Origin: Rubrobacter calidifluminis
Lineage (GTDB): Bacteria; Actinomycetota; Rubrobacteria; Rubrobacterales; Rubrobacteraceae
Assembly: GCF_028617075.1 (NCBI RefSeq)
Contig: NZ_JAQKGV010000017.1
Coordinates: 1 to 53,511 of the forward strand
Length of the DNA stretch: 53,511 bases
Direction: 5' to 3'
Part shown: piece after piece, positions 1-53,511 of the stretch
How the letters are laid out: each line of letters opens with the position of its first letter
Numbering within the stretch: position 1 is the stretch's first letter
Translations under genes and position numbers: made by a program
The notes under the pieces: generated by a model
Seen by the model: the letters and a program-made list of their open reading frames with translations, nothing else
Told to the model about the DNA's origin: nothing
The model's database searches: none

Positions 1-1
1 G

Positions 2-589
2 GCCCGGCGGGAGATAGAGGAGGGGGGAGGGCGGGCGTTCCCCGTTCTGGCGGACGCCACCGACCATGAGTCGGTCGCGCGGGCGTTCGGGCGCATCCGG
101 TCGGAGCTCGGCGACCCGCAGGTGCTCGTGTACAATGCGGGGGCGTTCCAGCCCGGGGGCATCCTGGAGATAGAACCCGAGCGCTTCGACTACTGCTTCA
201 GGGCCAACTGCGCCGGGGCGTTCTACTGTGCCCGCGAGGTGCTGCCCGCGATGGCAGGGGCGGGGCGCGGGACCATCATCCTCACCGGGGCCACGGCGTC
301 GCTGCGCGGGTCGGCACGCTTCGCGGCGCTCGCGGTGGGCAAGTTCGGGCTTCGGGCGCTCGCGCAGTCGATGGCACGCGAGTTCGGGCCGCAGGGGGTG
401 CACGTGGCGCACGTCGTCATAGACGGTCAGATCGACACGCCCCGCGTGCGCGCCATGCAGCCGGACCGCGAGACGCACACGATGCTCTCCCCCGGGGCCA
501 TCGCCGAGACCTACTGGCGGCTACACGTCCAGGATCCGACGGCCTGGACGCTCGAGCTCGACCTCAGGCCCGCCGTCGAGCGTTTCTAG
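2..589 (+). CDS. SDR-family oxidoreductase, 5'-truncated by window edge
   Basis: The reading frame is open from the first base, so the start and most of the Rossmann nucleotide-binding motif lie outside the window. What remains has the SDR pattern: an NAG motif in VLVYNAGAF, a beta-strand ending in ILTGATAS, and the helix GKFGLRALAQSMAREFGPQG that follows the active site. The usual catalytic Tyr of YxxxK is not there: the residue four before the Lys of LAVGK is Leu. SDRs with this substituted helix form a recognisable subgroup, so this is probably a family trait, not damage. The substrate cannot be told. The gene is followed by a GC-rich hairpin and by two membrane glycosyltransferases that look unrelated. 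Confidence 0.85.
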   Translation, partial: ARREIEEGGGRAFPVLADATDHESVARAFGRIRSELGDPQVLVYNAGAFQPGGILEIEPERFDYCFRANCAGAFYCAREVLPAMAGAGRGTIILTGATASLRGSARFAALAVGKFGLRALAQSMAREFGPQGVHVAHVVIDGQIDTPRVRAMQPDRETHTMLSPGAIAETYWRLHVQDPTAWTLELDLRPAVERF

Positions 590-610
590 CGGGCCCGCCG
601 GCCCTTTACA

Positions 611-627
611 TCCGGCCTTCGGCCGGA
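611..627 (+). terminator. GC hairpin after SDR gene
   Basis: Perfect 7-bp stem TCCGGCC/GGCCGGA with a TTC loop, 22 bases after the SDR stop and 14 bases before the next start codon. There is no T-run, so it may be a weak terminator or only a transcript-stabilising hairpin. Confidence 0.4.
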
Positions 628-640
628 TATACCCACCTCT

Positions 641-1876
641 GTGCAGAGGCTCCCCGCAGAGAAGGCGCAGGAAGAGCGTGCGACCCCGCTTTCGGTCTTT
701 GCCGGCCTGCTCGCGATCGGGGCGGGGCTCTACCTGCTTCTGATGAGTCTCTACCTGACGCTTCCCCCCGCCCAGGCAAAAGATTCCAACGACCTGAAGC
801 TCTATCATGCCGTCGCCGGCGCCGTGCTGCGGGGGGAGATCCCCTACCGGGACTTCTTCATCGAGTACCCCCCGGGGAGCCTGCTGGCCTTCCTCCCGCC
901 GGCTCCCTTTGCTGCGGACAGGACCACCTACTCGCTGTACTTCGCCTCCGAGATGGCGCTCGTGCTCGTGGCCTGCATGATGCTCACAGCCTTCTCCGCC
1001 CGCGCATCGGGACGCCGGGCGATGGCGGCTTCGCTGGTCTTCGCCCTCGGTGCGCTCGTCCTCTACCCCGTCTCGACGGCCCGCTACGACCCGGTCGTCG
1101 CGCTGACCCTCGCCGCGGCGGCGGCCTGCGCCGCCAGGGGACGCTCCCTGCCGGCCTTCGCCGCGCTGGGCTTCGGGACGGCGGCGAAGATCATCCCGGC
1201 GCTCGCGGCCTTCCCGCTCGCCGCTCTCGGTGGGGCCCGGCGCCTCCGGCGCGCCGGCCTCGGCTTCGGCGTCCTTTTGCTCGTCGTCGCGCTGTTCCTC
1301 GTGCCAGCCGGACTCCTGGGAGAGCAGGGGCTCGCCGCGAGCTTCGGGTATCAGGCGGGGCGCGGGCTGCAGCTCGAGAGCCTGGCGTCCTCGGTGCTGC
1401 TCGCGCTCGGCGCGGTGCGCTGGGTCGGCTTCTCGTACGGGGCTTTCGAGGTGCACGGCGGATGGGCGAACCTCGCCGCCTCGCTGAGCTTGCCGCTCAC
1501 GGCCGCGCTGCTCTTGGTATGCCTCTTCCTCCTGTGGCGCCGCCATGGGCCCGGGGGGATGCCGCCCGCGCTTTTCCCCCGTTATGCCGCGGCGTTTATA
1601 CTCGCGTTCATGCTCGGCTCGAAGGTCCTCTCGCCGCAGTACATGATCTGGCTTTTACCCCTCGTACCGCTCGGCGCGGAGGGGGCCTTCGGGGTTTTCC
1701 TCTCGGCCGTCTTTCTCGTGACCTGTTGCCTCACCACGGCTATATACCCCTTCCACTACCACCAGCTCGTGGTGGGACACGAACCCGAGGTGATGCTGCT
1801 GCTCGCGCGCAACGCGCTGCTCGTGATCCTGTGGTTCGCCCTGCTCCTCGCCCCGGCCGGGAAGAGGGCGGGATGA
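641..1876 (+). CDS. GT87-like polytopic membrane glycosyltransferase
   Basis: A 411-residue protein with many hydrophobic segments. Early in the chain it carries the loop signature of DUF2029/GT87 enzymes: GEIPYRDF followed by EYPPGS at about residues 63-80. Known family members are polyprenyl-phosphomannose-dependent mannosyltransferases that act on the outer face of the membrane in cell-envelope glycolipid or lipoglycan assembly; the donor and acceptor here are inferred from that. GTG is used as start. The stop TGA overlaps the ATG of the next gene (ATGA), so the two are almost certainly translationally coupled. They may form a pair acting on the same glycolipid. Confidence 0.75.
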   Translation: MQRLPAEKAQEERATPLSVFAGLLAIGAGLYLLLMSLYLTLPPAQAKDSNDLKLYHAVAGAVLRGEIPYRDFFIEYPPGSLLAFLPPAPFAADRTTYSLYFASEMALVLVACMMLTAFSARASGRRAMAASLVFALGALVLYPVSTARYDPVVALTLAAAAACAARGRSLPAFAALGFGTAAKIIPALAAFPLAALGGARRLRRAGLGFGVLLLVVALFLVPAGLLGEQGLAASFGYQAGRGLQLESLASSVLLALGAVRWVGFSYGAFEVHGGWANLAASLSLPLTAALLLVCLFLLWRRHGPGGMPPALFPRYAAAFILAFMLGSKVLSPQYMIWLLPLVPLGAEGAFGVFLSAVFLVTCCLTTAIYPFHYHQLVVGHEPEVMLLLARNALLVILWFALLLAPAGKRAG

Positions 1877-3723
1877 GAGGGGAGGCGCACCGCGGGAGGC
1901 TCCTCATGCTCGCGGTGTTCTTCGGGTGCCTGCTCCTGGCCGCCGGGTTCGCCGGCAGGCCCGAGATGAGCGCGCGACAGGCCGAGCAGAAGGCGTACTA
2001 CGTGCCGGCCGTCCACGAGTACATAACCCGGCCGACGGTGCAGCCCAAAGCCGTCTACGACCCGGCGGACGGCGAGTGGAGGGTGGACCTCGTCGAGCAG
2101 ACATCCGGCAAGACGGTCGCCCGGCTCCTCGTCTTGGATGCGACCGGACGGGTGATCAGAGTAGAGATCACGCCGGCGGCGCATCGCGTCTCGTACCCCA
2201 CGCTCTCTCGTAGAGAGGCCATAAAGCTCGCCGCCGCGAATCCGAAGGTGCGCGCGGAGCTCTCACGCCATCCCTCCCACACCGCGCAGGCCAGCTACGA
2301 GGGCGGCCGCTGGAAGGTGAGCTTCTGGAGCACCTCGGGCGGGAAGAGCCGGGAGATCGCGGAGGTCGAGATCGACGACCGCACCTGGGCCCTGGAGCAC
2401 GTCTACACCGGGGCGCAGGTCTTTTGGCAGATGGCCCGCGGGGAGAGCTGGGCCTACGGCGGGCCGGCGAACTACTGGTACGTGTGGGGGCCTCTCGCGC
2501 TGATCTTCGCGGTGGCCTTCCTGCGCAACGACCGGCTCTTCTCGCTCCGGACGCTCGACGTGGCGGCCCTGCTCGGTTTCCTCGTCTCCCACGCCTACTT
2601 CCGGCAGGGGATCGTACACCCGGCGGTCCTGCTCTGGTACCCGCCGCTCGTCTACCTCTTCCTGCGCACCCTGCTCATGGGCTTCGGGGTAGGGGAGAGA
2701 GTCGAGCAGACTTCCAATTTCCCCGCCCCGGTCCTCTTCGCGCTCGGGGTGGCAGCGAGCGGGTTTCTTCTCTGGCTCAACCTGAGCTCGCGGGTCCTCG
2801 ACGTGGGATACGCCGGGGTCGCCGGGGCCGACCGCATCATGCACGGCGTCTCCCCCTACGGTCACATGCCGCCCGATGTGGCCAGCGGCGACACCTACGG
2901 TCCACTCAACTACCTGCTCTACGTGCCCTTCATCCAGCTTTTTGGCTACTCCGGGCACTGGGACTATCTCCCCGCCGCGCACGCGCTGACGGTCTTCGCC
3001 TACGTCGTCGGGGCGCTGGCGATGATGTTCTGCGGCTACCGCTTCGCGGGGGTGAAGGGGGCCGGGGCGCTCTTTCTCGCCTGGTCCTCCTACCCCTACA
3101 CCCTCTACGCGACGAACAACGACACCAACGACGTGCTCGTCGCCGCCGCGTTCGCGGTCGGGCTCGCGCTGGTGAGCTCCCCGCTGGCCCGCGGGGCGGT
3201 GGTCGCCGCCGGCTTCGCTATAAAGCTCTTCCCGCTGATCCTCGGCCCCCTCTGGCTCTTCTACGAGCGCCGCCGGCTGAGGCCGGGCCCCCTGATCGAC
3301 TTCGCCCTCGGAGGGCTCGCCGTCCTGGTCGGCTCGTTCTGGGTGCTCCTGCTGGGCGGGAACGGCCCGATCGAGGCCGCGAAGACCTTCTACGAGCGTA
3401 CCTTCGCCTTCCAGAACGGGCGCGTGACCCCCTGGACGATCTTCACCCAGGTTCCGCTCCTGGAGCCCCTGAAGCTCCCGCTCACCCTCGCGTTGGGGCT
3501 GCTCGCTCTGCTGGTCGCCTGCTTGCCCCGCACCATGACCGTCCGGCGGCTCGCGGCCCTCTCCGCGGCGCTAGTGGTAGGCTTCCAGCTCGTATCGAGC
3601 TACTGGTTCTACGCCTACATAACCTGGTTCGAGCCGCTGGTCTTCCTGGCGTTGTTGCCGAAGACGAACTGGAAGAGCGCGCTCGATGCGTCTCCGGGGA
3701 GGCTCGCCGAGGACTCCGCCTAG
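1873..3723 (+). CDS. GT87-like membrane protein with N-terminal extracytoplasmic domain
   Basis: A 616-residue protein. I chose the ATG at 1873 because it overlaps the upstream stop and is followed directly by a signal-anchor segment (LLMLAVFFGCLLLAAGF). The reading frame stays open further upstream but there it runs inside the previous gene. Residues of about 40-190 form a soluble region resembling tandem PepSY-like repeats (a DPADGEWRVDLVEQTSGK-type strand pattern). The rest is polytopic and has GT87-type features: GVSPYGHMP and GDTYGPLNYLLYVP, then a run of transmembrane helices. It is coupled to the preceding GT87-like gene. The last two codons overlap the convergent rarA gene through a shared CTAG. 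Confidence 0.7.
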   Translation: MRGEAHRGRLLMLAVFFGCLLLAAGFAGRPEMSARQAEQKAYYVPAVHEYITRPTVQPKAVYDPADGEWRVDLVEQTSGKTVARLLVLDATGRVIRVEITPAAHRVSYPTLSRREAIKLAAANPKVRAELSRHPSHTAQASYEGGRWKVSFWSTSGGKSREIAEVEIDDRTWALEHVYTGAQVFWQMARGESWAYGGPANYWYVWGPLALIFAVAFLRNDRLFSLRTLDVAALLGFLVSHAYFRQGIVHPAVLLWYPPLVYLFLRTLLMGFGVGERVEQTSNFPAPVLFALGVAASGFLLWLNLSSRVLDVGYAGVAGADRIMHGVSPYGHMPPDVASGDTYGPLNYLLYVPFIQLFGYSGHWDYLPAAHALTVFAYVVGALAMMFCGYRFAGVKGAGALFLAWSSYPYTLYATNNDTNDVLVAAAFAVGLALVSSPLARGAVVAAGFAIKLFPLILGPLWLFYERRRLRPGPLIDFALGGLAVLVGSFWVLLLGGNGPIEAAKTFYERTFAFQNGRVTPWTIFTQVPLLEPLKLPLTLALGLLALLVACLPRTMTVRRLAALSAALVVGFQLVSSYWFYAYITWFEPLVFLALLPKTNWKSALDASPGRLAEDSA

Positions 3724-5018
3724 GCCCGCCCCTCCTCACGCTCCTCGCGTTCCCGGCGCCACCTTTCGAGACGCTCCCCGATCTCTTTCTCCGCCCCCCG
3801 TCTCTTGGGTTCGTAGTAGACGGTTTCCGAGAGCTCTTCCGGGAGATACCGCTGGTTCATCCCCTCCCTGCCGCTCGCGTGCAGGTATTCGTAGCCCTCT
3901 CCGTAGCCCTCCTTCCGCATCAGGTCGGTCGGGGCGTTCCTCAGGTGCAGGGGTACCTCGGGTGTGATCCCGGAGCGCACGTCCTCGAGCGCCCGGCCGA
4001 TCCCGGCGTAGGCGGCGTTGGACTTCGGGGCGGAGGCCAGGTAGGTGGTGGCCTGAGCAAGCGGGATTCTGCCCTCGGGCATCCCGACGAGGCGGACGGC
4101 GTCGGCGGCGGCCACCGCGAGCGGCAGAGCATGCGGGTCGGCGTTGCCGACGTCCTCGGAGGCCAGGATCACGAGCCGCCTGGCGATGAAGACCGGATCC
4201 TCTCCGGCCTCTATCATTCGGGCCAGGTAGTGGAGGGCGGCGTCCGGGTCGCCGCCGCGCACGCTCTTTATGAACGCGCTTATGACGTCGTAGTGCTCCT
4301 CGCGCCCGTAGCGCGGGGCCTGCCGTCCGAGCGCCCGTTCGATCTCCGCGATCCCCACCTCCTCACTTCCCGGGGCCGAGATCTCCAGGGCGTTCAGCAT
4401 CCTGCGCGCGTCCCCACCCGAGAGGCGCAGCAGGTAGTCCCGCGCTTCGGCCGAGATCCCGACGCCCAGCTCCTTTAGCCCCCGCTCCAGCAACGTCTCA
4501 AGATCGCCGGCCTGAAGCGGCCGCAGGCGCAACACCCGCGACCGTGAAAGGAGCGGTGCGGTCACCTCGAAGGAGGGGTTCTCCGTCGTCGCCCCGATGA
4601 AGTCCACGAGTCCTTCCTCGAGCGCGGGCAGAAGTGCATCCTGCTGAGCCTTGTTGAAGCGGTGCACCTCGTCCACGAAGAGGAGCGTCCCCCTCCTCTC
4701 GTACTTGAGCCGCTCGCGCGCCCCCTCCAGCGCCGCCCGCAGGTCCTTCACCCCGCTCTCGACCGCGCTCAGGGGGACGAACTCCTCGGCGACCTCCCGG
4801 GATAGGACGCGGGCGAGGGTGGTCTTGCCGGTGCCGGGAGGCCCCCAGAGGATCACCGATCCGACCCTCCCACGCTCGAGAGCCTCGCGCAGAGGGCCGC
4901 CCTCGCCGGTTAGGTGACCCTGGCCGACCACCTCATCGAGCGTCTTCGGGCGCAGCCGCTCTGCGAGCGGGGCGCGGCGAGAAAGTTCCTCTTCGCCTCC
5001 AGAGTCGAAGAGATCCAC
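3720..5018 (-). CDS. rarA: Replication-associated recombination protein RarA (MgsA), AAA+ ATPase
   Basis: A 432-residue clamp-loader-like AAA+ ATPase that acts at stalled replication forks. Walker A is GPPGTGKTT at residues 59-67, and Walker B with the family signature FVDEVHRFNKAQQ lies near 114-127. The sensor region is IGATTENPSFEV. The C-terminal half has the tetramerisation and lid region typical of RarA/WRNIP1 (HYDVISAFIKSVRGGDPDAA, FIARRLVILASEDVGNADP). Length and N-terminus (MDLFDSGG, then PLAERLRPKTLDEVVGQ) fit full-length family members. The stop codon shares CTAG with the stop of the convergent membrane protein. Confidence 0.95.
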   Translation of the reverse strand: MDLFDSGGEEELSRRAPLAERLRPKTLDEVVGQGHLTGEGGPLREALERGRVGSVILWGPPGTGKTTLARVLSREVAEEFVPLSAVESGVKDLRAALEGARERLKYERRGTLLFVDEVHRFNKAQQDALLPALEEGLVDFIGATTENPSFEVTAPLLSRSRVLRLRPLQAGDLETLLERGLKELGVGISAEARDYLLRLSGGDARRMLNALEISAPGSEEVGIAEIERALGRQAPRYGREEHYDVISAFIKSVRGGDPDAALHYLARMIEAGEDPVFIARRLVILASEDVGNADPHALPLAVAAADAVRLVGMPEGRIPLAQATTYLASAPKSNAAYAGIGRALEDVRSGITPEVPLHLRNAPTDLMRKEGYGEGYEYLHASGREGMNQRYLPEELSETVYYEPKRRGAEKEIGERLERWRREREEREEGRA

Positions 5019-5050
5019 GAGACGTGAGTATACCCTCTGCCGGCGAGGGC

Positions 5051-7057
5051 TCAGCCGCCGGTACCCGTCCGGCGGTCCGGGAACTCCTCGACCACCTGCC
5101 TCAGGGCTGAGGCCACCACGGGGTCGAACTGGGTTCCGGCGTTGCGCTCTATCTCTTCCAGGGCCTCGCGCGGGGAGATCCTGTACTGGTAGGGCCTGCC
5201 GCGGGTCATCGCCTCGAACGCGTCGGCGACGAAGACGATGCGGGCGGCGAGCGGAATCTCCTCGCCCTGCAGCCCGTCGGGGTACCCGCGCCCGTCGAGC
5301 CGCTCGTGGTGGTGGCGGACGGCCGGGATTACCGGCTCCATCCCGCCCGCCGCTTCCAGGATCCTCGCGCCCAGCACCGGATGGCTCTTTATTGTCTCGT
5401 ACTCCTCGTCGGTCAGGGGGTCTTCCTTGAGCAGAATCTCGTCGGGTATACCTATCTTGCCGATGTCGTGCAGCAGGCCGCCGAGCGAGAACAGCTCGAC
5501 CTCCTCGCGCTGCAGGCCCATGACCTCCGCCATCCGGCGCACGAGGCTGGAGACGACCCGCATGTGCGCACCGAGGTAGGGCATCCTGACCTCCGAGGCC
5601 TCGACGAGCGCCGCCGCGGTCCTGTCCGTCTGCTCTCCAGGGGCGAGGGCCACCTGCCAGGCCATCACCTGCTCGCCCTTGGTCTCTTCGGCGGTTGCAA
5701 GGGCGCGTTCGATAAGTTCATCAGCATCCTCCCCGCTGCGGCTCAGCACGTACCCGACGGAGGCCGAGAGCGGGGTGCGGGAGTCGGAGGTGAGCCTGAC
5801 GGTCGCCTGCTGTATGGCCCGGGAGGCTTTGTTGGCCCGTGCCCGGCTGGAGCCACGGATGAGCACGGCGAATTCGTCGCCCCCGCAGCGGAATGCCTCC
5901 AGCTGCAGGTTCTCGAGGCTGCGGGCGATCTGTCTGAGCAGGAGGTCCCCGGCGGCCAGCCCGTGGGCCCGGTTGTAGCGACGCAGCCCGTTTATGTCCG
6001 CGGCCAGCAGCGTGATCTGGCGCTCTCCGGAGAGCTCGGAGCGGAGGGTCCGGTACAGTGATGAGTAGCCCGGCAGGCCGGTCACGGGGTCCCTGCCCCC
6101 CGGAGCCTGCACCCGGTTTCTCTCCAGTACCGGGGCCACCTGGGCGGCGAGCATCTCGAGCGCCCGTTCGTCCGCCGGACCGGGTTCCCTGCCCCCGACC
6201 ACCAGGGCGCCGGACGGCTCCGCACCAGCGCTCGTGAACGGCGCGGCCACGAATCCCCTCATCCCGCAGACCTCTTCCTCGCTCCTGACCGTCTTCCTCT
6301 CCCGGCAGCTCCACAGGAGGAGCTTCTGGATCTCCGGGTGCCACCAGTTGGGGTAGGCTTCCCGCTTCTCAGCCGTGAAGGTGCGGTGGCTGGCACCGTC
6401 GAGCAGGGCGGCGTGCGCGTAGGGGGCTCCGGTGAGCGCGCTGGCAGTTTCGGCGGTCCACTGCAGCACGGCCTCCAGGCTGAGGTTGGCCAGCAGGGGG
6501 CCGAGCCGCATGACGAGCTCGAGCTCACGCTCCTCCTGATCGTGGCTCTCACGCAGGGCCTCGGCGAGCTCCCGCTCCCTCCGGGATGCCTCCTGCAGCT
6601 GCAGGCTCGTCGCGGCGGCGAGGCCGAAGGCGACCAGGATGGCGGCGGTCCTCACCCAGATCCCGGGACCACCCCCGCCCGTTATCAACGCGGCGGCGAG
6701 ATACCCCGCCGCCAGCACCGGTCCAGAGAGCAGCACCCGTTCGGCCTGTTCGAAACGGGACAGACTCAACGCCGAGAGCGGGTAGAGAACGAAGAACCAG
6801 GAGGTGCCCCCTCCGGTGCCGGGGACGACCAGGCTCGCGCACAGCGCGTCCGCCGCGGCCCACAAAAGCGGCTCCCGGACGAGCAGCCCAGGCCTCCCGT
6901 AGATCCCCACGAGCCCGAACAGGAGGCCGAGCGCCGCGCCCAGGTAGGTCCACCACGGCGCCTCCGCAGGCCAGCCGGACCCGAGCAGGGCCAGCACCGC
7001 ACACGCAAGCAGCACCCGGATCATACCGGGCGAACGCGTGTTGTTTCGCTCAGCCAC
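5051..7057 (-). CDS. Membrane-anchored GGDEF plus HD-GYP cyclic-di-GMP enzyme
   Basis: A 668-residue protein with about five N-terminal membrane helices (residues 12-160), a GAF-like middle region, a diguanylate cyclase domain with an intact FRCGGDEFAVL motif, and a C-terminal HD-GYP phosphodiesterase domain with HDIGKIGIPDEIL and HHERLDGRGYPDGL. All the HD-GYP metal-binding residues I can check, including the late Asp in VADAFEAM, are present. The usual RxxD product-inhibition site before GGDEF is absent (NLQLEAFRC). It therefore looks able both to make and to break cyclic di-GMP in response to a signal at the membrane or GAF domain. The start is GTG; an in-frame ATG 11 codons later is possible. 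A strong promoter precedes it. Confidence 0.9.
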   Translation of the reverse strand: MAERNNTRSPGMIRVLLACAVLALLGSGWPAEAPWWTYLGAALGLLFGLVGIYGRPGLLVREPLLWAAADALCASLVVPGTGGGTSWFFVLYPLSALSLSRFEQAERVLLSGPVLAAGYLAAALITGGGGPGIWVRTAAILVAFGLAAATSLQLQEASRRERELAEALRESHDQEERELELVMRLGPLLANLSLEAVLQWTAETASALTGAPYAHAALLDGASHRTFTAEKREAYPNWWHPEIQKLLLWSCRERKTVRSEEEVCGMRGFVAAPFTSAGAEPSGALVVGGREPGPADERALEMLAAQVAPVLERNRVQAPGGRDPVTGLPGYSSLYRTLRSELSGERQITLLAADINGLRRYNRAHGLAAGDLLLRQIARSLENLQLEAFRCGGDEFAVLIRGSSRARANKASRAIQQATVRLTSDSRTPLSASVGYVLSRSGEDADELIERALATAEETKGEQVMAWQVALAPGEQTDRTAAALVEASEVRMPYLGAHMRVVSSLVRRMAEVMGLQREEVELFSLGGLLHDIGKIGIPDEILLKEDPLTDEEYETIKSHPVLGARILEAAGGMEPVIPAVRHHHERLDGRGYPDGLQGEEIPLAARIVFVADAFEAMTRGRPYQYRISPREALEEIERNAGTQFDPVVASALRQVVEEFPDRRTGTGG

Positions 7058-7118
7058 ACCGAACCGCCGACTTCATCAAGCCGCCCCCCTCCAGAAGGGC
7101 AACAATACCAACTGTTAA

Positions 7119-7147
7119 ATTATCTTCTTCCCTCTTGCAAATGGCAA
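7119..7147 (-). promoter_or_regulatory. Sigma-70-type promoter for GGDEF/HD-GYP gene
   Basis: On the minus strand there is TTGCCA, a 17-nt spacer, then GATAAT, ending about 60 bases before the GTG start. It lies in an AT-rich island between two cyclic-di-GMP genes, so the downstream gene can be transcribed separately from its neighbour. Confidence 0.6.
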
Positions 7148-7171
7148 ATGGCTCCTGCGGTTCCACCTGTA

Positions 7172-8551
7172 TCACGCGCCGTGCCCGAGGCCTCTCAGCC
7201 GGGAGGTTTCCGGCGGTTCGGGGAATGTGAAGCGTGCTCCTGAGGCGTCTTTGTAGTCTTCGGCCTCAGTGTCGAGGATGCGCAGGAAGGCCCGCACCAC
7301 CCCGGCGTCGAACTCTCTTCCAGCGCCGGCGACCAGGTATGCTCTCGCCTCCTCCGGGGGGACACCATTCCGACACGGGTTGTCCAGCACCAGCGCGGCG
7401 TAAGCCTGGGCTACGGATATGATCTTCGCCTCCACCGGTATCCAGCGGCCGCGCAACCCGTTTGGGTATCCCTGGCCGTCGGGGCGTTCGTGGTGCCAAA
7501 GAACCCAGCCGGTCATCTCCTCCAGGCCCGCCACCGGCGAGAGGATCTGCGCACCGCGCGCCGGGTGCTCGGCGAGAGCCCCCTGGGGGGCCGGTTCGAA
7601 ATGCGTCGGCTGGAGCAGCAGTTCCTCCGGAAAGCTGGACATCCCGATGTCGTGTAGCAGGGCGGCGAGCCTCACCCGGGCGGCCCTGGACCCCTCCAGG
7701 CCCATCTCTCGCGCCAGATCACCGGCGTAGATCGCCGTCGCGGCGGCGTGGCGGTGGGAATAGTGGTCCCGGCGGCCGAGCTCCAGGATCATGGTCGCCG
7801 CGAACCACAGCCTCGCTCCGGAGAGGGTCTCCTCCAGCGTCTTCACCCGGCCCTGCAGGGCACGCAGGCGCTCGATCCTGGCCCGCGAGCGCGAGGCGAT
7901 GGTCCTGCTCGCCACGGCGCCGGCGAGGGCGACACCGGCGGCGGCTGGTTCGTAGGCTGCGAAGACCGACATCGCCAGGGCGGAAGCCAGCGCGCCGGTC
8001 GCATGGGCCCCCAGATAGGGCTGGACCGACTCGCGCCACGACTCCAGGATCGGACGTCCCTCCCTCAACTTCAGGAAGAGCACCCCGGCCGCATCCCGGC
8101 TCGCTATCAGCACTGCTCCGGCGAGGAACGTGCCGTAGAAGATCTCCGGTGTCGGCTCGGGCCTGGCGTACAGCAGCGGGCGGTGGAAGGGGACGAAAGA
8201 CATCCCGGCCAGATGCGCCGCTACCACGCAGGATGATGCCTCACACGCCGCCCGCCATCCGTCGCGGCGTGCCGTGAAAAAGGCCGCGGGGAGCGCGGCC
8301 GCGGCGGTCCAGGTGGGGCCCATCAGGGAGAGTGCGCATACGAGCACGACGTCCTGAGGACCGGTGCCTGATCTTTCTCCGCTCTCTCCGGAGATGAAGC
8401 GTCCCGCGGTGATGAGCAGAACGAAGACGGCCGCACCACCGATGAACCGCCCGTCGAGCGGGACGCCGTACCAGTAGATCCAGGAGACCACCAGCGTCAC
8501 GGCGAAAACCGCGAGCGTCGAAAGGTAGGTTCTCAGGTGGTCCTGGCCCAA
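7172..8551 (-). CDS. Membrane HD-GYP-like protein with degenerate active site
   Basis: A 459-residue protein with several N-terminal membrane segments, a predicted helical linker and a C-terminal HD-GYP-like domain. The first HD pair is kept (ALLHDIG), and so is HHERPDGQGYPNGL. However, the Lys that follows HDxG is Met (HDIGMSSFPEELL), and the late metal-binding Asp (normally in ADxxDA) is Gln (SVAQAYAAL). This suggests weak or no phosphodiesterase activity and perhaps a cyclic-di-GMP or protein-binding role. The start is TTG behind GAGAGG at 6 nt. It lies directly upstream of the intact GGDEF/HD-GYP gene on the same strand, and the 114-base gap holds a separate promoter. Confidence 0.8.
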   Translation of the reverse strand: MGQDHLRTYLSTLAVFAVTLVVSWIYWYGVPLDGRFIGGAAVFVLLITAGRFISGESGERSGTGPQDVVLVCALSLMGPTWTAAAALPAAFFTARRDGWRAACEASSCVVAAHLAGMSFVPFHRPLLYARPEPTPEIFYGTFLAGAVLIASRDAAGVLFLKLREGRPILESWRESVQPYLGAHATGALASALAMSVFAAYEPAAAGVALAGAVASRTIASRSRARIERLRALQGRVKTLEETLSGARLWFAATMILELGRRDHYSHRHAAATAIYAGDLAREMGLEGSRAARVRLAALLHDIGMSSFPEELLLQPTHFEPAPQGALAEHPARGAQILSPVAGLEEMTGWVLWHHERPDGQGYPNGLRGRWIPVEAKIISVAQAYAALVLDNPCRNGVPPEEARAYLVAGAGREFDAGVVRAFLRILDTEAEDYKDASGARFTFPEPPETSRLRGLGHGA

Positions 8552-8690
8552 TCTACGCCTCTCGTGGAAGGCCGGCGGGTGTCATGATCGCCAGTTCGTC
8601 CTCAATCCCCGGATGGGAACCCATGATACACGATCAAACCTGCGGTTGAAAACTTCACCTGTAGATTATCGTACACGCACCCCGGAAACT

Positions 8691-9938
8691 TTAGCCCCTC
8701 TTCGAGGGTGCGAAACGGAGCATCGCGATCGTGAAGGTGAGTGCGAGGGCGGTCGCGATGCCTGCGATCAGGTACGTGTGGGAAGGCCCCGTCGCGTCGG
8801 TCAGGAGCCCGCCGAGAGGATAAGCCACCGCTTCCCCGATACCGAAGCCCAGAAACCTCACCGAGAAGACCCTCCCGAGGAAATTCTCCGGGACGCTGGT
8901 CTGCAGTATGGTGTCGCAGGTTACGTTGTCCACCCCGTTCGAGATGCCGGCGAGCGTGATGGCCGCCAGCGCGAGCGTGAACAGCGGGGAGAGCCCGGCC
9001 CCGCAGAGGGCGACCGCGTATCCCAGGAGGGCCACGAGGTAGACCGGAAGCAGCCGCACCCGCTCAGCCACCGTCGCCATCAGCGCGCTGCCGGCCACCA
9101 TGCCCACCCCGTAGAGGCTCATCAGCACGCCATATCCTTCGGTCCCGGCTCCGAAATGCCGGGCCAGGAAGATCTCTGCCGGGGTGACCAGGTCGGTCGT
9201 GAAGACGATGAGCGAGGCCCCGACGACCACCGCGAGCGGTACGCGCGAGAGCAGGAGATAACCGACCCCGGATCTGAACTCCTCGAAGAATCCCGAATCC
9301 TCCGCGTGCTCCGGGCGAGAGAACGGCACCAGCGCGAGGAAGATCGCAGAGATGAGAAATGAGACGGCATCGAGTGCAAAGGCCACGTCCAGCCCGGCTG
9401 TCGCGACCAAAAACCCACCGAGCGCGGGACCAACGGAGATCGAGGTGCTGAAGGTGCTGCTGATGATCGAGTTGGCGCGGGTCAGGTTGCCGCCGGCGAC
9501 CACGCTGGGGAAGGCGGCCCGGATCGTCGGGTTGAAGAAGGTCTTGGCGAGCCCGATCAGAAAGACCAGCACATACAGGGTGAAGATGTCCCGCGTGAAG
9601 ATGATCCCGAGGGTCAGCGCCGCCCGCGCGAGGTCGCTGCCGACCAGGATCGCCTTGCGGTCTAGCCGGTCGGCGAGGACGCCGACAAAGGGCCCGGCGA
9701 GCGTCGGCAGCAGGCGGGCCACCAGGATGCCGCCGACAGCCGACGCCCTCCCACCGAGCCCTGCAGCCAGGACGACCAGCGCAACCATGGAGATGGCGTC
9801 ACCGAGGAAAGAGATTGCCTGTCCCACCCAGAGCCTGACGAAGCCCTGATTCCTGAAGAGAGATCCTCCCGAGCTCTCCACCGCCACCCCCGTTGGTGCA
9901 TATGCCTTTCTAATGGAGCTTCCGTGAAGCATCAACAT
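8691..9938 (-). CDS. MFS transporter (EntS/MFS_3-like exporter)
   Basis: A 415-residue protein with about 12 hydrophobic segments. The MFS loop 2-3 motif appears as GVLADRLDRKAIL, preceded by NQGFVRLWVGQAISFLGDA at helix 1, a typical N-terminus of the MFS_3 (transmembrane secretion effector) group. Members export siderophores, macrolides or other small molecules; the substrate is unknown here. The real start is uncertain: ATG 9938 has no good ribosome-binding site and a later GTG could be used. It stands alone, with no regulator next to it. Confidence 0.8.
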   Translation of the reverse strand: MLMLHGSSIRKAYAPTGVAVESSGGSLFRNQGFVRLWVGQAISFLGDAISMVALVVLAAGLGGRASAVGGILVARLLPTLAGPFVGVLADRLDRKAILVGSDLARAALTLGIIFTRDIFTLYVLVFLIGLAKTFFNPTIRAAFPSVVAGGNLTRANSIISSTFSTSISVGPALGGFLVATAGLDVAFALDAVSFLISAIFLALVPFSRPEHAEDSGFFEEFRSGVGYLLLSRVPLAVVVGASLIVFTTDLVTPAEIFLARHFGAGTEGYGVLMSLYGVGMVAGSALMATVAERVRLLPVYLVALLGYAVALCGAGLSPLFTLALAAITLAGISNGVDNVTCDTILQTSVPENFLGRVFSVRFLGFGIGEAVAYPLGGLLTDATGPSHTYLIAGIATALALTFTIAMLRFAPSKRG

Positions 9939-9974
9939 GTTACGCTGATCGTCTGTGGGAAGTAAAGCCCTCCA

Positions 9975-10226
9975 TCAAGGAGTGGGGGAGCCACGATATC
10001 GCTCGTCGTGCTCACGTCGCTGGCGGTCCATCCTGCGGGCTGTCTCGAGCACATCCTCCGGCTTGAGGCTCCTTAGCGCGCCGGTCTCGAGCACCTGCTC
10101 GACGGAGTGCTCGGGGATCCTCATCCATTCCGCAGCGTGCTCCACCGGCAACGGCCTGCCCACAAGGCGGCAGAACAGCCACACGGCCCACCTTCCTGCG
10201 CCGAAACCCGCCAGGAACCGCACCAA
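9975..10226 (-). CDS. Small hypothetical protein
   Basis: About 83 residues, not recognised. I place the start at the TTG at 10226 (or the adjacent GTG at 10223) because a perfect anti-16S match, GGAGGTGGT, lies at 10233-10241 on the minus strand, 6-9 nt upstream. The frame continues open to a GTG at 10256 that has no such site. The N-terminus is hydrophobic (VRFLAGFGAGRWAVWLFCRLVG) and could be a membrane anchor or amphipathic helix. The C-terminus is charged and helical (LKPEDVLETARRMDRQRREHDERY). It is divergent from the zincin gene. Confidence 0.5.
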   Translation of the reverse strand: MVRFLAGFGAGRWAVWLFCRLVGRPLPVEHAAEWMRIPEHSVEQVLETGALRSLKPEDVLETARRMDRQRREHDERYRGSPTP

Positions 10227-10304
10227 GACGCGACCACCTCCGTGGTAACGAGACACTGACCTGCGGGAATTCTAGCCCAGGAGGGCCCGCCAGGCCCTTT
10301 GGGA

Positions 10305-10310
10305 TAAAAT
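10305..10310 (+). promoter_or_regulatory. -10 box of a probable leaderless promoter
   Basis: TAAAAT ends 7 bases before the ATG at 10318. With initiation 6-8 nt after the -10, transcription would begin at or next to the start codon, and no Shine-Dalgarno sequence is seen. A clear -35 is not visible. Confidence 0.4.
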
Positions 10311-10317
10311 AATCCAA

Positions 10318-10686
10318 ATGAATCATGCGGGCGGCGCGGACGATTTCTACGAACTGGTCGAGAAGGCTCTCGAGAGCCTGCCCGCCGGGCTCTCCGGCAT
10401 GCTCGAGAACGTCGCGATAGTCGTCGAGGACTGGCCGAACCTCTCCTCCCCGCTCTCCCAGGACTCGAATGATCTCTACGGTCTCTACGAGGGGGTGCCG
10501 CTCGACAGGCGTGGCGCAGGCTACTGGGCACAGCTCCCGGACAGGATCACGATCTTCCGCGGCCCGCTGGAGCGGGATTTCCCGCCGGAGAAGCTCGAGG
10601 AGCAGGTCCGCATTACCGTGATCCACGAGCTCGCCCACCACTTCGGTATAGATGATGGGCATCTGGAGGAGCTGGGATGGGCGTAA
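10318..10686 (+). CDS. Metallopeptidase-family zincin (DUF1025-like)
   Basis: A 122-residue minimal zincin. The zinc-binding HExxH motif is HELAH at residues 103-107, followed by HFGIDDGHLEELGW, where the downstream Asp/His/Glu could supply the third ligand. Small proteins with this layout are widespread in actinobacteria; their substrates are unknown. The gene appears to be read from a leaderless transcript. Its 3' end overlaps the next gene by 10 bases, so the two are probably co-translated. Confidence 0.85.
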   Translation: MNHAGGADDFYELVEKALESLPAGLSGMLENVAIVVEDWPNLSSPLSQDSNDLYGLYEGVPLDRRGAGYWAQLPDRITIFRGPLERDFPPEKLEEQVRITVIHELAHHFGIDDGHLEELGWA

Positions 10687-11123
10687 AACCAGCGGGGGGC
10701 TCGGTAAGGATCGAACGCCACCTCGCCGCACCCGCCACCTACGTCTCGCGCTACATCGGCGATTTCCGCAACGCCCGGGAGTGGATGGTCGGCGTGGAAG
10801 CGGTGGAGAGGCTAGACGGGGAGCACTACCGGCTGCACCTCGAGACCCCGGTTGGCAGGATGGAGCCAGAAGTGAGAGTGACCGAGCGCAGCGAAGGCCG
10901 CATCCGCTGGGTCTACACCTCGGTCGTCGAGGGCGGGGGAGAGGTGGTGGTGCGTCCCGACGGGGAGCGCGGTTGCGTGGTCTGCTACAGCGGACATTTC
11001 CGTCTAAGGCGCAACCTCCTCGACCGGGCGGCCCGTCTCGTCGGGGCCGAGAGGTTCGCCCGCAGGAACGGAGAGCGCTCGCTGGAGCGCCTCAAGGCGC
11101 TCATGGAGGCACGCGGACGGTGA
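10677..11123 (+). CDS. SRPBCC / polyketide-cyclase-like protein
   Basis: A 148-residue protein with the START-like SRPBCC strand pattern: an opening strand GGSVRIERHLAAPATYVSRYI, a mid-region ERLDGEHYRLHLETPVGRMEPEVRVTE, and a final long helix ending in LERLKALMEARG. Such proteins bind hydrophobic ligands or act as cyclases, hydratases or lipid carriers; nothing here identifies the ligand. It overlaps the zincin gene upstream and is followed 28 bases later by a TatA-like gene on the same strand, so the three probably form an operon. Confidence 0.65.
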   Translation: MGVKPAGGSVRIERHLAAPATYVSRYIGDFRNAREWMVGVEAVERLDGEHYRLHLETPVGRMEPEVRVTERSEGRIRWVYTSVVEGGGEVVVRPDGERGCVVCYSGHFRLRRNLLDRAARLVGAERFARRNGERSLERLKALMEARGR

Positions 11124-11151
11124 AAGGTTGGCTGAAGGAGGATGCCGGTCG

Positions 11152-11325
11152 ATGATTGGTCCATTCGAAGTTCTCGTCTTCGCTTTCGTGATCTTCGTGG
11201 TGCTGGGGCCGCGCAGGATCTCGCGGATGACCCGTTCCACGATCCGGGGCGCAGGTGACTTCCTGGACCAGATCGGCCGCCCCAAGGAGGGGGAGCTGGG
11301 CGAAGAGGAAGAGAGGAGGCCCTAG
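11152..11325 (+). CDS. tatA: TatA/E-like twin-arginine translocase subunit
   Basis: A 57-residue protein with a single N-terminal hydrophobic helix (GPFEVLVFAFVIFVVLGPRR), a short hinge, an amphipathic helix (ISRMTRSTIRGAGDFLDQIG) and an acidic tail. This is the TatA/TatE layout, with GPR in place of the usual FGPK. TatA oligomers form the pore for folded proteins. No tatB or tatC lies in the window, so this would be an unlinked or accessory TatA. The ATG at 11152 was chosen because GGAGG lies 10 nt upstream and because it puts the hydrophobic helix at the N-terminus; the frame is open for a few codons further upstream. Confidence 0.7.
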   Translation: MIGPFEVLVFAFVIFVVLGPRRISRMTRSTIRGAGDFLDQIGRPKEGELGEEEERRP

Positions 11326-11331
11326 GGGGTC

Positions 11332-11922
11332 TCAGAGGAGGCCCAGACGTCCATCGTCTTCCAGGCTGGCGTTAGGCTCCGCACGCAACATCTCCTCTGA
11401 TGGCTCTTCCCCCTCCGAGATCAGGCGTACCTCGCCCTCCTCGGGGGAGATCTCGTAGGTCCGGTAGGAGAGTTCGGGCCAGCGGAAGATGACGGCCACC
11501 GGGGGCGGCAGCCGCGTCCCGAGGCTGAGCCGCACCTCGGGCCTGCCGAAGGATTTGGCGATCGCATTGACCTCCCTTGCCGCCTCTGGTGAGCTGTTGA
11601 AGGCTCTGGCGGCTGCCTCGAGCCTCCTCTCCGGGTCCGTGAGCTCGGAGAGGAGGGACTCGAGCTCATGCAGCCGGGAGCGCAGGGTGGTGTTCTCCTC
11701 CTCGAGCCGGGCGAGCTTTCGCCGCAGGTCCCTCGTCTCCTCGTCCCGACGGCGGAAGAAGGGGCCGCGCCTCTCCCTGAGGGAGTGCAGCTCCCGTTCT
11801 ATCGCGTCCCGTTCGGCCTTCGCCTCGTCGGCCTCGAGCCGCAGGGCGGCGAGCTCCTCGTAGAGGTTGCGCAGGTGCTCCTCCCGGGCTTCGAGGCGGG
11901 AGCGCAGCTCCTCCGGCTCCAC
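11332..11922 (-). CDS. Coiled-coil protein of unknown function
   Basis: About 196 residues. The first ~110 residues are a long heptad-like coiled coil (RSRLEAREEHLRNLYEELAA, then LRRKLARLEEENTTLRSRLH). A compact C-terminal region of about 80 residues follows (RPEVRLSLGTRLPPPVAVIF, then SYRTYEISPEEGEVRLISEG). The start is either the GTG at 11922 or a TTG at 11931 that overlaps the upstream redoxin stop codon (TTGA). The frame is open far upstream but there it is antisense-like overlap with the redoxin gene. It is translationally coupled to the redoxin, which suggests the two act together. Confidence 0.7.
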   Translation of the reverse strand: MEPEELRSRLEAREEHLRNLYEELAALRLEADEAKAERDAIERELHSLRERRGPFFRRRDEETRDLRRKLARLEEENTTLRSRLHELESLLSELTDPERRLEAAARAFNSSPEAAREVNAIAKSFGRPEVRLSLGTRLPPPVAVIFRWPELSYRTYEISPEEGEVRLISEGEEPSEEMLRAEPNASLEDDGRLGLL

Positions 11923-11927
11923 GCCGG

Positions 11928-12542
11928 TCAATCCTCGTCTGCCGGGTCCGCACCGTCTGCGGGCTCCGGTTGCTCGCGGGCCGCGCGTCCGGCGCCGCCG
12001 GGAGCCTTCTCCTCCCCTTCCTTCCTGGCCTTCTTCTGGGGCTCTTCCTGTTCCTCCGGGGGTTTGGGGAGCCCCGTGATCTCGTGCACCCTCTCGAAGA
12101 GCTCCTCGGGGGAGGGGCGTTCTTCGAACCAGGCGTGCGCTATGCGGCGGTCCTTGCCCACGATGAAGGTCGCCGGCCGGGCGTAGTCCCCGTGCTCGCG
12201 GTCGCGCTCCAGAAGCCCCCACTCGGGGACCCACTCCCGGGTGTAGTCGTAGAGGACGTAGGATTTTATGCCGGTCTTGCGCCAGAACTCGCGCGCCTCG
12301 TCCGGCTCGGCCACGCCGATGCCGACGATGGTGCCGAGCGCGAGGTTTATGTCGTCCTCCTTCTTCGCCAGCGCCCGGAAGTATTCTGCGTCCTCCTCCG
12401 ACCACGGGCGGTAGAAGGCGACCACCACCGGTCCCCGGACGGTGCGCAGGCTGAGGCGCAGTCTGCCTCCCTGTGCGCTCTGCAGGTTGAAGTCCGGGGC
12501 CTCCTCGCCGACCTTCGGGGTCGCTGCCTTCGTGCGTGCCAC
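11928..12542 (-). CDS. Cysteine-less redoxin / peroxiredoxin-fold protein
   Basis: A 204-residue AhpC/TSA-like thioredoxin-fold protein: VGEEAPDFNLQSAQGGRLRL is the classic opening, then VVVAFYRPWSEEDAEYFRAL, and later YARPATFIVGKDRRIAHAWF. In catalytic peroxiredoxins the position after FYP carries PxxxTxxC; here the segment has no Cys, and indeed there is no Cys anywhere in the protein. It therefore cannot be a thiol peroxidase and may be a binding or structural member. The C-terminal ~45 residues are a low-complexity acidic/basic tail. The start is GTG with GAGGA 8 nt upstream. Confidence 0.8.
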   Translation of the reverse strand: MARTKAATPKVGEEAPDFNLQSAQGGRLRLSLRTVRGPVVVAFYRPWSEEDAEYFRALAKKEDDINLALGTIVGIGVAEPDEAREFWRKTGIKSYVLYDYTREWVPEWGLLERDREHGDYARPATFIVGKDRRIAHAWFEERPSPEELFERVHEITGLPKPPEEQEEPQKKARKEGEEKAPGGAGRAAREQPEPADGADPADED

Positions 12543-12670
12543 CTTCGAGATCCTCCTTGAGCCGTGTGGGCCGCTTCCGTGGCATCCATATTACAGCAGC
12601 TTCCGGTGCGGTCTCCCCCTGTGGTACCTTTCCGGGATGGAAAGCCCCTTCTCGCGGAGGTGACGGAGCC

Positions 12671-14230
12671 CTGAAGCTTCTCGTGACCCACGGCTACATG
12701 TTCTCCGGCTCGGGGAGCAACGTCTACGTGCAGAACCTCTGCCGGGCGCTGGTGCGCGGGGGACACGAGGTGCACCTGCTCTGTCAGGAGCCCGACCCCC
12801 TCTCCTACGACTTCGTGGACGCCCACGCCACCGCGGATGCGGATGGGACCGGGGTGCTCGGCGAACGGGAAACGCCGTACCCGGGACGTTGCGTGGTCTA
12901 CAACCCCGCGATCGGAGACCTCCTGCCGGTCTACGTCTACGACGAATACCCCGGCTGGCGGGTGAAGACCTTCCTGGATCTCACGCGGGAAGAGCTCGAC
13001 CTCTACCTCGAGGCGAATGCGGCCGCGCTCGAGACGGTCGCGCGCGAGAGCGGAGCTCCGGCCGCCGTCACCAACCACTCGGTCCCCGGCCCCCTCATAG
13101 CCCGCCGGGCGCTCGGGGGTCTCGGCGTACCCTACGTGAGCATCGTGCACGGCAGCTGCCTGCAGTACGTGGCGAGGAGGAGCCCCCTTTACATGGAGCT
13201 GGCCCGCGAGGGGGTCGCCGGGGCAAGGCGCATCCTCGCCCTCTCGCGGCACAGCGCCGGCACGATCGCGGAAGACTTCCCGCATCTCGCCGGGAGGACC
13301 ATCTCCTTCCCGGGCGGGGTGGACACCGACCTCTTCCGCCCCGACGCGCTCGACCACGCGCTCCCCCGAGAGCTCCGCGGGGGGGCGGGGCGTGGCCCGG
13401 AGCAGGCCCGCGCGCTCCTCGAGCTGCAGGAGCGGGGCCCAGAGACCCCCGGCGAGCTCGCGGAGCGTCTGGGCTCCATCGCCGCCACCTACGACGCGCG
13501 CGCCCACGACCGGGACGCGGGTGAGAGGCTGGAGCGTCTTCTCGCGGCCGACGGACCGCTCGTCGTCTACGTTGGCAAGCTCATCCATTCCAAGGGGGTG
13601 CACGTCCTGCTCCAGGCTTTTGCCCGGGTCAGGCGAAGGACCGGAGCCCGGCTGCTCGTCGTCGGGTTCGGGACCTTCCGGGAGGCGCTGCAGGCGCTCA
13701 CGCTCGCGCTCGGGACCGGAGATGGGCGCCTGCTCTCGCTCATCGCGCGCTCCGGGCGGCTCCTCGAGGGAGGCGTGGAGGCCCCTCTGGAGCACTTCGA
13801 TCCGGGTTTGGGGCTGCTGCGCGAGGCGGAGGGGATGCACGAGGACGTCGAGTTCATCGGGCCGCTCTACCACGAAGACCTCGCGCGGCTGCTCCCGGCG
13901 GCGGAGGTGGCGGTGGTGCCCTCGATCTTCCCGGAGACCTTCGGGCTCGTCGCCGCCGAGGAGGCGGCGAGCGGGGTGGTGCCCTTCGTGGCGGACCACT
14001 CCGGCCTCTCCGAGGCCGCGGCGATCATCGGGGAGGGGCTTCCCTTCCCGCTCGCGGTGGGGATGGAGGATTTTGGAGAGAACCTGGCCCGCACCCTGAT
14101 AAAGTATCTTGGGCTTCCGGAGGAGGAGCGCCGGCTGAGTCGTGAGGTGGTGCGGCGCAACTGCGTCGAGCATCTCGGATGGGAGAGGCTCGCGGAGCGG
14201 CTGGTCGCACTCGTCGGGGGAGAGGAGTAA
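12671..14230 (+). CDS. Glycosyltransferase family 4 protein, probable CTG start
   Basis: About 519 residues. The N-terminal Rossmann half begins KLLVTHGYMFSGSGSNVYVQ, a typical GT4 start with a Gly-rich acceptor loop. The C-terminal half has the nucleotide-sugar-binding signature VVPSIFPETFGLVAAEEAA. No ATG, GTG or TTG gives a sensible N-terminus: the next upstream ATG (12536) overlaps the divergent redoxin gene. A CTG at 12671 has GGAGGTGA at 12656-12663 exactly 7 nt upstream and gives MKLLVTHG, so I use it. The sugar and acceptor are unknown. The 3' end is directly followed by the antiporter gene. Confidence 0.85.
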   Translation: MKLLVTHGYMFSGSGSNVYVQNLCRALVRGGHEVHLLCQEPDPLSYDFVDAHATADADGTGVLGERETPYPGRCVVYNPAIGDLLPVYVYDEYPGWRVKTFLDLTREELDLYLEANAAALETVARESGAPAAVTNHSVPGPLIARRALGGLGVPYVSIVHGSCLQYVARRSPLYMELAREGVAGARRILALSRHSAGTIAEDFPHLAGRTISFPGGVDTDLFRPDALDHALPRELRGGAGRGPEQARALLELQERGPETPGELAERLGSIAATYDARAHDRDAGERLERLLAADGPLVVYVGKLIHSKGVHVLLQAFARVRRRTGARLLVVGFGTFREALQALTLALGTGDGRLLSLIARSGRLLEGGVEAPLEHFDPGLGLLREAEGMHEDVEFIGPLYHEDLARLLPAAEVAVVPSIFPETFGLVAAEEAASGVVPFVADHSGLSEAAAIIGEGLPFPLAVGMEDFGENLARTLIKYLGLPEEERRLSREVVRRNCVEHLGWERLAERLVALVGGEE

Positions 14231-14233
14231 TCT

Positions 14234-15487
14234 CTGGAAGAGCTGCAGAGGATACTGCTCGATTTCGGCCTCATCCTCGGGGCCGGGCTCGTCTCGCAGC
14301 TCGTCGCCAGGATCGTGCGGCTGCCGGAGATGGTCGTCATGATCGCGGCCGGCGTTCTCATCGGGCCGGCGGTGCTCGGGGTCGCCTCCAACCCTTTGGG
14401 CGGGGTGGGGGCTCAGCTCCTGTTCAACGCCGGGGTCGCGATGATCCTGTTCCACGGCGGGGTCGGGGTCTCGCTCAAGGTCATCTCGCGCGTCGCGTTC
14501 GGGCTCGGGCTTCTGGTGTTGCCCGGCGTGATCGTGACCGCCTTCATCGTCGCGCTCGCGGTCGCGGGGGTCTTCGGGGTGGGTTTTGCGGTCGCGCTCA
14601 TGGTCGGGGCGATCCTCTCGGCCACCGACCCGGCCATCCTGATCCCGCTCTTCGACCGGCTCAACGTCCGCCCCAAGATCTCGCAGACCCTGATCTCGGA
14701 GTCGGCCTTCAACGACCCCATAAGCACGGTTTTGGCGCTGGCGCTGGTGGGGACCGTGCAGTCCGGGAGCTTCACCCTCTCGGACACCTTCTTCGGGTTC
14801 GTCGAGGAGATGGTGATCGGGACCGCGATCGGGCTCTTCGCCGGGTTCTTGCTCGCCTACCTGGTCTCCACGACGACCCGCTGGGGGATCTGGGACGAGG
14901 CCCCCGGCGTGGCGATACTCGCGGTGGTGGCGCTCGCGTACTTCTCGAACGAGGCGGTGGGGGGATCCGGGTACCTGGCTGCGTTCGTGATGGGGCTCGT
15001 GGTCGGCAACATGGGCGATCTCAGGCTCGGCAGGAGGCTCGGGCTCGGGCAGGACGAGATCCACGCCCGCCGGCTGGAGAGCTTCGTGGCCCAGATCGCC
15101 GAGATCGCCACCCTCCTCATCTTCGTCACCCTCGGGATAAACCTGCCCTTCGACGCGCTCTCGAAGTATTTCCTCGGGGGGCTCGTGGTGATGGCTGTCT
15201 TCATCTTCGTAGCCCGGCCCGTCACGGTGCTCGTCTCCCTCTTGCCGGATCGCAGGGCCCGCTGGAGCCGGGACGAGCTCCTCTTTTTGTGCTGGTCGCG
15301 CGAGACCGGGGTCGTGCCGACGGCGGTGGCGAGCCTGCTGCTCGCCCAGGGAGTGAAGGGGGCGGATATCGCCGTCTCGATGGTAGCGCTCGCGGTCTTC
15401 GCCACGCTCTTGCTCCAGGCCACCACCGCTGCCCCGCTCGCCCGCCGGCTCGGTTTGATCGAGGGCACACCGGCGGATGCCGGATAG
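14234..15487 (+). CDS. CPA-type Na+(K+)/H+ antiporter, probable CTG start
   Basis: About 417 residues with 11-13 hydrophobic segments. Family signatures of monovalent cation:proton antiporters are present: LPEMVVMIAAGVLIGPAVLG, then ILSATDPAILIPLFDRL and ISESAFNDPIS, which hold the conserved Asp pair region. The next usual start codon, GTG at 14315, would remove the first half of helix 1. CTG at 14234 has AGGAG 6 nt upstream, follows the previous stop by 3 bases, and restores LLDFGLILGAGLVSQLVARI as helix 1. It is therefore probably coupled to the glycosyltransferase. Likely role: pH and sodium homeostasis. Confidence 0.85.
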   Translation: MEELQRILLDFGLILGAGLVSQLVARIVRLPEMVVMIAAGVLIGPAVLGVASNPLGGVGAQLLFNAGVAMILFHGGVGVSLKVISRVAFGLGLLVLPGVIVTAFIVALAVAGVFGVGFAVALMVGAILSATDPAILIPLFDRLNVRPKISQTLISESAFNDPISTVLALALVGTVQSGSFTLSDTFFGFVEEMVIGTAIGLFAGFLLAYLVSTTTRWGIWDEAPGVAILAVVALAYFSNEAVGGSGYLAAFVMGLVVGNMGDLRLGRRLGLGQDEIHARRLESFVAQIAEIATLLIFVTLGINLPFDALSKYFLGGLVVMAVFIFVARPVTVLVSLLPDRRARWSRDELLFLCWSRETGVVPTAVASLLLAQGVKGADIAVSMVALAVFATLLLQATTAAPLARRLGLIEGTPADAG

Positions 15488-15498
15488 GACATCTGGGA

Positions 15499-15504
15499 TA
15501 CAAT
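15499..15504 (+). promoter_or_regulatory. -10 box (TACAAT) before moaA
   Basis: TACAAT preceded by TGGGA (extended -10 context), 32 bases before the moaA ATG. The -35 region is not recognisable, so support is modest. Confidence 0.4.
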
Positions 15505-15536
15505 CGTTTCTACAGAGGCGGCGACCCGAGGAAACC

Positions 15537-16523
15537 ATGGCACAGCTCACAGACAGCTACGACAGGAAGATCGACTACCTGAGGATATCGGTCACCGACC
15601 GGTGCAACTTCCGCTGCCAGTACTGCATGCCCGAGGACATAAAGTTCCAGGATAAGAGCGAGCACCTCACGCTCGACGAGATGCTCATCTTCGCCGAGGC
15701 TTGCCTCGCTTTAGGGATAACCAAGGTGCGCGTGACCGGCGGCGAGCCGCTGGTTCGCAAGGGCGTCGTCGACTTCGTAGGCGGCCTGAAGTCACTCGGC
15801 TTCAGAGAGGTCACGATGACGACCAACGGTTTTCTCCTCCGGGACAACCTGGATGCCCTGGTCGAGGCCGGGCTCGACAGGATAAACATCTCCCTCGATA
15901 CCTTGAAGCCCGAGAAGTTCGCTTTCATAACCCGCCGCGACCACTTCCAGAGAGTCTGGGACGCGATAATGGCCGCGCTCGAGACACCCTTGTCGCCGGT
16001 GAAGATAAACGCGGTGGCGATGCGGGGGATAAACGACGACGAGATCGCGGACATGGCCCGGCTCACGCTGCGCTACCCGCTGCACGTGCGCTTCATCGAG
16101 CTGATGCCCTTAAACGGCGACACCGACGGCACCCGCTTCCGCAAGCTCTTCATCTCGGGGCGCGAGATCCTCGAGCGGGCGCAGGAAGAGCTCGGCGAGC
16201 TCGAACCAGTCGAGAAGGAGGATCCGGCCGCCCCGGCCGACGAGTTCAGGTTCGCCGGCGCCCCGGGCAACTTCGGTGTCATAACCCCGGTCTCCGAACC
16301 TTTCTGCGCGATGTGCTCGCGCCTGAGGCTCACGGCCGACGGCAAGATCCACCCCTGCCTGCTCACCGACCTGGACGTGCCGGTGAAGGATGCGATCCGC
16401 TCTCCCGACCCGATCCCGGCCATACACGAGGTACTCTGGCACGCCGCCCGCATAAAGCCCCCGGCGGGGCAGACTCTCCCCGAGGAGTCGCGGCGTCGGA
16501 CGATGAGCCAGATCGGGGGTTAG
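15537..16523 (+). CDS. moaA: GTP 3',8-cyclase MoaA (molybdenum cofactor biosynthesis)
   Basis: A 328-residue radical-SAM enzyme that converts GTP into the precursor of cyclic pyranopterin monophosphate. The SAM-binding 4Fe-4S cluster is C23-x3-C27-x2-C30 (CNFRCQYC). The GGEP motif is in RVTGGEPLVR. The C-terminal substrate-binding cluster is C257-x2-C260-x13-C274. The chain ends in the functionally important GG dipeptide (MSQIGG). I use ATG 15537 because it gives the family N-terminus; the frame is open a further 20 codons upstream. No other moa genes are nearby. Its TAG stop shares TTAG with the stop of convergent clpS. Confidence 0.97.
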   Translation: MAQLTDSYDRKIDYLRISVTDRCNFRCQYCMPEDIKFQDKSEHLTLDEMLIFAEACLALGITKVRVTGGEPLVRKGVVDFVGGLKSLGFREVTMTTNGFLLRDNLDALVEAGLDRINISLDTLKPEKFAFITRRDHFQRVWDAIMAALETPLSPVKINAVAMRGINDDEIADMARLTLRYPLHVRFIELMPLNGDTDGTRFRKLFISGREILERAQEELGELEPVEKEDPAAPADEFRFAGAPGNFGVITPVSEPFCAMCSRLRLTADGKIHPCLLTDLDVPVKDAIRSPDPIPAIHEVLWHAARIKPPAGQTLPEESRRRTMSQIGG

Positions 16524-16822
16524 CCGGCCCGGTCCGGCTCGATGGTGGCGATGAGCCCCTCGTTCTGGAGCCCCTCCTGGTAGAGCTCGGCGAGCTCTTT
16601 GTGGCAGCGGGCCACGACCGCTTTCCCTCTGGTGTGGGCCTCGAGCATCAAGGAGACGGCGCGCGGGAGGCTCATGCGCGGGATGACCTTCCGCAGGGCG
16701 TAGACGACGTGGTCCATGGGGGTGTGGTCGTCGTTGTGCAGGATGACCCTGTAGGGGGGCTCCCCCGTGACCTTGCTGCGGGTCTCCTTCGCCGGTTTGG
16801 TGCCGGGAACGGTCTGCGTCAT
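16520..16822 (-). CDS. clpS: ClpS, N-end-rule adaptor for Clp protease
   Basis: A 100-residue protein with a flexible N-terminus and the ClpS core: PYRVILHNDDHTPMDHVVYA, containing the N-degron-binding DD pocket, and the helix EAHTRGKAVVARCHKELAEL with the conserved metal- or pocket-lining His. ClpS delivers N-degron substrates to ClpA or ClpC ATPases. It lies 16 bases downstream of acuC on the same strand and is probably co-transcribed with it. It converges on moaA with overlapping stop codons. Confidence 0.95.
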   Translation of the reverse strand: MTQTVPGTKPAKETRSKVTGEPPYRVILHNDDHTPMDHVVYALRKVIPRMSLPRAVSLMLEAHTRGKAVVARCHKELAELYQEGLQNEGLIATIEPDRAG

Positions 16823-16837
16823 CTCACGTACCTCCGG

Positions 16838-18007
16838 TTACTCTCCTCGCTTTCTGCCGTGTATGAGGCTCACGACTTCTTCCAGCACCCGCTCGGTGTT
16901 CCTGTTGTTCGCGTATGCTATCTCCTTCGCGCGCGGGATGCTCTCGGGCGCGGGGTCGTGCATGAGCGTGGGAAGCTCGACCGGGCTCTCTTTCTCGTGT
17001 CGGGCGAGCCACCCGGCGGGGATCTTCTCCGGGAGCTCCTGGTGCGAGAGCGCGGCCCACAAAGCCGTCCACGCCCGCGGAACGACGCGCCAGTGGTCGT
17101 ACCCTCCTCCGCCAAGCGCGACCCAGCGCCCGCCGCAGAGCTCGTGGGCGAGCTCGTGCACCCGCCTCGGGATGTACTCGTAGAGCGCCATGCTGGCCGA
17201 AAGGTGGGTGAGGGGATCCAGGGCGTGTCCGTCGCAGCCGTTCTGCGAGATGATGATGTCCGGCTCGAAGGCCCTCAAAGCCTCGGGCACGACGGCCTCG
17301 AAGCAGGAGATCCAGGACTCGTCGTCGGTGAACGGCTCGAGCGGTACGTTGACGGCGTAGCCGTACCCCTCGCCCCTCCCGCGCTCCTCGACGCCACCGG
17401 TCCCGGGAAAGAGGAACCTCCCGGTCTCGTGCATGGAGATGGTGAGCACCTCCGGGTCGTCGTAGAACGCCCACTGTACCCCGTCGCCGTGGTGGGCGTC
17501 GGTGTCGAGGTAGGCCACCCGCAGGTGCGGATGCTCCTGCTTCAGGCGCGCTATGGCTACGGCCGCGTCGTTGTAGACGCAGAACCCGCTCGCCCTGGAC
17601 CGCAGCGCATGGTGCAGCCCCCCCGCGATGCACATCGCGTGCTCGCAGCTCCCGTCGGCCACCATCCGGGCCGCAGTGAGTACCGCCCCGACGACCCTGG
17701 CGGAGGCCTCGTGCATCCGGGGGAAGACCGGGTTGTCCGGGGTGTTGAGCCCGTAGTGGACTAGCTCCGAGAGATCCGAGACCTCGTCCGCCTTCTGCAC
17801 GAGCCTCACGTAGGTGAGGCTGTGTACCTGCAGGAGGTCCTCCTCGGTGGCCGGTGCGCTCTTCACGAAGCCGTAACCCTCGAACAGCCCCGCAGCTTCG
17901 CTCAACTCCAGCGCGAGCCGGATGCGCAAGGGGTTGAACGGGTGGTCCTCGCCGAACCCGTAGTCTTCCAGCCCGCGGTCGTGCACCACCGCCACCCGAC
18001 CGCCCAT
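16838..18007 (-). CDS. acuC: AcuC-type class I histone-deacetylase-like enzyme
   Basis: A 389-residue zinc-dependent deacylase of the arginase/HDAC fold. The zinc and charge-relay residues are visible in AYLDTDAHHGDGVQ, followed by ISMHETGRFLFPGTG, the substrate-channel loop QNGCDGHALDPLTHL and the Gly-rich GGGGYDHW near the end. In Bacillus, AcuC controls acetyl-CoA synthetase by removing acetyl groups; here acuC is not next to acsA, so the target is open. It forms a minus-strand group with clpS downstream and a Dabb gene upstream. Confidence 0.92.
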   Translation of the reverse strand: MGGRVAVVHDRGLEDYGFGEDHPFNPLRIRLALELSEAAGLFEGYGFVKSAPATEEDLLQVHSLTYVRLVQKADEVSDLSELVHYGLNTPDNPVFPRMHEASARVVGAVLTAARMVADGSCEHAMCIAGGLHHALRSRASGFCVYNDAAVAIARLKQEHPHLRVAYLDTDAHHGDGVQWAFYDDPEVLTISMHETGRFLFPGTGGVEERGRGEGYGYAVNVPLEPFTDDESWISCFEAVVPEALRAFEPDIIISQNGCDGHALDPLTHLSASMALYEYIPRRVHELAHELCGGRWVALGGGGYDHWRVVPRAWTALWAALSHQELPEKIPAGWLARHEKESPVELPTLMHDPAPESIPRAKEIAYANNRNTERVLEEVVSLIHGRKRGE

Positions 18008-18034
18008 CCAGAGAGGCCTCCTCTTCGCTCCTCG

Positions 18035-18325
18035 CTACGCCTCGTAGTCTACCGCGATGAGGTTCGTCGTGAGCCGTCCGAGCTTCTCCAGCACCGCCAG
18101 ATGCTCCGGGTGCTCCCGGTAGCGCGCGAGATCCTCCACGCTCTCGAACCGCGCGAAGAGCCCGTGGGTGAAACCTCCTCCCCGATCGCTGAAGTTCTCC
18201 CCGGCCGTGAGGTCCACCACCCCCGGTACCTTCTCCCTGAGCGCCCGCAGAGAGGCGACAAGATCCGCCAGCTCATCCCCGGAGGCCTCCTCCTTCGCCG
18301 TGAACAAAACCAGATGCTCGATCAC
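18035..18325 (-). CDS. Dabb (stress-responsive alpha/beta barrel) domain protein
   Basis: A 96-residue protein matching the Dabb ferredoxin-like barrel: IEHLVLFTAKEEASGDELAD at the start, then LREKVPGVVDLTAGENFSDR, THGLFARFESVEDLARYREH and PEHLAVLEKLGRL. Such proteins dimerise through the barrel; functions vary from stress response to small-molecule isomerisation or decarboxylation. The GTG at 18325 is the start because GGGAGG lies closely upstream and it gives the family N-terminus. It sits 27 bases upstream of acuC. Confidence 0.85.
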   Translation of the reverse strand: MIEHLVLFTAKEEASGDELADLVASLRALREKVPGVVDLTAGENFSDRGGGFTHGLFARFESVEDLARYREHPEHLAVLEKLGRLTTNLIAVDYEA

Positions 18326-18485
18326 GCCTTCCTCCCTCTTCCGTTCACCCCGCGAAGCATACCTTACCCAAGGATCTCCCACATCCACCCCTGCTTGTTA
18401 CACGAATTGCCGCAGTGTTAAGGAAATTTAAAATGCTTCCCGACCCTGATTTCCCATTTTGCCCCATCACTGGGCGGTTTACGTG

Positions 18486-18547
18486 TTTCGAAGTTCTTGC
18501 GAAGTGGTTGCGATGAGTTTGCGTAAAGATTTCAAAACGGTTACCCT
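18486..18547 (+). promoter_or_regulatory. 11-bp-period direct-repeat operator plus promoter for wall hydrolase
   Basis: Four copies of a hexamer sit exactly 11 bases apart: TTTCGA at 18486, TTGCGA at 18497, TTGCGA at 18508 and TTGCGT at 18519. The last copy is positioned as a -35 with a 17-nt spacer to TACCCT (18542-18547). Hexamers with 5-nt gaps are the binding layout of OmpR/PhoB-type response regulators (PhoP, WalR). The gene downstream is a peptidoglycan hydrolase, a typical target of such regulators. No response-regulator gene is in the window. Confidence 0.5.
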
Positions 18548-18566
18548 CGTGCCCCGTTGAGAGGAG

Positions 18567-18594
18567 GGGGTTCTCTACAGGGTGAGAGATCCCC
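18567..18594 (+). other. Imperfect hairpin in the NlpC/P60 leader
   Basis: GGGG-T-TCTCT pairs with AGAGA-T-CCCC across an 8-base loop (ACAGGGTG), with one T:T mismatch. It lies between the predicted transcription start and the ribosome-binding site at 18614-18620. It might affect translation or mRNA stability. I could not fit it to the c-di-AMP (ydaO) riboswitch that often precedes such genes. Confidence 0.35.
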
Positions 18595-18629
18595 GACTGT
18601 TGCAGGCTAGAGAGGGAGGATACGTCCTT

Positions 18630-19082
18630 TTGGCTGTGAGTGTAAGGCTAAGGCTCGGAATCGTGCTTGCGGCTCTGGCGCTGGCGCTGACGGCTGCGGT
18701 GATGGCGTCGCGTTCGGCGGAGGCGCAGACTGTCTCTGGAGATGCGATCGTCTCCGACGCGCAGAGCTATCTTGGCGTTCCTTACGTTTGGGGCGGTGAG
18801 TCGCGGGCCGGGGTCGACTGCTCCGGGCTGGTTACGGCTGTGTTTTCGGATTTCGGGATCTACCTGCCGCACAGCTCCTATGCACAATTTTCTTACGGGA
18901 CGCCGGTTTCGACCCCTGGACCGGGTGATCTCGTCTTCAGCGATTATGGGTACGGGTTCGCCTCGCACGTCGGGATAGCGGTCGGGAACGGGCAGATGAT
19001 CGACGCGCCCTACCCGGGCACCGTGGTGCGCTACGATCCGATCATCTCCTCTTACGTGAACGGGTACAGGAGCATCGTCTAG
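18630..19082 (+). CDS. Secreted NlpC/P60 peptidoglycan endopeptidase
   Basis: A 150-residue protein. A signal peptide of about 32 residues ends at the likely cleavage site SAEA-QT. A single NlpC/P60 domain follows: the catalytic Cys is C64 in VDCSGLV, the His is H113 in ASHVGIAVG, and the third polar position is D125 in QMIDAP. The domain cleaves stem peptides in the cell wall. The TTG at 18630 is chosen for its GGGAGGA site 10 nt upstream and because it puts the signal peptide at the N-terminus. There is no extra wall-binding domain. It is monocistronic, with a strong terminator after it and an unusual repeat promoter before it. Confidence 0.9.
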   Translation: MAVSVRLRLGIVLAALALALTAAVMASRSAEAQTVSGDAIVSDAQSYLGVPYVWGGESRAGVDCSGLVTAVFSDFGIYLPHSSYAQFSYGTPVSTPGPGDLVFSDYGYGFASHVGIAVGNGQMIDAPYPGTVVRYDPIISSYVNGYRSIV

Positions 19083-19106
19083 TCCCGCGTTCCGGAGTGT
19101 TCCATG

Positions 19107-19138
19107 GCCGCCCGTCTCTCCTCGCGGGCGGCTTTTTT
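19107..19138 (+). terminator. Rho-independent terminator after NlpC/P60 gene
   Basis: Stem GCCGCCCG/CGGGCGGC (8 bp) with a 10-base loop, followed at once by six T. It starts 25 bases after the stop codon. Confidence 0.85.
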
Positions 19139-19222
19139 ACTTGATCGGTCTTTTCTGGAAGTGGGCTGCTTGTCTGGGTGGGGGCTCTGTCTCTGGAGGA
19201 CGATCTGTGGCTTGAGGGGACC

Positions 19223-19300
19223 ATTTTCTCACCATTTCAGAAAATCGTGGCTTTCTGGTGTCGCGGGGGAGCTGCTCGACTAACATGTCGAAAAAGACAT
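19223..19300 (+). other. Two small inverted repeats upstream of gloA
   Basis: ATTTTCT (19223-19229) pairs with AGAAAAT (19239-19245). Then ATGTC (19285-19289) pairs with GACAT (19296-19300) around an A-rich loop. They lie in the 270-base gap between the NlpC/P60 terminator and gloA, which otherwise shows nothing I can name. They could be operators or leader hairpins. Confidence 0.25.
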
Positions 19301-19351
19301 ACGGGAAAGTTGTGGAAGACGGGTCGCTGTGGGCGAGAGAAAGGAGTCCCC

Positions 19352-19771
19352 TTGGCTGCCTCGTACATACACACCTGCTACAGGATCCTCGACCCCGAGC
19401 GGAGCACGGACTTCTACGTGAACAAGCTCGGGATGAAGAAGGTTGGGGAGATGCACTTCTCCGATGCTACCAACTACTTCTTCGCGATGGAGGAGGATCC
19501 CTCCTCTCCGATGCTCGAGCTAACCCACAACCACGGGCGTACCGAGCCCTACGATATCGGGGAAGGCTACGGCCACGTCGCCTTCGTCGTGGACGATCTC
19601 GAGGGGACCGTGGCGCGGCTCAAAGAGCAGGGGGTCGAGGTGGCCGTCGAGCCCAAGACGATGACCGTGGATGGCAACGACTACAGGATAGCCTTCGTCC
19701 TGGACCCGGACGGCTACCGCGTCGAGCTGGTGCAGAGGGGGACGATGAAGGTCGGGGATATGATGCAGTAG
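19352..19771 (+). CDS. gloA: Lactoylglutathione-lyase-like VOC metalloenzyme (glyoxalase I)
   Basis: A 139-residue protein of the vicinal-oxygen-chelate fold with two beta-alpha-beta-beta-beta modules. The four metal ligands of glyoxalase I can be placed: H7 (IHTCYRILD), E56 (MLELTHN), H75 (GYGHVAF) and E125 (YRVELVQ). The enzyme would isomerise the hemithioacetal of methylglyoxal with a thiol cofactor; actinobacteria often lack glutathione, so the thiol may differ. TTG 19352 is the start because AAGGAG lies 5 nt upstream and the family N-terminus then fits. It is followed 20 bases later by an acetamidase pseudogene on the same strand. Confidence 0.88.
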   Translation: MAASYIHTCYRILDPERSTDFYVNKLGMKKVGEMHFSDATNYFFAMEEDPSSPMLELTHNHGRTEPYDIGEGYGHVAFVVDDLEGTVARLKEQGVEVAVEPKTMTVDGNDYRIAFVLDPDGYRVELVQRGTMKVGDMMQ

Positions 19772-19791
19772 GAACCGGGAGAGGAGAAAAC

Positions 19792-20729
19792 GTGGAGGGT
19801 CGGACAGTAGAGGTCCTCCCGGAGGACTACAGCTACGTCTTCATCCCTTGCGGAAGCCGGTGGCGCGGGGCGGGATGAGCGAAAGAGGGTGATCCACACC
19901 GAGGACGCCTTCGAGAGCAGAATATAAGATCATCCATGACCTTTCTGGCCGGGCGCTCGCAACTGCGAAGTTCCTGGACCCGCAGACCGGGCCCATCTAC
20001 GTGGAGGGGGCCGGGGCGGGAGATACGCTGGTGGCGCACCTGCAAGAGATAGACCCCGCCCGCGAATACGTGGTGGGCTGCTACATACCGTATCTGGCGG
20101 GCTGACATCGACCGGTCTCAGCGTACCCTGCAGGACCCGCTACCGGAGAGGGTCTACGTGTGGAGGCTCATCGAGGAGGGAGGCGGGCGCTACTTGGAGA
20201 ACGAGGAGGTCGGGGTCAGGCTCCCGTGGGAGCCGTTCGTCGGGACGATCGCGGTGGCCCCGGAACTCGAGGCAATCTCCGCGCTCGCACCGGGGCCTTT
20301 CGGGAGAACATGGACGTGCCGGGCGTCAGTCCCGGCAACACCGTCTACCTGCCGGGCTTCAACGAGGGGACGCTCTTCTACACCGGGGACTGCCACGCCC
20401 GGCAGGGGCAGGGCAAGCCGTGCGGGGTCGCGCTCGAGGTGACCAGCCGCGTCACGCTCACCTTCGAGGTAGTGAAGGGAGGCGGAATACAGTGGCCGCT
20501 CATCGAGGCGCGGGAGGGGGTTATGAGTCGGAGCACCCGGCCGATGGGAGGACGCTGCCCGCACGCCCACGCCGAGCTCGCCGGCTGGCTCGAGAGTTAC
20601 TACGGCTTCTCCCGTCCCGACGCCTACCAGCCCCACACGCAGGCCAGCGGCCTCTACGTCGGGAACATGGTGGACACCACCTGCTCGCTGGTCGCCTCGG
20701 TCGAGAAGCGCTACCTCGGACGTTCCTGA
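19792..20729 (+). pseudogene. Acetamidase/formamidase (FmdA/AmdA) pseudogene, many frameshifts
   Basis: Pieces of one acetamidase/formamidase protein lie in order in shifting frames. VEGRTVEVLPEDYSYVF is frame 1, then a shift. VIHTEDAFESRI is in frame 2 from 19889 and ends at TAA. GRALATAKFLDPQTGPIYVE runs in frame 3 from about 19947 to a TGA at 20105. RVYVWRLIEEGGGRYLENEE in frame 1 runs to about 20300. Frame 3 then carries GVSPGNTVYLPGFNEGTLFY through to the natural end GLYVGNMVDTTCSLVASVEK. At least four frame changes and two in-frame stops rule out a working enzyme and argue against a single sequencing error. The parent enzyme hydrolysed short amides. Confidence 0.85.
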
Positions 20730-20807
20730 ACCCGCAAAAACGTTTGACCCCGTCAAGCAAGGTGGTATCTTTGGCTGAGTGTTCTGGATGCGAGGCAGCG
20801 CGAGAGC

Positions 20808-22205
20808 GTGAGACCGTCTTCCGGGAGCGGATCTTCGCCGAACCGCAACCTGATGCTCGCGGCCATAGCCGCCGCCACGCTTCTGAACCCGCTCAACTCC
20901 TCCATGATCGCGGTCGCGCTCTCCCGGATAAACCACGACTTCGGGATGACCTTCGCGGAGGGTTCCTGGATCATCTCGGTTTTCTATCTGGTGAGTGCGA
21001 TCGCACAGCCGCTCATGGGGAGGCTCTCGGACCTCTACGGGCGCAAGAGGGTGTTCCTCTGCGGGCTCGTGGTTTCGGCGATGGCGAGCATGCTCGCCCC
21101 CCTCTCACCCACGTTCTGGTGGCTCGTGGGGTTCAGGGTGCTGCAGGCCGCCGGGACCTCGGCGCTCTTCCCGGCCGGCGCTGCGATGATCCGGGAACAC
21201 ATCACCGAACGGCAGGCCTCCGCCCTCGGGGTGCTCGCCGTCTTCTCTTCGACGTCGGCGGCCTTCGGACCAACCATCGGGGGTTTCCTGGTCCGCTACG
21301 GTGACTGGCCTCTGGTCTTCTTCGTCAACCTCCCATTCATAGTCTTCTCGTTCGTCCTGGGCTGGCGGGTCCTGCCCGCCGACCGGCAGGTCCGCAAGAG
21401 TGAGCGCGGAGAATTCGCGGAAGAACTCGTGAAGCTCGACCCCGCAGGCATACTGCTCTTCGCTGCCTGCGTGATCGGGGCGCTCCTCTTCTTGCTCTCG
21501 CTCCGGGGATCGCCCGACTTCCCCGCCTGTGGTGTCGCCCTCGCAGCGGCGGGGCTCTTCTACCTCCGCGAGCGCTCCGCTCGAAGTCCTTTCCTGGATC
21601 TGCGCGGCTCCCTCGCGCACCGGGAGGTGGTCTCGGTCTACCTCCAGTTCGTGCTTGTTAACGTCGTCTACTACTGCTCCTTCATCGGTATGCCGACCTA
21701 CCTGCAGGACGCCCGGCACATCCCCGCCGATACCACCGGTACCATGATGCTCGCCCTCGCCGGAAGCGGCGTCGTCCTCACCCCCCTCGCAGCCCGCCTG
21801 ATAGACCGCATCGGCCCGAAACCCGGCATCATCTTCGCCGCACTTTGTATGGTGGCCGGCAGCATACTGCTCTCCACCGTGCCAGCCCGCGGCGGCATCC
21901 CGCACCTCCTCCTCGCGCTCGTCATCCTCGGCAGCGCGGGCGGGTTCAACAACCTCGGGCTGCAGACCGCCCTTTACAGCTTCGTGCCCCAGGAGGAGGT
22001 CGGCAGCGCCTCCGGCCTCTTCCAGACCTCGCGCTACCTTGGCACCATCCTCTCGACCAGCCTGCTCGGCGTCGAGTTCGCCTCCGGCGTGGATACTCCC
22101 CACCTGCACGCGGTGGCCTTCGGCATGGCGGCCGTCGCCGCGATCGCCCTGCTGCTATCGCTCCTCATGCGTAACCCCGGACCTCCGGCAAAACAGCAGA
22201 CCTGA
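20808..22205 (+). CDS. DHA2-type MFS multidrug exporter (EmrB/QacA-like)
   Basis: A 465-residue protein with about 13-14 hydrophobic segments. Helix 1 begins TLLNPLNSSMIAVALSRINH, the DHA2 hallmark (LdxtivnvALP-like). Motif A is GRLSDLYGRKRVFL and motif C-like sequence is FGPTIGGFLVRYGDW. Likely a proton-driven drug or metabolite exporter. The start at GTG 20808 lacks a clear Shine-Dalgarno sequence and the true start may be a few codons away. It directly follows the acetamidase remnant. Confidence 0.85.
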   Translation: MRPSSGSGSSPNRNLMLAAIAAATLLNPLNSSMIAVALSRINHDFGMTFAEGSWIISVFYLVSAIAQPLMGRLSDLYGRKRVFLCGLVVSAMASMLAPLSPTFWWLVGFRVLQAAGTSALFPAGAAMIREHITERQASALGVLAVFSSTSAAFGPTIGGFLVRYGDWPLVFFVNLPFIVFSFVLGWRVLPADRQVRKSERGEFAEELVKLDPAGILLFAACVIGALLFLLSLRGSPDFPACGVALAAAGLFYLRERSARSPFLDLRGSLAHREVVSVYLQFVLVNVVYYCSFIGMPTYLQDARHIPADTTGTMMLALAGSGVVLTPLAARLIDRIGPKPGIIFAALCMVAGSILLSTVPARGGIPHLLLALVILGSAGGFNNLGLQTALYSFVPQEEVGSASGLFQTSRYLGTILSTSLLGVEFASGVDTPHLHAVAFGMAAVAAIALLLSLLMRNPGPPAKQQT

Positions 22206-22230
22206 CGTTTTGTTATTTCGAAAACCAGAG

Positions 22231-22236
22231 TATACT
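22231..22236 (+). promoter_or_regulatory. -10 box (TATACT) before GlsB-like gene
   Basis: TATACT lies 41 bases before the GTG start. A T-rich stretch (TTTTGT) about 17 bases upstream may serve as -35. It separates this gene from the MFS gene that ends at 22205. Confidence 0.45.
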
Positions 22237-22277
22237 GGTGGGCAGTAGTAACCATGACTACATAGGAGGTTCGGGAA

Positions 22278-22559
22278 GTGGGCATCGTGTCCTGGATAAT
22301 CATTGGTCTGATCGCGGGGGCGCTTGCGAAGCTGATCCTGCCGGGGGACGACCCGGGCGGGATCATCGTGACCATCATCATCGGTATAGTCGGGGCGATC
22401 ATCGGCGGGATCGTCGTCGGGGCCTTCGGCGGGCCCGGGGTGACGGGGGTGAACGTGAGCTCGATCATCGTCGCGATAATCGGTGCGATCATCCTGCTTT
22501 TGCTCTACCGGCTGTTCGTCGGGCGTACCGCGCGCGGGGGCAGGAGGAGGCGTACGTGA
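22278..22559 (+). CDS. GlsB/YeaQ/YmgE-family stress-response membrane protein
   Basis: A 93-residue protein with three hydrophobic, Gly/Ile-rich segments and the family opening GIVSWIIIGLIAGALAKLIL, then PGGIIVTIIIGIVGAIIGG and a basic C-terminus (RGGRRRRT). Transglycosylase-associated (GlsB) proteins are small membrane proteins induced by stress; their molecular role is not settled. GTG start with AGGAGG 8 nt upstream. It is followed by a bidirectional hairpin. Confidence 0.9.
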   Translation: MGIVSWIIIGLIAGALAKLILPGDDPGGIIVTIIIGIVGAIIGGIVVGAFGGPGVTGVNVSSIIVAIIGAIILLLLYRLFVGRTARGGRRRRT

Positions 22560-22563
22560 GGTG

Positions 22564-22583
22564 AGGGGCGCTCTGGCGCCCCT
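22564..22583 (+). terminator. Hairpin between convergent genes
   Basis: AGGGGCGC/GCGCCCCT stem with a TCTG loop, 4 bases after the GlsB-like stop and 3 bases before the mug stop, followed by CTTTC. It probably serves both strands. The T-run is short. Confidence 0.6.
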
Positions 22584-22586
22584 CTT

Positions 22587-23120
22587 TCATCCCCGCCGGG
22601 CTTCTTCCCTGACGAAGGGGACCAGTATCCTGTAGTGCTCGACGAGCTCCTCGAAGCGCATCCGGTTGAGGCCGGAGGGGGAGGGAACGACGATGTCCAC
22701 GATCCCGGGTACGGCCGAATCTCCCTGCACGCCCCAACTCGACCGCGATGAGCCCCGGAACCAGCGGTAGACCCCGATGCCCGTGTAAGCAACGGCGCGG
22801 GGCCGGAAGCGTTCGAGGTCCTTCCGCAGCCGCCGGGCTCCGGCGAGGACCTCCTGCCTCTTCAGCTCGTCGGCGCGGCGCGTCGGGCGGGGGCAGAGGT
22901 TTGTGAACCCGATGCCGAGCCCGAGCAGCTCTTCGTCCTCCTCCGGACGGTAGAGCCTCTCCGTGATCCCGGCGGCGTACAGCACGCGCCAGAAGCGGTT
23001 GGCAGGGTGCGCGTAGTGGCGGCCGCTCTTCCCCGATCTCAGAGACGGGTTGTAGCCGCAGAAGACGAGCTTCAGACCGGCTTTCAGCAGATCCTTCGCC
23101 ACGGTCCGGGAGTGTAGCAC
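22587..23120 (-). CDS. mug: Mug-type G:T/U mismatch-specific DNA glycosylase
   Basis: A 177-residue member of the TDG/Mug uracil-DNA glycosylase family. Motif 1 is FCGYNPSLRSGKSGRHYAHP followed by ANRFWRVL. The second active-site loop is VPSPSGLNRMRF. The Asn and Ser-Gly-Leu-Asn residues match the family. It removes uracil, thymine or ethenocytosine opposite G, useful in a hot, GC-rich genome where cytosine deamination is frequent. The start (GTG 23120) lacks a good ribosome-binding site; a GTG six codons later is possible. Confidence 0.9.
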   Translation of the reverse strand: MLHSRTVAKDLLKAGLKLVFCGYNPSLRSGKSGRHYAHPANRFWRVLYAAGITERLYRPEEDEELLGLGIGFTNLCPRPTRRADELKRQEVLAGARRLRKDLERFRPRAVAYTGIGVYRWFRGSSRSSWGVQGDSAVPGIVDIVVPSPSGLNRMRFEELVEHYRILVPFVREEARRG

Positions 23121-23140
23121 GGGTTATCATCTGGCAGGCC

Positions 23141-23971
23141 ATGGAGTGCGGTGACCTCACCGGGAATTTGAGGAGCCTGGGGCTGCTTCTGGCCCTGTTG
23201 CCGGAAGCCCCGGGAGAGTTTCGTGACCGGGCCGCGGGGTACGCAGAGATGCTGCTGGAGCGGATCCTCATAGGGCGGGTCTCCTACGACACCGTCGGAT
23301 GGGAGGGGCTTCTACAGGAACTCGAGGAACGTTTCGGTGATGTCGGGCGGGTCCTCTCCGAGCCGGCGCTGCGCGAGGTCGAGGAGAGGACCCGGCGTCT
23401 GCTCGCCGACATACGCGGTGAGGACCCGTTCATGCGGCGCTGGGCGGCGGACTCCCTGCTCGCCCGGTTGTGCTACCTCCTCTGCCGCCTGCTGCGGCCC
23501 CGGGTTGTACTCGAGACGGGGGTCGCCTACGGGGTGAGCTCGGCGTTCATCCTGAGGGCGCTGGAGCAGAACGGAGGCGGCATCCTGCACAGCGTCGACC
23601 TGCCCCCGCTGAGATCGGGCTACGAGAAGTCCTGGGGGGTGGCGGTGGACGAGGGGATGAGGAGGCGGTGGTGCCTGCACCGGGGAGCGAGCAGAAAAGT
23701 GCTCCCCGGGCTTCTCGAACGGCTCGGGCGGGTGGACCTCTTCGTGCACGACAGCCTGCACACCCGGAGCAACATGCTGCGCGAGTTCGGGCTCGTCTGG
23801 CCCTACCTGACCGGGGGAGGGGTGCTCGTCGCGGACGACGTCGAGCGCAACGACGCCTTCGGCGAGCTGCGCCGGTGGGGGCCCGAGCTGTGGCGCGTGG
23901 TGGAAGACCGGGAGCGCGGCCCGCTTTGGGGCCGCGCAGCCCCGGTGGTGTTCGGTGTTGCGATCAGGTGA
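23141..23971 (+). CDS. Class I SAM-dependent methyltransferase (Methyltransf_24-like)
   Basis: A 276-residue protein. Motif I of the SAM-binding Rossmann fold is VVLETGVAYGVSSAFIL at about residues 124-140. It is followed by HSVDLPPL (ribose-binding acidic residue), the strand VDLFVHDSLHTRSNML that fits motif 4, and GGVLVADDVERNDAF. The fold resembles O-methyltransferases of the TylF/Methyltransf_24 type. The substrate is unknown. A TATCAT box ends 10 bases before the ATG, so transcription may start very close to the gene. Divergent from mug. Confidence 0.8.
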   Translation: MECGDLTGNLRSLGLLLALLPEAPGEFRDRAAGYAEMLLERILIGRVSYDTVGWEGLLQELEERFGDVGRVLSEPALREVEERTRRLLADIRGEDPFMRRWAADSLLARLCYLLCRLLRPRVVLETGVAYGVSSAFILRALEQNGGGILHSVDLPPLRSGYEKSWGVAVDEGMRRRWCLHRGASRKVLPGLLERLGRVDLFVHDSLHTRSNMLREFGLVWPYLTGGGVLVADDVERNDAFGELRRWGPELWRVVEDRERGPLWGRAAPVVFGVAIR

Positions 23972-23995
23972 AGAAGGAGCCTTGGGGCCGGCTCT

Positions 23996-24475
23996 TCACG
24001 GCGAGGCTTTGCCGGAGGAGTCTTCCCCGCTCATCTCCCGGGGGCCGTAGCGCCCGACCAGCGAGTAGTACAGGGCGTCGTCCCGCCTCTCGACGCGCAG
24101 GTGCCCGCCGCCGGTCAGCTCGGAGAGCATCTGGTCGGCCTCTCTTACGGTGAGCGTGGTGCTCATCGCCACGTCCGCCGCGGTGAGGCTGCCCCCGCCC
24201 TCCCTGAGGGCCGTGAGCAGCTCACGCTCTTTAGCCGGTGCCGAGGGCAGCGCGCGCCTGCGTTTCACGATCCCGTTCGCCGCGTGCCCCAGCAGGGCGG
24301 CGGCGGGGATCATCAGCCCGAAGGCTGGTATCAGCGTGGCGGGCGGGCTGAGGAACGAGAACGCCAGCGCGCCGAACAAGAAGACGATCCCCAGGGCTGT
24401 CTCCACTATCGGAGGGTCTTCGTACTCCCTTCCTGTCCGTCGCCGGTGTTCCGGCACGCTTGTGGTCTGCTGCAC
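23996..24475 (-). CDS. Two-helix membrane protein with winged-helix-like tail
   Basis: A 159-residue protein, not recognised by name. Residues of about 24-66 form two close membrane helices (IVETALGIVFLFGALAFSFL and LIPAFGLMIPAAALLGHAAN). The cytoplasmic tail has a winged-helix pattern (LTAADVAMSTTLTVREADQML, then GGHLRVERRDDALYYSLV). It may be a membrane-tethered DNA- or protein-binding module. The start is GTG with AGGAGG 4 nt upstream. It is on the same strand and downstream of pgi. Confidence 0.7.
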   Translation of the reverse strand: MQQTTSVPEHRRRTGREYEDPPIVETALGIVFLFGALAFSFLSPPATLIPAFGLMIPAAALLGHAANGIVKRRRALPSAPAKERELLTALREGGGSLTAADVAMSTTLTVREADQMLSELTGGGHLRVERRDDALYYSLVGRYGPREMSGEDSSGKASP

Positions 24476-24548
24476 CCGGCCTCCTGTGCTCCGGTTGGCT
24501 TGTGAAGTATCTTACGTTGTCGAGTATACCGGAGGGATGGCCCGGAGA

Positions 24549-25841
24549 CTAGTATCCGGGCCGCCCCATCCGGGAGTAGGTGAACTGCTTGCTCGCCTCC
24601 ACGCCCGGCTGGTCGAAGGCGTTCACGCCGTAGAGGGAGCCCGCGATCGCGGTCTGCACCTCCAGCGCGACGAAGAGGTAGCCGAGGTTCTCCTCGCTGA
24701 TGCGGTCCAGCCGGATCGTGGTGTTCGGGCGTCCCGCCTCGGTGAGCGCCCGCCGGGTCGCGTCGCACTCGACGTTCAGCAGTTCGGCCATCGTGTGCCC
24801 GCCGAGGTAGCCCACGCCTTCGAGATCCTCGTAGGCCGGCGGGATCTCCAGGTCGCGCGGGTGCTCCTCGACCTGCACGATCTCGATCACCTTGTCCTGC
24901 GGCCCCTGCATGTAGAGCTGCAGCTGGGAATGCTGGTCGGTGGTCCCGACCGCCCCGTGTGGGGTGGAGCCTTTCCCGTCCTTGCCGAGCGACTCGGCCC
25001 AGAGCTGGACGAACCACGCCGCGACCCGCTCCAGCGCGTCGGCGTAGGTCATCATCACCCGGATGTTCCGCCCGCGCGCGGTATCCATCAGGTAGTGCAT
25101 CGCCGCTCCGACGACCGCCGGATGCTCCGCCCCCCGCTCCCTGACCTCGCGCACGCACTCCGCGGCTCCGCGCAGGAGGGCGTCTATGTCCAATCCCGTG
25201 ACCGCCGCGGGCAGAAGCCCAACCGGTGAGAGCACCGAGAACCTCCCGCCCACGTCCTTCGGGATGGGGAGCGTGCGCAGATCCTCCCGGTCGGCGATCC
25301 GCTTCAGGAAGCCCTCTTCGGGGTCGGTGGTCGCGATCGTGCGGTGCTGGTAGCCGAAGTCCCCCAGAGCGCTCGCCAGCATCCCGCGCACCACGAGGAA
25401 GCCCGCCATCGTCTCCGCCGTCGAGCCCGACTTCGTCACCACGTTCACCCACGTCCCCTCCGGCTCCGCCACGTCCAGGATGGCGGCGAGCGTCGCGGGG
25501 TCGGTGTTCTCGGCGAAGTGGATGCGCGGCCCCCTGCGCTCGGGCATCTGGTTGTAGTAGGGGTGGTTGAGCGCCCGGTGCAGCGCTATCGGGCCGAGGG
25601 CGGAGCCCCCGATGCCGATGTGGATGAAGTCCGTCGGGCTCGAGCTTCGTATCTCGCCGGCCGTCCTCAGGCAGGCGTCGGCGTACTCGCGCGTCTCCGG
25701 GAGCTTCATGAACCCGGGTTCGTCCTCGAGGAGCTTCCCGGCAGCCTCCTGCAGCCGGGGTGTGATCTCCGAGAGCTCCTTCTCCGTGATGCCACCTTCC
25801 ACCTCGATGAGGTTCGTGTAGTCGAAGCTGACCTCGGCCAA
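24549..25841 (-). CDS. pgi: Glucose-6-phosphate isomerase
   Basis: A 430-residue short bacterial PGI with paired SIS folds. Signature 1 region: FIHIGIGGSALGPIALHRAL, then VVTKSGSTAETM with the phosphate-binding SGST. The catalytic region includes GSTPHGAVGTTDQHSQLQLY, and the late signature is SLYGVNAFDQPGVEASKQFT, which carries the active-site Lys. It interconverts glucose-6-P and fructose-6-P in the cytosol. The start is TTG with AGGAGG 6 nt upstream. Divergent from nth; the gene behind it encodes a small membrane protein. Confidence 0.96.
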   Translation of the reverse strand: MAEVSFDYTNLIEVEGGITEKELSEITPRLQEAAGKLLEDEPGFMKLPETREYADACLRTAGEIRSSSPTDFIHIGIGGSALGPIALHRALNHPYYNQMPERRGPRIHFAENTDPATLAAILDVAEPEGTWVNVVTKSGSTAETMAGFLVVRGMLASALGDFGYQHRTIATTDPEEGFLKRIADREDLRTLPIPKDVGGRFSVLSPVGLLPAAVTGLDIDALLRGAAECVREVRERGAEHPAVVGAAMHYLMDTARGRNIRVMMTYADALERVAAWFVQLWAESLGKDGKGSTPHGAVGTTDQHSQLQLYMQGPQDKVIEIVQVEEHPRDLEIPPAYEDLEGVGYLGGHTMAELLNVECDATRRALTEAGRPNTTIRLDRISEENLGYLFVALEVQTAIAGSLYGVNAFDQPGVEASKQFTYSRMGRPGY

Positions 25842-25886
25842 TTCGGTCCTCCTGAACTCCGTAGCCTGCAGAAGAGTTTACCGGGA

Positions 25887-25892
25887 TATAAT
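25887..25892 (+). promoter_or_regulatory. -10 box (TATAAT) before nth
   Basis: A consensus TATAAT in the context GGGA-TATAAT, in the 100-base gap between divergent pgi and nth. No convincing -35 is visible, so this may be an extended -10 promoter. Confidence 0.5.
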
Positions 25893-25941
25893 CGCGCCCG
25901 CGGACGAAACCACGATGACGGGCGAGGGAGGGGGAGAGAAC

Positions 25942-26586
25942 ATGCCGGACGAAACGAAGCGCAGGAGAGCCCGGGAGGTTCTCTCCCGGCTCGAAGAGCT
26001 CTACCCCGGCGCCACGACCGAGCTCTCCTGGTCGAACCCTCTGGAGTTGCTGGTCGCCACCATCCTCTCCGCCCGCACCACCGACAAGACCGTGAACAAG
26101 ATCACACCCCGCCTCTTCCAGAGGTACCGCACCGCCCGCGACTACGCCGAGGCCGACCCGAACGAGCTGGAGGAGATGTTGCGCCCGAGCGGCTTCTACC
26201 GCAGCAAGGCCCGGGCCATACAGGGGATGGCCCGCACCCTCGTCGAGGAGCACGGCGGCGAGGTGCCGCACACGCTGGAGGAACTCACCGCCCTCCCGGG
26301 CGTCGGCCGCAAGACGGCGAACGTCGTCCTCGGCACCGCCTTCGGCAACGGCGAGGGCGTGGTCGTCGATACTCATGTCCGCCGCCTCTCCGGGCGCCTC
26401 GGCCTCAGCCGCGAGAAGGACCCCGAAAAGATAGAACGCGACCTCATCGAGCTGGTCCCGGAAGAGAAGCGGCCGCTCTTCTCCCACCTGCTCATCCTGC
26501 ACGGCAGGAGGGTCTGCAAACCCCGCCGCCCCGACTGCCCGAACTGCGTGCTCAACGACATATGCCCCTCGGCCTTCAAGACCTGA
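25942..26586 (+). CDS. nth: Endonuclease III (Nth), base-excision repair glycosylase/AP lyase
   Basis: A 214-residue enzyme for oxidised pyrimidines. The helix-hairpin-helix is LPGVGRKTANVVLG with the catalytic Lys, and the catalytic Asp is in VVDTHVRRLSGRLGL. The 4Fe-4S cluster is C-x6-C-x2-C-x5-C near the C-terminus (CKPRRPDCPNCVLNDIC). The ATG at 25942 is preferred over the in-frame ATG at 25915 because a purine-rich GGGGGAGAGAA site lies just before it. It is followed within 31 bases by tRNA-Ser. Confidence 0.96.
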   Translation: MPDETKRRRAREVLSRLEELYPGATTELSWSNPLELLVATILSARTTDKTVNKITPRLFQRYRTARDYAEADPNELEEMLRPSGFYRSKARAIQGMARTLVEEHGGEVPHTLEELTALPGVGRKTANVVLGTAFGNGEGVVVDTHVRRLSGRLGLSREKDPEKIERDLIELVPEEKRPLFSHLLILHGRRVCKPRRPDCPNCVLNDICPSAFKT

Positions 26587-26616
26587 GGGAGCCGGTGTAA
26601 AATCCCCGGTGGGTAC

Positions 26617-26702
26617 GGGAGCATGGCAGAGCGGACGAATGCGCTGGTCTTGAAAACCAGAGGCGGCTGTGCCGCCCGTAGGTTCGAATCCTACTGCTCC
26701 CG
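26617..26702 (+). tRNA. tRNA-Ser (anticodon TGA)
   Basis: An 86-base class II tRNA. Acceptor GGGAGCA pairs with TGCTCCC, discriminator G, no encoded CCA. The anticodon stem CTGGT/ACCAG encloses CTTGAAA, giving TGA. The long variable arm GGCGGC...GCCGCC is typical of Ser. The T-arm contains GGTTCGAATCC. Confidence 0.96.
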
Positions 26703-26734
26703 CTCCTTCGACCTCCAGTGAGGGATGGAGGACT

Positions 26735-26863
26735 ATATGGAGTATTCTTTAAAAAAATTTAAGTAAATGGGCCATTTGAGGTTTTTGCTTTGCTAGACTG
26801 TGGGTATATCCTCTCCCGGCAGAGAGGATGATGTTGACATGGAGAGTAATGGAAGGAGGTAGA
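26735..26863 (+). promoter_or_regulatory. AT-rich upstream region of repeat surface protein
   Basis: A markedly AT-rich stretch (TTTAAAAAAATTTAAG near 26750) in an otherwise GC-rich window, followed by a TATATC box at 26805-26810 and a T-rich area about 17 bases before it. It probably holds the promoter of the gene at 26864. The -35 is poor. Confidence 0.35.
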
Positions 26864-27211
26864 GTGAAGAGGTTGGTGTATCTGGCTGCGGCCGCGCTCA
26901 TAGCGGTGCTGCTTCTCGCGCCGGCTGCCTTCGCGCAGACTACGGGTGGCACTACGGGCAGCACTGCCAGTAGCCCTGCCAGCAGCTCCTCTGCGAGCAG
27001 CAGCGCGATGGGCGGGGGCTCGACGATGATGAGCAGCGGCACCATGAGCAGCAGCGCCATGAGCAGCAGCGCCATGAGCAGCGTCAGCGGCACCGGCCAG
27101 AAGGGTGGGAAGCTGGCCGAGAGCGGTGGTCCGGCGATCATCCTTCCGGCTGCTGCCCTGCTTCTTGGTTCGGGCATCCTGACGTTCGCTGTCCTGCGCC
27201 GTCGTCAGTAG
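26864..27211 (+). CDS. Secreted Ser/Met-repeat surface protein with LAESG sorting-like tail
   Basis: A 115-residue protein, not matched to a named family. Signal peptide MKRLVYLAAAALIAVLLLAP-AAFA is cleaved before QT at about residue 25. Residues 26-80 are a low-complexity Ser/Thr/Gly/Met region with tandem MSSSA-type pentapeptides. The tail has the layout of a sortase signal: LAESG at 84-88, a hydrophobic helix (AIILPAAALLLGSGILTF), then RRRQ. Class E sortases of actinobacteria use LAxTG, so LAESG with Ser for Thr is a plausible variant. GTG start after AAGGAGG at 4 nt. A very strong hairpin follows. Confidence 0.75.
   Translation: MKRLVYLAAAALIAVLLLAPAAFAQTTGGTTGSTASSPASSSSASSSAMGGGSTMMSSGTMSSSAMSSSAMSSVSGTGQKGGKLAESGGPAIILPAAALLLGSGILTFAVLRRRQ
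27029..27088 (+). repeat. Four tandem 15-bp repeats coding for MSSxx
   Basis: Units at 27029, 27044, 27059 and 27074. The middle two are identical (ATGAGCAGCAGCGCC) and the outer two differ at 2-4 positions. They encode MSSGT, MSSSA, MSSSA and MSSVS. They lie fully in frame, so the number of copies can change without breaking the gene. Confidence 0.85.
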
Positions 27212-27241
27212 TTTCGGCTCTGGCCACCTGAAAGAGGCCAG

Positions 27242-27275
27242 TGAAGGAGGCCGGCCTTCGGGCCGGCCTCCTTCA
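27242..27275 (+). terminator. Perfect 15-bp hairpin with TTCG tetraloop
   Basis: TGAAGGAGGCCGGCC pairs without mismatch with GGCCGGCCTCCTTCA around TTCG, 30 bases after the stop of the surface-protein gene. It is followed by TTGTT only, so it is a very stable hairpin with a weak T-run. Confidence 0.7.
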
Positions 27276-27355
27276 TTGTTCTCCGATCCGTTGCCTTCGT
27301 TTTTTCGGGCTGTGGTGGGGATGATCCGTGCGAAGAGAGTCGAAGGGGTGGTGGG

Positions 27356-27751
27356 TTGGATTCTTCCTTCGAGACCCTCATGGAGGCTTTGGGGATCGAG
27401 ATAGAAGAGGTTTGTGCTCGGAGGGTCGTCGCGAAGATGCCGGTGCACGGCCCGACCCGGCAGACTTTCGGGCTTCTGCACGGCGGGGCCTCGGCGGCGC
27501 TGGCGGAGACCGTCGCGAGCCTCGGAACCTACGACATGGTGGATAAGGAGCGGCAGAGCGTGGTCGGTACGGAGGTCACGGCGAGCCACCTCCGGCCGAA
27601 GGGTAGGGGGACGGTGAGGGCGTTGGGGCAGCCCATTCACCGCGGCGATCGGGAGGTGCTCTGGGACGTGAGGATCACCGACGAGCGCGGACGGCTCGTC
27701 TGCAGCGCCCGCTGCACCGTCGCCGTGGTCCCGCGCTACGGGATCGAGTAG
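27356..27751 (+). CDS. PaaI-type hotdog-fold thioesterase
   Basis: A 131-residue hotdog protein with the PaaI/DUF4442-like signature LLHGGASAALAETVASLGTY (HGG active-site loop and acidic residue in the long helix), then VVGTEVTASHLRPKGRGTVR and CSARCTVAVVP as the closing strand. Such enzymes hydrolyse acyl-CoA thioesters, often aryl-acetyl-CoA. The start is TTG after a G-rich site. Its 3' end overlaps the convergent lipoate ligase gene by 16 bases. Confidence 0.88.
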   Translation: MDSSFETLMEALGIEIEEVCARRVVAKMPVHGPTRQTFGLLHGGASAALAETVASLGTYDMVDKERQSVVGTEVTASHLRPKGRGTVRALGQPIHRGDREVLWDVRITDERGRLVCSARCTVAVVPRYGIE

Positions 27752-28524
27752 ATCCAGTCGCGGGTCCCGTAGAGCTCGCGGGTGAGGCGTTCGGCTTCGG
27801 CCAGCTCTTCCGGGGTGAGGGTATCCTCTGTGAGGCCGTCTGCGGTGTTGCGCCCGGCGAAGGTCTCTATCATGTGTTCGATGATCTCTTCGCGGGGGAG
27901 GCTGGTCTGGCGCCGCAGGGGGCCGACCCGCTTCTCGGCGCTCTGGATGGCCTTGTCCGAGAGCTTCTCCTGCCCGATGCGCAGTATCCGGAGCATCCTG
28001 GCGGTGTCGATCTCGTAGGAGAGGGTGTCGTGGTGCAAAACGGCGCCGTGGGCCCGTCCCTGGGCCGCCCCCCCGATCTTGCCGTTCTTCGAGGAGATGT
28101 CGTTTATCGGCTCGTAGTAGGCCTCGATTCCGAGCGAGCGGAACGCCTCCACGACCCACTCGTCGAGGAAAGCGTAGGAGTCCACCGTCGACATCCCGGC
28201 GACCAGCTCCAGGGGAGCGTAGATCGAGAAGGTGATTATGTTCCCGGGCTCGACGAACATAGCGCCGCCGCCGGTGGTGCGGCGGATGATCTCGACGCCC
28301 TCCCTGCGCGCCTCCTCCTCGTTTACCTCGTTGCTCACGGACTGGAAGCGGCCGATCACGACCTCGTCCTTGTGGCGCCCCCAGAAGCGCAGCGTCGGCG
28401 GTCGCTCTCCGGAGCCGACCCTGCGGGTCAGAACCTCGTCTATGGCGACGTTCACCGGCGGATCGACCGGCTCCCCGCGGATCAGACGCCACCGGTAGCG
28501 CTTCCAGCGATCCTCCAGGCTCAT
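27736..28524 (-). CDS. lplA: Lipoate-protein ligase A catalytic domain (BPL/LplA/LipB family)
   Basis: A 262-residue ligase domain: RRTTGGGAMFVEPGNIITFS is the Gly-rich lipoyl-AMP loop, and KNGKIGGAAQGRAHGAVLHH carries the catalytic Lys in KIGGxAQ. The usual HD after the Gly loop is FVE here. No C-terminal accessory domain is present; instead the gene overlaps by ATGA an upstream small gene that looks like that domain. It would attach lipoate or octanoate to E2 and GcvH proteins in the cytosol. Its 3' end overlaps the thioesterase gene. Confidence 0.88.
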   Translation of the reverse strand: MSLEDRWKRYRWRLIRGEPVDPPVNVAIDEVLTRRVGSGERPPTLRFWGRHKDEVVIGRFQSVSNEVNEEEARREGVEIIRRTTGGGAMFVEPGNIITFSIYAPLELVAGMSTVDSYAFLDEWVVEAFRSLGIEAYYEPINDISSKNGKIGGAAQGRAHGAVLHHDTLSYEIDTARMLRILRIGQEKLSDKAIQSAEKRVGPLRRQTSLPREEIIEHMIETFAGRNTADGLTEDTLTPEELAEAERLTRELYGTRDWIYSIP

Positions 28525-28841
28525 GACGAGAGCGCCCTCCTCACAGCCCGCGCGACGGCCTCGGGCGAGAAGCCGACCATCTCGGCCTCCGGCGGGAGCG
28601 CCTCCCTGATACGCGCGGCCAGCTCCTCCTCCGCGAGCGTGGCCGGCGCCCCCTCCAGCGCCCCCGTGATCGCCGAGAGCGCCTCCGGAGGGTCGAGGAA
28701 GAAGTCGCCGCTTACGCGCACGCCCCTCAGCACCCCGCCTTCGATCTCGAGGTCGGCGACGACGAGCTTGCCGCCGCGGCTCTTGTACTCTCCGTGCATC
28801 CCGAAATGTAGTTTACCCCGGATCTCCGGGAGGGCTTGCAT
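28521..28841 (-). CDS. Separate lipoate-ligase C-terminal (LplB-like) domain protein
   Basis: A 106-residue protein matching the accessory domain of lipoate ligases: HGEYKSRGGKLVVADLEIEG, then GVRVSGDFFLDPPEALSAIT, and a helical end. In Thermoplasma the ligase is made of two polypeptides, LplA and LplB, and the C-terminal part is needed for lipoate activation. This gene precedes and overlaps the catalytic gene, so a two-subunit enzyme is likely. The ATG at 28841 lies inside the -35 box of the divergent hsp20 promoter; a start at the later in-frame ATG of MHGEYK is also possible. Confidence 0.8.
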   Translation of the reverse strand: MQALPEIRGKLHFGMHGEYKSRGGKLVVADLEIEGGVLRGVRVSGDFFLDPPEALSAITGALEGAPATLAEEELAARIREALPPEAEMVGFSPEAVARAVRRALSS

Positions 28842-28877
28842 TCGCCGGATCTCCCGCTAATAACGAGGCTGGAACGA
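28836..28877 (+). promoter_or_regulatory. hsp20 promoter with conserved downstream element (copy A)
   Basis: TTGCAT at 28836-28841, a 16-nt spacer and TAATAA at 28858-28863. The block from CCCGCTAATAA through nGAGGnTGGA (28853-28877) is almost the same as that at 30730-30754. The distance from the end of the -10 to the ATG is 54 bases in both copies. Confidence 0.65.
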
Positions 28878-28916
28878 ACGAGACGTAGTAACGAGCAGGA
28901 AAGGAGGTGGTGTTCC

Positions 28917-29387
28917 ATGGCTCTTGCTCCGATCCGTGGGTTCTGGGACATTCAGAGTGAGTTCGACCGCATGTTCGACGAGATGGTAGGCAGCCTGTTC
29001 GGCAGGCGCCGGGGTGGCCAGGAGAGGCTCTGGGCGCCGCCGATGGAGGTGTACGCCCACGGCGGGGACCTGGTGATCCACGTCGACCTGCCGGGCGTGA
29101 CACTGGATGACGTGGACATCACCCTCGAGGGGACGACGCTCACGATAAGCGGCCAGCGTAAGGGCACCGAAGAGGAGGTCAACCACTACCTGCAGGAGCT
29201 GCCCTACGGCGCGTTCCGCAGGAGCATGACCGTCCCCGAGGGGGTCGATGCGGATAGCGTCAAGGCCCGGCTCGAGAACGGCGTGCTCGAGGTCGTCCTG
29301 CCCGGCGCGGTCTCCGAGGTGGCCCCGAAGAAGATAGCCATCGAGGCCGGCGAGAGCAGGAAGACCCTGGAGGGCAGCGCCTCCTGA
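28917..29387 (+). CDS. hsp20: Hsp20/alpha-crystallin small heat-shock protein
   Basis: A 156-residue sHsp. The N-terminal arm starts MALAPIRGFWDIQSEFDRMF. The alpha-crystallin domain spans about residues 45-140: VYAHGGDLVIHVDLPGVTLD, LTISGQRKGTEEEVNHYLQE, YGAFRRSMTVPEGVDADSVK, and ARLENGVLEVVLPG (the A-x-x-x-G-V-L motif). A short tail follows. It holds unfolding proteins for ATP-driven disaggregases. The ATG at 28917 follows AAGGAGGTGGT closely. It is divergent from the lipoate ligase genes and has its own promoter and terminator hairpin. Confidence 0.95.
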   Translation: MALAPIRGFWDIQSEFDRMFDEMVGSLFGRRRGGQERLWAPPMEVYAHGGDLVIHVDLPGVTLDDVDITLEGTTLTISGQRKGTEEEVNHYLQELPYGAFRRSMTVPEGVDADSVKARLENGVLEVVLPGAVSEVAPKKIAIEAGESRKTLEGSAS

Positions 29388-29424
29388 GCCACCCTGCACC
29401 CCGGCACGTCCGGGTAGCCTGAGC

Positions 29425-29459
29425 GAGAGGCCCGTGTCCGCCTGCGACACGGGCCTCTC
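29425..29459 (+). terminator. Perfect 14-bp hairpin after hsp20
   Basis: GAGAGGCCCGTGTC pairs with GACACGGGCCTCTC around a 7-base loop, 38 bases after the hsp20 stop. There is no T-run, but the stem is long and GC-rich. Confidence 0.65.
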
Positions 29460-29465
29460 CTGCGT

Positions 29466-29494
29466 TTGGGAGGGGTGTTCGCAAGGTATATATA
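29466..29494 (+). promoter_or_regulatory. Promoter of the sigma-factor gene
   Basis: TTGGGA, 17-nt spacer, TATATA (followed by TATG). It lies directly after the hsp20 terminator hairpin and about 56 bases before the sigma-factor ATG. Confidence 0.55.
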
Positions 29495-29549
29495 TGACAG
29501 AAAGAGTCCAACTCTTATCGAGGGAGTCTGGATCTTGGAGGTGTGCGAG

Positions 29550-30353
29550 ATGGTATCTCATGGCAGGGTGGCCGTTCCGGTCAGGGTTCACGACGATGAG
29601 AGGACTCTGCTCGAGAGGGCTGCCCGGGGTGAGCGGGAGGCCCGGCGGCGTCTGATCGAGTCGCACCTCGGGCTGGTGGCTGCCATCGCCCGGCGCTACG
29701 CGCGCAGGTGGGGTGCACCATTCGAAGATCTCCTGCAGGAGGGGGCGCTCGCTCTGGTGCAGGCCGTCGACCACTACGACCCGTCCAGGGGGATGAAGCT
29801 CTCGACCTACGCGAACTGGTGGGTGAGCCGGGCCGTGAGGCGGGCCGCCATGGCGTACGTGAGGCCGGTGCGAGTACCTGAGGAGGTGTGGGAGCGTGCC
29901 GGGAGGGTCTCGCGCGCCGAGGAGGAGGTACGCTCGCGGCTCGGGCACGAGGCCGGAGAGCGCGCGGTGGCCTCCGCGCTCGGGTGGACCGCTGAGGAGC
30001 TCTCGGAGGTGAGGCGGGCGCTCGAGCCCGTCGCCTCGCTCGAGGCCCCGGTAGGCGAGGAAGGCGACGGGGAGCTCGCCGAGGTGCTCCCCGGTGAGGC
30101 CGAGGACCCGGCAGAGGAGGCCGCCCGCAGCGACGCCCGACGCCGGCTGGCGGAAGCTCTCGCGGCGCTGCCGGAGCGGGAGCGGAGGGTTCTCTCGCTC
30201 AGGAACGGATTCGAGGGCGAGCCGGCCACGCTCGCCGAGGCGGGCCGAGAGCTCGGGGTCTCGCGCGAGCGGGCCCGGCAGATCGAGGGCTCGGCGCTAG
30301 AGAGGCTGCGCCGGCGCAGCCGCGAGTTCGGGCTGGAAGGGCTCGCGGCTTGA
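29550..30353 (+). CDS. Sigma-70 family RNA polymerase sigma factor (group 2/3)
   Basis: A 267-residue sigma factor with regions 2, 3 and 4 but no long region 1. Region 2 is LVAAIARRYARRWGAPFEDL, then LLQEGALALVQAVDHYDPSR (core binding) and MKLSTYANWWVSRAVRRAAM (-10 recognition). Region 4 is LPERERRVLSLRNGF, then LAEAGRELGVSRERARQIEG, the -35 helix-turn-helix. ATG 29550 is chosen for GGAGG 8 nt upstream. It sits between hsp20 and an orphan transcript that share a promoter type, so it may drive a local stress regulon; that is inference. It is coupled to the next small gene by TTGA. Confidence 0.92.
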   Translation: MVSHGRVAVPVRVHDDERTLLERAARGEREARRRLIESHLGLVAAIARRYARRWGAPFEDLLQEGALALVQAVDHYDPSRGMKLSTYANWWVSRAVRRAAMAYVRPVRVPEEVWERAGRVSRAEEEVRSRLGHEAGERAVASALGWTAEELSEVRRALEPVASLEAPVGEEGDGELAEVLPGEAEDPAEEAARSDARRRLAEALAALPERERRVLSLRNGFEGEPATLAEAGRELGVSRERARQIEGSALERLRRRSREFGLEGLAA

Positions 30354-30706
30354 GCGCCCCGCCAGGGGATCTCGAGGCGGCCCGCGAGGCGCTCGAGCGT
30401 GCGGTGGCCGACGCGCAGGCGCGCAGGAAGAGCGTCCTCGACCCGGTGCTCAAGGAGCAGATCGGCGAGGAGATCTGGCGGCTGCGAAGGAGGGTCGTGG
30501 GCCTCGAGCGGGAGCGCGCCGGGAGGATGCTCGCCCGGGCCTCCCGCGAAGCCTCGGAGGCGGCCGCGTCCGGCGACCCTGCTCGCTACGAGGGGGCGCA
30601 CCGGGAGATGGCCCGCCACAGGGTCGCCTTCGCCGACGCCTCGGATCTGCTGGAGAAGCTCGAAGAGGAAGGACCTTCCTCCTCCAGGCGACTGCTCGGC
30701 GGCTGA
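30350..30706 (+). CDS. Small helical protein coupled to sigma factor
   Basis: A 118-residue, highly charged, almost fully helical protein (LEAAREALERAVADAQARRK, EEIWRLRRRVVGLERERAGR). It has no cysteines, signal or membrane segment and matches no family I know. The start is TTG overlapping the sigma-factor TGA stop (TTGA), a translational-coupling layout. By position it could be a sigma-binding or regulatory partner, but nothing in the sequence proves this. Confidence 0.6.
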   Translation: MSAPPGDLEAAREALERAVADAQARRKSVLDPVLKEQIGEEIWRLRRRVVGLERERAGRMLARASREASEAAASGDPARYEGAHREMARHRVAFADASDLLEKLEEEGPSSSRRLLGG

Positions 30707-30712
30707 GGAGGG

Positions 30713-30754
30713 TTGCACGCGCGGGCGGCCCCGCTAATAAAGAGGGTGGAGAGA
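30713..30754 (+). promoter_or_regulatory. Promoter with conserved downstream element (copy B)
   Basis: TTGCAC at 30713-30718, 16-nt spacer, TAATAA at 30735-30740, then the same nGAGGnTGGA block as before hsp20. A GAAAGGGGGTGGT ribosome-binding site and an ATG at 30794 follow with the same 54-base spacing from the -10 as in copy A. Confidence 0.6.
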
Positions 30755-30942
30755 GGATCAGAGAGAGATCCTCTGAGAAAGGGGGTGGTCGCGATGAAAC
30801 GGAGAGGAGTCAGGACCGGCTGACGGAGCCATCGAGAGCCAACCCCGCAGGCTACGGCGGAGGTCCGGAGCAAAGGTGCCATCACCACCTCCGGACAGGC
30901 TCACCCGGCCGGAGAGGGCAAAGGCCGCGGGGTTGGATTTTT
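30747..30942 (+). ncRNA. Candidate structured orphan transcript with a 9-codon ORF
   Basis: A predicted transcript starting near 30747. It contains a tiny ORF at 30794-30823 (MKRRGVRTG, stop) behind a good ribosome-binding site. CCAACCCCGC (30839-30848) then pairs perfectly with GCGGGGTTGG (30927-30936), followed by ATTTTTC as a terminator. The 78-base interior can fold as GGAGGT/ACCTCC closing GGTG-CCAT-CACC, or alternatively as GTCCGGA/TCCGGAC. No gene follows on this strand, since the next one is convergent. It fits no riboswitch consensus I tried. It could be an sRNA, a small-peptide gene or the relic of a deleted hsp20 copy. Confidence 0.4.
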
Positions 30943-30956
30943 CGTGCCCGGAGGAC

Positions 30957-31811
30957 CTAACCTTCTCTGCTCCCCCGGGCCGGGACCGAACGGCGGGGCT
31001 GGCGGGGCGGCTGGATGGGGGAGGGGACGTACTCCACGGACTCCCTGCGGCCCCGCGGCTGCGGGTAGAGCTTCATGAGCGTGTAGACGGCGGGGTCTAT
31101 GCCGACCTTCACCGGCAGCCCGAGGGAGATGAGCTCGTCGGGCTCCAGCGGGTAGTCGTGGGTCCAGGTGCCCGAGGAGAGTACCCGCGCCACCTCCCGC
31201 GCCCGGGCGGGATCCATGTGGTGCTCGAGCAGTCTGCCGACGAACCTCTCGACCTGCCGGAGGGCCTTGCGGCTCATGTCTGCGAGTATCAAAGTGCGGT
31301 CGTCGGGGTCTCTGGCTTGTTCTGCGGCGGCGACGATCGAGGCGGCGGGATACTCGCCGAGCTGCGGGTCCACTGGGCCCAGGGCGGCGTGGGGGTCGAG
31401 GTTTATCTCGTCTGCGGCGAGCGCGATCAGAGTGCCCCCGCTCATCGCGTAATGGGGGACTATCGCCCGCACGGGGCCGTCGTGCTCAGCGAGGGCGTTC
31501 GCGATCTGGCTCGCCGCCAGCACCATCCCGCCCGGGGTGTGCAGGATTATGTCTATGGGCCTCCCCGGAGGCGTCGCCCTTATCGCGCCGAGCACGCTCT
31601 GGGCGTCGTCGATGTCTATGTAGCGGACCACGGGGAACCCGAGAAACGACATCGTCTCCTGGCGGTGGATCAAGGTTATCACCGTGGAACCCCGCTCGGA
31701 GGCGAGCCGGGCCAGGGTCCTCTGCCGGGAGAGCTCAAGCAGGCGCTGCTGGATCACCGGCTGCAGCGAGGCGATGATCAGGAAAATCCAGAAGAGGTTC
31801 AGGAGCTCCAT
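30957..31811 (-). CDS. Membrane-anchored Clp-fold (SDH) serine protease
   Basis: A 284-residue protein with one N-terminal membrane helix (LLNLFWIFLIIASLQPVI) and a ClpP/crotonase-fold domain. The oxyanion region is IDIILHTPGGMVLAASQIAN and the nucleophile Ser is in HYAMSGGTLIALAADEI. DPHAALGPVDPQ lies where the Asp/His of the SDH-type triad is expected. These proteins (SppA-like, DUF114) are thought to degrade membrane or misfolded proteins. It lies 98 bases downstream of the phosphoesterase-like gene on the same strand, in the stress block. Its tail is basic and Pro-rich. Confidence 0.87.
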   Translation of the reverse strand: MELLNLFWIFLIIASLQPVIQQRLLELSRQRTLARLASERGSTVITLIHRQETMSFLGFPVVRYIDIDDAQSVLGAIRATPPGRPIDIILHTPGGMVLAASQIANALAEHDGPVRAIVPHYAMSGGTLIALAADEINLDPHAALGPVDPQLGEYPAASIVAAAEQARDPDDRTLILADMSRKALRQVERFVGRLLEHHMDPARAREVARVLSSGTWTHDYPLEPDELISLGLPVKVGIDPAVYTLMKLYPQPRGRRESVEYVPSPIQPPRQPRRSVPARGSREG

Positions 31812-31909
31812 CCGTCTCTCCCCGAGGATCCTTGAGGTGGCATCTCGTTCGTATGACCTGAAATGTTACCAGAGCGACGCGACGCCTACTGCTCCTCCGT
31901 GTACCGACC

Positions 31910-32611
31910 TTAGGGGGCCGGCGCCTGGAGGCCTGCCTCCCTGGCCTCCTGCGCCCTCAGGTCGGCGAGCATGAACTTTCCGGAGGTGAGATCTCCGGCC
32001 TGCACCACCAGCGAGGTGCCGAGCATCACCCGCTCGAAGCCCTCGCCGCCGCAGAGGACCAGCCGCGGGGTATAGGTGTTCACGAGCTCGGCGAGGACCT
32101 CGCTGCCGGCTTCCCCGAGACCCTTGTGGGCGGGTCGGGTGCCGAGCAGGAAGACCTTCTGGTAGTCCCTGAGCTCCTGCAGGATCTTGAGCCGGTACTC
32201 CGCCTCCCAGGCGGGGTACCGGAGGTTCTCGACCTCTTCGCGAACCCTGGTGGGCTCGTCCACTACCTCGCCGCCCATCCCGGCGAACGCCACGTACCCC
32301 GGACCGAAGGCGAAGGTGCCGTGCACGCCGTGTATGAACGGGAAGACGATCTCTGCGTTGTACGCCTCCCTGAGGTACCTCCCCACCGGGGCGTCGTCGG
32401 GGCCGGGGACGTAGAAGGCGGGGAGGCCCGCATCCCCCAGGGTCCTGAGCAGCCCGGCGTACTCTTCCGCCTCGCCGCCCGCGCTGAGGTTCCCGACGAG
32501 GGCCACCGCGTCGGCCCCTTCGGCACGGGCCCTCTCCAGGAATCTGCGCGTGAGCTCCACGTCACCCCGCGGGTTCGCGCCGAGCGCTACGGTGCGGACG
32601 TGCTCCCTCAT
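31910..32611 (-). CDS. Metallophosphoesterase-like fold with missing metal ligands
   Basis: A 233-residue protein with the strand order of calcineurin-like phosphoesterases: RTVALGANPRGDVELTRRFL, then ADAVALVGNLSAGGEAEEYA and GLPAFYVPGPDDAP, later FLLGTRPAHKG and LVLCGGEG. In active enzymes these sites read DxH, GDxxD, GNHD and GHxH; here they read ANP, GNLS, GPDD and GGEG. Most metal-binding residues are thus absent and catalysis is unlikely. A ligand-binding or scaffold role is possible. GGAGGTGGT precedes the ATG. It is separated from the Clp ATPase by a terminator. Confidence 0.65.
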   Translation of the reverse strand: MREHVRTVALGANPRGDVELTRRFLERARAEGADAVALVGNLSAGGEAEEYAGLLRTLGDAGLPAFYVPGPDDAPVGRYLREAYNAEIVFPFIHGVHGTFAFGPGYVAFAGMGGEVVDEPTRVREEVENLRYPAWEAEYRLKILQELRDYQKVFLLGTRPAHKGLGEAGSEVLAELVNTYTPRLVLCGGEGFERVMLGTSLVVQAGDLTSGKFMLADLRAQEAREAGLQAPAP

Positions 32612-32648
32612 CCTGGAAGACCACCTCCTTTCTCTCGCCCGAAGACAG

Positions 32649-32681
32649 GAAGCCCGGCTGAGGACGATCAGCCGGGCTTCT
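32649..32681 (-). terminator. Terminator after the Clp ATPase gene
   Basis: A 13-bp perfect stem GAAGCCCGGCTGA/TCAGCCGGGCTTC with a 6-base loop, just past the stop at 32687. On the plus strand it is followed by TTTT; on the minus strand only CTGTCTT follows. Confidence 0.65.
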
Positions 32682-32686
32682 TTTGT

Positions 32687-35329
32687 CTATCTTTCCTCGA
32701 CCGTGGCCGCGCCCTCGAGCACCTCGAAGTCGAAGCTGCCGTCCTTCACGCCGACGACGACCCTGTCCCCGGCCTCGAGCGCCCCTTCGAGGACCAGCCG
32801 GGAGAGTTCGTTGTCTATGCGGCGCTGGATGGTGCGCCTCAGCGGCCTCGCCCCGAACTGCGGGTCGAAGCCCTCCTCGGCCAGAAGTTCGACGGCCTCG
32901 TCGGTGAACTCAACCTCGATGTCCTGCGCCTCGAGCCGCCTGCGGGTGTGCTCCAGCAGGAGCCGGGCTATCTCGACGATCTGCTCCTTCGTGAGGGCCC
33001 GGAAGACGATCACCTCGTCGATGCGGTTTATGAACTCGGGCCGGAAGTGGGCTCCGAGGAGCTTCATCATGTCCTCCTTGAGCTCCTCGAAGGACTCCTT
33101 GCGCCTGGCGTGCGCCTGGATCCTCTCGGCGCCCAGGTTCGAGGTCATGATGATCACCGTGTTCTTGAAGTCCACGGTGCGTCCCTGGGCGTCGGTCAGG
33201 CGCCCGTCGTCGAGGATCTGCAGCAGGACGTTGAACACGTCCGGGTGGGCCTTCTCGATCTCGTCCAGGAGCACCACCGAGTAGGGGCGCTTGCGCACCG
33301 CCTCGGTGAGCTGGCCGGCCTCCTCGTAGCCGACGTACCCCGGGGGAGCCCCGACGAGCCGGCTGACGGTGTGCTTCTCCTGGAACTCGCTCATGTCTAT
33401 GCGGACCATGGCGTCCTCGTCGCCGAAGAGCGCCTCGCTGAGCGCGCGGGCGAGCTCGGTCTTGCCGACCCCGGTCGGCCCGAGGAAGAGGAAGCTCCCG
33501 ATGGGTCGGTTCGGGTCGGAGAGACCGGCGCGGGCGCGCCTGACGGCCTCGGCGACCGCGGAGACGGCCTCGTCCTGCCCGACGACCCGCTCGTGCAGCC
33601 GGCTCTCGAGGTTCAGCAGCCGCTGGCGCTCCTCCTGGGTGAGCTGGCTCACCGGGATGCCGGTCTGACGGCTCACCACCTCGGCTATGTCCTCGGGCGT
33701 GACCTCGGCGGAAGCCTTGTGCCCGGCCCTGTAGGCCCCGAGCCGGTCCTGCAGCTCCTGGATCTGGCCCTTGAGCTCCTGGGCCCTGTGGTAGTCCTCG
33801 GCGGAGACGGCCTGGTCCTTCTCGCGCCGCAGGCGCTCTATCTCCTCCTCTATCGCCCGGGTGTCCTCGGGCTTGGTCTTAGAGCGCAGCCGGACCCTGG
33901 CCGCCGCCTGGTCCATCAGGTCTATCGCCTTGTCCGGCAGGAAGCGCCCGGTTATGTAGCGGTCGGAGAGCTCGGCGGCGGCGACGATGGCCTCGTCGTT
34001 TATCTTCACCCGGTGGTGCGCCTCGTAGCGGTCCTTGAGGCCCCTGAGCACGTCTATGGTCTCGTCGACGGTGAGCTCGCGCACCAGCACTGGCTGGAAA
34101 CGCCGCTCAAGCGCCGCGTCCTTCTCGATGTGCTTGCGGTACTCGTCGACGGTGGTCGCCCCGATCACGTGCAGCTCACCCCGGGCGAGCGCGGGCTTGA
34201 GCATGTTCGAGGCGTCCACGGAGCCTTCGGCGGCCCCCGCTCCCACGACCGTGTGCAGCTCGTCTATGAAGACGATCAACTCGTCGGAATGCTCCCGGAT
34301 CTCGTCGATGATCTTCTTCAGGCGCTCCTCGAACTGCCCCCGGTACTGGGTCCCGGCGACGATCCCGGAGAGGTTGAGCTCGATGACCCGCTTGCCGGCG
34401 AGCGTCTCGGGCACCTCGCCGCTTACGATCCTCTGGGCTATGCCCTCGACGATGGCGGTCTTCCCGACGCCGGGGTCCCCGATCAGAACCGGGTTGTTCT
34501 TCGTCCTGCGGCTGAGGATCTCGATCGTCGTCTCGACCTCGTCCGCGCGTCCGATGACCGGGTCGAGCCTGCCCTCCCTGGCCATCTGGGTGAGGTCGCG
34601 CCCGTACTCGTCGAGCGTGGGGGTGGAGCTGGGCTTCTCGCGCGCGGCCCCGCTGCGGTCGACGCCGCGCACGACCGCCCCGCGCAGCCGGGTGTGCGAG
34701 AGCCCGAAGCGCCTGAGGAGCTGCGCGGCCTCGCTCTCCTCGTCGCGGGCTATCGCGAGCAGCACGTGCTCGGGCCCTATGTAGGAGGAGCCGAGCTCCT
34801 GCGACTCTTCGTAGGCCGAAAGCAGCGCCCGCTTGGCGTCCGGCGAGAGCCCGGGCGAGGCGCTCTCCTTCGGCTCACCCTTCTCGGTCTCCTCGTCGAG
34901 CTGGGCCGCTATCGCACCGGCGTCGGCGTCGACCTCCTCGAGCACCCGCCTGACTATCTCCTCCTCGAGCGCAGCACCGAGCAGGTGCGAAGAGGTTATG
35001 TCCTCGCTGCCCCATTCGGCGGCGCGCCGGGCGGCCCGCTGCAAAAGCTTCTCCGTCGCGTCGGAGAAATAGCGGGTTATGTCCACCTGCTCCGCCTGCC
35101 TCCTCGGGGCCGAGACGGTGCCCCCGAAGGGTTCTTCCTCGAAGAAGCGGCTGAAGAAGTCGTCGAAGAGGCTGCCCCTACCGAAGGACGACGCTCCCCT
35201 CGCTCCTCTCGCCTCGGCCGCGTGTATCTCGCACAGATGCTGCACCCGCGGGGGCTCGCCGGGTACGATCCTCCTCAGCGTGACCGTGGCCGGCCTCACC
35301 CCGCACACATCACACATTCTCTCTGCCAT
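32687..35329 (-). CDS. ClpE/ClpG-like AAA+ unfoldase with N-terminal zinc finger
   Basis: An 880-residue Hsp100 protein. N-terminal zinc finger: C6, C9, C33 and H36. A double Clp N-domain occupies about 85-220. AAA-1 has Walker A GDPGVGKT at 284-291. A short middle domain with a UVR-like helix ([15 protein letters not shown]) lies near 490-535. AAA-2 has Walker A GPTGVGKT at 617-624. The loop after TSNLG (731-763) holds no [LIV]GF tripeptide, the element ClpC, ClpE and ClpA use to dock ClpP; it reads more like ClpB. The gene lies downstream of hsp20 with a small overlapping gene between, so a stand-alone disaggregase role is plausible. Confidence 0.9.
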
Positions 35330-35570
35330 GTTCTCTTCTACCTCCCGTCTTTCTGTTCTCGTGGTTTCTCAAAGCGGCGCGGGCCATCTGTATCGCCTGC
35401 AGGAGCCCGCTCTCGGCGGCGGAGGCCACCACCCTGCGCTGCTCCTCCAGATCCAGGCTCGCGAATGCTTCCTCCCATCCTTCGACGACCTCCGCGAGCC
35501 TGCGGTAGAACTCTTCTTCCATCCTGCGCCCGGCCTCGCTCTCGCCGGGCCTGCTCATCCCACCCGTCAA
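35310..35570 (-). CDS. Small helical protein overlapping the Clp ATPase start
   Basis: An 86-residue charged helical protein (RRMEEEFYRRLAEVVEGWEE, then AFASLDLEEQRRVVASAAES), not recognised. The start is TTG with GAGGAG 5 nt upstream, although in-frame ATGs follow at residues 5 and 17. Its 3' end overlaps the Clp ATPase ATG by 20 bases, so the two are translationally linked. It may be an adaptor or regulator of the unfoldase; this is inferred from position only. Confidence 0.6.
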   Translation of the reverse strand: MTGGMSRPGESEAGRRMEEEFYRRLAEVVEGWEEAFASLDLEEQRRVVASAAESGLLQAIQMARAALRNHENRKTGGRREHGRENV

Positions 35571-35587
35571 CGCCGCTCCTCACAGTC

Positions 35588-35620
35588 AAAAAACCCGGGC
35601 GGCCCCGAACGCCGCCCGGG
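35588..35620 (-). terminator. Rho-independent terminator after second hsp20
   Basis: Stem CCCGGGCGGC/GCCGCCCGGG (10 bp) with a 7-base loop. On the minus strand it is followed by six T. It lies 12 bases past the hsp20 stop. Confidence 0.9.
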
Positions 35621-35631
35621 CCCTCTCACCC

Positions 35632-36078
35632 TCAGGAGCCGGAGGGGCCTTCGATCGGGATCCTGCGCGGCTCCCCTATCTGCCCGCTGGCGCCCTCGAC
35701 GACGACCTCGAGCACGCCATCCTCGAACTTCGCGTGGATCTTGCTCTCGTCGACGCCCTCGGGCAGCGTCATGCTCCTGCGGAACGAGCCGTAGCGCCTC
35801 TCGCGCACGTGGTAGCCCCGGCGCTCCTCTTCCTGCTCCTCCCTGCGCTCGCCGGAGATCGTGAGAACCCCGTTCTGGACCGTTATGTCCACGTCATCCT
35901 TCTTGACCCCCGGAAGCTCGGCCCGGATCACCAGATCCCCATCGCGCGAGAACGCGTCGATCGCCGGAACCCACTCCTGCTCCTCGCGCCGGAGCGGCCT
36001 CCAGCCTTCCCACATATCGTCGAACATCCGGTTTATCTCGTTCCTCAGATCCCAGAAGCCGCGAAACGGACTCAGCAT
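35632..36078 (-). CDS. hsp20: Hsp20/alpha-crystallin small heat-shock protein (second copy)
   Basis: A 148-residue sHsp starting MLSPFRGFWDLRNEINRMFD, similar in layout to the copy at 28.9 kb but clearly divergent. Crystallin domain: IDAFSRDGDLVIRAELPGVK, VDITVQNGVLTISGERREEQ, GSFRRSMTLPEGVDESKIHA, and FEDGVLEVVVEG, followed by an IPI-containing tail (RRIPIEG) that fits the IxI anchor motif. The ATG at 36078 has AAGGAGGTGGC just upstream; an in-frame start 11 codons earlier is less likely. It has its own AT-rich promoter region and a strong terminator. Confidence 0.95.
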   Translation of the reverse strand: MLSPFRGFWDLRNEINRMFDDMWEGWRPLRREEQEWVPAIDAFSRDGDLVIRAELPGVKKDDVDITVQNGVLTISGERREEQEEERRGYHVRERRYGSFRRSMTLPEGVDESKIHAKFEDGVLEVVVEGASGQIGEPRRIPIEGPSGS

Positions 36079-36111
36079 CGATGCCACCTCCTTCTGCTTC
36101 GTTTGCACCAC

Positions 36112-36140
36112 ATATTTTACCGTTTACTTACAGTTTTCAA
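36112..36140 (-). promoter_or_regulatory. Promoter of second hsp20
   Basis: On the minus strand TTGAAA (36135-36140) with a 17-nt spacer to AAATAT (36112-36117), in a strongly AT-rich patch. No CIRCE (HrcA) or HAIR (HspR) operator is visible. It does not share the TTGCAY/TAATAA form of the first hsp20. Confidence 0.45.
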
Positions 36141-36245
36141 ACATTAATTTTGCACTTCGTCGGGAGATCCTTCTCCGCCCCCTTCAGCCTGGCCGTGGCA
36201 TGGGTGGTCTGCCGTGACGCGGGTCGTGGGAGGAGTTGCAGGAAG

Positions 36246-36261
36246 AGTGACGTGCGTCACA
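36246..36261. promoter_or_regulatory. Crp/Fnr-type palindrome
   Basis: AGTGACGTGCGTCACA matches the CRP layout TGTGA-N6-TCACA at 9 of 10 fixed positions, with perfect GTGACG/CGTCAC arms. It lies between divergent hsp20 and the baeRF-like gene, about 75-80 bases upstream of the likely start set by the TATATT box at 36324-36329. Confidence 0.45.
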
Positions 36262-36376
36262 CATCGAGGGTGATGGGGAGCGTGGGGGTTCTCCGGGGGA
36301 GTGGCGGTCTGCTCTACCGGGGCTATATTCTGCTGGATAATGGGGTATGAAGAAGTCGGGAGGCAGGGAAGAGGAC

Positions 36377-37484
36377 ATGAGCGGTGTAGGCGATCTTCGG
36401 GCTCTCAAAGAGCGGGTGGCGGGGCTGAGGCCGCCGCTGCTCTCTGTCTATCTGAACGTCAACCCCGGCAACCCCGAGAACCAGAACCGGGCGTACGTGA
36501 TCCGTCTGAAGGATGCGTTGCGGGAGGAGGGGGTGCCGAAAGGATTTGCCGGGGAGGTCGTGGGGTACGTGGAGGAGCTGCGCCCGCGCATGCGGACGCT
36601 CGTGCTCTTCTCCTCTCCGGAAGGGTGGCGCGAGGTGAGGTGGCTCGGTGTCGAGCTGCCCGAGGAGGTCTTCTGGGGTGAGCCGTACGTGGCGCCGCTC
36701 GACCTGGCGGCGGACGAGTACGCGCCGGTCGGGGTGGTCGTCGTCGACGCCAAGAGGGTCCGCCTCTTCGTCTCCTCGCTCGGGAGCCTGGAGGAGGAGC
36801 TGAAAGAAGCCAACGTCTTCGACACCGCCGGATGGCGGGAGATCACGCTCTCCCCCTCCTCGGCCAGCCCGCAGGGGGGGGATGGCCCACGACCTCTTCG
36901 AGCGCAGGGTCGAGGAGTGGGTGCGCCGCTTCTACAAACGGGCGGCCGGGGAGGTGGGTGACCACGTGAAGTCGCTCGGCTTGAGGCGTCTGATCCTCGC
37001 CGGTCCCGAGGAGCGCACGTCGGAGTTCGTGGCGGAGCTGCCTCGAGAAGCGAAGGATCTCGTCGCCGCCCGGATACACCTCCCGCAGGACGTCTCCGAG
37101 GGTGAGCTGGCGCGCAGGATATCCGAGACCGAGGAAGAGATCGAACGCAGTGAGGAGAGCGGGTTGCTGCGGGAGCTGAGGGAGCGCGGGGTGAGGGGGC
37201 TCGAGGAGACGTTGCGTGCCCTGGACGAGGGCAGGATATACCGTGTGGCGGTACCCTGGCCGCTTCCGGACGAGATCTCGTGGTGCGATCCCTGCGGGGT
37301 CGCGCTCGCCGCCGGGCACGAGAGGTGCCCCTACTGCGGCGGGCTCGTACGCACGCGCAGGCTCGCCAACGCTCTCTCCGGGCTCGCCGCTTCCCGCGGG
37401 GCCTCGGTAGAGTTCGTGCGGGGTGAGAACGCCCGTGCGCTGCGGGAGGAGCTCGGAGGAATCGCCGGGCTGCCCCGGTTCTGA
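36377..37484 (+). pseudogene. VLRF1/baeRF-type release-factor-like gene split at a G8 run
   Basis: Two adjoining frames make one protein of about 368 residues. The first part (36377 to ~36875) carries LRPPLLSVYLNVNPGNPENQ and PVGVVVVDAKRVRLFVSSLG. The second (from 36882) carries MAHDLFERRVEEWVRRFYKR, LGLRRLILAGPEE and a zinc ribbon WCDPCGVALAAGHERCPYCG. This is the layout of bacterial/archaeal eRF1-like (baeRF, VLRF1) proteins, linked to ribosome rescue. The junction is a run of eight G (36874-36881); seven would restore one frame. It may be a sequencing error, a phase-variable site, frameshifting, or a true split with ATG 36882 behind the G-run. Confidence 0.7.
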
Positions 37485-37584
37485 AGGGTCCGGACATCCT
37501 GGAGAGGAAACTTTGTACCGGCAGATGCGGGTTCCCGTCTCTCCGGCGAGGGTCATACGAGGTGGGGAGGACCCCGCAGGGCGG

Positions 37585-38787
37585 CTACAGCTCTCCGCCG
37601 TATTCTTTGCCGGTGCGGTTGCGTAGCCTCTGGCGGTACCCGTAGGTCGCCCGGAGCACCGTCTCCTCGTCCTCGAGCCCGACCCCCAGGGCCCCGGCTA
37701 TGGTGGCCAGCGAGGTGGCCATCCAGGCCAGCGTCGCGTAATCGGCGGGGCCGACCGGTTCGCCCACCATCGAGCGGAAGTAGCCCTCCGGGACGAAGAC
37801 CCACGCCGCCAGGAGCACCAGCACGAAGAGCACGGTGTAGGAGAAGAACACCGCGATCGCGATCGTCAACACGGTCACCCCGTTGTAGAGCAGGCTCCAG
37901 TGACGATCCTCCCGGCTGCTCGGATGCTCCCAGAGATGATGCGCCGCGATGATCCAGACGACCATCGCGCAGATCGCCACGACCATCAGCCCCAGCAATC
38001 GCTCCCAGCCGAGGTGGCGGGCGAAGCTCCATATGGTTGGGATCACCAGCACGTAGGCGCTCGTCGCGAAGGCCGCGGCGAGCGAGCGGTGAAAGCTGGG
38101 GAAGAGCTTCCAGGGTCTGTTGGCCAGGATCATGCCCGCCCACAGCCTGAGGTGACCGCGCATCCTTGGAGCCACGAACCGGGTGTCGACGCCCAGTCGA
38201 TGCATATCCTCGTCTGGAGGATGCAGGCGGTGGAAGGGAGCCAGGAGCTCCGCCAGGCGGCGTCTGACCAGGTGCCGGGGCCTCGGCCCCGGCAGATCTT
38301 CCTCCCGTCGGGTTTCGGCGGTTTTGCCATCCAGCGCCGGGTAGAGCTCGTGTACGAGCTGAACGACTGCCTCCCGGGCCCGCGGGTGCAGCCGCGTCGC
38401 CCCCAGGACCGGTAGGGAGAGCCCCGCGACCCTCCGCGAGAGGCTCGCATCGGCCACCACGAGATGCCCTCCCCGGTAGAGTGGGAGGTCGGTCAGGCAG
38501 ATGGCGATGTCCCAGCCCTCGCGCAGCGCCCACTTGTGGCAGGCGTCGAGCAGCTCCGGCGCATCACGATCGCTTCCGGTCAAGGGGTCGACGACGAGCG
38601 AGATCTTCCAGTGGACGGCATCGTCGACCATCCTCCCGAGCAGCGAGGGCAGCTCCCGCGCGAGCCGGTGTCCGATCTTCTCCGGTATGTCCGGGGCGCA
38701 GACCAGCCCGAGGTCCACGACGTGCGCCGCTGCCGCCGTATCCCGCGCTCCTACCGTTCGGTCGTGGACTTCTCCGCTCACACGCAC
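37585..38787 (-). CDS. Polytopic membrane protein with soluble N-terminal domain
   Basis: A 400-residue protein, not assigned to a named family with confidence. Residues of about 20-215 are soluble alpha/beta (VDLGLVCAPDIPEKIGHRLA, WDIAICLTDLPLYRGGHLVV). About 225-380 contain several membrane helices (FATSAYVLVIPTIWSF, LLGLMVVAICAMVVWIIAAH, VTVLTIAIAVFFSYTVLFVL). The tail is basic. It lies 45 bases downstream of the IclR regulator on the same strand and is probably co-transcribed. The GTG start is not strongly supported. Confidence 0.7.
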   Translation of the reverse strand: MRVSGEVHDRTVGARDTAAAAHVVDLGLVCAPDIPEKIGHRLARELPSLLGRMVDDAVHWKISLVVDPLTGSDRDAPELLDACHKWALREGWDIAICLTDLPLYRGGHLVVADASLSRRVAGLSLPVLGATRLHPRAREAVVQLVHELYPALDGKTAETRREEDLPGPRPRHLVRRRLAELLAPFHRLHPPDEDMHRLGVDTRFVAPRMRGHLRLWAGMILANRPWKLFPSFHRSLAAAFATSAYVLVIPTIWSFARHLGWERLLGLMVVAICAMVVWIIAAHHLWEHPSSREDRHWSLLYNGVTVLTIAIAVFFSYTVLFVLVLLAAWVFVPEGYFRSMVGEPVGPADYATLAWMATSLATIAGALGVGLEDEETVLRATYGYRQRLRNRTGKEYGGEL

Positions 38788-38832
38788 CTCTTTTCCCGAG
38801 ACGGGTCGTGGGATAACCCGGCGTCTGCTCTT

Positions 38833-39615
38833 CTAAGAGCCTTTCACACCGCGAAAGCCGAGACGGTACGAGATCTCCCCGGCTCTTTTCGCCGCCTCCC
38901 GTCCCAGCTCCGGGAGGGAATCCGGCGGCAGCCTGAACGAAGGTCCTGAGATGCTCATCGCTGCGATCCCGCCGCTCGCCGAGCAGATGGACACTCCCAC
39001 GGCGTTGAGACCCACCTCGAGCTCCTCGACCGTGCAGGCGTATCCGCGGGAGCGTACCTCCTCGAGCTGCTTCCGCAGCTTTCCGGGGTCCACGATGGTG
39101 TTCTCGGTGAAGCGTTTCAGGGGGCGTGAGAGGATGCGCTCCCGTCGGTTCTCCGGCATGTGGCTGAGCAGAACCTTGCCGTCGGCGGTGGCGTGCAGCG
39201 GCGTACGCCTGCCGGACCAGTCCACGCTCAGGACCGACGAAGAGGGGATCGACTGATGGATGACGACGGCCTCGTCGCCCTCCAGTACCGAGACGGTGAC
39301 CGTCGCACCGGACTCTTCAGCGAGCTCCCTGCAGAGCGGTTTCGCGTGTCGCACCACGTCCAGGTCGGCCGTGACCGCACTCGCCAGCAGGACGAGCCCG
39401 AAGCCCAGCCGGTACTTCTCGGTCGAGGCGTCCTGCTCGACGAGCCCCCGGTTGCGCAGCGTGGTGAGCAGCCGGTAGGCCGTGGATTTGTGGATGCCAA
39501 GCCTCTCGGCGACCTCGGTCACACCCGACCACCCGTTGCCGGAGAGGAACTCCATCACCGAGACGGCCCGGTCGACCGACTGCACGGTCGCACCCCTACG
39601 GTTCGCGGTGTCCAT
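38833..39615 (-). CDS. IclR-family transcriptional regulator
   Basis: A 260-residue protein. The winged helix-turn-helix is at about 12-70 (VTEVAERLGIHKSTAYRLLT, TLRNRGLVEQDASTEKYRLG). The GAF-like effector domain follows, with the hinge helix LGFGLVLLASAV and the ligand-pocket segments PLHATADGKVLLSHM and IAAMSISGPSFRL. IclR proteins control degradation operons such as those for aromatics or glyoxylate; the effector is unknown. It is divergent from a winged-helix protein gene 50 bases away and upstream of a membrane protein gene on its own strand. Confidence 0.92.
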   Translation of the reverse strand: MDTANRRGATVQSVDRAVSVMEFLSGNGWSGVTEVAERLGIHKSTAYRLLTTLRNRGLVEQDASTEKYRLGFGLVLLASAVTADLDVVRHAKPLCRELAEESGATVTVSVLEGDEAVVIHQSIPSSSVLSVDWSGRRTPLHATADGKVLLSHMPENRRERILSRPLKRFTENTIVDPGKLRKQLEEVRSRGYACTVEELEVGLNAVGVSICSASGGIAAMSISGPSFRLPPDSLPELGREAAKRAGEISYRLGFRGVKGS

Positions 39616-39665
39616 AAGTAAGGTGTATTCTACATTCCTGCGTGGCCCGTCGCCGCGCGTGGTGA

Positions 39666-40346
39666 GTGTTGGAAAGGCGGAGGATGGCTGGAGAGTTCAG
39701 GCTGCCGGGCTCGACGTACCAGGGGATAGCGAGCATCATAATCGCTTACGGCGCACGTGAGGAGGCGGGCCCCGCCGACGTGCGCAAGCTCGACTCGGCC
39801 CACCCGGCGAGCGCCAGCCGCAACAACGCCTTCCTCGCCTCCATCGGCATCCTCGAGGGGGAGAAGGAGCGCACCATAACCCCGCAGGGCCGCGAGCTCG
39901 CGCTCGCCCTCGCTCGCAGGGACCGGGAGGGCATCCGGCGCAACTGGCGCAGGGTCGTCTCGGGCAGCGAGTTCTTGCAGAACATCGTCTCCGCGGTCAC
40001 CATCCGGCAGGGGATGTCGCGGCCGGACCTCCGCGCCTACATCGCGCAGGCGGCCAAGCAGCCGCGGAACAAGCCGGTGATGACCGGGGCGGACGCGGTG
40101 ATAGACATCCTGCGCGCCGCCGGGCTGCTGCGCGAGGAGGACGGCCGGGTGGTGGCGAGCTACGGGGGCGAGGAGGAGCCGGAGGTCCGGGAGCTGGAGG
40201 CGGCCGAGGTGAGCCTGGCGGCTCCCGCACCGGCCGGGATCAGCATCCACCTGCACATAAGGTGCGAGGCGGACGAGCTCGAAGACCTCGCCCCCCGCCT
40301 GAGGCGGCTGCTGCGCGAGCTCTCCGGGCTCGACCGGGGGATCTGA
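39666..40346 (+). CDS. Two-domain winged-helix-like protein, unknown role
   Basis: A 226-residue protein (220 if the ATG at 39684 is used, but GGAGG then touches the start codon). It appears to hold two winged-helix units: STYQGIASIIIAYGAREEAG with ITPQGRELALALARRDREG, and FLQNIVSAVTIRQGMSRPDL with ADAVIDILRAAGLLREEDGR. The C-terminal ~40 residues (ISIHLHIRCEADELEDLAPR) form a strand-helix unit like an oligomerisation domain. No enzyme motif is seen. It is probably DNA-binding; similar-looking proteins are annotated only as hypothetical. Confidence 0.7.
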   Translation: MLERRRMAGEFRLPGSTYQGIASIIIAYGAREEAGPADVRKLDSAHPASASRNNAFLASIGILEGEKERTITPQGRELALALARRDREGIRRNWRRVVSGSEFLQNIVSAVTIRQGMSRPDLRAYIAQAAKQPRNKPVMTGADAVIDILRAAGLLREEDGRVVASYGGEEEPEVRELEAAEVSLAAPAPAGISIHLHIRCEADELEDLAPRLRRLLRELSGLDRGI

Positions 40347-40416
40347 CACCCGTTTTCTTTGCGGTCACGGTCTTCCTCCGGGTATGACTGGAGGATCTGA
40401 GAGCTGGGAGGTTTTT

Positions 40417-42486
40417 ATGGCACACCTTACGGGTAGGCTGCCGCGGCGTATCGAGCGGCTGTCCGAGCTCGCGTACAACCTGTTCTGGAGCTGGCACCCG
40501 GAGGCGCAGAGGCTCTTCGAGCGGCTCGACCCCGGGCTGTGGGAGCGATGCGAGCACAACCCCGTCAGGCTGCTGCTCGAGACGGAGAACCTCCCGGGTG
40601 CGGCCGATGATGCGGGGTTCGTGGACCTCTACCACGGGGTCATGCGTGCCTTCGACGACTACATGAGGCGGCGTGACACCTGGATGGGACGCATCTACCC
40701 GGACTTCCGCGCCCCGGTGGCGTACTTCTCCGCAGAGTTCGGGCTGCACGAGTCGCTGCCGATCTATTCCGGCGGGCTCGGCGTGCTCGCCGGGGACCAC
40801 GTCAAGAGCGCCTCCGACCTGGGGGTGCCGCTCGTGGGCGTCGGGATCCTCTACGCCCAGGGCTACTTCCGCCAGCGGATCGAGGGCGGCGTCCAGCGGG
40901 AGGTCTACGAGCCGTTCGACCCGCGCTCCCGGCCCATCCTACCGGCGCACGATCCCGACGGCGGGGAGGTGGTCGTCGGGGTTTCGATGCCGGGACGCAC
41001 GCTCTACCTGAAGGTCTGGGAGGTTCGCGTCGGGATCTGCCGCGTGCTGCTGCTCGACGCGGACATCCCGCAGAACTCCGTGGAGGACCGCACGCTCACC
41101 GCCCGGCTCTACGGGGGTGACGCCCGCACGAGGATCGCCCAGGAGATCATACTCGGCGTGGGTGGGGTGCGGGCGCTGCGCGCCGTCGGGGAGCGCCCGG
41201 CCGTCTTCCACATGAACGAGGGGCACGCCGCCTTCCTCTCCCTGGAGAGGGTGCGGGAGCTTGTCGCGGCCGGGACGTCCTTCAAGGAGGCCGTGCGCCG
41301 GGTCGCCGCGAGCACCGTCTTCACCACCCACACCCCCGTCCCGGCCGGGCACGACGCCTTCTCGCCGGGGCTCTTCTGGGAGTTCATGCAGGGGTGGCCG
41401 GAGGCTCTCGGGACGACGCCGGAGGGGCTCTGGGCGCTCGGCCGCAGAGACGAGGAGTGGGGCGAGACGTTCAACATGACCGTGCTCGCCATGCGCCTCT
41501 CCGGCGGACGCAACGCGGTCTCCGCGATCCACCGGAAGGTCACCGAGGACATGTGGGGTGACCTCTTGCGCGAGATCGGCGGGCGGATCGACCACATCAC
41601 CAACGGGATCCACACCTGGAGCTGGCTCTCGCCGGAGATGGCCGAGCTCTTCGACGAATATGCCTCCGGGAGGGCCTGGCGGGAGGCGGTGGACGACGCG
41701 GGGGCCTGGTCCTTCGTCGAGGAGATCCCGGCCTCGGAGCTCTGGGAGACGCACCGGAGGGTGAAGAAACGCGCTCTCTCCTTCGCCTCCCGGAGGATCG
41801 GGGCCGGGAGTCCCGGCCTCGACCCCGGGGCGCTCACCATCGGATTCGCCCGCCGATTCGCCACCTACAAGCGGGCGACGCTGCTCCTGCAAGACCCGGA
41901 GAGGCTGCGCGCCATCTGCGGCGAGGGTCGGGTTCAGTTTGTCTTCGCAGGCAAGGCCCACCCGGCGGACACCCCGGCGAAGGGCTTCATCCGCGAACTC
42001 TGCCGGGCCGCGGAGGAGGAGCTGTCGGGGGTGCTCTTCGTGCTGGAGGACTACGACATGAACTTGGCGCGTCACCTGGTGCAGGGGGTCGACGTGTGGC
42101 TCAACAACCCCCGCCCTCCGCTTGAGGCGAGCGGCACCTCGGGGCAGAAGGCGGCCCTCAACGGCGCCCCCAACCTGAGCGTGCTCGACGGCTGGTGGCC
42201 GGAGGCCTACGACGGCACGAACGGCTGGGCCGTCGGGGGGGAGGGAACCAGCCTTTCACAGGAGGAGCAGGACGCGGCCGACGCCGATGCGCTCTACCGC
42301 ATCCTGGAAGAGGCGGTCGTGCCCCTCTATCACGGTGCCGGTCCATCCGGGGTTCCGGAGGGCTGGGTGGGGGTGATGAGGCGGGCCGTTGTTACGGTGG
42401 CCCCGGCCTTTTCGACCCAGCGGATGGTGCGCGACTACGTGCACCGGCTCTACGTGCCGCACGCCTCCAGCGAAGGCTTCAGCTAG
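40417..42486 (+). CDS. glgP: Alpha-glucan phosphorylase (GT35, DUF3417 type)
   Basis: A 689-residue enzyme that phosphorolyses alpha-1,4-glucan to glucose-1-phosphate. The N-terminus carries DUF3417 (RIERLSELAYNLFWSWHPEA). GT35 features include VAYFSAEFGLHESLPIYSGG, HMNEGHAAFLSLERVRELVA, TTHTPVPAGHDAF, and the pyridoxal-phosphate loop EASGTSGQKAALNGAPNLSV with the lysine aligned. It is shorter than many family members (about 830-850), mostly at the C-terminus. The ATG at 40417 has GGGAGG 6 nt upstream. The stop shares CTAG with the convergent DUF309 gene. Confidence 0.93.
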   Translation: MAHLTGRLPRRIERLSELAYNLFWSWHPEAQRLFERLDPGLWERCEHNPVRLLLETENLPGAADDAGFVDLYHGVMRAFDDYMRRRDTWMGRIYPDFRAPVAYFSAEFGLHESLPIYSGGLGVLAGDHVKSASDLGVPLVGVGILYAQGYFRQRIEGGVQREVYEPFDPRSRPILPAHDPDGGEVVVGVSMPGRTLYLKVWEVRVGICRVLLLDADIPQNSVEDRTLTARLYGGDARTRIAQEIILGVGGVRALRAVGERPAVFHMNEGHAAFLSLERVRELVAAGTSFKEAVRRVAASTVFTTHTPVPAGHDAFSPGLFWEFMQGWPEALGTTPEGLWALGRRDEEWGETFNMTVLAMRLSGGRNAVSAIHRKVTEDMWGDLLREIGGRIDHITNGIHTWSWLSPEMAELFDEYASGRAWREAVDDAGAWSFVEEIPASELWETHRRVKKRALSFASRRIGAGSPGLDPGALTIGFARRFATYKRATLLLQDPERLRAICGEGRVQFVFAGKAHPADTPAKGFIRELCRAAEEELSGVLFVLEDYDMNLARHLVQGVDVWLNNPRPPLEASGTSGQKAALNGAPNLSVLDGWWPEAYDGTNGWAVGGEGTSLSQEEQDAADADALYRILEEAVVPLYHGAGPSGVPEGWVGVMRRAVVTVAPAFSTQRMVRDYVHRLYVPHASSEGFS

Positions 42487-42923
42487 GAGGAGGCCTTCCG
42501 CCGGGAGAATTCTACCCTCGGGATCTTCTCCTGCCCGAACTCGTGCACCCTCTCCGGGCCGAGCCTCTCGAGCTCTGCGAGGCACCCCCGGCAGCGGCGC
42601 ACGAGCCCCGAGACGTCTATCCCGAGCACCTCGGGCTCGAAATCCTCGAGCCTCCTTATGCCGCCGCGCAGCAACGAGACGGCACCGGACCAGTTGCCGT
42701 TCTGCTGGTGGTAGAAACCCACCCCGACCTGGAGGATGCCCTGGTAGAGGTAGCGTATCTGGCCGCTCTCCGCCCTCCAGGCGTCCTCCAGGTGCTCGTG
42801 GGCTTCGAAGAAGGCGCCCCGGTTGAACTCCTCTATCCCCCTCAGGACCTCCTCCGGGAGATCCGGGAGGGGATGGCCGTCATCCGCAGCCGCAGCCGCA
42901 GCCACCGCCGCAGCAGCCGCCAC
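42483..42923 (-). CDS. DUF309-family helical protein
   Basis: About 140 residues. The DUF309 core is plain: LRGIEEFNRGAFFEAHEHLE, DAWRAESGQIRYLYQGILQV, VGFYHQQNGNWSGAVSLLRG. The conserved EFNRGxFFEAHExLExxW motif suggests a metal- or ligand-binding helical bundle, but the function is unknown. The start is uncertain: GTG 42923 or GTG 42905, neither with a strong ribosome-binding site. The first residues are a poly-Ala stretch that overlaps, in another frame, the Cys/Gly tail of the FmdB-like gene. Confidence 0.8.
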   Translation of the reverse strand: MAAAAAVAAAAAADDGHPLPDLPEEVLRGIEEFNRGAFFEAHEHLEDAWRAESGQIRYLYQGILQVGVGFYHQQNGNWSGAVSLLRGGIRRLEDFEPEVLGIDVSGLVRRCRGCLAELERLGPERVHEFGQEKIPRVEFSRRKASS

Positions 42924-43116
42924 CGCTGCTCGGGCTCGGGGAGGAGGACGGAGCGGAGGCGCCGGTGGTCATGGAGGCGAAGCTGGCCGTGATCACCCGC
43001 TCCGAGGAGTCGGAGCCGCACTCCGGGCAGCGGGCGGGCTCGTCGGCCTGGCTCATCGGCCGCATGAGGTCGAAGTGCTCCTCGCACTCGGCGCATCTGT
43101 ATTCGTAGAGTGCCAT
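42880..43116 (-). CDS. FmdB-type zinc-ribbon protein with Gly/Cys-rich tail
   Basis: A 78-residue protein. The zinc ribbon is C-x2-C...C-x2-C: MALYEYRCAECEEHFDLMRP and ARCPECGSDSSERVI. The tail ends with a Ser/Gly stretch and an unusual run of alternating Cys and Gly (GGGCCGGGCGCGCG). FmdB-like proteins are predicted regulators or redox/metal proteins of unknown mechanism; the added CG tail could bind metal. The ATG at 43116 has GAGGTGGAGAGG directly upstream. It overlaps the DUF309 gene by up to 44 bases. Confidence 0.88.
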   Translation of the reverse strand: MALYEYRCAECEEHFDLMRPMSQADEPARCPECGSDSSERVITASFASMTTGASAPSSSPSPSSGGGCCGGGCGCGCG

Positions 43117-43204
43117 CCTCTCCACCTCTTTACGTTGGCGTTTGGATCCTCCGGTCGTTATTGTACCCTGCGAGTGTCGGTACCGTGATGCCAGGGAGAG
43201 ACCG

Positions 43205-43852
43205 ATGGGAAGAGAGGACGAGTTTCTGCTGGAGCACCCGCTGGTGCGGGACTTCGTCGGGAGGGTGCGGGAGGATATCGTGCGTTCGGCATCACCGGAA
43301 GATGCCATCGAGCGGATGAGGCCGGCCTTTGCGGAGCTTCTGGCCGCGGAGGGGTGGCTGCCGGAGGAGTTCTGCTCCGCCGCTGCGGAGAGCGGGATGG
43401 GAGGGGGTATCGGGCAGTGGCTGATCTTCCGCTCGGCGGCGAGGGATCTCTGCCTGTTCTCGCTCGTGGTGCCGCCCGGGTCGAGCACGCCGGTGCACGA
43501 CCATCTCTCGTGGGGGCTCGTCGGGCTCTACGCCGGGGAGCAGGAGGAGGTCGTCTACGCCAGGAAGGAAGAGGGGCGTCCCGTGGGGGAACGTGAAGAG
43601 CTCGAGGTCGTGCTACGGAGGAGGTTGCGCCCGGGGGACTTCTACCCGCTGCTCCCGCCGCGGGACGACATCCACGGCGTGCGCACCGTCTCCGAGGTGC
43701 CCTCGGTCTCCATCCACCTGCTCGCGGCCGATACCGGGTGCGTCTGGCGCCACTCCTACGACCCAGAGACCGGCGCGGTCTCACCGTTCCGCTCGGGGTA
43801 CGTCAACCGCCCCTGCGAGGAGGATGCTCCTCCGGAGGGTGGAGTTTCCTGA
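43205..43852 (+). CDS. Cysteine-dioxygenase-like cupin
   Basis: A 215-residue double-stranded beta-helix protein. The cupin iron site is STPVHDHLSWGLVGLYAGEQ (HxH and a later acidic residue), with the second His in PPRDDIHGVRTVSEVPSVSI. It resembles the cysteine / 3-mercaptopropionate dioxygenase family, which oxidises thiols to sulfinates with one Fe(II). The ATG at 43205 has GGGAGA 5 nt upstream; the frame is open further up but lacks support. Divergent from fmdB. Its 3' end overlaps the convergent MFS gene by 50 bases. Confidence 0.82.
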   Translation: MGREDEFLLEHPLVRDFVGRVREDIVRSASPEDAIERMRPAFAELLAAEGWLPEEFCSAAAESGMGGGIGQWLIFRSAARDLCLFSLVVPPGSSTPVHDHLSWGLVGLYAGEQEEVVYARKEEGRPVGEREELEVVLRRRLRPGDFYPLLPPRDDIHGVRTVSEVPSVSIHLLAADTGCVWRHSYDPETGAVSPFRSGYVNRPCEEDAPPEGGVS

Positions 43853-45083
43853 AGAAGAGGTAGTAGAGCGCGGCGTTCACGGCCTGCAATCCGGCGGCGA
43901 GCTCGAGCGGCATATCCAGCGAGACGCTCTGCATCAGGTACCCGGCGAAGGCCGGGCTGCTCGACGAGGCGACCTGGGAGGGGAGGTTGCCGAGCCCCGC
44001 GGCCCGGGAGCGCTCTCCGGGCGACATCACGCCCATGAGGTAGGACTGCCGCACCGGGATCGAGAGGGTGTTGGCGACCATGCGCAGCAGGTAGAGCGCC
44101 CCGGCGAGCGCGAAGGTCGGCATCAGGGCGGTGGCCGCGAGCAGCACCACAGAGCAGGCGCGGGTGGCGACCACCGCCCGCACCGCCCCGAGCCTGCGCG
44201 AGAGCCGCCCGGCGAAGAGGTAGGGGATCGCAGAGACCAGGTTTATCGCGAAAAAGAGGCTCCCAATCTCCCCGGCCCCCACCCCGTAGCGCCGGTGCAT
44301 CCAGTAGGCGACGAAGGATCCGAGCATCCCGACCGCGAGGCCGTTGACCGCGTTGGTGGTCATGAACCTGGCTATCAGCCGGCGGCCTTCCGGGGAGAGG
44401 CGGACCGTGGAGCCGCCTTTCTTGCGTGATGGCTTCGGCCGTTTCTCAAGTATCGGCAGGACGACGAGCGCCATCGCGCACCCGATGACGGCGGTGAGCA
44501 GGAAGAGAATGCGGTAGCCGTCCAGGGTGGAGAGCCCGGCGCGGGCGAGCGCCCCCGGCACGAGCGTGAGCAGCGAGCCCGCCGCCCCGCAGAGCACCCC
44601 GACCGAGGAGAGCAGCCCGAAGGTCCCCGTTCGCTCCTCGTCGCGCACCGAGGCGGCGACGAGCGGCTGCTCGGCCGGGTAGTAGGGGCCGAAGGAGCCG
44701 CCGCTGCCCGCGCCGCCACCGCGCCCGAAGGTGCCGACGGCGGCTGCGACCAGGAGCACGACGTAGCTGCTCGAGAGGGCGAAGACGAGGCCGCCCGCGG
44801 CCATCAGGAGCGAGATCGCGACGAGCAGCGCCTTGCGTCCGAAGCGGTCGGAGAGGAAGCCGACGGCGGCGGTGAGGATGGCGCTCGTCACCGCCGAGGC
44901 CGTGAACACGAGCCCGATTCTGGTCGCCCCGTACCCGAGGCGGGCGAAGTACAGCGGCACGACGACCGAGAGGTACCCCTGCGCGAGGCTCCTCAGGCCG
45001 CGTCCGGCCAGGAGCAGCCTGAGGTTGCGGTTTTCGTAGAGCCGGTATAGCGCGTCCCTCCAGAGAGAGATCCTGCGCTCCGT
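43803..45083 (-). CDS. MFS transporter, third gene of a tandem set, start codon unclear
   Basis: About 425 residues with 12 hydrophobic segments. N-terminal LYENRNLRLLLAGRGLRSLA enters helix 1; motif A is FLSDRFGRKALLVAIS. Between the upstream stop (TAG, 45086) and helix 1 there is no ATG, GTG or TTG in frame. Candidates are ACG at 45083, with AAGG 7 nt upstream, or ATC at 45071, with GGAG 6 nt upstream. The end given assumes ACG. It is probably an exporter co-transcribed with two other MFS genes. The 3' end overlaps the cupin gene. Confidence 0.8.
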   Translation of the reverse strand, partial: TERRISLWRDALYRLYENRNLRLLLAGRGLRSLAQGYLSVVVPLYFARLGYGATRIGLVFTASAVTSAILTAAVGFLSDRFGRKALLVAISLLMAAGGLVFALSSSYVVLLVAAAVGTFGRGGGAGSGGSFGPYYPAEQPLVAASVRDEERTGTFGLLSSVGVLCGAAGSLLTLVPGALARAGLSTLDGYRILFLLTAVIGCAMALVVLPILEKRPKPSRKKGGSTVRLSPEGRRLIARFMTTNAVNGLAVGMLGSFVAYWMHRRYGVGAGEIGSLFFAINLVSAIPYLFAGRLSRRLGAVRAVVATRACSVVLLAATALMPTFALAGALYLLRMVANTLSIPVRQSYLMGVMSPGERSRAAGLGNLPSQVASSSSPAFAGYLMQSVSLDMPLELAAGLQAVNAALYYLFFRKLHPPEEHPPRRGG

Positions 45084-45085
45084 GG

Positions 45086-46276
45086 CTAGACCTTCTTCAG
45101 ATAAGCCCGGCCGGAGAAGAGAACCAGCACGCTCGCCGCGGTCGCCACCGCGCCGACGAAGAACGGGACGCCGGGGTAGAACCACTCCGCGAGCTTGCCG
45201 GCGAGGAACGGGGCGATCGCCCCGCCGACGAACCTGACGAAACTGTAGGCCGCCGAGGCCACCGGCCGCTCGACCGGCGAGGCCTGCATCACGGCGGTGG
45301 TGATCATGGTGTTGTTGATCCCGAGGAAGGCACCCCCGAGGATGACGGCCGCGATCAGGACCGGCCGCGAGGAGACCCCGAGGCCCATCGTCAGCAGGTC
45401 GAGCGCGATGAGCGCGAGCATCGCGTACATCGTCGGAAGGGTTCCGAAGCGGGCCTGTATCCTTGGGGCGGCGAAGACCGAGGTTATCGCGAGCAAGACG
45501 CCCCACCCGAAGAAGATCAGGCCGAGGGCGTGTGCGCCGAGGTGCAGCGGGAAGGGGGTGTAGGCGAGCATCGTGAAGAACCCGAAGTTGTAGCAGAGGG
45601 CTGTGAGACCGAGCGTGAGGAGCCCCCGGTGTCCGAGCGCCCGGAACGGGTCGGCGAGGGAGCTTCTGTGCTCCGGTTTCTCCAGGCGCGGCAACATGAA
45701 GAAGAGCCCGGCGAACCCGACGAGCATGAGCGCGGCGACCCCGAAGAAGGGGCCGCGCCAGCTTATCCCACCCAGGGCCCCGCCGAGCAGGGGCCCCACC
45801 GAGATCCCCAGCCCCAGCGCGGCCTCGTAGAGGATGACGGCCCGCTCGGTGCCCGCGTTCGAGAGCTGCACGATGACCGCGAGCGCGGTGGCGATGAACA
45901 GGGCGTTGCCGAGCCCCCAACCGGCCCGGAAGAGCACAATGCCCGCGACCCCGCTCGAGGCGCCGGCGAGCGCGCTGAACAGGACTATGAGCCCGAGCCC
46001 GGAGAGAAGGGTCGTCTTGTAACCGAGCCGGCTGGAGACGGCGCCGGTCACGACCATGGTGACGCCGGTAACCAGAAAGTAGCTGGTGAAGAGCAGCTCC
46101 ACCTGCGGGGGTGTGGCGTGGAGCTGCGTGGCTATCGCCGGGAGGATCGGGTCGACGAGACCGAGCCCCATGAACGCGACCACGCACGCGAAGGCCACGG
46201 CCCAGACGGCCTTGGGCTGCTTCAGGATGCTCTCCTGGGGTTCCTCTTCCAGCTTCCCCTCCTTCTCAGCCATCAT
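45086..46276 (-). CDS. MFS transporter (DHA1-like), second gene of tandem set
   Basis: A 396-residue protein with 12 hydrophobic segments. Helix 1 is AVWAVAFACVVAFMGLGLVD, followed by PILPAIATQLHATPPQVELL, a DHA1 hallmark. Motif A-like sequence is TGAVSSRLGYKTTLLSGLG, and motif C-like is ALGLGISVGPLLGGALGGIS, characteristic of drug:H+ antiporters. The start ATG lies 11 bases inside the upstream MFS gene, so translation is coupled. The substrate is unknown. Confidence 0.88.
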   Translation of the reverse strand: MMAEKEGKLEEEPQESILKQPKAVWAVAFACVVAFMGLGLVDPILPAIATQLHATPPQVELLFTSYFLVTGVTMVVTGAVSSRLGYKTTLLSGLGLIVLFSALAGASSGVAGIVLFRAGWGLGNALFIATALAVIVQLSNAGTERAVILYEAALGLGISVGPLLGGALGGISWRGPFFGVAALMLVGFAGLFFMLPRLEKPEHRSSLADPFRALGHRGLLTLGLTALCYNFGFFTMLAYTPFPLHLGAHALGLIFFGWGVLLAITSVFAAPRIQARFGTLPTMYAMLALIALDLLTMGLGVSSRPVLIAAVILGGAFLGINNTMITTAVMQASPVERPVASAAYSFVRFVGGAIAPFLAGKLAEWFYPGVPFFVGAVATAASVLVLFSGRAYLKKV

Positions 46277-47786
46277 CCTCCTGGTCTCCCTTCCCCCGGA
46301 AGGCGGAGAACACCGCGCCCACGATGCTCGCGACGGCCCCCACCAGCAGCGCCTCGTGGAAGCCGCTTATGAACGGGGCGGCCTGCGCCGCGGTCATCCC
46401 GTGGCCCACGGTGCCGGAGAAGACCTTGAACATCTGCTCCCGGGGCATCGAGCTCGTGATGATCGAGAGCGCCAGGGCTATCGAGAGCATCCCCCCGATG
46501 TTGGTCAGAAACGTGCGGGTGCCGCTCGCTATCCCCCGCTGCCCGGGCTCCACGGAGTTCATGATCGCTCGGGTGTTGGGCGAGTTGAAGATCCCGCTGC
46601 CGACCCCCACGATCACCATCAAGAGCGCTATCTCCCAGTAGGGGGTCTCAGCCCCGATGAGGGTGCCCATCCCGATGAGGCCGATGGCGGTGACGACCAT
46701 CCCGATGGTGCTCACCACCCTCGCGTGCGCCCGGTCGGCGAACCATCCGGAGATGGGGGCCACGACGAACATCACGCCGGCGAGCGGGATGAGCAGTATC
46801 CCGGCCATCAGGTGGTCGTAGCCGTCCACCCCGATGAAGTAGAAGACGAACATGAACATGACCGCAAAGCGCGCCACCGAGTTCAGCAGAGCGCTCACGT
46901 TGCCGAAGGCGAACGTGCGGCTCCTGAAGAGCGAGAGCCTGAGAAGCGGCTCTTTCACCCGCGATTCTATGAACAGGAAGGCGGGCAGGAAGATCGCCGC
47001 GGCCACAAACCCTCCGACCACCTCCGGCGCGCTCCAGCCTTTTATCCCCCCCTGCGTCAGCCCCACGAGGAGCCCGAGGATGCCGATCAGGAACGCCGCG
47101 TTGCCGGGGATGTCCAGGTGCTGGCCCTTTTTAAGCGTGACGAGCTCGCGCAGGTTCACCGCGGCCCAGATGGTCCCGATGACCCCGAGCGGCACGTTGA
47201 ACCAGAAAACCCAGTGCCAGGAGATGGAGGTCATGATCCCACCCACCACGACACCGAGCGTGGAGCCGGCGGCGGCCATCATCATGTTTATCCCGAGCGC
47301 CTGCCCGAGCTGGCGCCGGGGGAAGGCGTCGGTGACTATCACGCTGGAGTTGGCCATCATGAATGCACCTGCGGCGCCCATCACCGTGCGCGCCGCGATG
47401 AGCTCTCCAGCGTTGGTCGCGAACCCCGCGAGCAGGCTCACCACGGTGAAGAGCGCGAAGCCCCCGACATACAACCGCTTCCTCCCGACCATGTCCGCGA
47501 TTCTCCCCGCCACGATCGTGAGGATCGTCTGCGCCAGCAGGTAGCTCAGGAGCACCCACACCAGCGCGAAGAGCCCCGTGTGGAGCTCCCTCAGAAGCGT
47601 CGGGAGCGCGACGATCAGCGAGGCGCCGTTGATGGAGGCGAGCAGCGCCCCCAGGCTCGTGCACGAGAGCGCACTCCACTTGTACTCCAGCCCAAAACGC
47701 TTTCTGCGCCTCTCCGCGCCCGAACCTTCCCGCTCACGGCGCAGAACGTGCGCCCTCTCTCTCCTCTTGCGCGCTGCTCTCTCCAA
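46266..47786 (-). CDS. DHA2-type MFS exporter, first gene of tandem set
   Basis: A 506-residue protein with about 14 hydrophobic segments. A basic N-terminal stretch precedes helix 1 (SLGALLASINGASLIVALPT). Motif A is GRIADMVGRKRLYVGG and the antiporter motif C region is AAAGSTLGVVVGGIMTSISW. The TTG at 47786 is chosen for AGGAGG 6 nt upstream; a TTG ten codons earlier has none. It is the promoter-proximal gene of three MFS genes reading away from a MerR regulator, which suggests control by that regulator. Confidence 0.9.
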   Translation of the reverse strand: MERAARKRRERAHVLRREREGSGAERRRKRFGLEYKWSALSCTSLGALLASINGASLIVALPTLLRELHTGLFALVWVLLSYLLAQTILTIVAGRIADMVGRKRLYVGGFALFTVVSLLAGFATNAGELIAARTVMGAAGAFMMANSSVIVTDAFPRRQLGQALGINMMMAAAGSTLGVVVGGIMTSISWHWVFWFNVPLGVIGTIWAAVNLRELVTLKKGQHLDIPGNAAFLIGILGLLVGLTQGGIKGWSAPEVVGGFVAAAIFLPAFLFIESRVKEPLLRLSLFRSRTFAFGNVSALLNSVARFAVMFMFVFYFIGVDGYDHLMAGILLIPLAGVMFVVAPISGWFADRAHARVVSTIGMVVTAIGLIGMGTLIGAETPYWEIALLMVIVGVGSGIFNSPNTRAIMNSVEPGQRGIASGTRTFLTNIGGMLSIALALSIITSSMPREQMFKVFSGTVGHGMTAAQAAPFISGFHEALLVGAVASIVGAVFSAFRGKGDQEDDG

Positions 47787-47854
47787 AATCCGCCTCCTCT
47801 TAAGAACCTTGTACAACCCCGTGTTTCAAATTGTTACTTAATATAGTACAACTA

Positions 47855-47866
47855 TACGTGCACGTA
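47855..47866. promoter_or_regulatory. 12-bp palindrome between MFS operon and merR
   Basis: TACGTGCACGTA is a perfect palindrome in an AT-rich divergent intergenic region of about 165 bases. It lies 69 bases upstream of the MFS start and 87 bases upstream of the MerR start, so it is a candidate operator for either direction. Confidence 0.4.
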
Positions 47867-47952
47867 CAGGTGTTGAGACAAAAAATTATTCGAACGCGGG
47901 GTTAGAATTTACGAGGCTCAGACGTGTCGGGCGACGGAAAGGCTTCGAACAG

Positions 47953-48387
47953 ATGGACGCCTCGAAGGAGCTACTCCAGGTAGGGGAGGTTGCGGTGCGG
48001 CTCGGGGTGAGTCCTCGGACGATCAAGTACTACGAGGAGCTTGGTCTGGTCTCTCCTGAGAGGCGTTCGCCGGGCGGGTTCAGGCTCTACGGGGAGCAGG
48101 AGATACGACGGCTGGAGCGCGTCCTGCGGCTCAAGGACATGGGATATTCCCTGGCTGCCATCCGGGAGATAATCGCCGTTCGCGATGCGGCGAAGGAGGC
48201 CACCAAGAGCGCCGTGCTCTCGGAGGCCAAGGAGCGCCTCGAGCAGCAGGAGCGCGAGGTAGCCGAGAGGATACGCAAGATGCGCGAGGACCTCAGGCGG
48301 GCGGAGACGCTGCGCCGCGAACTGCAACGGGACATCCGGCTCTGCGAGCAGCGTCTCGAGGAGATCTCCGACCAAAGTACCGGGTGA
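47953..48387 (+). CDS. MerR-family transcriptional regulator
   Basis: A 144-residue regulator. N-terminal winged helix: LLQVGEVAVRLGVSPRTIKY, YYEELGLVSPERRSPGGFRL and YGEQEIRRLERVLRLKDMGY. The C-terminal half is a long dimerisation helix (AKERLEQQEREVAERIRKMR) with one Cys near the end and no large ligand domain. MerR proteins re-shape promoters with over-long spacers, usually to activate efflux genes in response to drugs or metals. It is flanked by divergent MFS genes on one side and another MFS gene on the other. Confidence 0.93.
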   Translation: MDASKELLQVGEVAVRLGVSPRTIKYYEELGLVSPERRSPGGFRLYGEQEIRRLERVLRLKDMGYSLAAIREIIAVRDAAKEATKSAVLSEAKERLEQQEREVAERIRKMREDLRRAETLRRELQRDIRLCEQRLEEISDQSTG

Positions 48388-48409
48388 GCCCCTTCACAGG
48401 GTGTACATG

Positions 48410-48441
48410 GACCCGTACGTACGGGTCGGTTAAGATATATT
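48410..48441 (+). promoter_or_regulatory. 18-bp perfect palindrome overlapping the promoter of the fourth MFS gene
   Basis: GACCCGTACGTACGGGTC (48410-48427) is a perfect palindrome. A -10-like TATATT follows at 48436-48441, so the palindrome covers the place where the -35 and spacer would be. That is the layout of a repressor operator (TetR-like). No such regulator is encoded in the window. The 210 bases from here to the MFS start contain no supported gene. Confidence 0.55.
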
Positions 48442-48648
48442 CAGATATTTGAAGACGAGAAGGTACCGGTCTGCCTTTGTTCTGAGAGAAAGGAGGATCA
48501 CGGAAGAAGAGATCTGGTTCGAGGACGAAGTTTTCAGTGAGGATGGGACGGACGGGTTCCATCCGGGGCGCGACTACTTTCGATCTGCACCCTCTTCCGG
48601 CGTACGTGGCGGGCTCAGAGGCCGCGCGGGGCACGGGAGGGGGTATTG

Positions 48649-49917
48649 ATGTTCTCTATCGTCGGGAGGAAGAGGGGTAGGGTTCCGGAGGGGGTTTCGT
48701 TCGCGGTACTGCTCGTCTCGCAGTTCATCGCGACGACGGGTTTCACCTTCGTGATGCCCTTCATGCCGATATACGTCAGGCAGCTCGGCGTGGGAAGTGT
48801 GGGGAGCGCGGCGGCGTGGGCCGGGTTCATCAACGGGGCTTCGGGGATCACGATGGCGCTGGTGGCGCCGCTGTGGGGGAGGCTCGCGGACAGGATCGGG
48901 CGCAAAGCCATGCTTCTTCGGGCGACGTTCGCCGGGGCTGTCGTGATCTGCCTGATGGGTTTCGTAACGAGCCCGTGGCAGCTTCTGTTCCTGCGGCTGT
49001 TGCAGGGGACGCTCACCGGGACGACGCCCGCGGCGACGGCGCTGGTGGGGTCGAACTCACCCTCGGAGAAGGTTGGGGCGCGGCTCGGGCAGCTTCAGAT
49101 GGTCGTGTTTCTGGCCGGGGGGGCCGGGCCGGGCTTGGGCGGGCTCTTCGCCGAGGTTGCGGGCGTGCGCAACTCCTTCTTCATAACCTCGGTGCTCCTG
49201 GCCGTCTCCGGCGCCATGATCCTCTTCGGCGTGGTCGAGGAGAGGAAGGCCGCGGTCGCCGGGGAGGGTGAGGCGGTAGAGGAGAGGGAGGAGAAGGGGT
49301 CCCTCCCCTACAGGAAGCTGCTTCCCGCGATGCTCGCGCTGTTCGTTGCGCAGGCCACAATAGCCAGCGTCGCGGTGGTGCTGCCCGGTTTCCTGGAGAA
49401 GATGTCCGTCGCCGTCTCGCACCTCTCGGGGGAGACCGGATGGATCATCGGGTCGAGTGCGCTGGCCGCCTCGCTCGGGTCCGTGCTCGCCGGGAGGCTC
49501 ACGCCCAGGGTGGGAACGTGGCCGGTGGTGGCGGGTTCGCTGCTCGCGGCGGGTCTGTTCACCCTGCCTCAGGTCTGGGCTGGCGGGGTGGCCGAGCTGT
49601 GGGCGCTCAGGGTGCTGACGAGCTTCTTCCTCGGCGGCATCATCCCGGCCGCGAACCTCGCGGTGCGCGACGCCGCACCGGCGGGGAGGAGGGCCACCGC
49701 CTTCGGGTTCGCCTCATCCGCCGTCTCGCTCGGGTTCTCCGCCGGGCCGGTGGGGGCGGGGCTCATCGCCTCCGCGCTCGGTTTCGGGGATGCGTTCCTG
49801 CTTCCCGGGGTGATGATGCTCGCTCTCGGTCTGGTGCTCTCGGCCATGCAGGGATCATCGGGGCTCTTCGGCGGCCACTACCACCGGAAGGGGTGGGGGC
49901 CGAAGTCCGCCTCGTAG
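48649..49917 (+). CDS. MFS transporter (DHA1, MdtG-like)
   Basis: A 422-residue protein with 12 hydrophobic segments. Helix 1 region is FAVLLVSQFIATTGFTFVMP, then PFMPIYVRQLGV. Motif A is PLWGRLADRIGRKAMLLRA and the motif C-like stretch is LAGGAGPGLGGLFAEVAGVR. A charged central loop (EGEAVEEREEKG) separates the halves. ATG 48649 has GGAGG 8 nt upstream; an adjacent TTG is also possible. Its 3' end overlaps the convergent aldo/keto reductase gene by 40 bases. Confidence 0.9.
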   Translation: MFSIVGRKRGRVPEGVSFAVLLVSQFIATTGFTFVMPFMPIYVRQLGVGSVGSAAAWAGFINGASGITMALVAPLWGRLADRIGRKAMLLRATFAGAVVICLMGFVTSPWQLLFLRLLQGTLTGTTPAATALVGSNSPSEKVGARLGQLQMVVFLAGGAGPGLGGLFAEVAGVRNSFFITSVLLAVSGAMILFGVVEERKAAVAGEGEAVEEREEKGSLPYRKLLPAMLALFVAQATIASVAVVLPGFLEKMSVAVSHLSGETGWIIGSSALAASLGSVLAGRLTPRVGTWPVVAGSLLAAGLFTLPQVWAGGVAELWALRVLTSFFLGGIIPAANLAVRDAAPAGRRATAFGFASSAVSLGFSAGPVGAGLIASALGFGDAFLLPGVMMLALGLVLSAMQGSSGLFGGHYHRKGWGPKSAS

Positions 49918-50885
49918 TAGAAGACGGACGCCCGTCCCGGGGGGGCGACCTCGTCGAGTCGGGCGCGGTCTGAGTCGGTTATCTCCACGTCCAGCGCGCC
50001 CAGGTTGTCCTCGAACTGCTCCATCGTGCGGGGACCGATGATCGGGCTGGTTATCCCGGGCTGGTCCTTGCACCAGGCGAGCGCGAGCTGCCCCGGCGTG
50101 CAGCCCTTCTCCTTCGCCAGCGCCTCGACGACCTCCAGCACCCGCCAGGCCTCCTCGACGAAGTGGTTGCGCCCGAGGCGGCGCGGCTCGAGGCCGTAGC
50201 GTGAGTCTTGAGGGGCCTCCTGCTCCCGGCGGTACTTGCCGGTCAGGAATCCTCCCGCGAGGGGGGACCAGGGGATGAGCGCGACGCCGTAGGTCTGTGC
50301 CATCGGGACGAGCTCGCGCTCGATGCGCCGGTCGAGCAGGTGGTAGGGCGGCTGCTCGGTGACGAAGCGGTTCAGCCCGAGTTCCTTTGCGGCCCACAGT
50401 GATTCGACTATCTGCCAGGCGGCGAAGGTGCTCGTGCCCGCGTAGAGGACCTTGCCCGCGTGGATCAGATCGTCCAGCGCCCGCAGGGTCTCGTCTATTG
50501 GGACCCTGGAGTCGGGGCGGTGGATCTGGTAGAGGTCTATGTGGTCGGTCTGGAGGCGCTTCAGTGAGGCCTCGCACTGCTCGATGATGTGGCGGCGGTG
50601 GTTGCCGGCGGCGTTGGGGTCATCGTCGTCCATCCGGCCGTGCACCTTGGTCGCGAGGAAGACCCTCTCGCGCTTGCCGTCGCGCCCCAGCGCCTTGCCG
50701 ACGACCTCCTCGCTCCTTCCGCGGCTGTAGACGTTCGCGGTGTCGAGGAAGTTTATCCCGGCGTCGAGCGCCCGGTCGATGATCTCGATCGAATCCTTCT
50801 CGCCGGTGCGCCCGCCGAACATCATGCACCCCAGGCACAGCTCGCTCACCTGCACCCCGGTGCGTCCCAGGCTTCTGTACTGCAT
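49878..50885 (-). CDS. Aldo/keto reductase
   Basis: A 335-residue NADPH-dependent reductase with a TIM barrel. Catalytic tetrad: Asp in NFLDTANVYSRGRSE, Tyr in the same segment, Lys in FLATKVHG and His in IDLYQIHRPDSRVP. The cofactor-binding end includes SPIIGPRTMEQFEDNLGAL. It is close to the YghZ/Kvbeta-like branch (MQYRSLGRTGVQVSELCLGC). The substrate is unknown. It lies 10 bases upstream... that is, its start follows the carboxypeptidase stop by 9 bases on the same strand, so the two may share a transcript. Confidence 0.93.
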   Translation of the reverse strand: MQYRSLGRTGVQVSELCLGCMMFGGRTGEKDSIEIIDRALDAGINFLDTANVYSRGRSEEVVGKALGRDGKRERVFLATKVHGRMDDDDPNAAGNHRRHIIEQCEASLKRLQTDHIDLYQIHRPDSRVPIDETLRALDDLIHAGKVLYAGTSTFAAWQIVESLWAAKELGLNRFVTEQPPYHLLDRRIERELVPMAQTYGVALIPWSPLAGGFLTGKYRREQEAPQDSRYGLEPRRLGRNHFVEEAWRVLEVVEALAKEKGCTPGQLALAWCKDQPGITSPIIGPRTMEQFEDNLGALDVEITDSDRARLDEVAPPGRASVFYYEADFGPHPFRW

Positions 50886-50894
50886 CTTCCTCCT

Positions 50895-52400
50895 CTACAG
50901 GTCGTAGATCTCAGCGTACTTGCCGCGCAGGTACTCCAGGTATGGTGCGGTCGTTATCCCGGAGCCGGTGGCCCGCTCGAGGATCTCCTCCGAGGTGTAC
51001 CTGCTACCGTGGCGGTAGACGTTCTCCTTCAGCCAGCCGTGGAGCGTCGAGAAATCACCGCGGGAGATCTCCTCGGGAACCTCCGGATGTGCTTCGAGCG
51101 CGGCGGCGTAGAGCTGGGCGCTCATGATGTTGCCCAAGGAGTAGCCCTGGAACTGCCCGCCGACGATGCCGTCGTACCAGTGGGCGTCCTGCAACACCCC
51201 GTCGCGGTCGTCCGGCGGCTCGATGCCGAGATCTTGCTTCATCCTCTCCCGCCACGCCTCCGGGAGGTCGCGGACCTCGAGGTCCCCTTCGAGCATCGCG
51301 ACCTCGAAGTCGAAGCGCAGGATCACGTGCAGGTCGTAGGTGACCTCGTCGGCGTCGGTGCGGATCAGGGAACGCTCGACCTTGTTTATAGCCCGGTGGA
51401 ACTCCTCGAGCGAGACCCCATCGAAGTGGCCCGGGAACCTCTCTTTGAGCCTCGGCAGGAAGTGTTCCCAACACTCGCGGCTCCTCCCGACGACGTTCTC
51501 CCACAGCCGCGACTGGCTCTCGTGCAGCCCGGCGGAGGCTCCCCGGTCGAGCGGGGTCCACGCCAGGTTCGGGTCTATCCCCTGCTCGTACATCCCGTGC
51601 CCCGCCTCGTGCAGCGTCGAGAAGAGCGGGTCCCTGAGATCCCCCGGCCTGATGCGGGTCGTGATCCTCACATCCTGCGGCGTGGAGACCTTGACCGCGA
51701 ACGGGTGCGCCGTGAGATCCTGCCTGCCGCGCGAGAAGTCGTACCCGAAGTGGGAGACCATCTCTGCTGCGAAGGCGAGTTGCTCGTGTGCAGGAAGCTC
51801 TTTGAGCAGGCACGAATCGTCTACCGGCGGCTTCTCCGTTATCTCCGCGACGAGCGGCACCAGGGCTTCCCTGAGCTCCGAGAAGAGCTTTCGCACCCTC
51901 TTCGTGTTCATCCCGTAGTCCGACTCGGCGATGAGCGGGTCGGCGATGTGCTCGTGCTCGTAGAAGCCGGCGAGCTCCCGCCCCAGCTCGAGCGAGCGCT
52001 CCAGGTATGGTGCGACCGCCGCGAAGTCGTTCTCCGGCCTCGCCCTGCGCCACACCGCGTAGGATTCCGAGGTGTGTCGGGCGAGCCGGGCGACGAACTC
52101 CGCCGGTTTTCTGGTCTCCCGCTCGTAGAGCCTCTTCGTCACCCGGATCAGGGCCGCCTCGTCCGAGTCGTAGGGCATCTCTTTTGCCGCGGGCGCGAGC
52201 GCCTCCAGAAGCTCCCCGACCTCCTCCGAGGTGAACCTTTCGTGGGCGAGCCTCCCGAGCGTGGCGAGTTGCTCCCCGCGTCCGGCGGCACCGCCTGGGG
52301 GCATCTTGGTCGCCTGATCCCACCACAGGAGCGCCGCTGACCTCCTCAGGACATAGACCTCGCGCAGGATCTCTCTCAGCCGACGCAGCTTCTCCTCCAA
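50895..52400 (-). CDS. M32-family thermostable carboxypeptidase
   Basis: A 501-residue metallocarboxypeptidase. The zinc motif is HEAGH in LFSTLHEAGHGMYEQGIDPN. Family motifs include LLWWDQATKMPPGGAAGRGE at the N-terminus, DVRITTRI, GLHESQSRLWENVVGRSREC, and DADEVTYDLHVILRFDFEVA. It removes C-terminal residues from peptides. I place the start at the TTG at 52400, since AAAGGAGG lies just upstream and the family N-terminus fits; spacing is short (3 nt), and a TTG ten codons earlier is the alternative. Confidence 0.93.
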   Translation of the reverse strand: MEEKLRRLREILREVYVLRRSAALLWWDQATKMPPGGAAGRGEQLATLGRLAHERFTSEEVGELLEALAPAAKEMPYDSDEAALIRVTKRLYERETRKPAEFVARLARHTSESYAVWRRARPENDFAAVAPYLERSLELGRELAGFYEHEHIADPLIAESDYGMNTKRVRKLFSELREALVPLVAEITEKPPVDDSCLLKELPAHEQLAFAAEMVSHFGYDFSRGRQDLTAHPFAVKVSTPQDVRITTRIRPGDLRDPLFSTLHEAGHGMYEQGIDPNLAWTPLDRGASAGLHESQSRLWENVVGRSRECWEHFLPRLKERFPGHFDGVSLEEFHRAINKVERSLIRTDADEVTYDLHVILRFDFEVAMLEGDLEVRDLPEAWRERMKQDLGIEPPDDRDGVLQDAHWYDGIVGGQFQGYSLGNIMSAQLYAAALEAHPEVPEEISRGDFSTLHGWLKENVYRHGSRYTSEEILERATGSGITTAPYLEYLRGKYAEIYDL

Positions 52401-52520
52401 CGTCCTCCTTTCCGAGACCGGAGACGACAAAACCAGTCTACTCCCGACCCGCCGCGGTTTTAAACACCCGCGGCGGTGGTATCAGCGTACCGGGAACCAG
52501 CTCGAGGGAGGCTTGCTTTG

Positions 52521-52880
52521 ATGAGCGTGAGGGTGAAGAGGGTCTACGAGGATGTGGAGGAAGGAGAAGGGCAGAGGGTTTTCGTCGAGAGGCTCTGGCC
52601 CCGCGGCATCCCCAGGCAGGACGAACGGGTCGGGTACTGGCTGAAAGAGATCGCGCCGACCAACGAGCTGCGAAGATGGTTTCACGAAACCGGAGACTTC
52701 GCAAACTTCTCGAAGAAGTACCGGAGAGAGCTCTCAGAGCGTGAAGAGAGCCGGCAGGCGCTGGATGAACTGCGCAGCCTGCTCTCCGAGCACGGGACCA
52801 TCACCCTCGTCTACGCCAGCAGAGACGAAGAGCACAACAGCGCCGTCGTCCTCAAGCGAGTACTCGATGAGGGACGGTGA
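52521..52880 (+). CDS. DUF488-family protein
   Basis: A 119-residue protein with the family features VFVERLWPRGIPRQDERVGY, the WxKEIAPTNELRRWFHE segment and the C-terminal ITLVYASRDEEHNSAVVLK. DUF488 proteins are widespread and of unknown function; some sit near redox or heme genes. The ATG at 52521 has GGAGG 9 nt upstream; a TTG just before it is also possible. It is divergent from the carboxypeptidase and 32 bases ahead of tRNA-Ala. Confidence 0.9.
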   Translation: MSVRVKRVYEDVEEGEGQRVFVERLWPRGIPRQDERVGYWLKEIAPTNELRRWFHETGDFANFSKKYRRELSEREESRQALDELRSLLSEHGTITLVYASRDEEHNSAVVLKRVLDEGR

Positions 52881-52912
52881 ACGAGAAGGACGTGTAGAAT
52901 ATCCGGGCACAC

Positions 52913-52985
52913 GGGCCCGTAGCTCAGTCGGGAGAGCACCGCCTTTGCACGGCGGGGGTCAGGGGTTCGAATCCCCTCGGGTCCA
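52913..52985 (+). tRNA. tRNA-Ala (anticodon TGC)
   Basis: A 73-base tRNA without encoded CCA. Acceptor GGGCCCG pairs with CGGGTCC (one G:T), discriminator A. Anticodon stem CCGCC/GGCGG encloses TTTGCAC, giving TGC. D-arm AGCTCAGTCGGGAGAGC and T-arm GGGGTTCGAATCCCC are canonical. Confidence 0.97.
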
Positions 52986-53188
52986 CTGCGAAATACCCCG
53001 TTTTGCAGGAACGACGCGAAGCCGCGGGGAAAATTTCATTGAGATGTCGAAGGGCATTTACTGCAACCGTACTGCAATGCGGCGGTGATACTCGTCGAAA
53101 GCGAACCGTATTCTTCTGGAAGACCATCACGACCACAAGTTTTGACTGTGATATCGGGAGGAGTGAAAACGGATAGAGGATTTCTGCT
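52986..53188. other. Non-coding stretch after tRNA-Ala
   Basis: About 200 bases with visibly lower GC content than the rest of the window and no supported gene, promoter or terminator. A near-repeat TACTGCAACCG / TACTGCAATGCG occurs around 53059-53080. This kind of region downstream of a tRNA is a usual landing place for integrating elements, but I see no integrase remnant. Confidence 0.4.
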
Positions 53189-53225
53189 ATGGGCGTTCCG
53201 CCTCCCGGAGCGGAGCGCTTGACCT

Positions 53226-53325
53226 TTGCGGGCTTATGGATCTTCCCGGCACCGAGCGCGGTGGGACTCCACGCGCTCCCGGATATCCGGATCTGGAAAT
53301 ACCTTTACGCCGAACTTGCCTATAC
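53226..53325 (+). pseudogene. Possible fragment of a TDG/Mug-like DNA glycosylase
   Basis: The frame reads GLWIFPAPSAVGLHALPDIR then IWKYLYAEL. The PxPSxxGL pattern followed by a helix is similar to the last active-site loop of Mug/TDG glycosylases (compare VPSPSGLN in the intact gene at 22.6 kb). Only the C-terminal part is present. The similarity is short, so the call is tentative. Confidence 0.3.
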
Positions 53326-53511
53326 GGCCGCGCCACGGCACTCAGGCTCGCCGCAGACGGCATGCTCGTGGTGGCGAACGACATGAAACCCTCCGAAGAA
53401 CTTGACCGGATCGTCGAAGAGTGCGGTGGGATCCCCGCGATCGCGGACGTATCGGATCCACACGCTGTAGAAGAGATGGTCTCCCGGATCGAGGCTGAGG
53501 CAGGGCCCTTG
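53326..53511 (+). pseudogene. SDR fragment lacking its N-terminal cofactor motif, runs off window
   Basis: The frame to the window end reads GRATALRLAADGMLVVANDM, then CGGIPAIADVSDPHAVEEMV and EAEAGPL. This is an SDR from just after the TGxxxGIG cofactor motif, through the helix, to the ADVSDP strand. The bases before it do not encode the first strand or the Gly motif in any frame. It is therefore either a 5'-truncated relic or a gene that starts at the internal ATG 53362 and would lack the cofactor site. The 3' part is outside the window. Confidence 0.55.

Follow-up and report, generated by a model that had tools for sequence, protein, structure and literature searches.

Upstream of a secreted NlpC/P60 peptidoglycan hydrolase gene in Rubrobacter calidifluminis, six half-sites of the form GTTNCG follow one another at 11-bp steps from 18485 to 18545 of the window (the whole 53,511-nt stretch analysed, which is contig C17 of a genome of 3.09 Mb in 54 contigs). 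Judged from sequence, the array is more probably than otherwise a tandem operator for a response regulator of the OmpR/PhoB family, and the MtrA/WalR-like protein L130 is the most likely regulator. The interpretation given by the initial annotation, an OmpR-class operator for cell-wall genes, is partly supported: it applies at the level of the family, and the array is a single site in this genome.

Phased half-sites at the hydrolase promoter

The gene of this promoter (18630-19082, forward strand) encodes a 150-aa NlpC/P60 hydrolase with a signal peptide (PF00877, E=1.2e-23). Translation probably begins at TTG 18630, not at GTG 18582, as suggested by the Shine-Dalgarno sequence GGGAGG before it, the signal peptide after it and a reading frame common to relatives. 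The neighbouring divergent gene (18035-18388, reverse strand) encodes a Dabb (stress-responsive A/B barrel) protein (Pfam PF07876).

The four hexamers reported by the initial annotation, TTTCGA (18486-18491), TTGCGA (18497-18502), TTGCGA (18508-18513) and TTGCGT (18519-18524), are exact in the sequence and are separated by 11-bp steps throughout, and the promoter was also placed correctly, with TTGCGT as the -35 element, a 17-nt spacer at 18525-18541 and TACCCT as the -10 element at 18542-18547. The same register goes on past these four copies with TTTCAA at 18530 and TTACCC at 18541, so that there are six phased units and the array reaches the -10 element. The repeat is better described as GTTNCG-N5, starting at 18485, 18496, 18507, 18518, 18529 and 18540, and the six 11-nt units are, in order, GTTTCGAAGTT, CTTGCGAAGTG, GTTGCGATGAG, TTTGCGTAAAG, ATTTCAAAACG and GTTACCCTCGT.

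Numbered from -5 (18485) to 0 (18540) on the forward strand, the units comprise GTTTCG (unit -5, 18485-18490), identical in two congeners; CTTGCG (unit -4, 18496-18501), which is GTTGCG in the congeners; GTTGCG (unit -3, 18507-18512), likewise recognised in the congeners; TTTGCGT (unit -2, 18518-18524), which holds the -35 hexamer; ATTTCA (unit -1, 18529-18534), which lies inside the spacer and had been missed; and GTTACCCT (unit 0, 18540-18547), an extended -10 that contains TACCCT. The first four contain the hexamers reported initially. Operators of the OmpR/PhoB class consist of at least two direct half-sites, each some 6 bp long, with a period of 10-11 bp, and six such units at 11 bp support the 6 plus 5 direct-repeat architecture that had been proposed.

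Within the window, exact matches to the three-unit pattern were confined to the array. When the upstream region of 119 nt was put through 1000 dinucleotide shuffles, the observed three- or four-unit score was never reached at periods of 8-14 (P<0.001), period 11 outscored the other periods in this range, and a chance origin of the array is excluded. Since the shuffle score was modelled on the window array itself, independent testing comes from the relatives L100 and L103.

Conservation of the array before orthologous NlpC/P60 genes is supported in congeners and in two other genera. Two congeners (L006 and L007, 93% protein identity) have the same six units; when the window was compared with a congener, the TTNCG cores of units -5 to -2 showed 0/20 changes, as against 10/42 in the 5' flank and 5/15 in the inter-unit spacers, and the probability of 20 unchanged core positions at the flank rate is 0.004. 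In the two other genera, 11-bp GTTNCG arrays precede the orthologues L100 (72% identity; GTTACG GTTAAG GTTGCG ATTTCA GTTACC) and L103 (56% identity; GTTACG GTTGCG GTTTCG GTTACT), in register with the -35 and -10 elements, and each reached P<0.001 for three units out of sample; in the slot of unit -1, L100 has ATTTCA and L103 has GTTTCG. The related orthologues L101, L104 and L105 keep the promoter with TTGCGT or TTGACG, and the array is absent from them.

Two further elements were observed around the promoter. Upstream, at 18416-18431 on the forward strand, the 10-bp direct repeat TGTTAA-GGAA-ATTTAA is conserved in L006, L007, L100, L101, L103 and most PcsB-like promoters, and is possibly a second regulatory site or an UP element. 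Boxes of the form TRTTAA-N4-TRTTAA occur far upstream of promoters of both hydrolase types (the window box, L100, L101, L103 and L212-L226), and in PcsB-like promoters the box sits in a long conserved block, GTTAC...TATTAAGATTTATTAAA...GTTTCG-N5-GAAACA...CCCTTTATTTAAGCC.

Downstream, the 5' leader contains a hairpin, GGAGGGGGTTCTCT...AGAGATCCCC (18563-18594, forward strand), and this element is conserved in the leaders of NlpC/P60-type hydrolase genes across the family. The conserved sequence GGAGGGGGGAT...ATCCCC includes a G-run that resembles an SD and precedes the true one (also in L212-L226 and L269-L297). The leader model matched 29 places in 24/39 family genomes, and nearly all places read were upstream of NlpC/P60 or PcsB-like genes; at L276 the sequence is too short, and L295 was left undecided by the gene-calling script. 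A known riboswitch or RNA leader was rejected, with no Rfam family at gathering score near the gene; one sub-threshold DUF805b match fell on the leader of L212. Covariation in the hairpin was no higher than in shuffles, so that the case for an RNA structure is based on sequence conservation and fold potential.

Arrays in this genome and across the Rubrobacteraceae

The genome was scanned by pattern and by model, with 150/455 candidates scored in one of the scans. No second array of at least three units was found before a wall gene, nothing comparable coming from the one-mismatch three-unit scan, and the murE promoter (L268) and the PcsB-like promoter (L209) of this genome carry no array. Because the array occurs only once here, a regulon is supported for the family, and the suggested wall-stress regulon of this organism is not supported. 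The observation that was to count against the initial proposal combined a repeat found only here with a lack of conservation before orthologues; the first half is true within this genome and the second is false.

Further candidate arrays in this genome were rejected, C19:8388, C24:3126 and C10:10376 as weak or in unrelated contexts, and C2:63368 (L166) as having no assignable downstream gene, with a divergent endonuclease V-like gene more than 200 nt away. The sequence GTTGCGGTACGGTTGCGGTAAG is repeated in three genomes (L208 at G000:C10:10376, G002:C11:68497 and G017:C1:1082486), in L208 downstream of a tRNA-like sequence, and looks like an attachment or repeat element and not a promoter array. 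In the murE promoters of the genus (L268, L266 and L267), where the array is absent, a perfect inverted repeat GTTACA-TTTC-TGTAAC was observed in the sigA-murE intergenic region.

Across 39 Rubrobacteraceae genomes, the pattern TTNCG-N6-TTNCG-N6-TTNC (11 bp), with a 10-bp period as control, gave 120 matches at 11 bp versus 57 at 10 bp. Matches with TTCC units were about equal (46 versus 41) and represent background, whereas those without TTCC units numbered 74 versus 16, and those with G preceding units two and three 25 versus 0; matches are not independent events, because some overlap in one array and orthologues recur.

Reading the flanks of the 11-bp arrays free of TTCC units gave 48 loci, none within called genes, while 3/16 of the 10-bp control loci lay inside genes. 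Within 350 nt of a wall gene were 24/48 of the 11-bp loci and 0/16 of the controls (Fisher P=1.3e-4, with orthologues not independent). Genes were called with a simple codon-usage script, flanks at 11 bp were hand-picked from the match list and later completed, and neighbours were identified by Pfam on representatives, the wall role being otherwise judged by eye.

The adjoining wall genes encode small NlpC/P60 proteins, PcsB-like coiled-coil proteins with or without NlpC/P60, RlpA-type DPBB proteins, MurE (opposite the primary sigma factor) and a class A PBP (divergent from tyrS); the remaining 24/48 arrays lie beside genes without a known wall role. An operator before several wall genes was thus found across the family and not within the window genome. 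Beyond the family, the DNA upstream of 77 more distantly related NlpC/P60 genes showed no 11-bp excess. In L180, L203 and L204 (G020, G022 and G027), an 11-bp CTTACG/GTTACG array has the gene of a different OmpR-type regulator on one side and that of a large membrane protein on the other, and may belong to a separate, possibly autoregulated system.

Candidate regulator and alternative readings

Nine PF00486 (OmpR-family) proteins are encoded in this genome. L130 (G000:C5:168566-169291) is present in 38/39 genomes with 81-100% identity, and the single genome without it is a 60% complete bin. Its partner histidine kinase has HAMP, PAS and HisKA domains. Among solved structures, the one closest to L130 is M. 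tuberculosis MtrA (2gwr). The L130 gene lies about 8 kb from a PcsB-like NlpC/P60 gene in G000 and, by coordinates, some 7-11 kb in other genomes, a linkage observed in many genera.

The cluster runs in the order regulator, kinase, M50-like protease, secreted protein, AI-2E-type permease, CDP-alcohol phosphotransferase-like protein and PcsB-like hydrolase (read in G000, G005, G016 and G024 with names assigned by eye; the G014 stretch was read without the hydrolase). Arrays are present within this cluster, before the hydrolase in G005 and before the secreted protein in G022, G023 and G024. No array was found before the gene of the candidate itself, and no two-unit sites above threshold that would indicate autoregulation were found near regulator genes, except a distant one in L128. 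L130 scores below the equivalog cut-offs for MtrA (NF040689, 258.9 of 300 bits) and YycF/WalR (NF040534, 260.4 of 340 bits), and no response regulator of the genome reaches either.

In the proposed mechanism, one winged-helix domain would occupy each GTTNCG half-site, and the 11-bp period would set successive protomers head-to-tail along one face of the DNA. The array takes in the weak promoter of sigma-70 type (TTGCGT-17-TACCCT) of the hydrolase gene together with the DNA just before it; dimers on units -5 to -3, beside the -35 element, may activate this promoter in the fashion of PhoB and VicR, and shut-off at high occupancy would be possible through the weaker spacer and -10 units. Activation is slightly preferred over pure repression, and we infer this direction, as well as binding, the signal and the choice of regulator, from the sites and genes described. 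Counting against this reading are the free fourth base of the half-site, the L130 scores under both cut-offs, the single array in this genome, the array-less orthologues L101, L104 and L105, the lack of an array at the L130 gene, the many family arrays beside genes of no known wall function, and the three-unit arrays in which two units fall on the -35 and -10 elements.

It is less likely, though the foremost alternative, that the array is bound by another OmpR-family regulator of the genome, such as the MtrA-like L134 next to dnaK (249.6 bits against the MtrA equivalog, cut-off 300), or L128, L129 or L131; all of these share the type of DNA-binding domain, but the PcsB-like linkage and near-universality were shown for L130 only, which the distribution search covered.

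Somewhat less likely again is that the array is mainly a core promoter, of a class with a TTGCG -35 and a GTTACnnT extended -10, the other units being drifted copies of the -35 without a regulator. TTGCG at -35 is common to NlpC/P60 and PcsB-like promoters with or without arrays, the array-less ones having TTGCG-17-TAGAGT or similar, and in several three-unit arrays of the family two units fall on the -35 and -10 elements. Because array-less NlpC/P60 promoters share TTGCG there, the copy at 18519 is at least partly a core-promoter -35. However, a core promoter leaves the spacer unit unexplained, units -3 to -5 keep their cores while the spacers between them diverge, and the murE arrays are located upstream of a likely -10, TACACT.

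It is improbable that phased T-rich steps simply bend the promoter in G+C-rich DNA, making a sequence-specific protein unnecessary: TT dinucleotides do recur each 11 bp on one face, but the collected units almost always have C and G at positions 5 and 6 (partly through selection by the search pattern, though the congeners and L103 have them too), C is depleted from position 4 only when the period is 11 bp, and 10-bp phased arrays, equally able to bend, show no enrichment. A chance or slippage repeat without function, which the single such array in this genome might suggest, can hardly be credited, as it is contradicted by P<0.001, by the conserved cores, and by the arrays that other genera and further wall genes carry.

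Comparison with known wall regulators

Wall hydrolases are controlled by WalRK in Firmicutes and by MtrAB in actinobacteria, and the return of the array before wall genes across the family suggests an undescribed circuit for wall control that resembles those of WalR and MtrA; no literature on such a wall regulon in Rubrobacter relatives was found in the papers searched. The array appears to resemble MtrA and WalR operators in its working, with membership in either regulon not established. Tandem boxes of PhoB/PhoP consist of 11-bp half-sites that abut or replace the -35 element, and the Rubrobacteraceae arrays are alike in having 11-bp tandem half-sites at -35 and unlike in half-site sequence and target genes.

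With WalR/VicR (YycF) the arrays share direct repeats at 11 bp, wall hydrolases as targets, among them pcsB, which is activated by VicR/WalR (PMC9210968), and a kinase partner with HAMP and PAS domains. The WalR site is TGTWAH-N5-TGTWAH (PMC4168254), whose half-site on the opposite strand, DTWACA, is near GTTACG. The spacing agrees with a strict WalR site, but GTTNCG (opposite strand CGNAAC) mismatches TGTWAH, the half-site ends in G and not A with its fourth base free, and the candidate regulator falls under the YycF cut-off; no YycH/YycI-type gene was recognised in the regulator cluster.

With MtrA, the likeness lies in the Streptomyces operators, direct repeats of some 6 bp set 5 bp apart, with which the spacing of the arrays agrees, and in the GTTAC form of the family half-site, which fits the GTnAC of GTnAC(C)-N5-GTnAC (PMC5650626, PMC13189361, PMC3353115), the Streptomyces site being G/T-T-G/A-A-C-C-N5-G-T-G/T-A-C-N (PMC5650626); in C. 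glutamicum, MtrA recognises 8-bp repeats with 3-bp linkers, and its targets include nlpC, mepA, mepB and rpf2 (PMC3353115). MtrA and WalR sites favour A as the fourth half-site base, whereas it is A, G or T in the family arrays (A 25, G 25 and T 19 among 69 collected units; in the window, A in unit 0 only). Also unlike MtrA sites, the arrays of 3-6 units run into the -35 and -10 elements, and the candidate regulator is under the MtrA cut-off; no LpqB-like gene, as in MtrAB-LpqB, was recognised by eye in the clusters read.

The family arrays yield a concrete wall-regulon prediction for Rubrobacter relatives, and an intermediate regulator near a PcsB-like hydrolase, together with a readable operator code, offers a testable case of change in both circuit and DNA code. 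Tentatively, the Rubrobacteraceae might possess an MtrA/WalR-like regulator that reads a half-site code of its own, GTTNCG, in multi-unit arrays through the -35, spacer and -10, and that would co-regulate wall cutting (NlpC/P60, PcsB-like, RlpA) and synthesis (MurE, class A PBP) and form a link between the Firmicute WalRK and actinobacterial MtrAB circuits.
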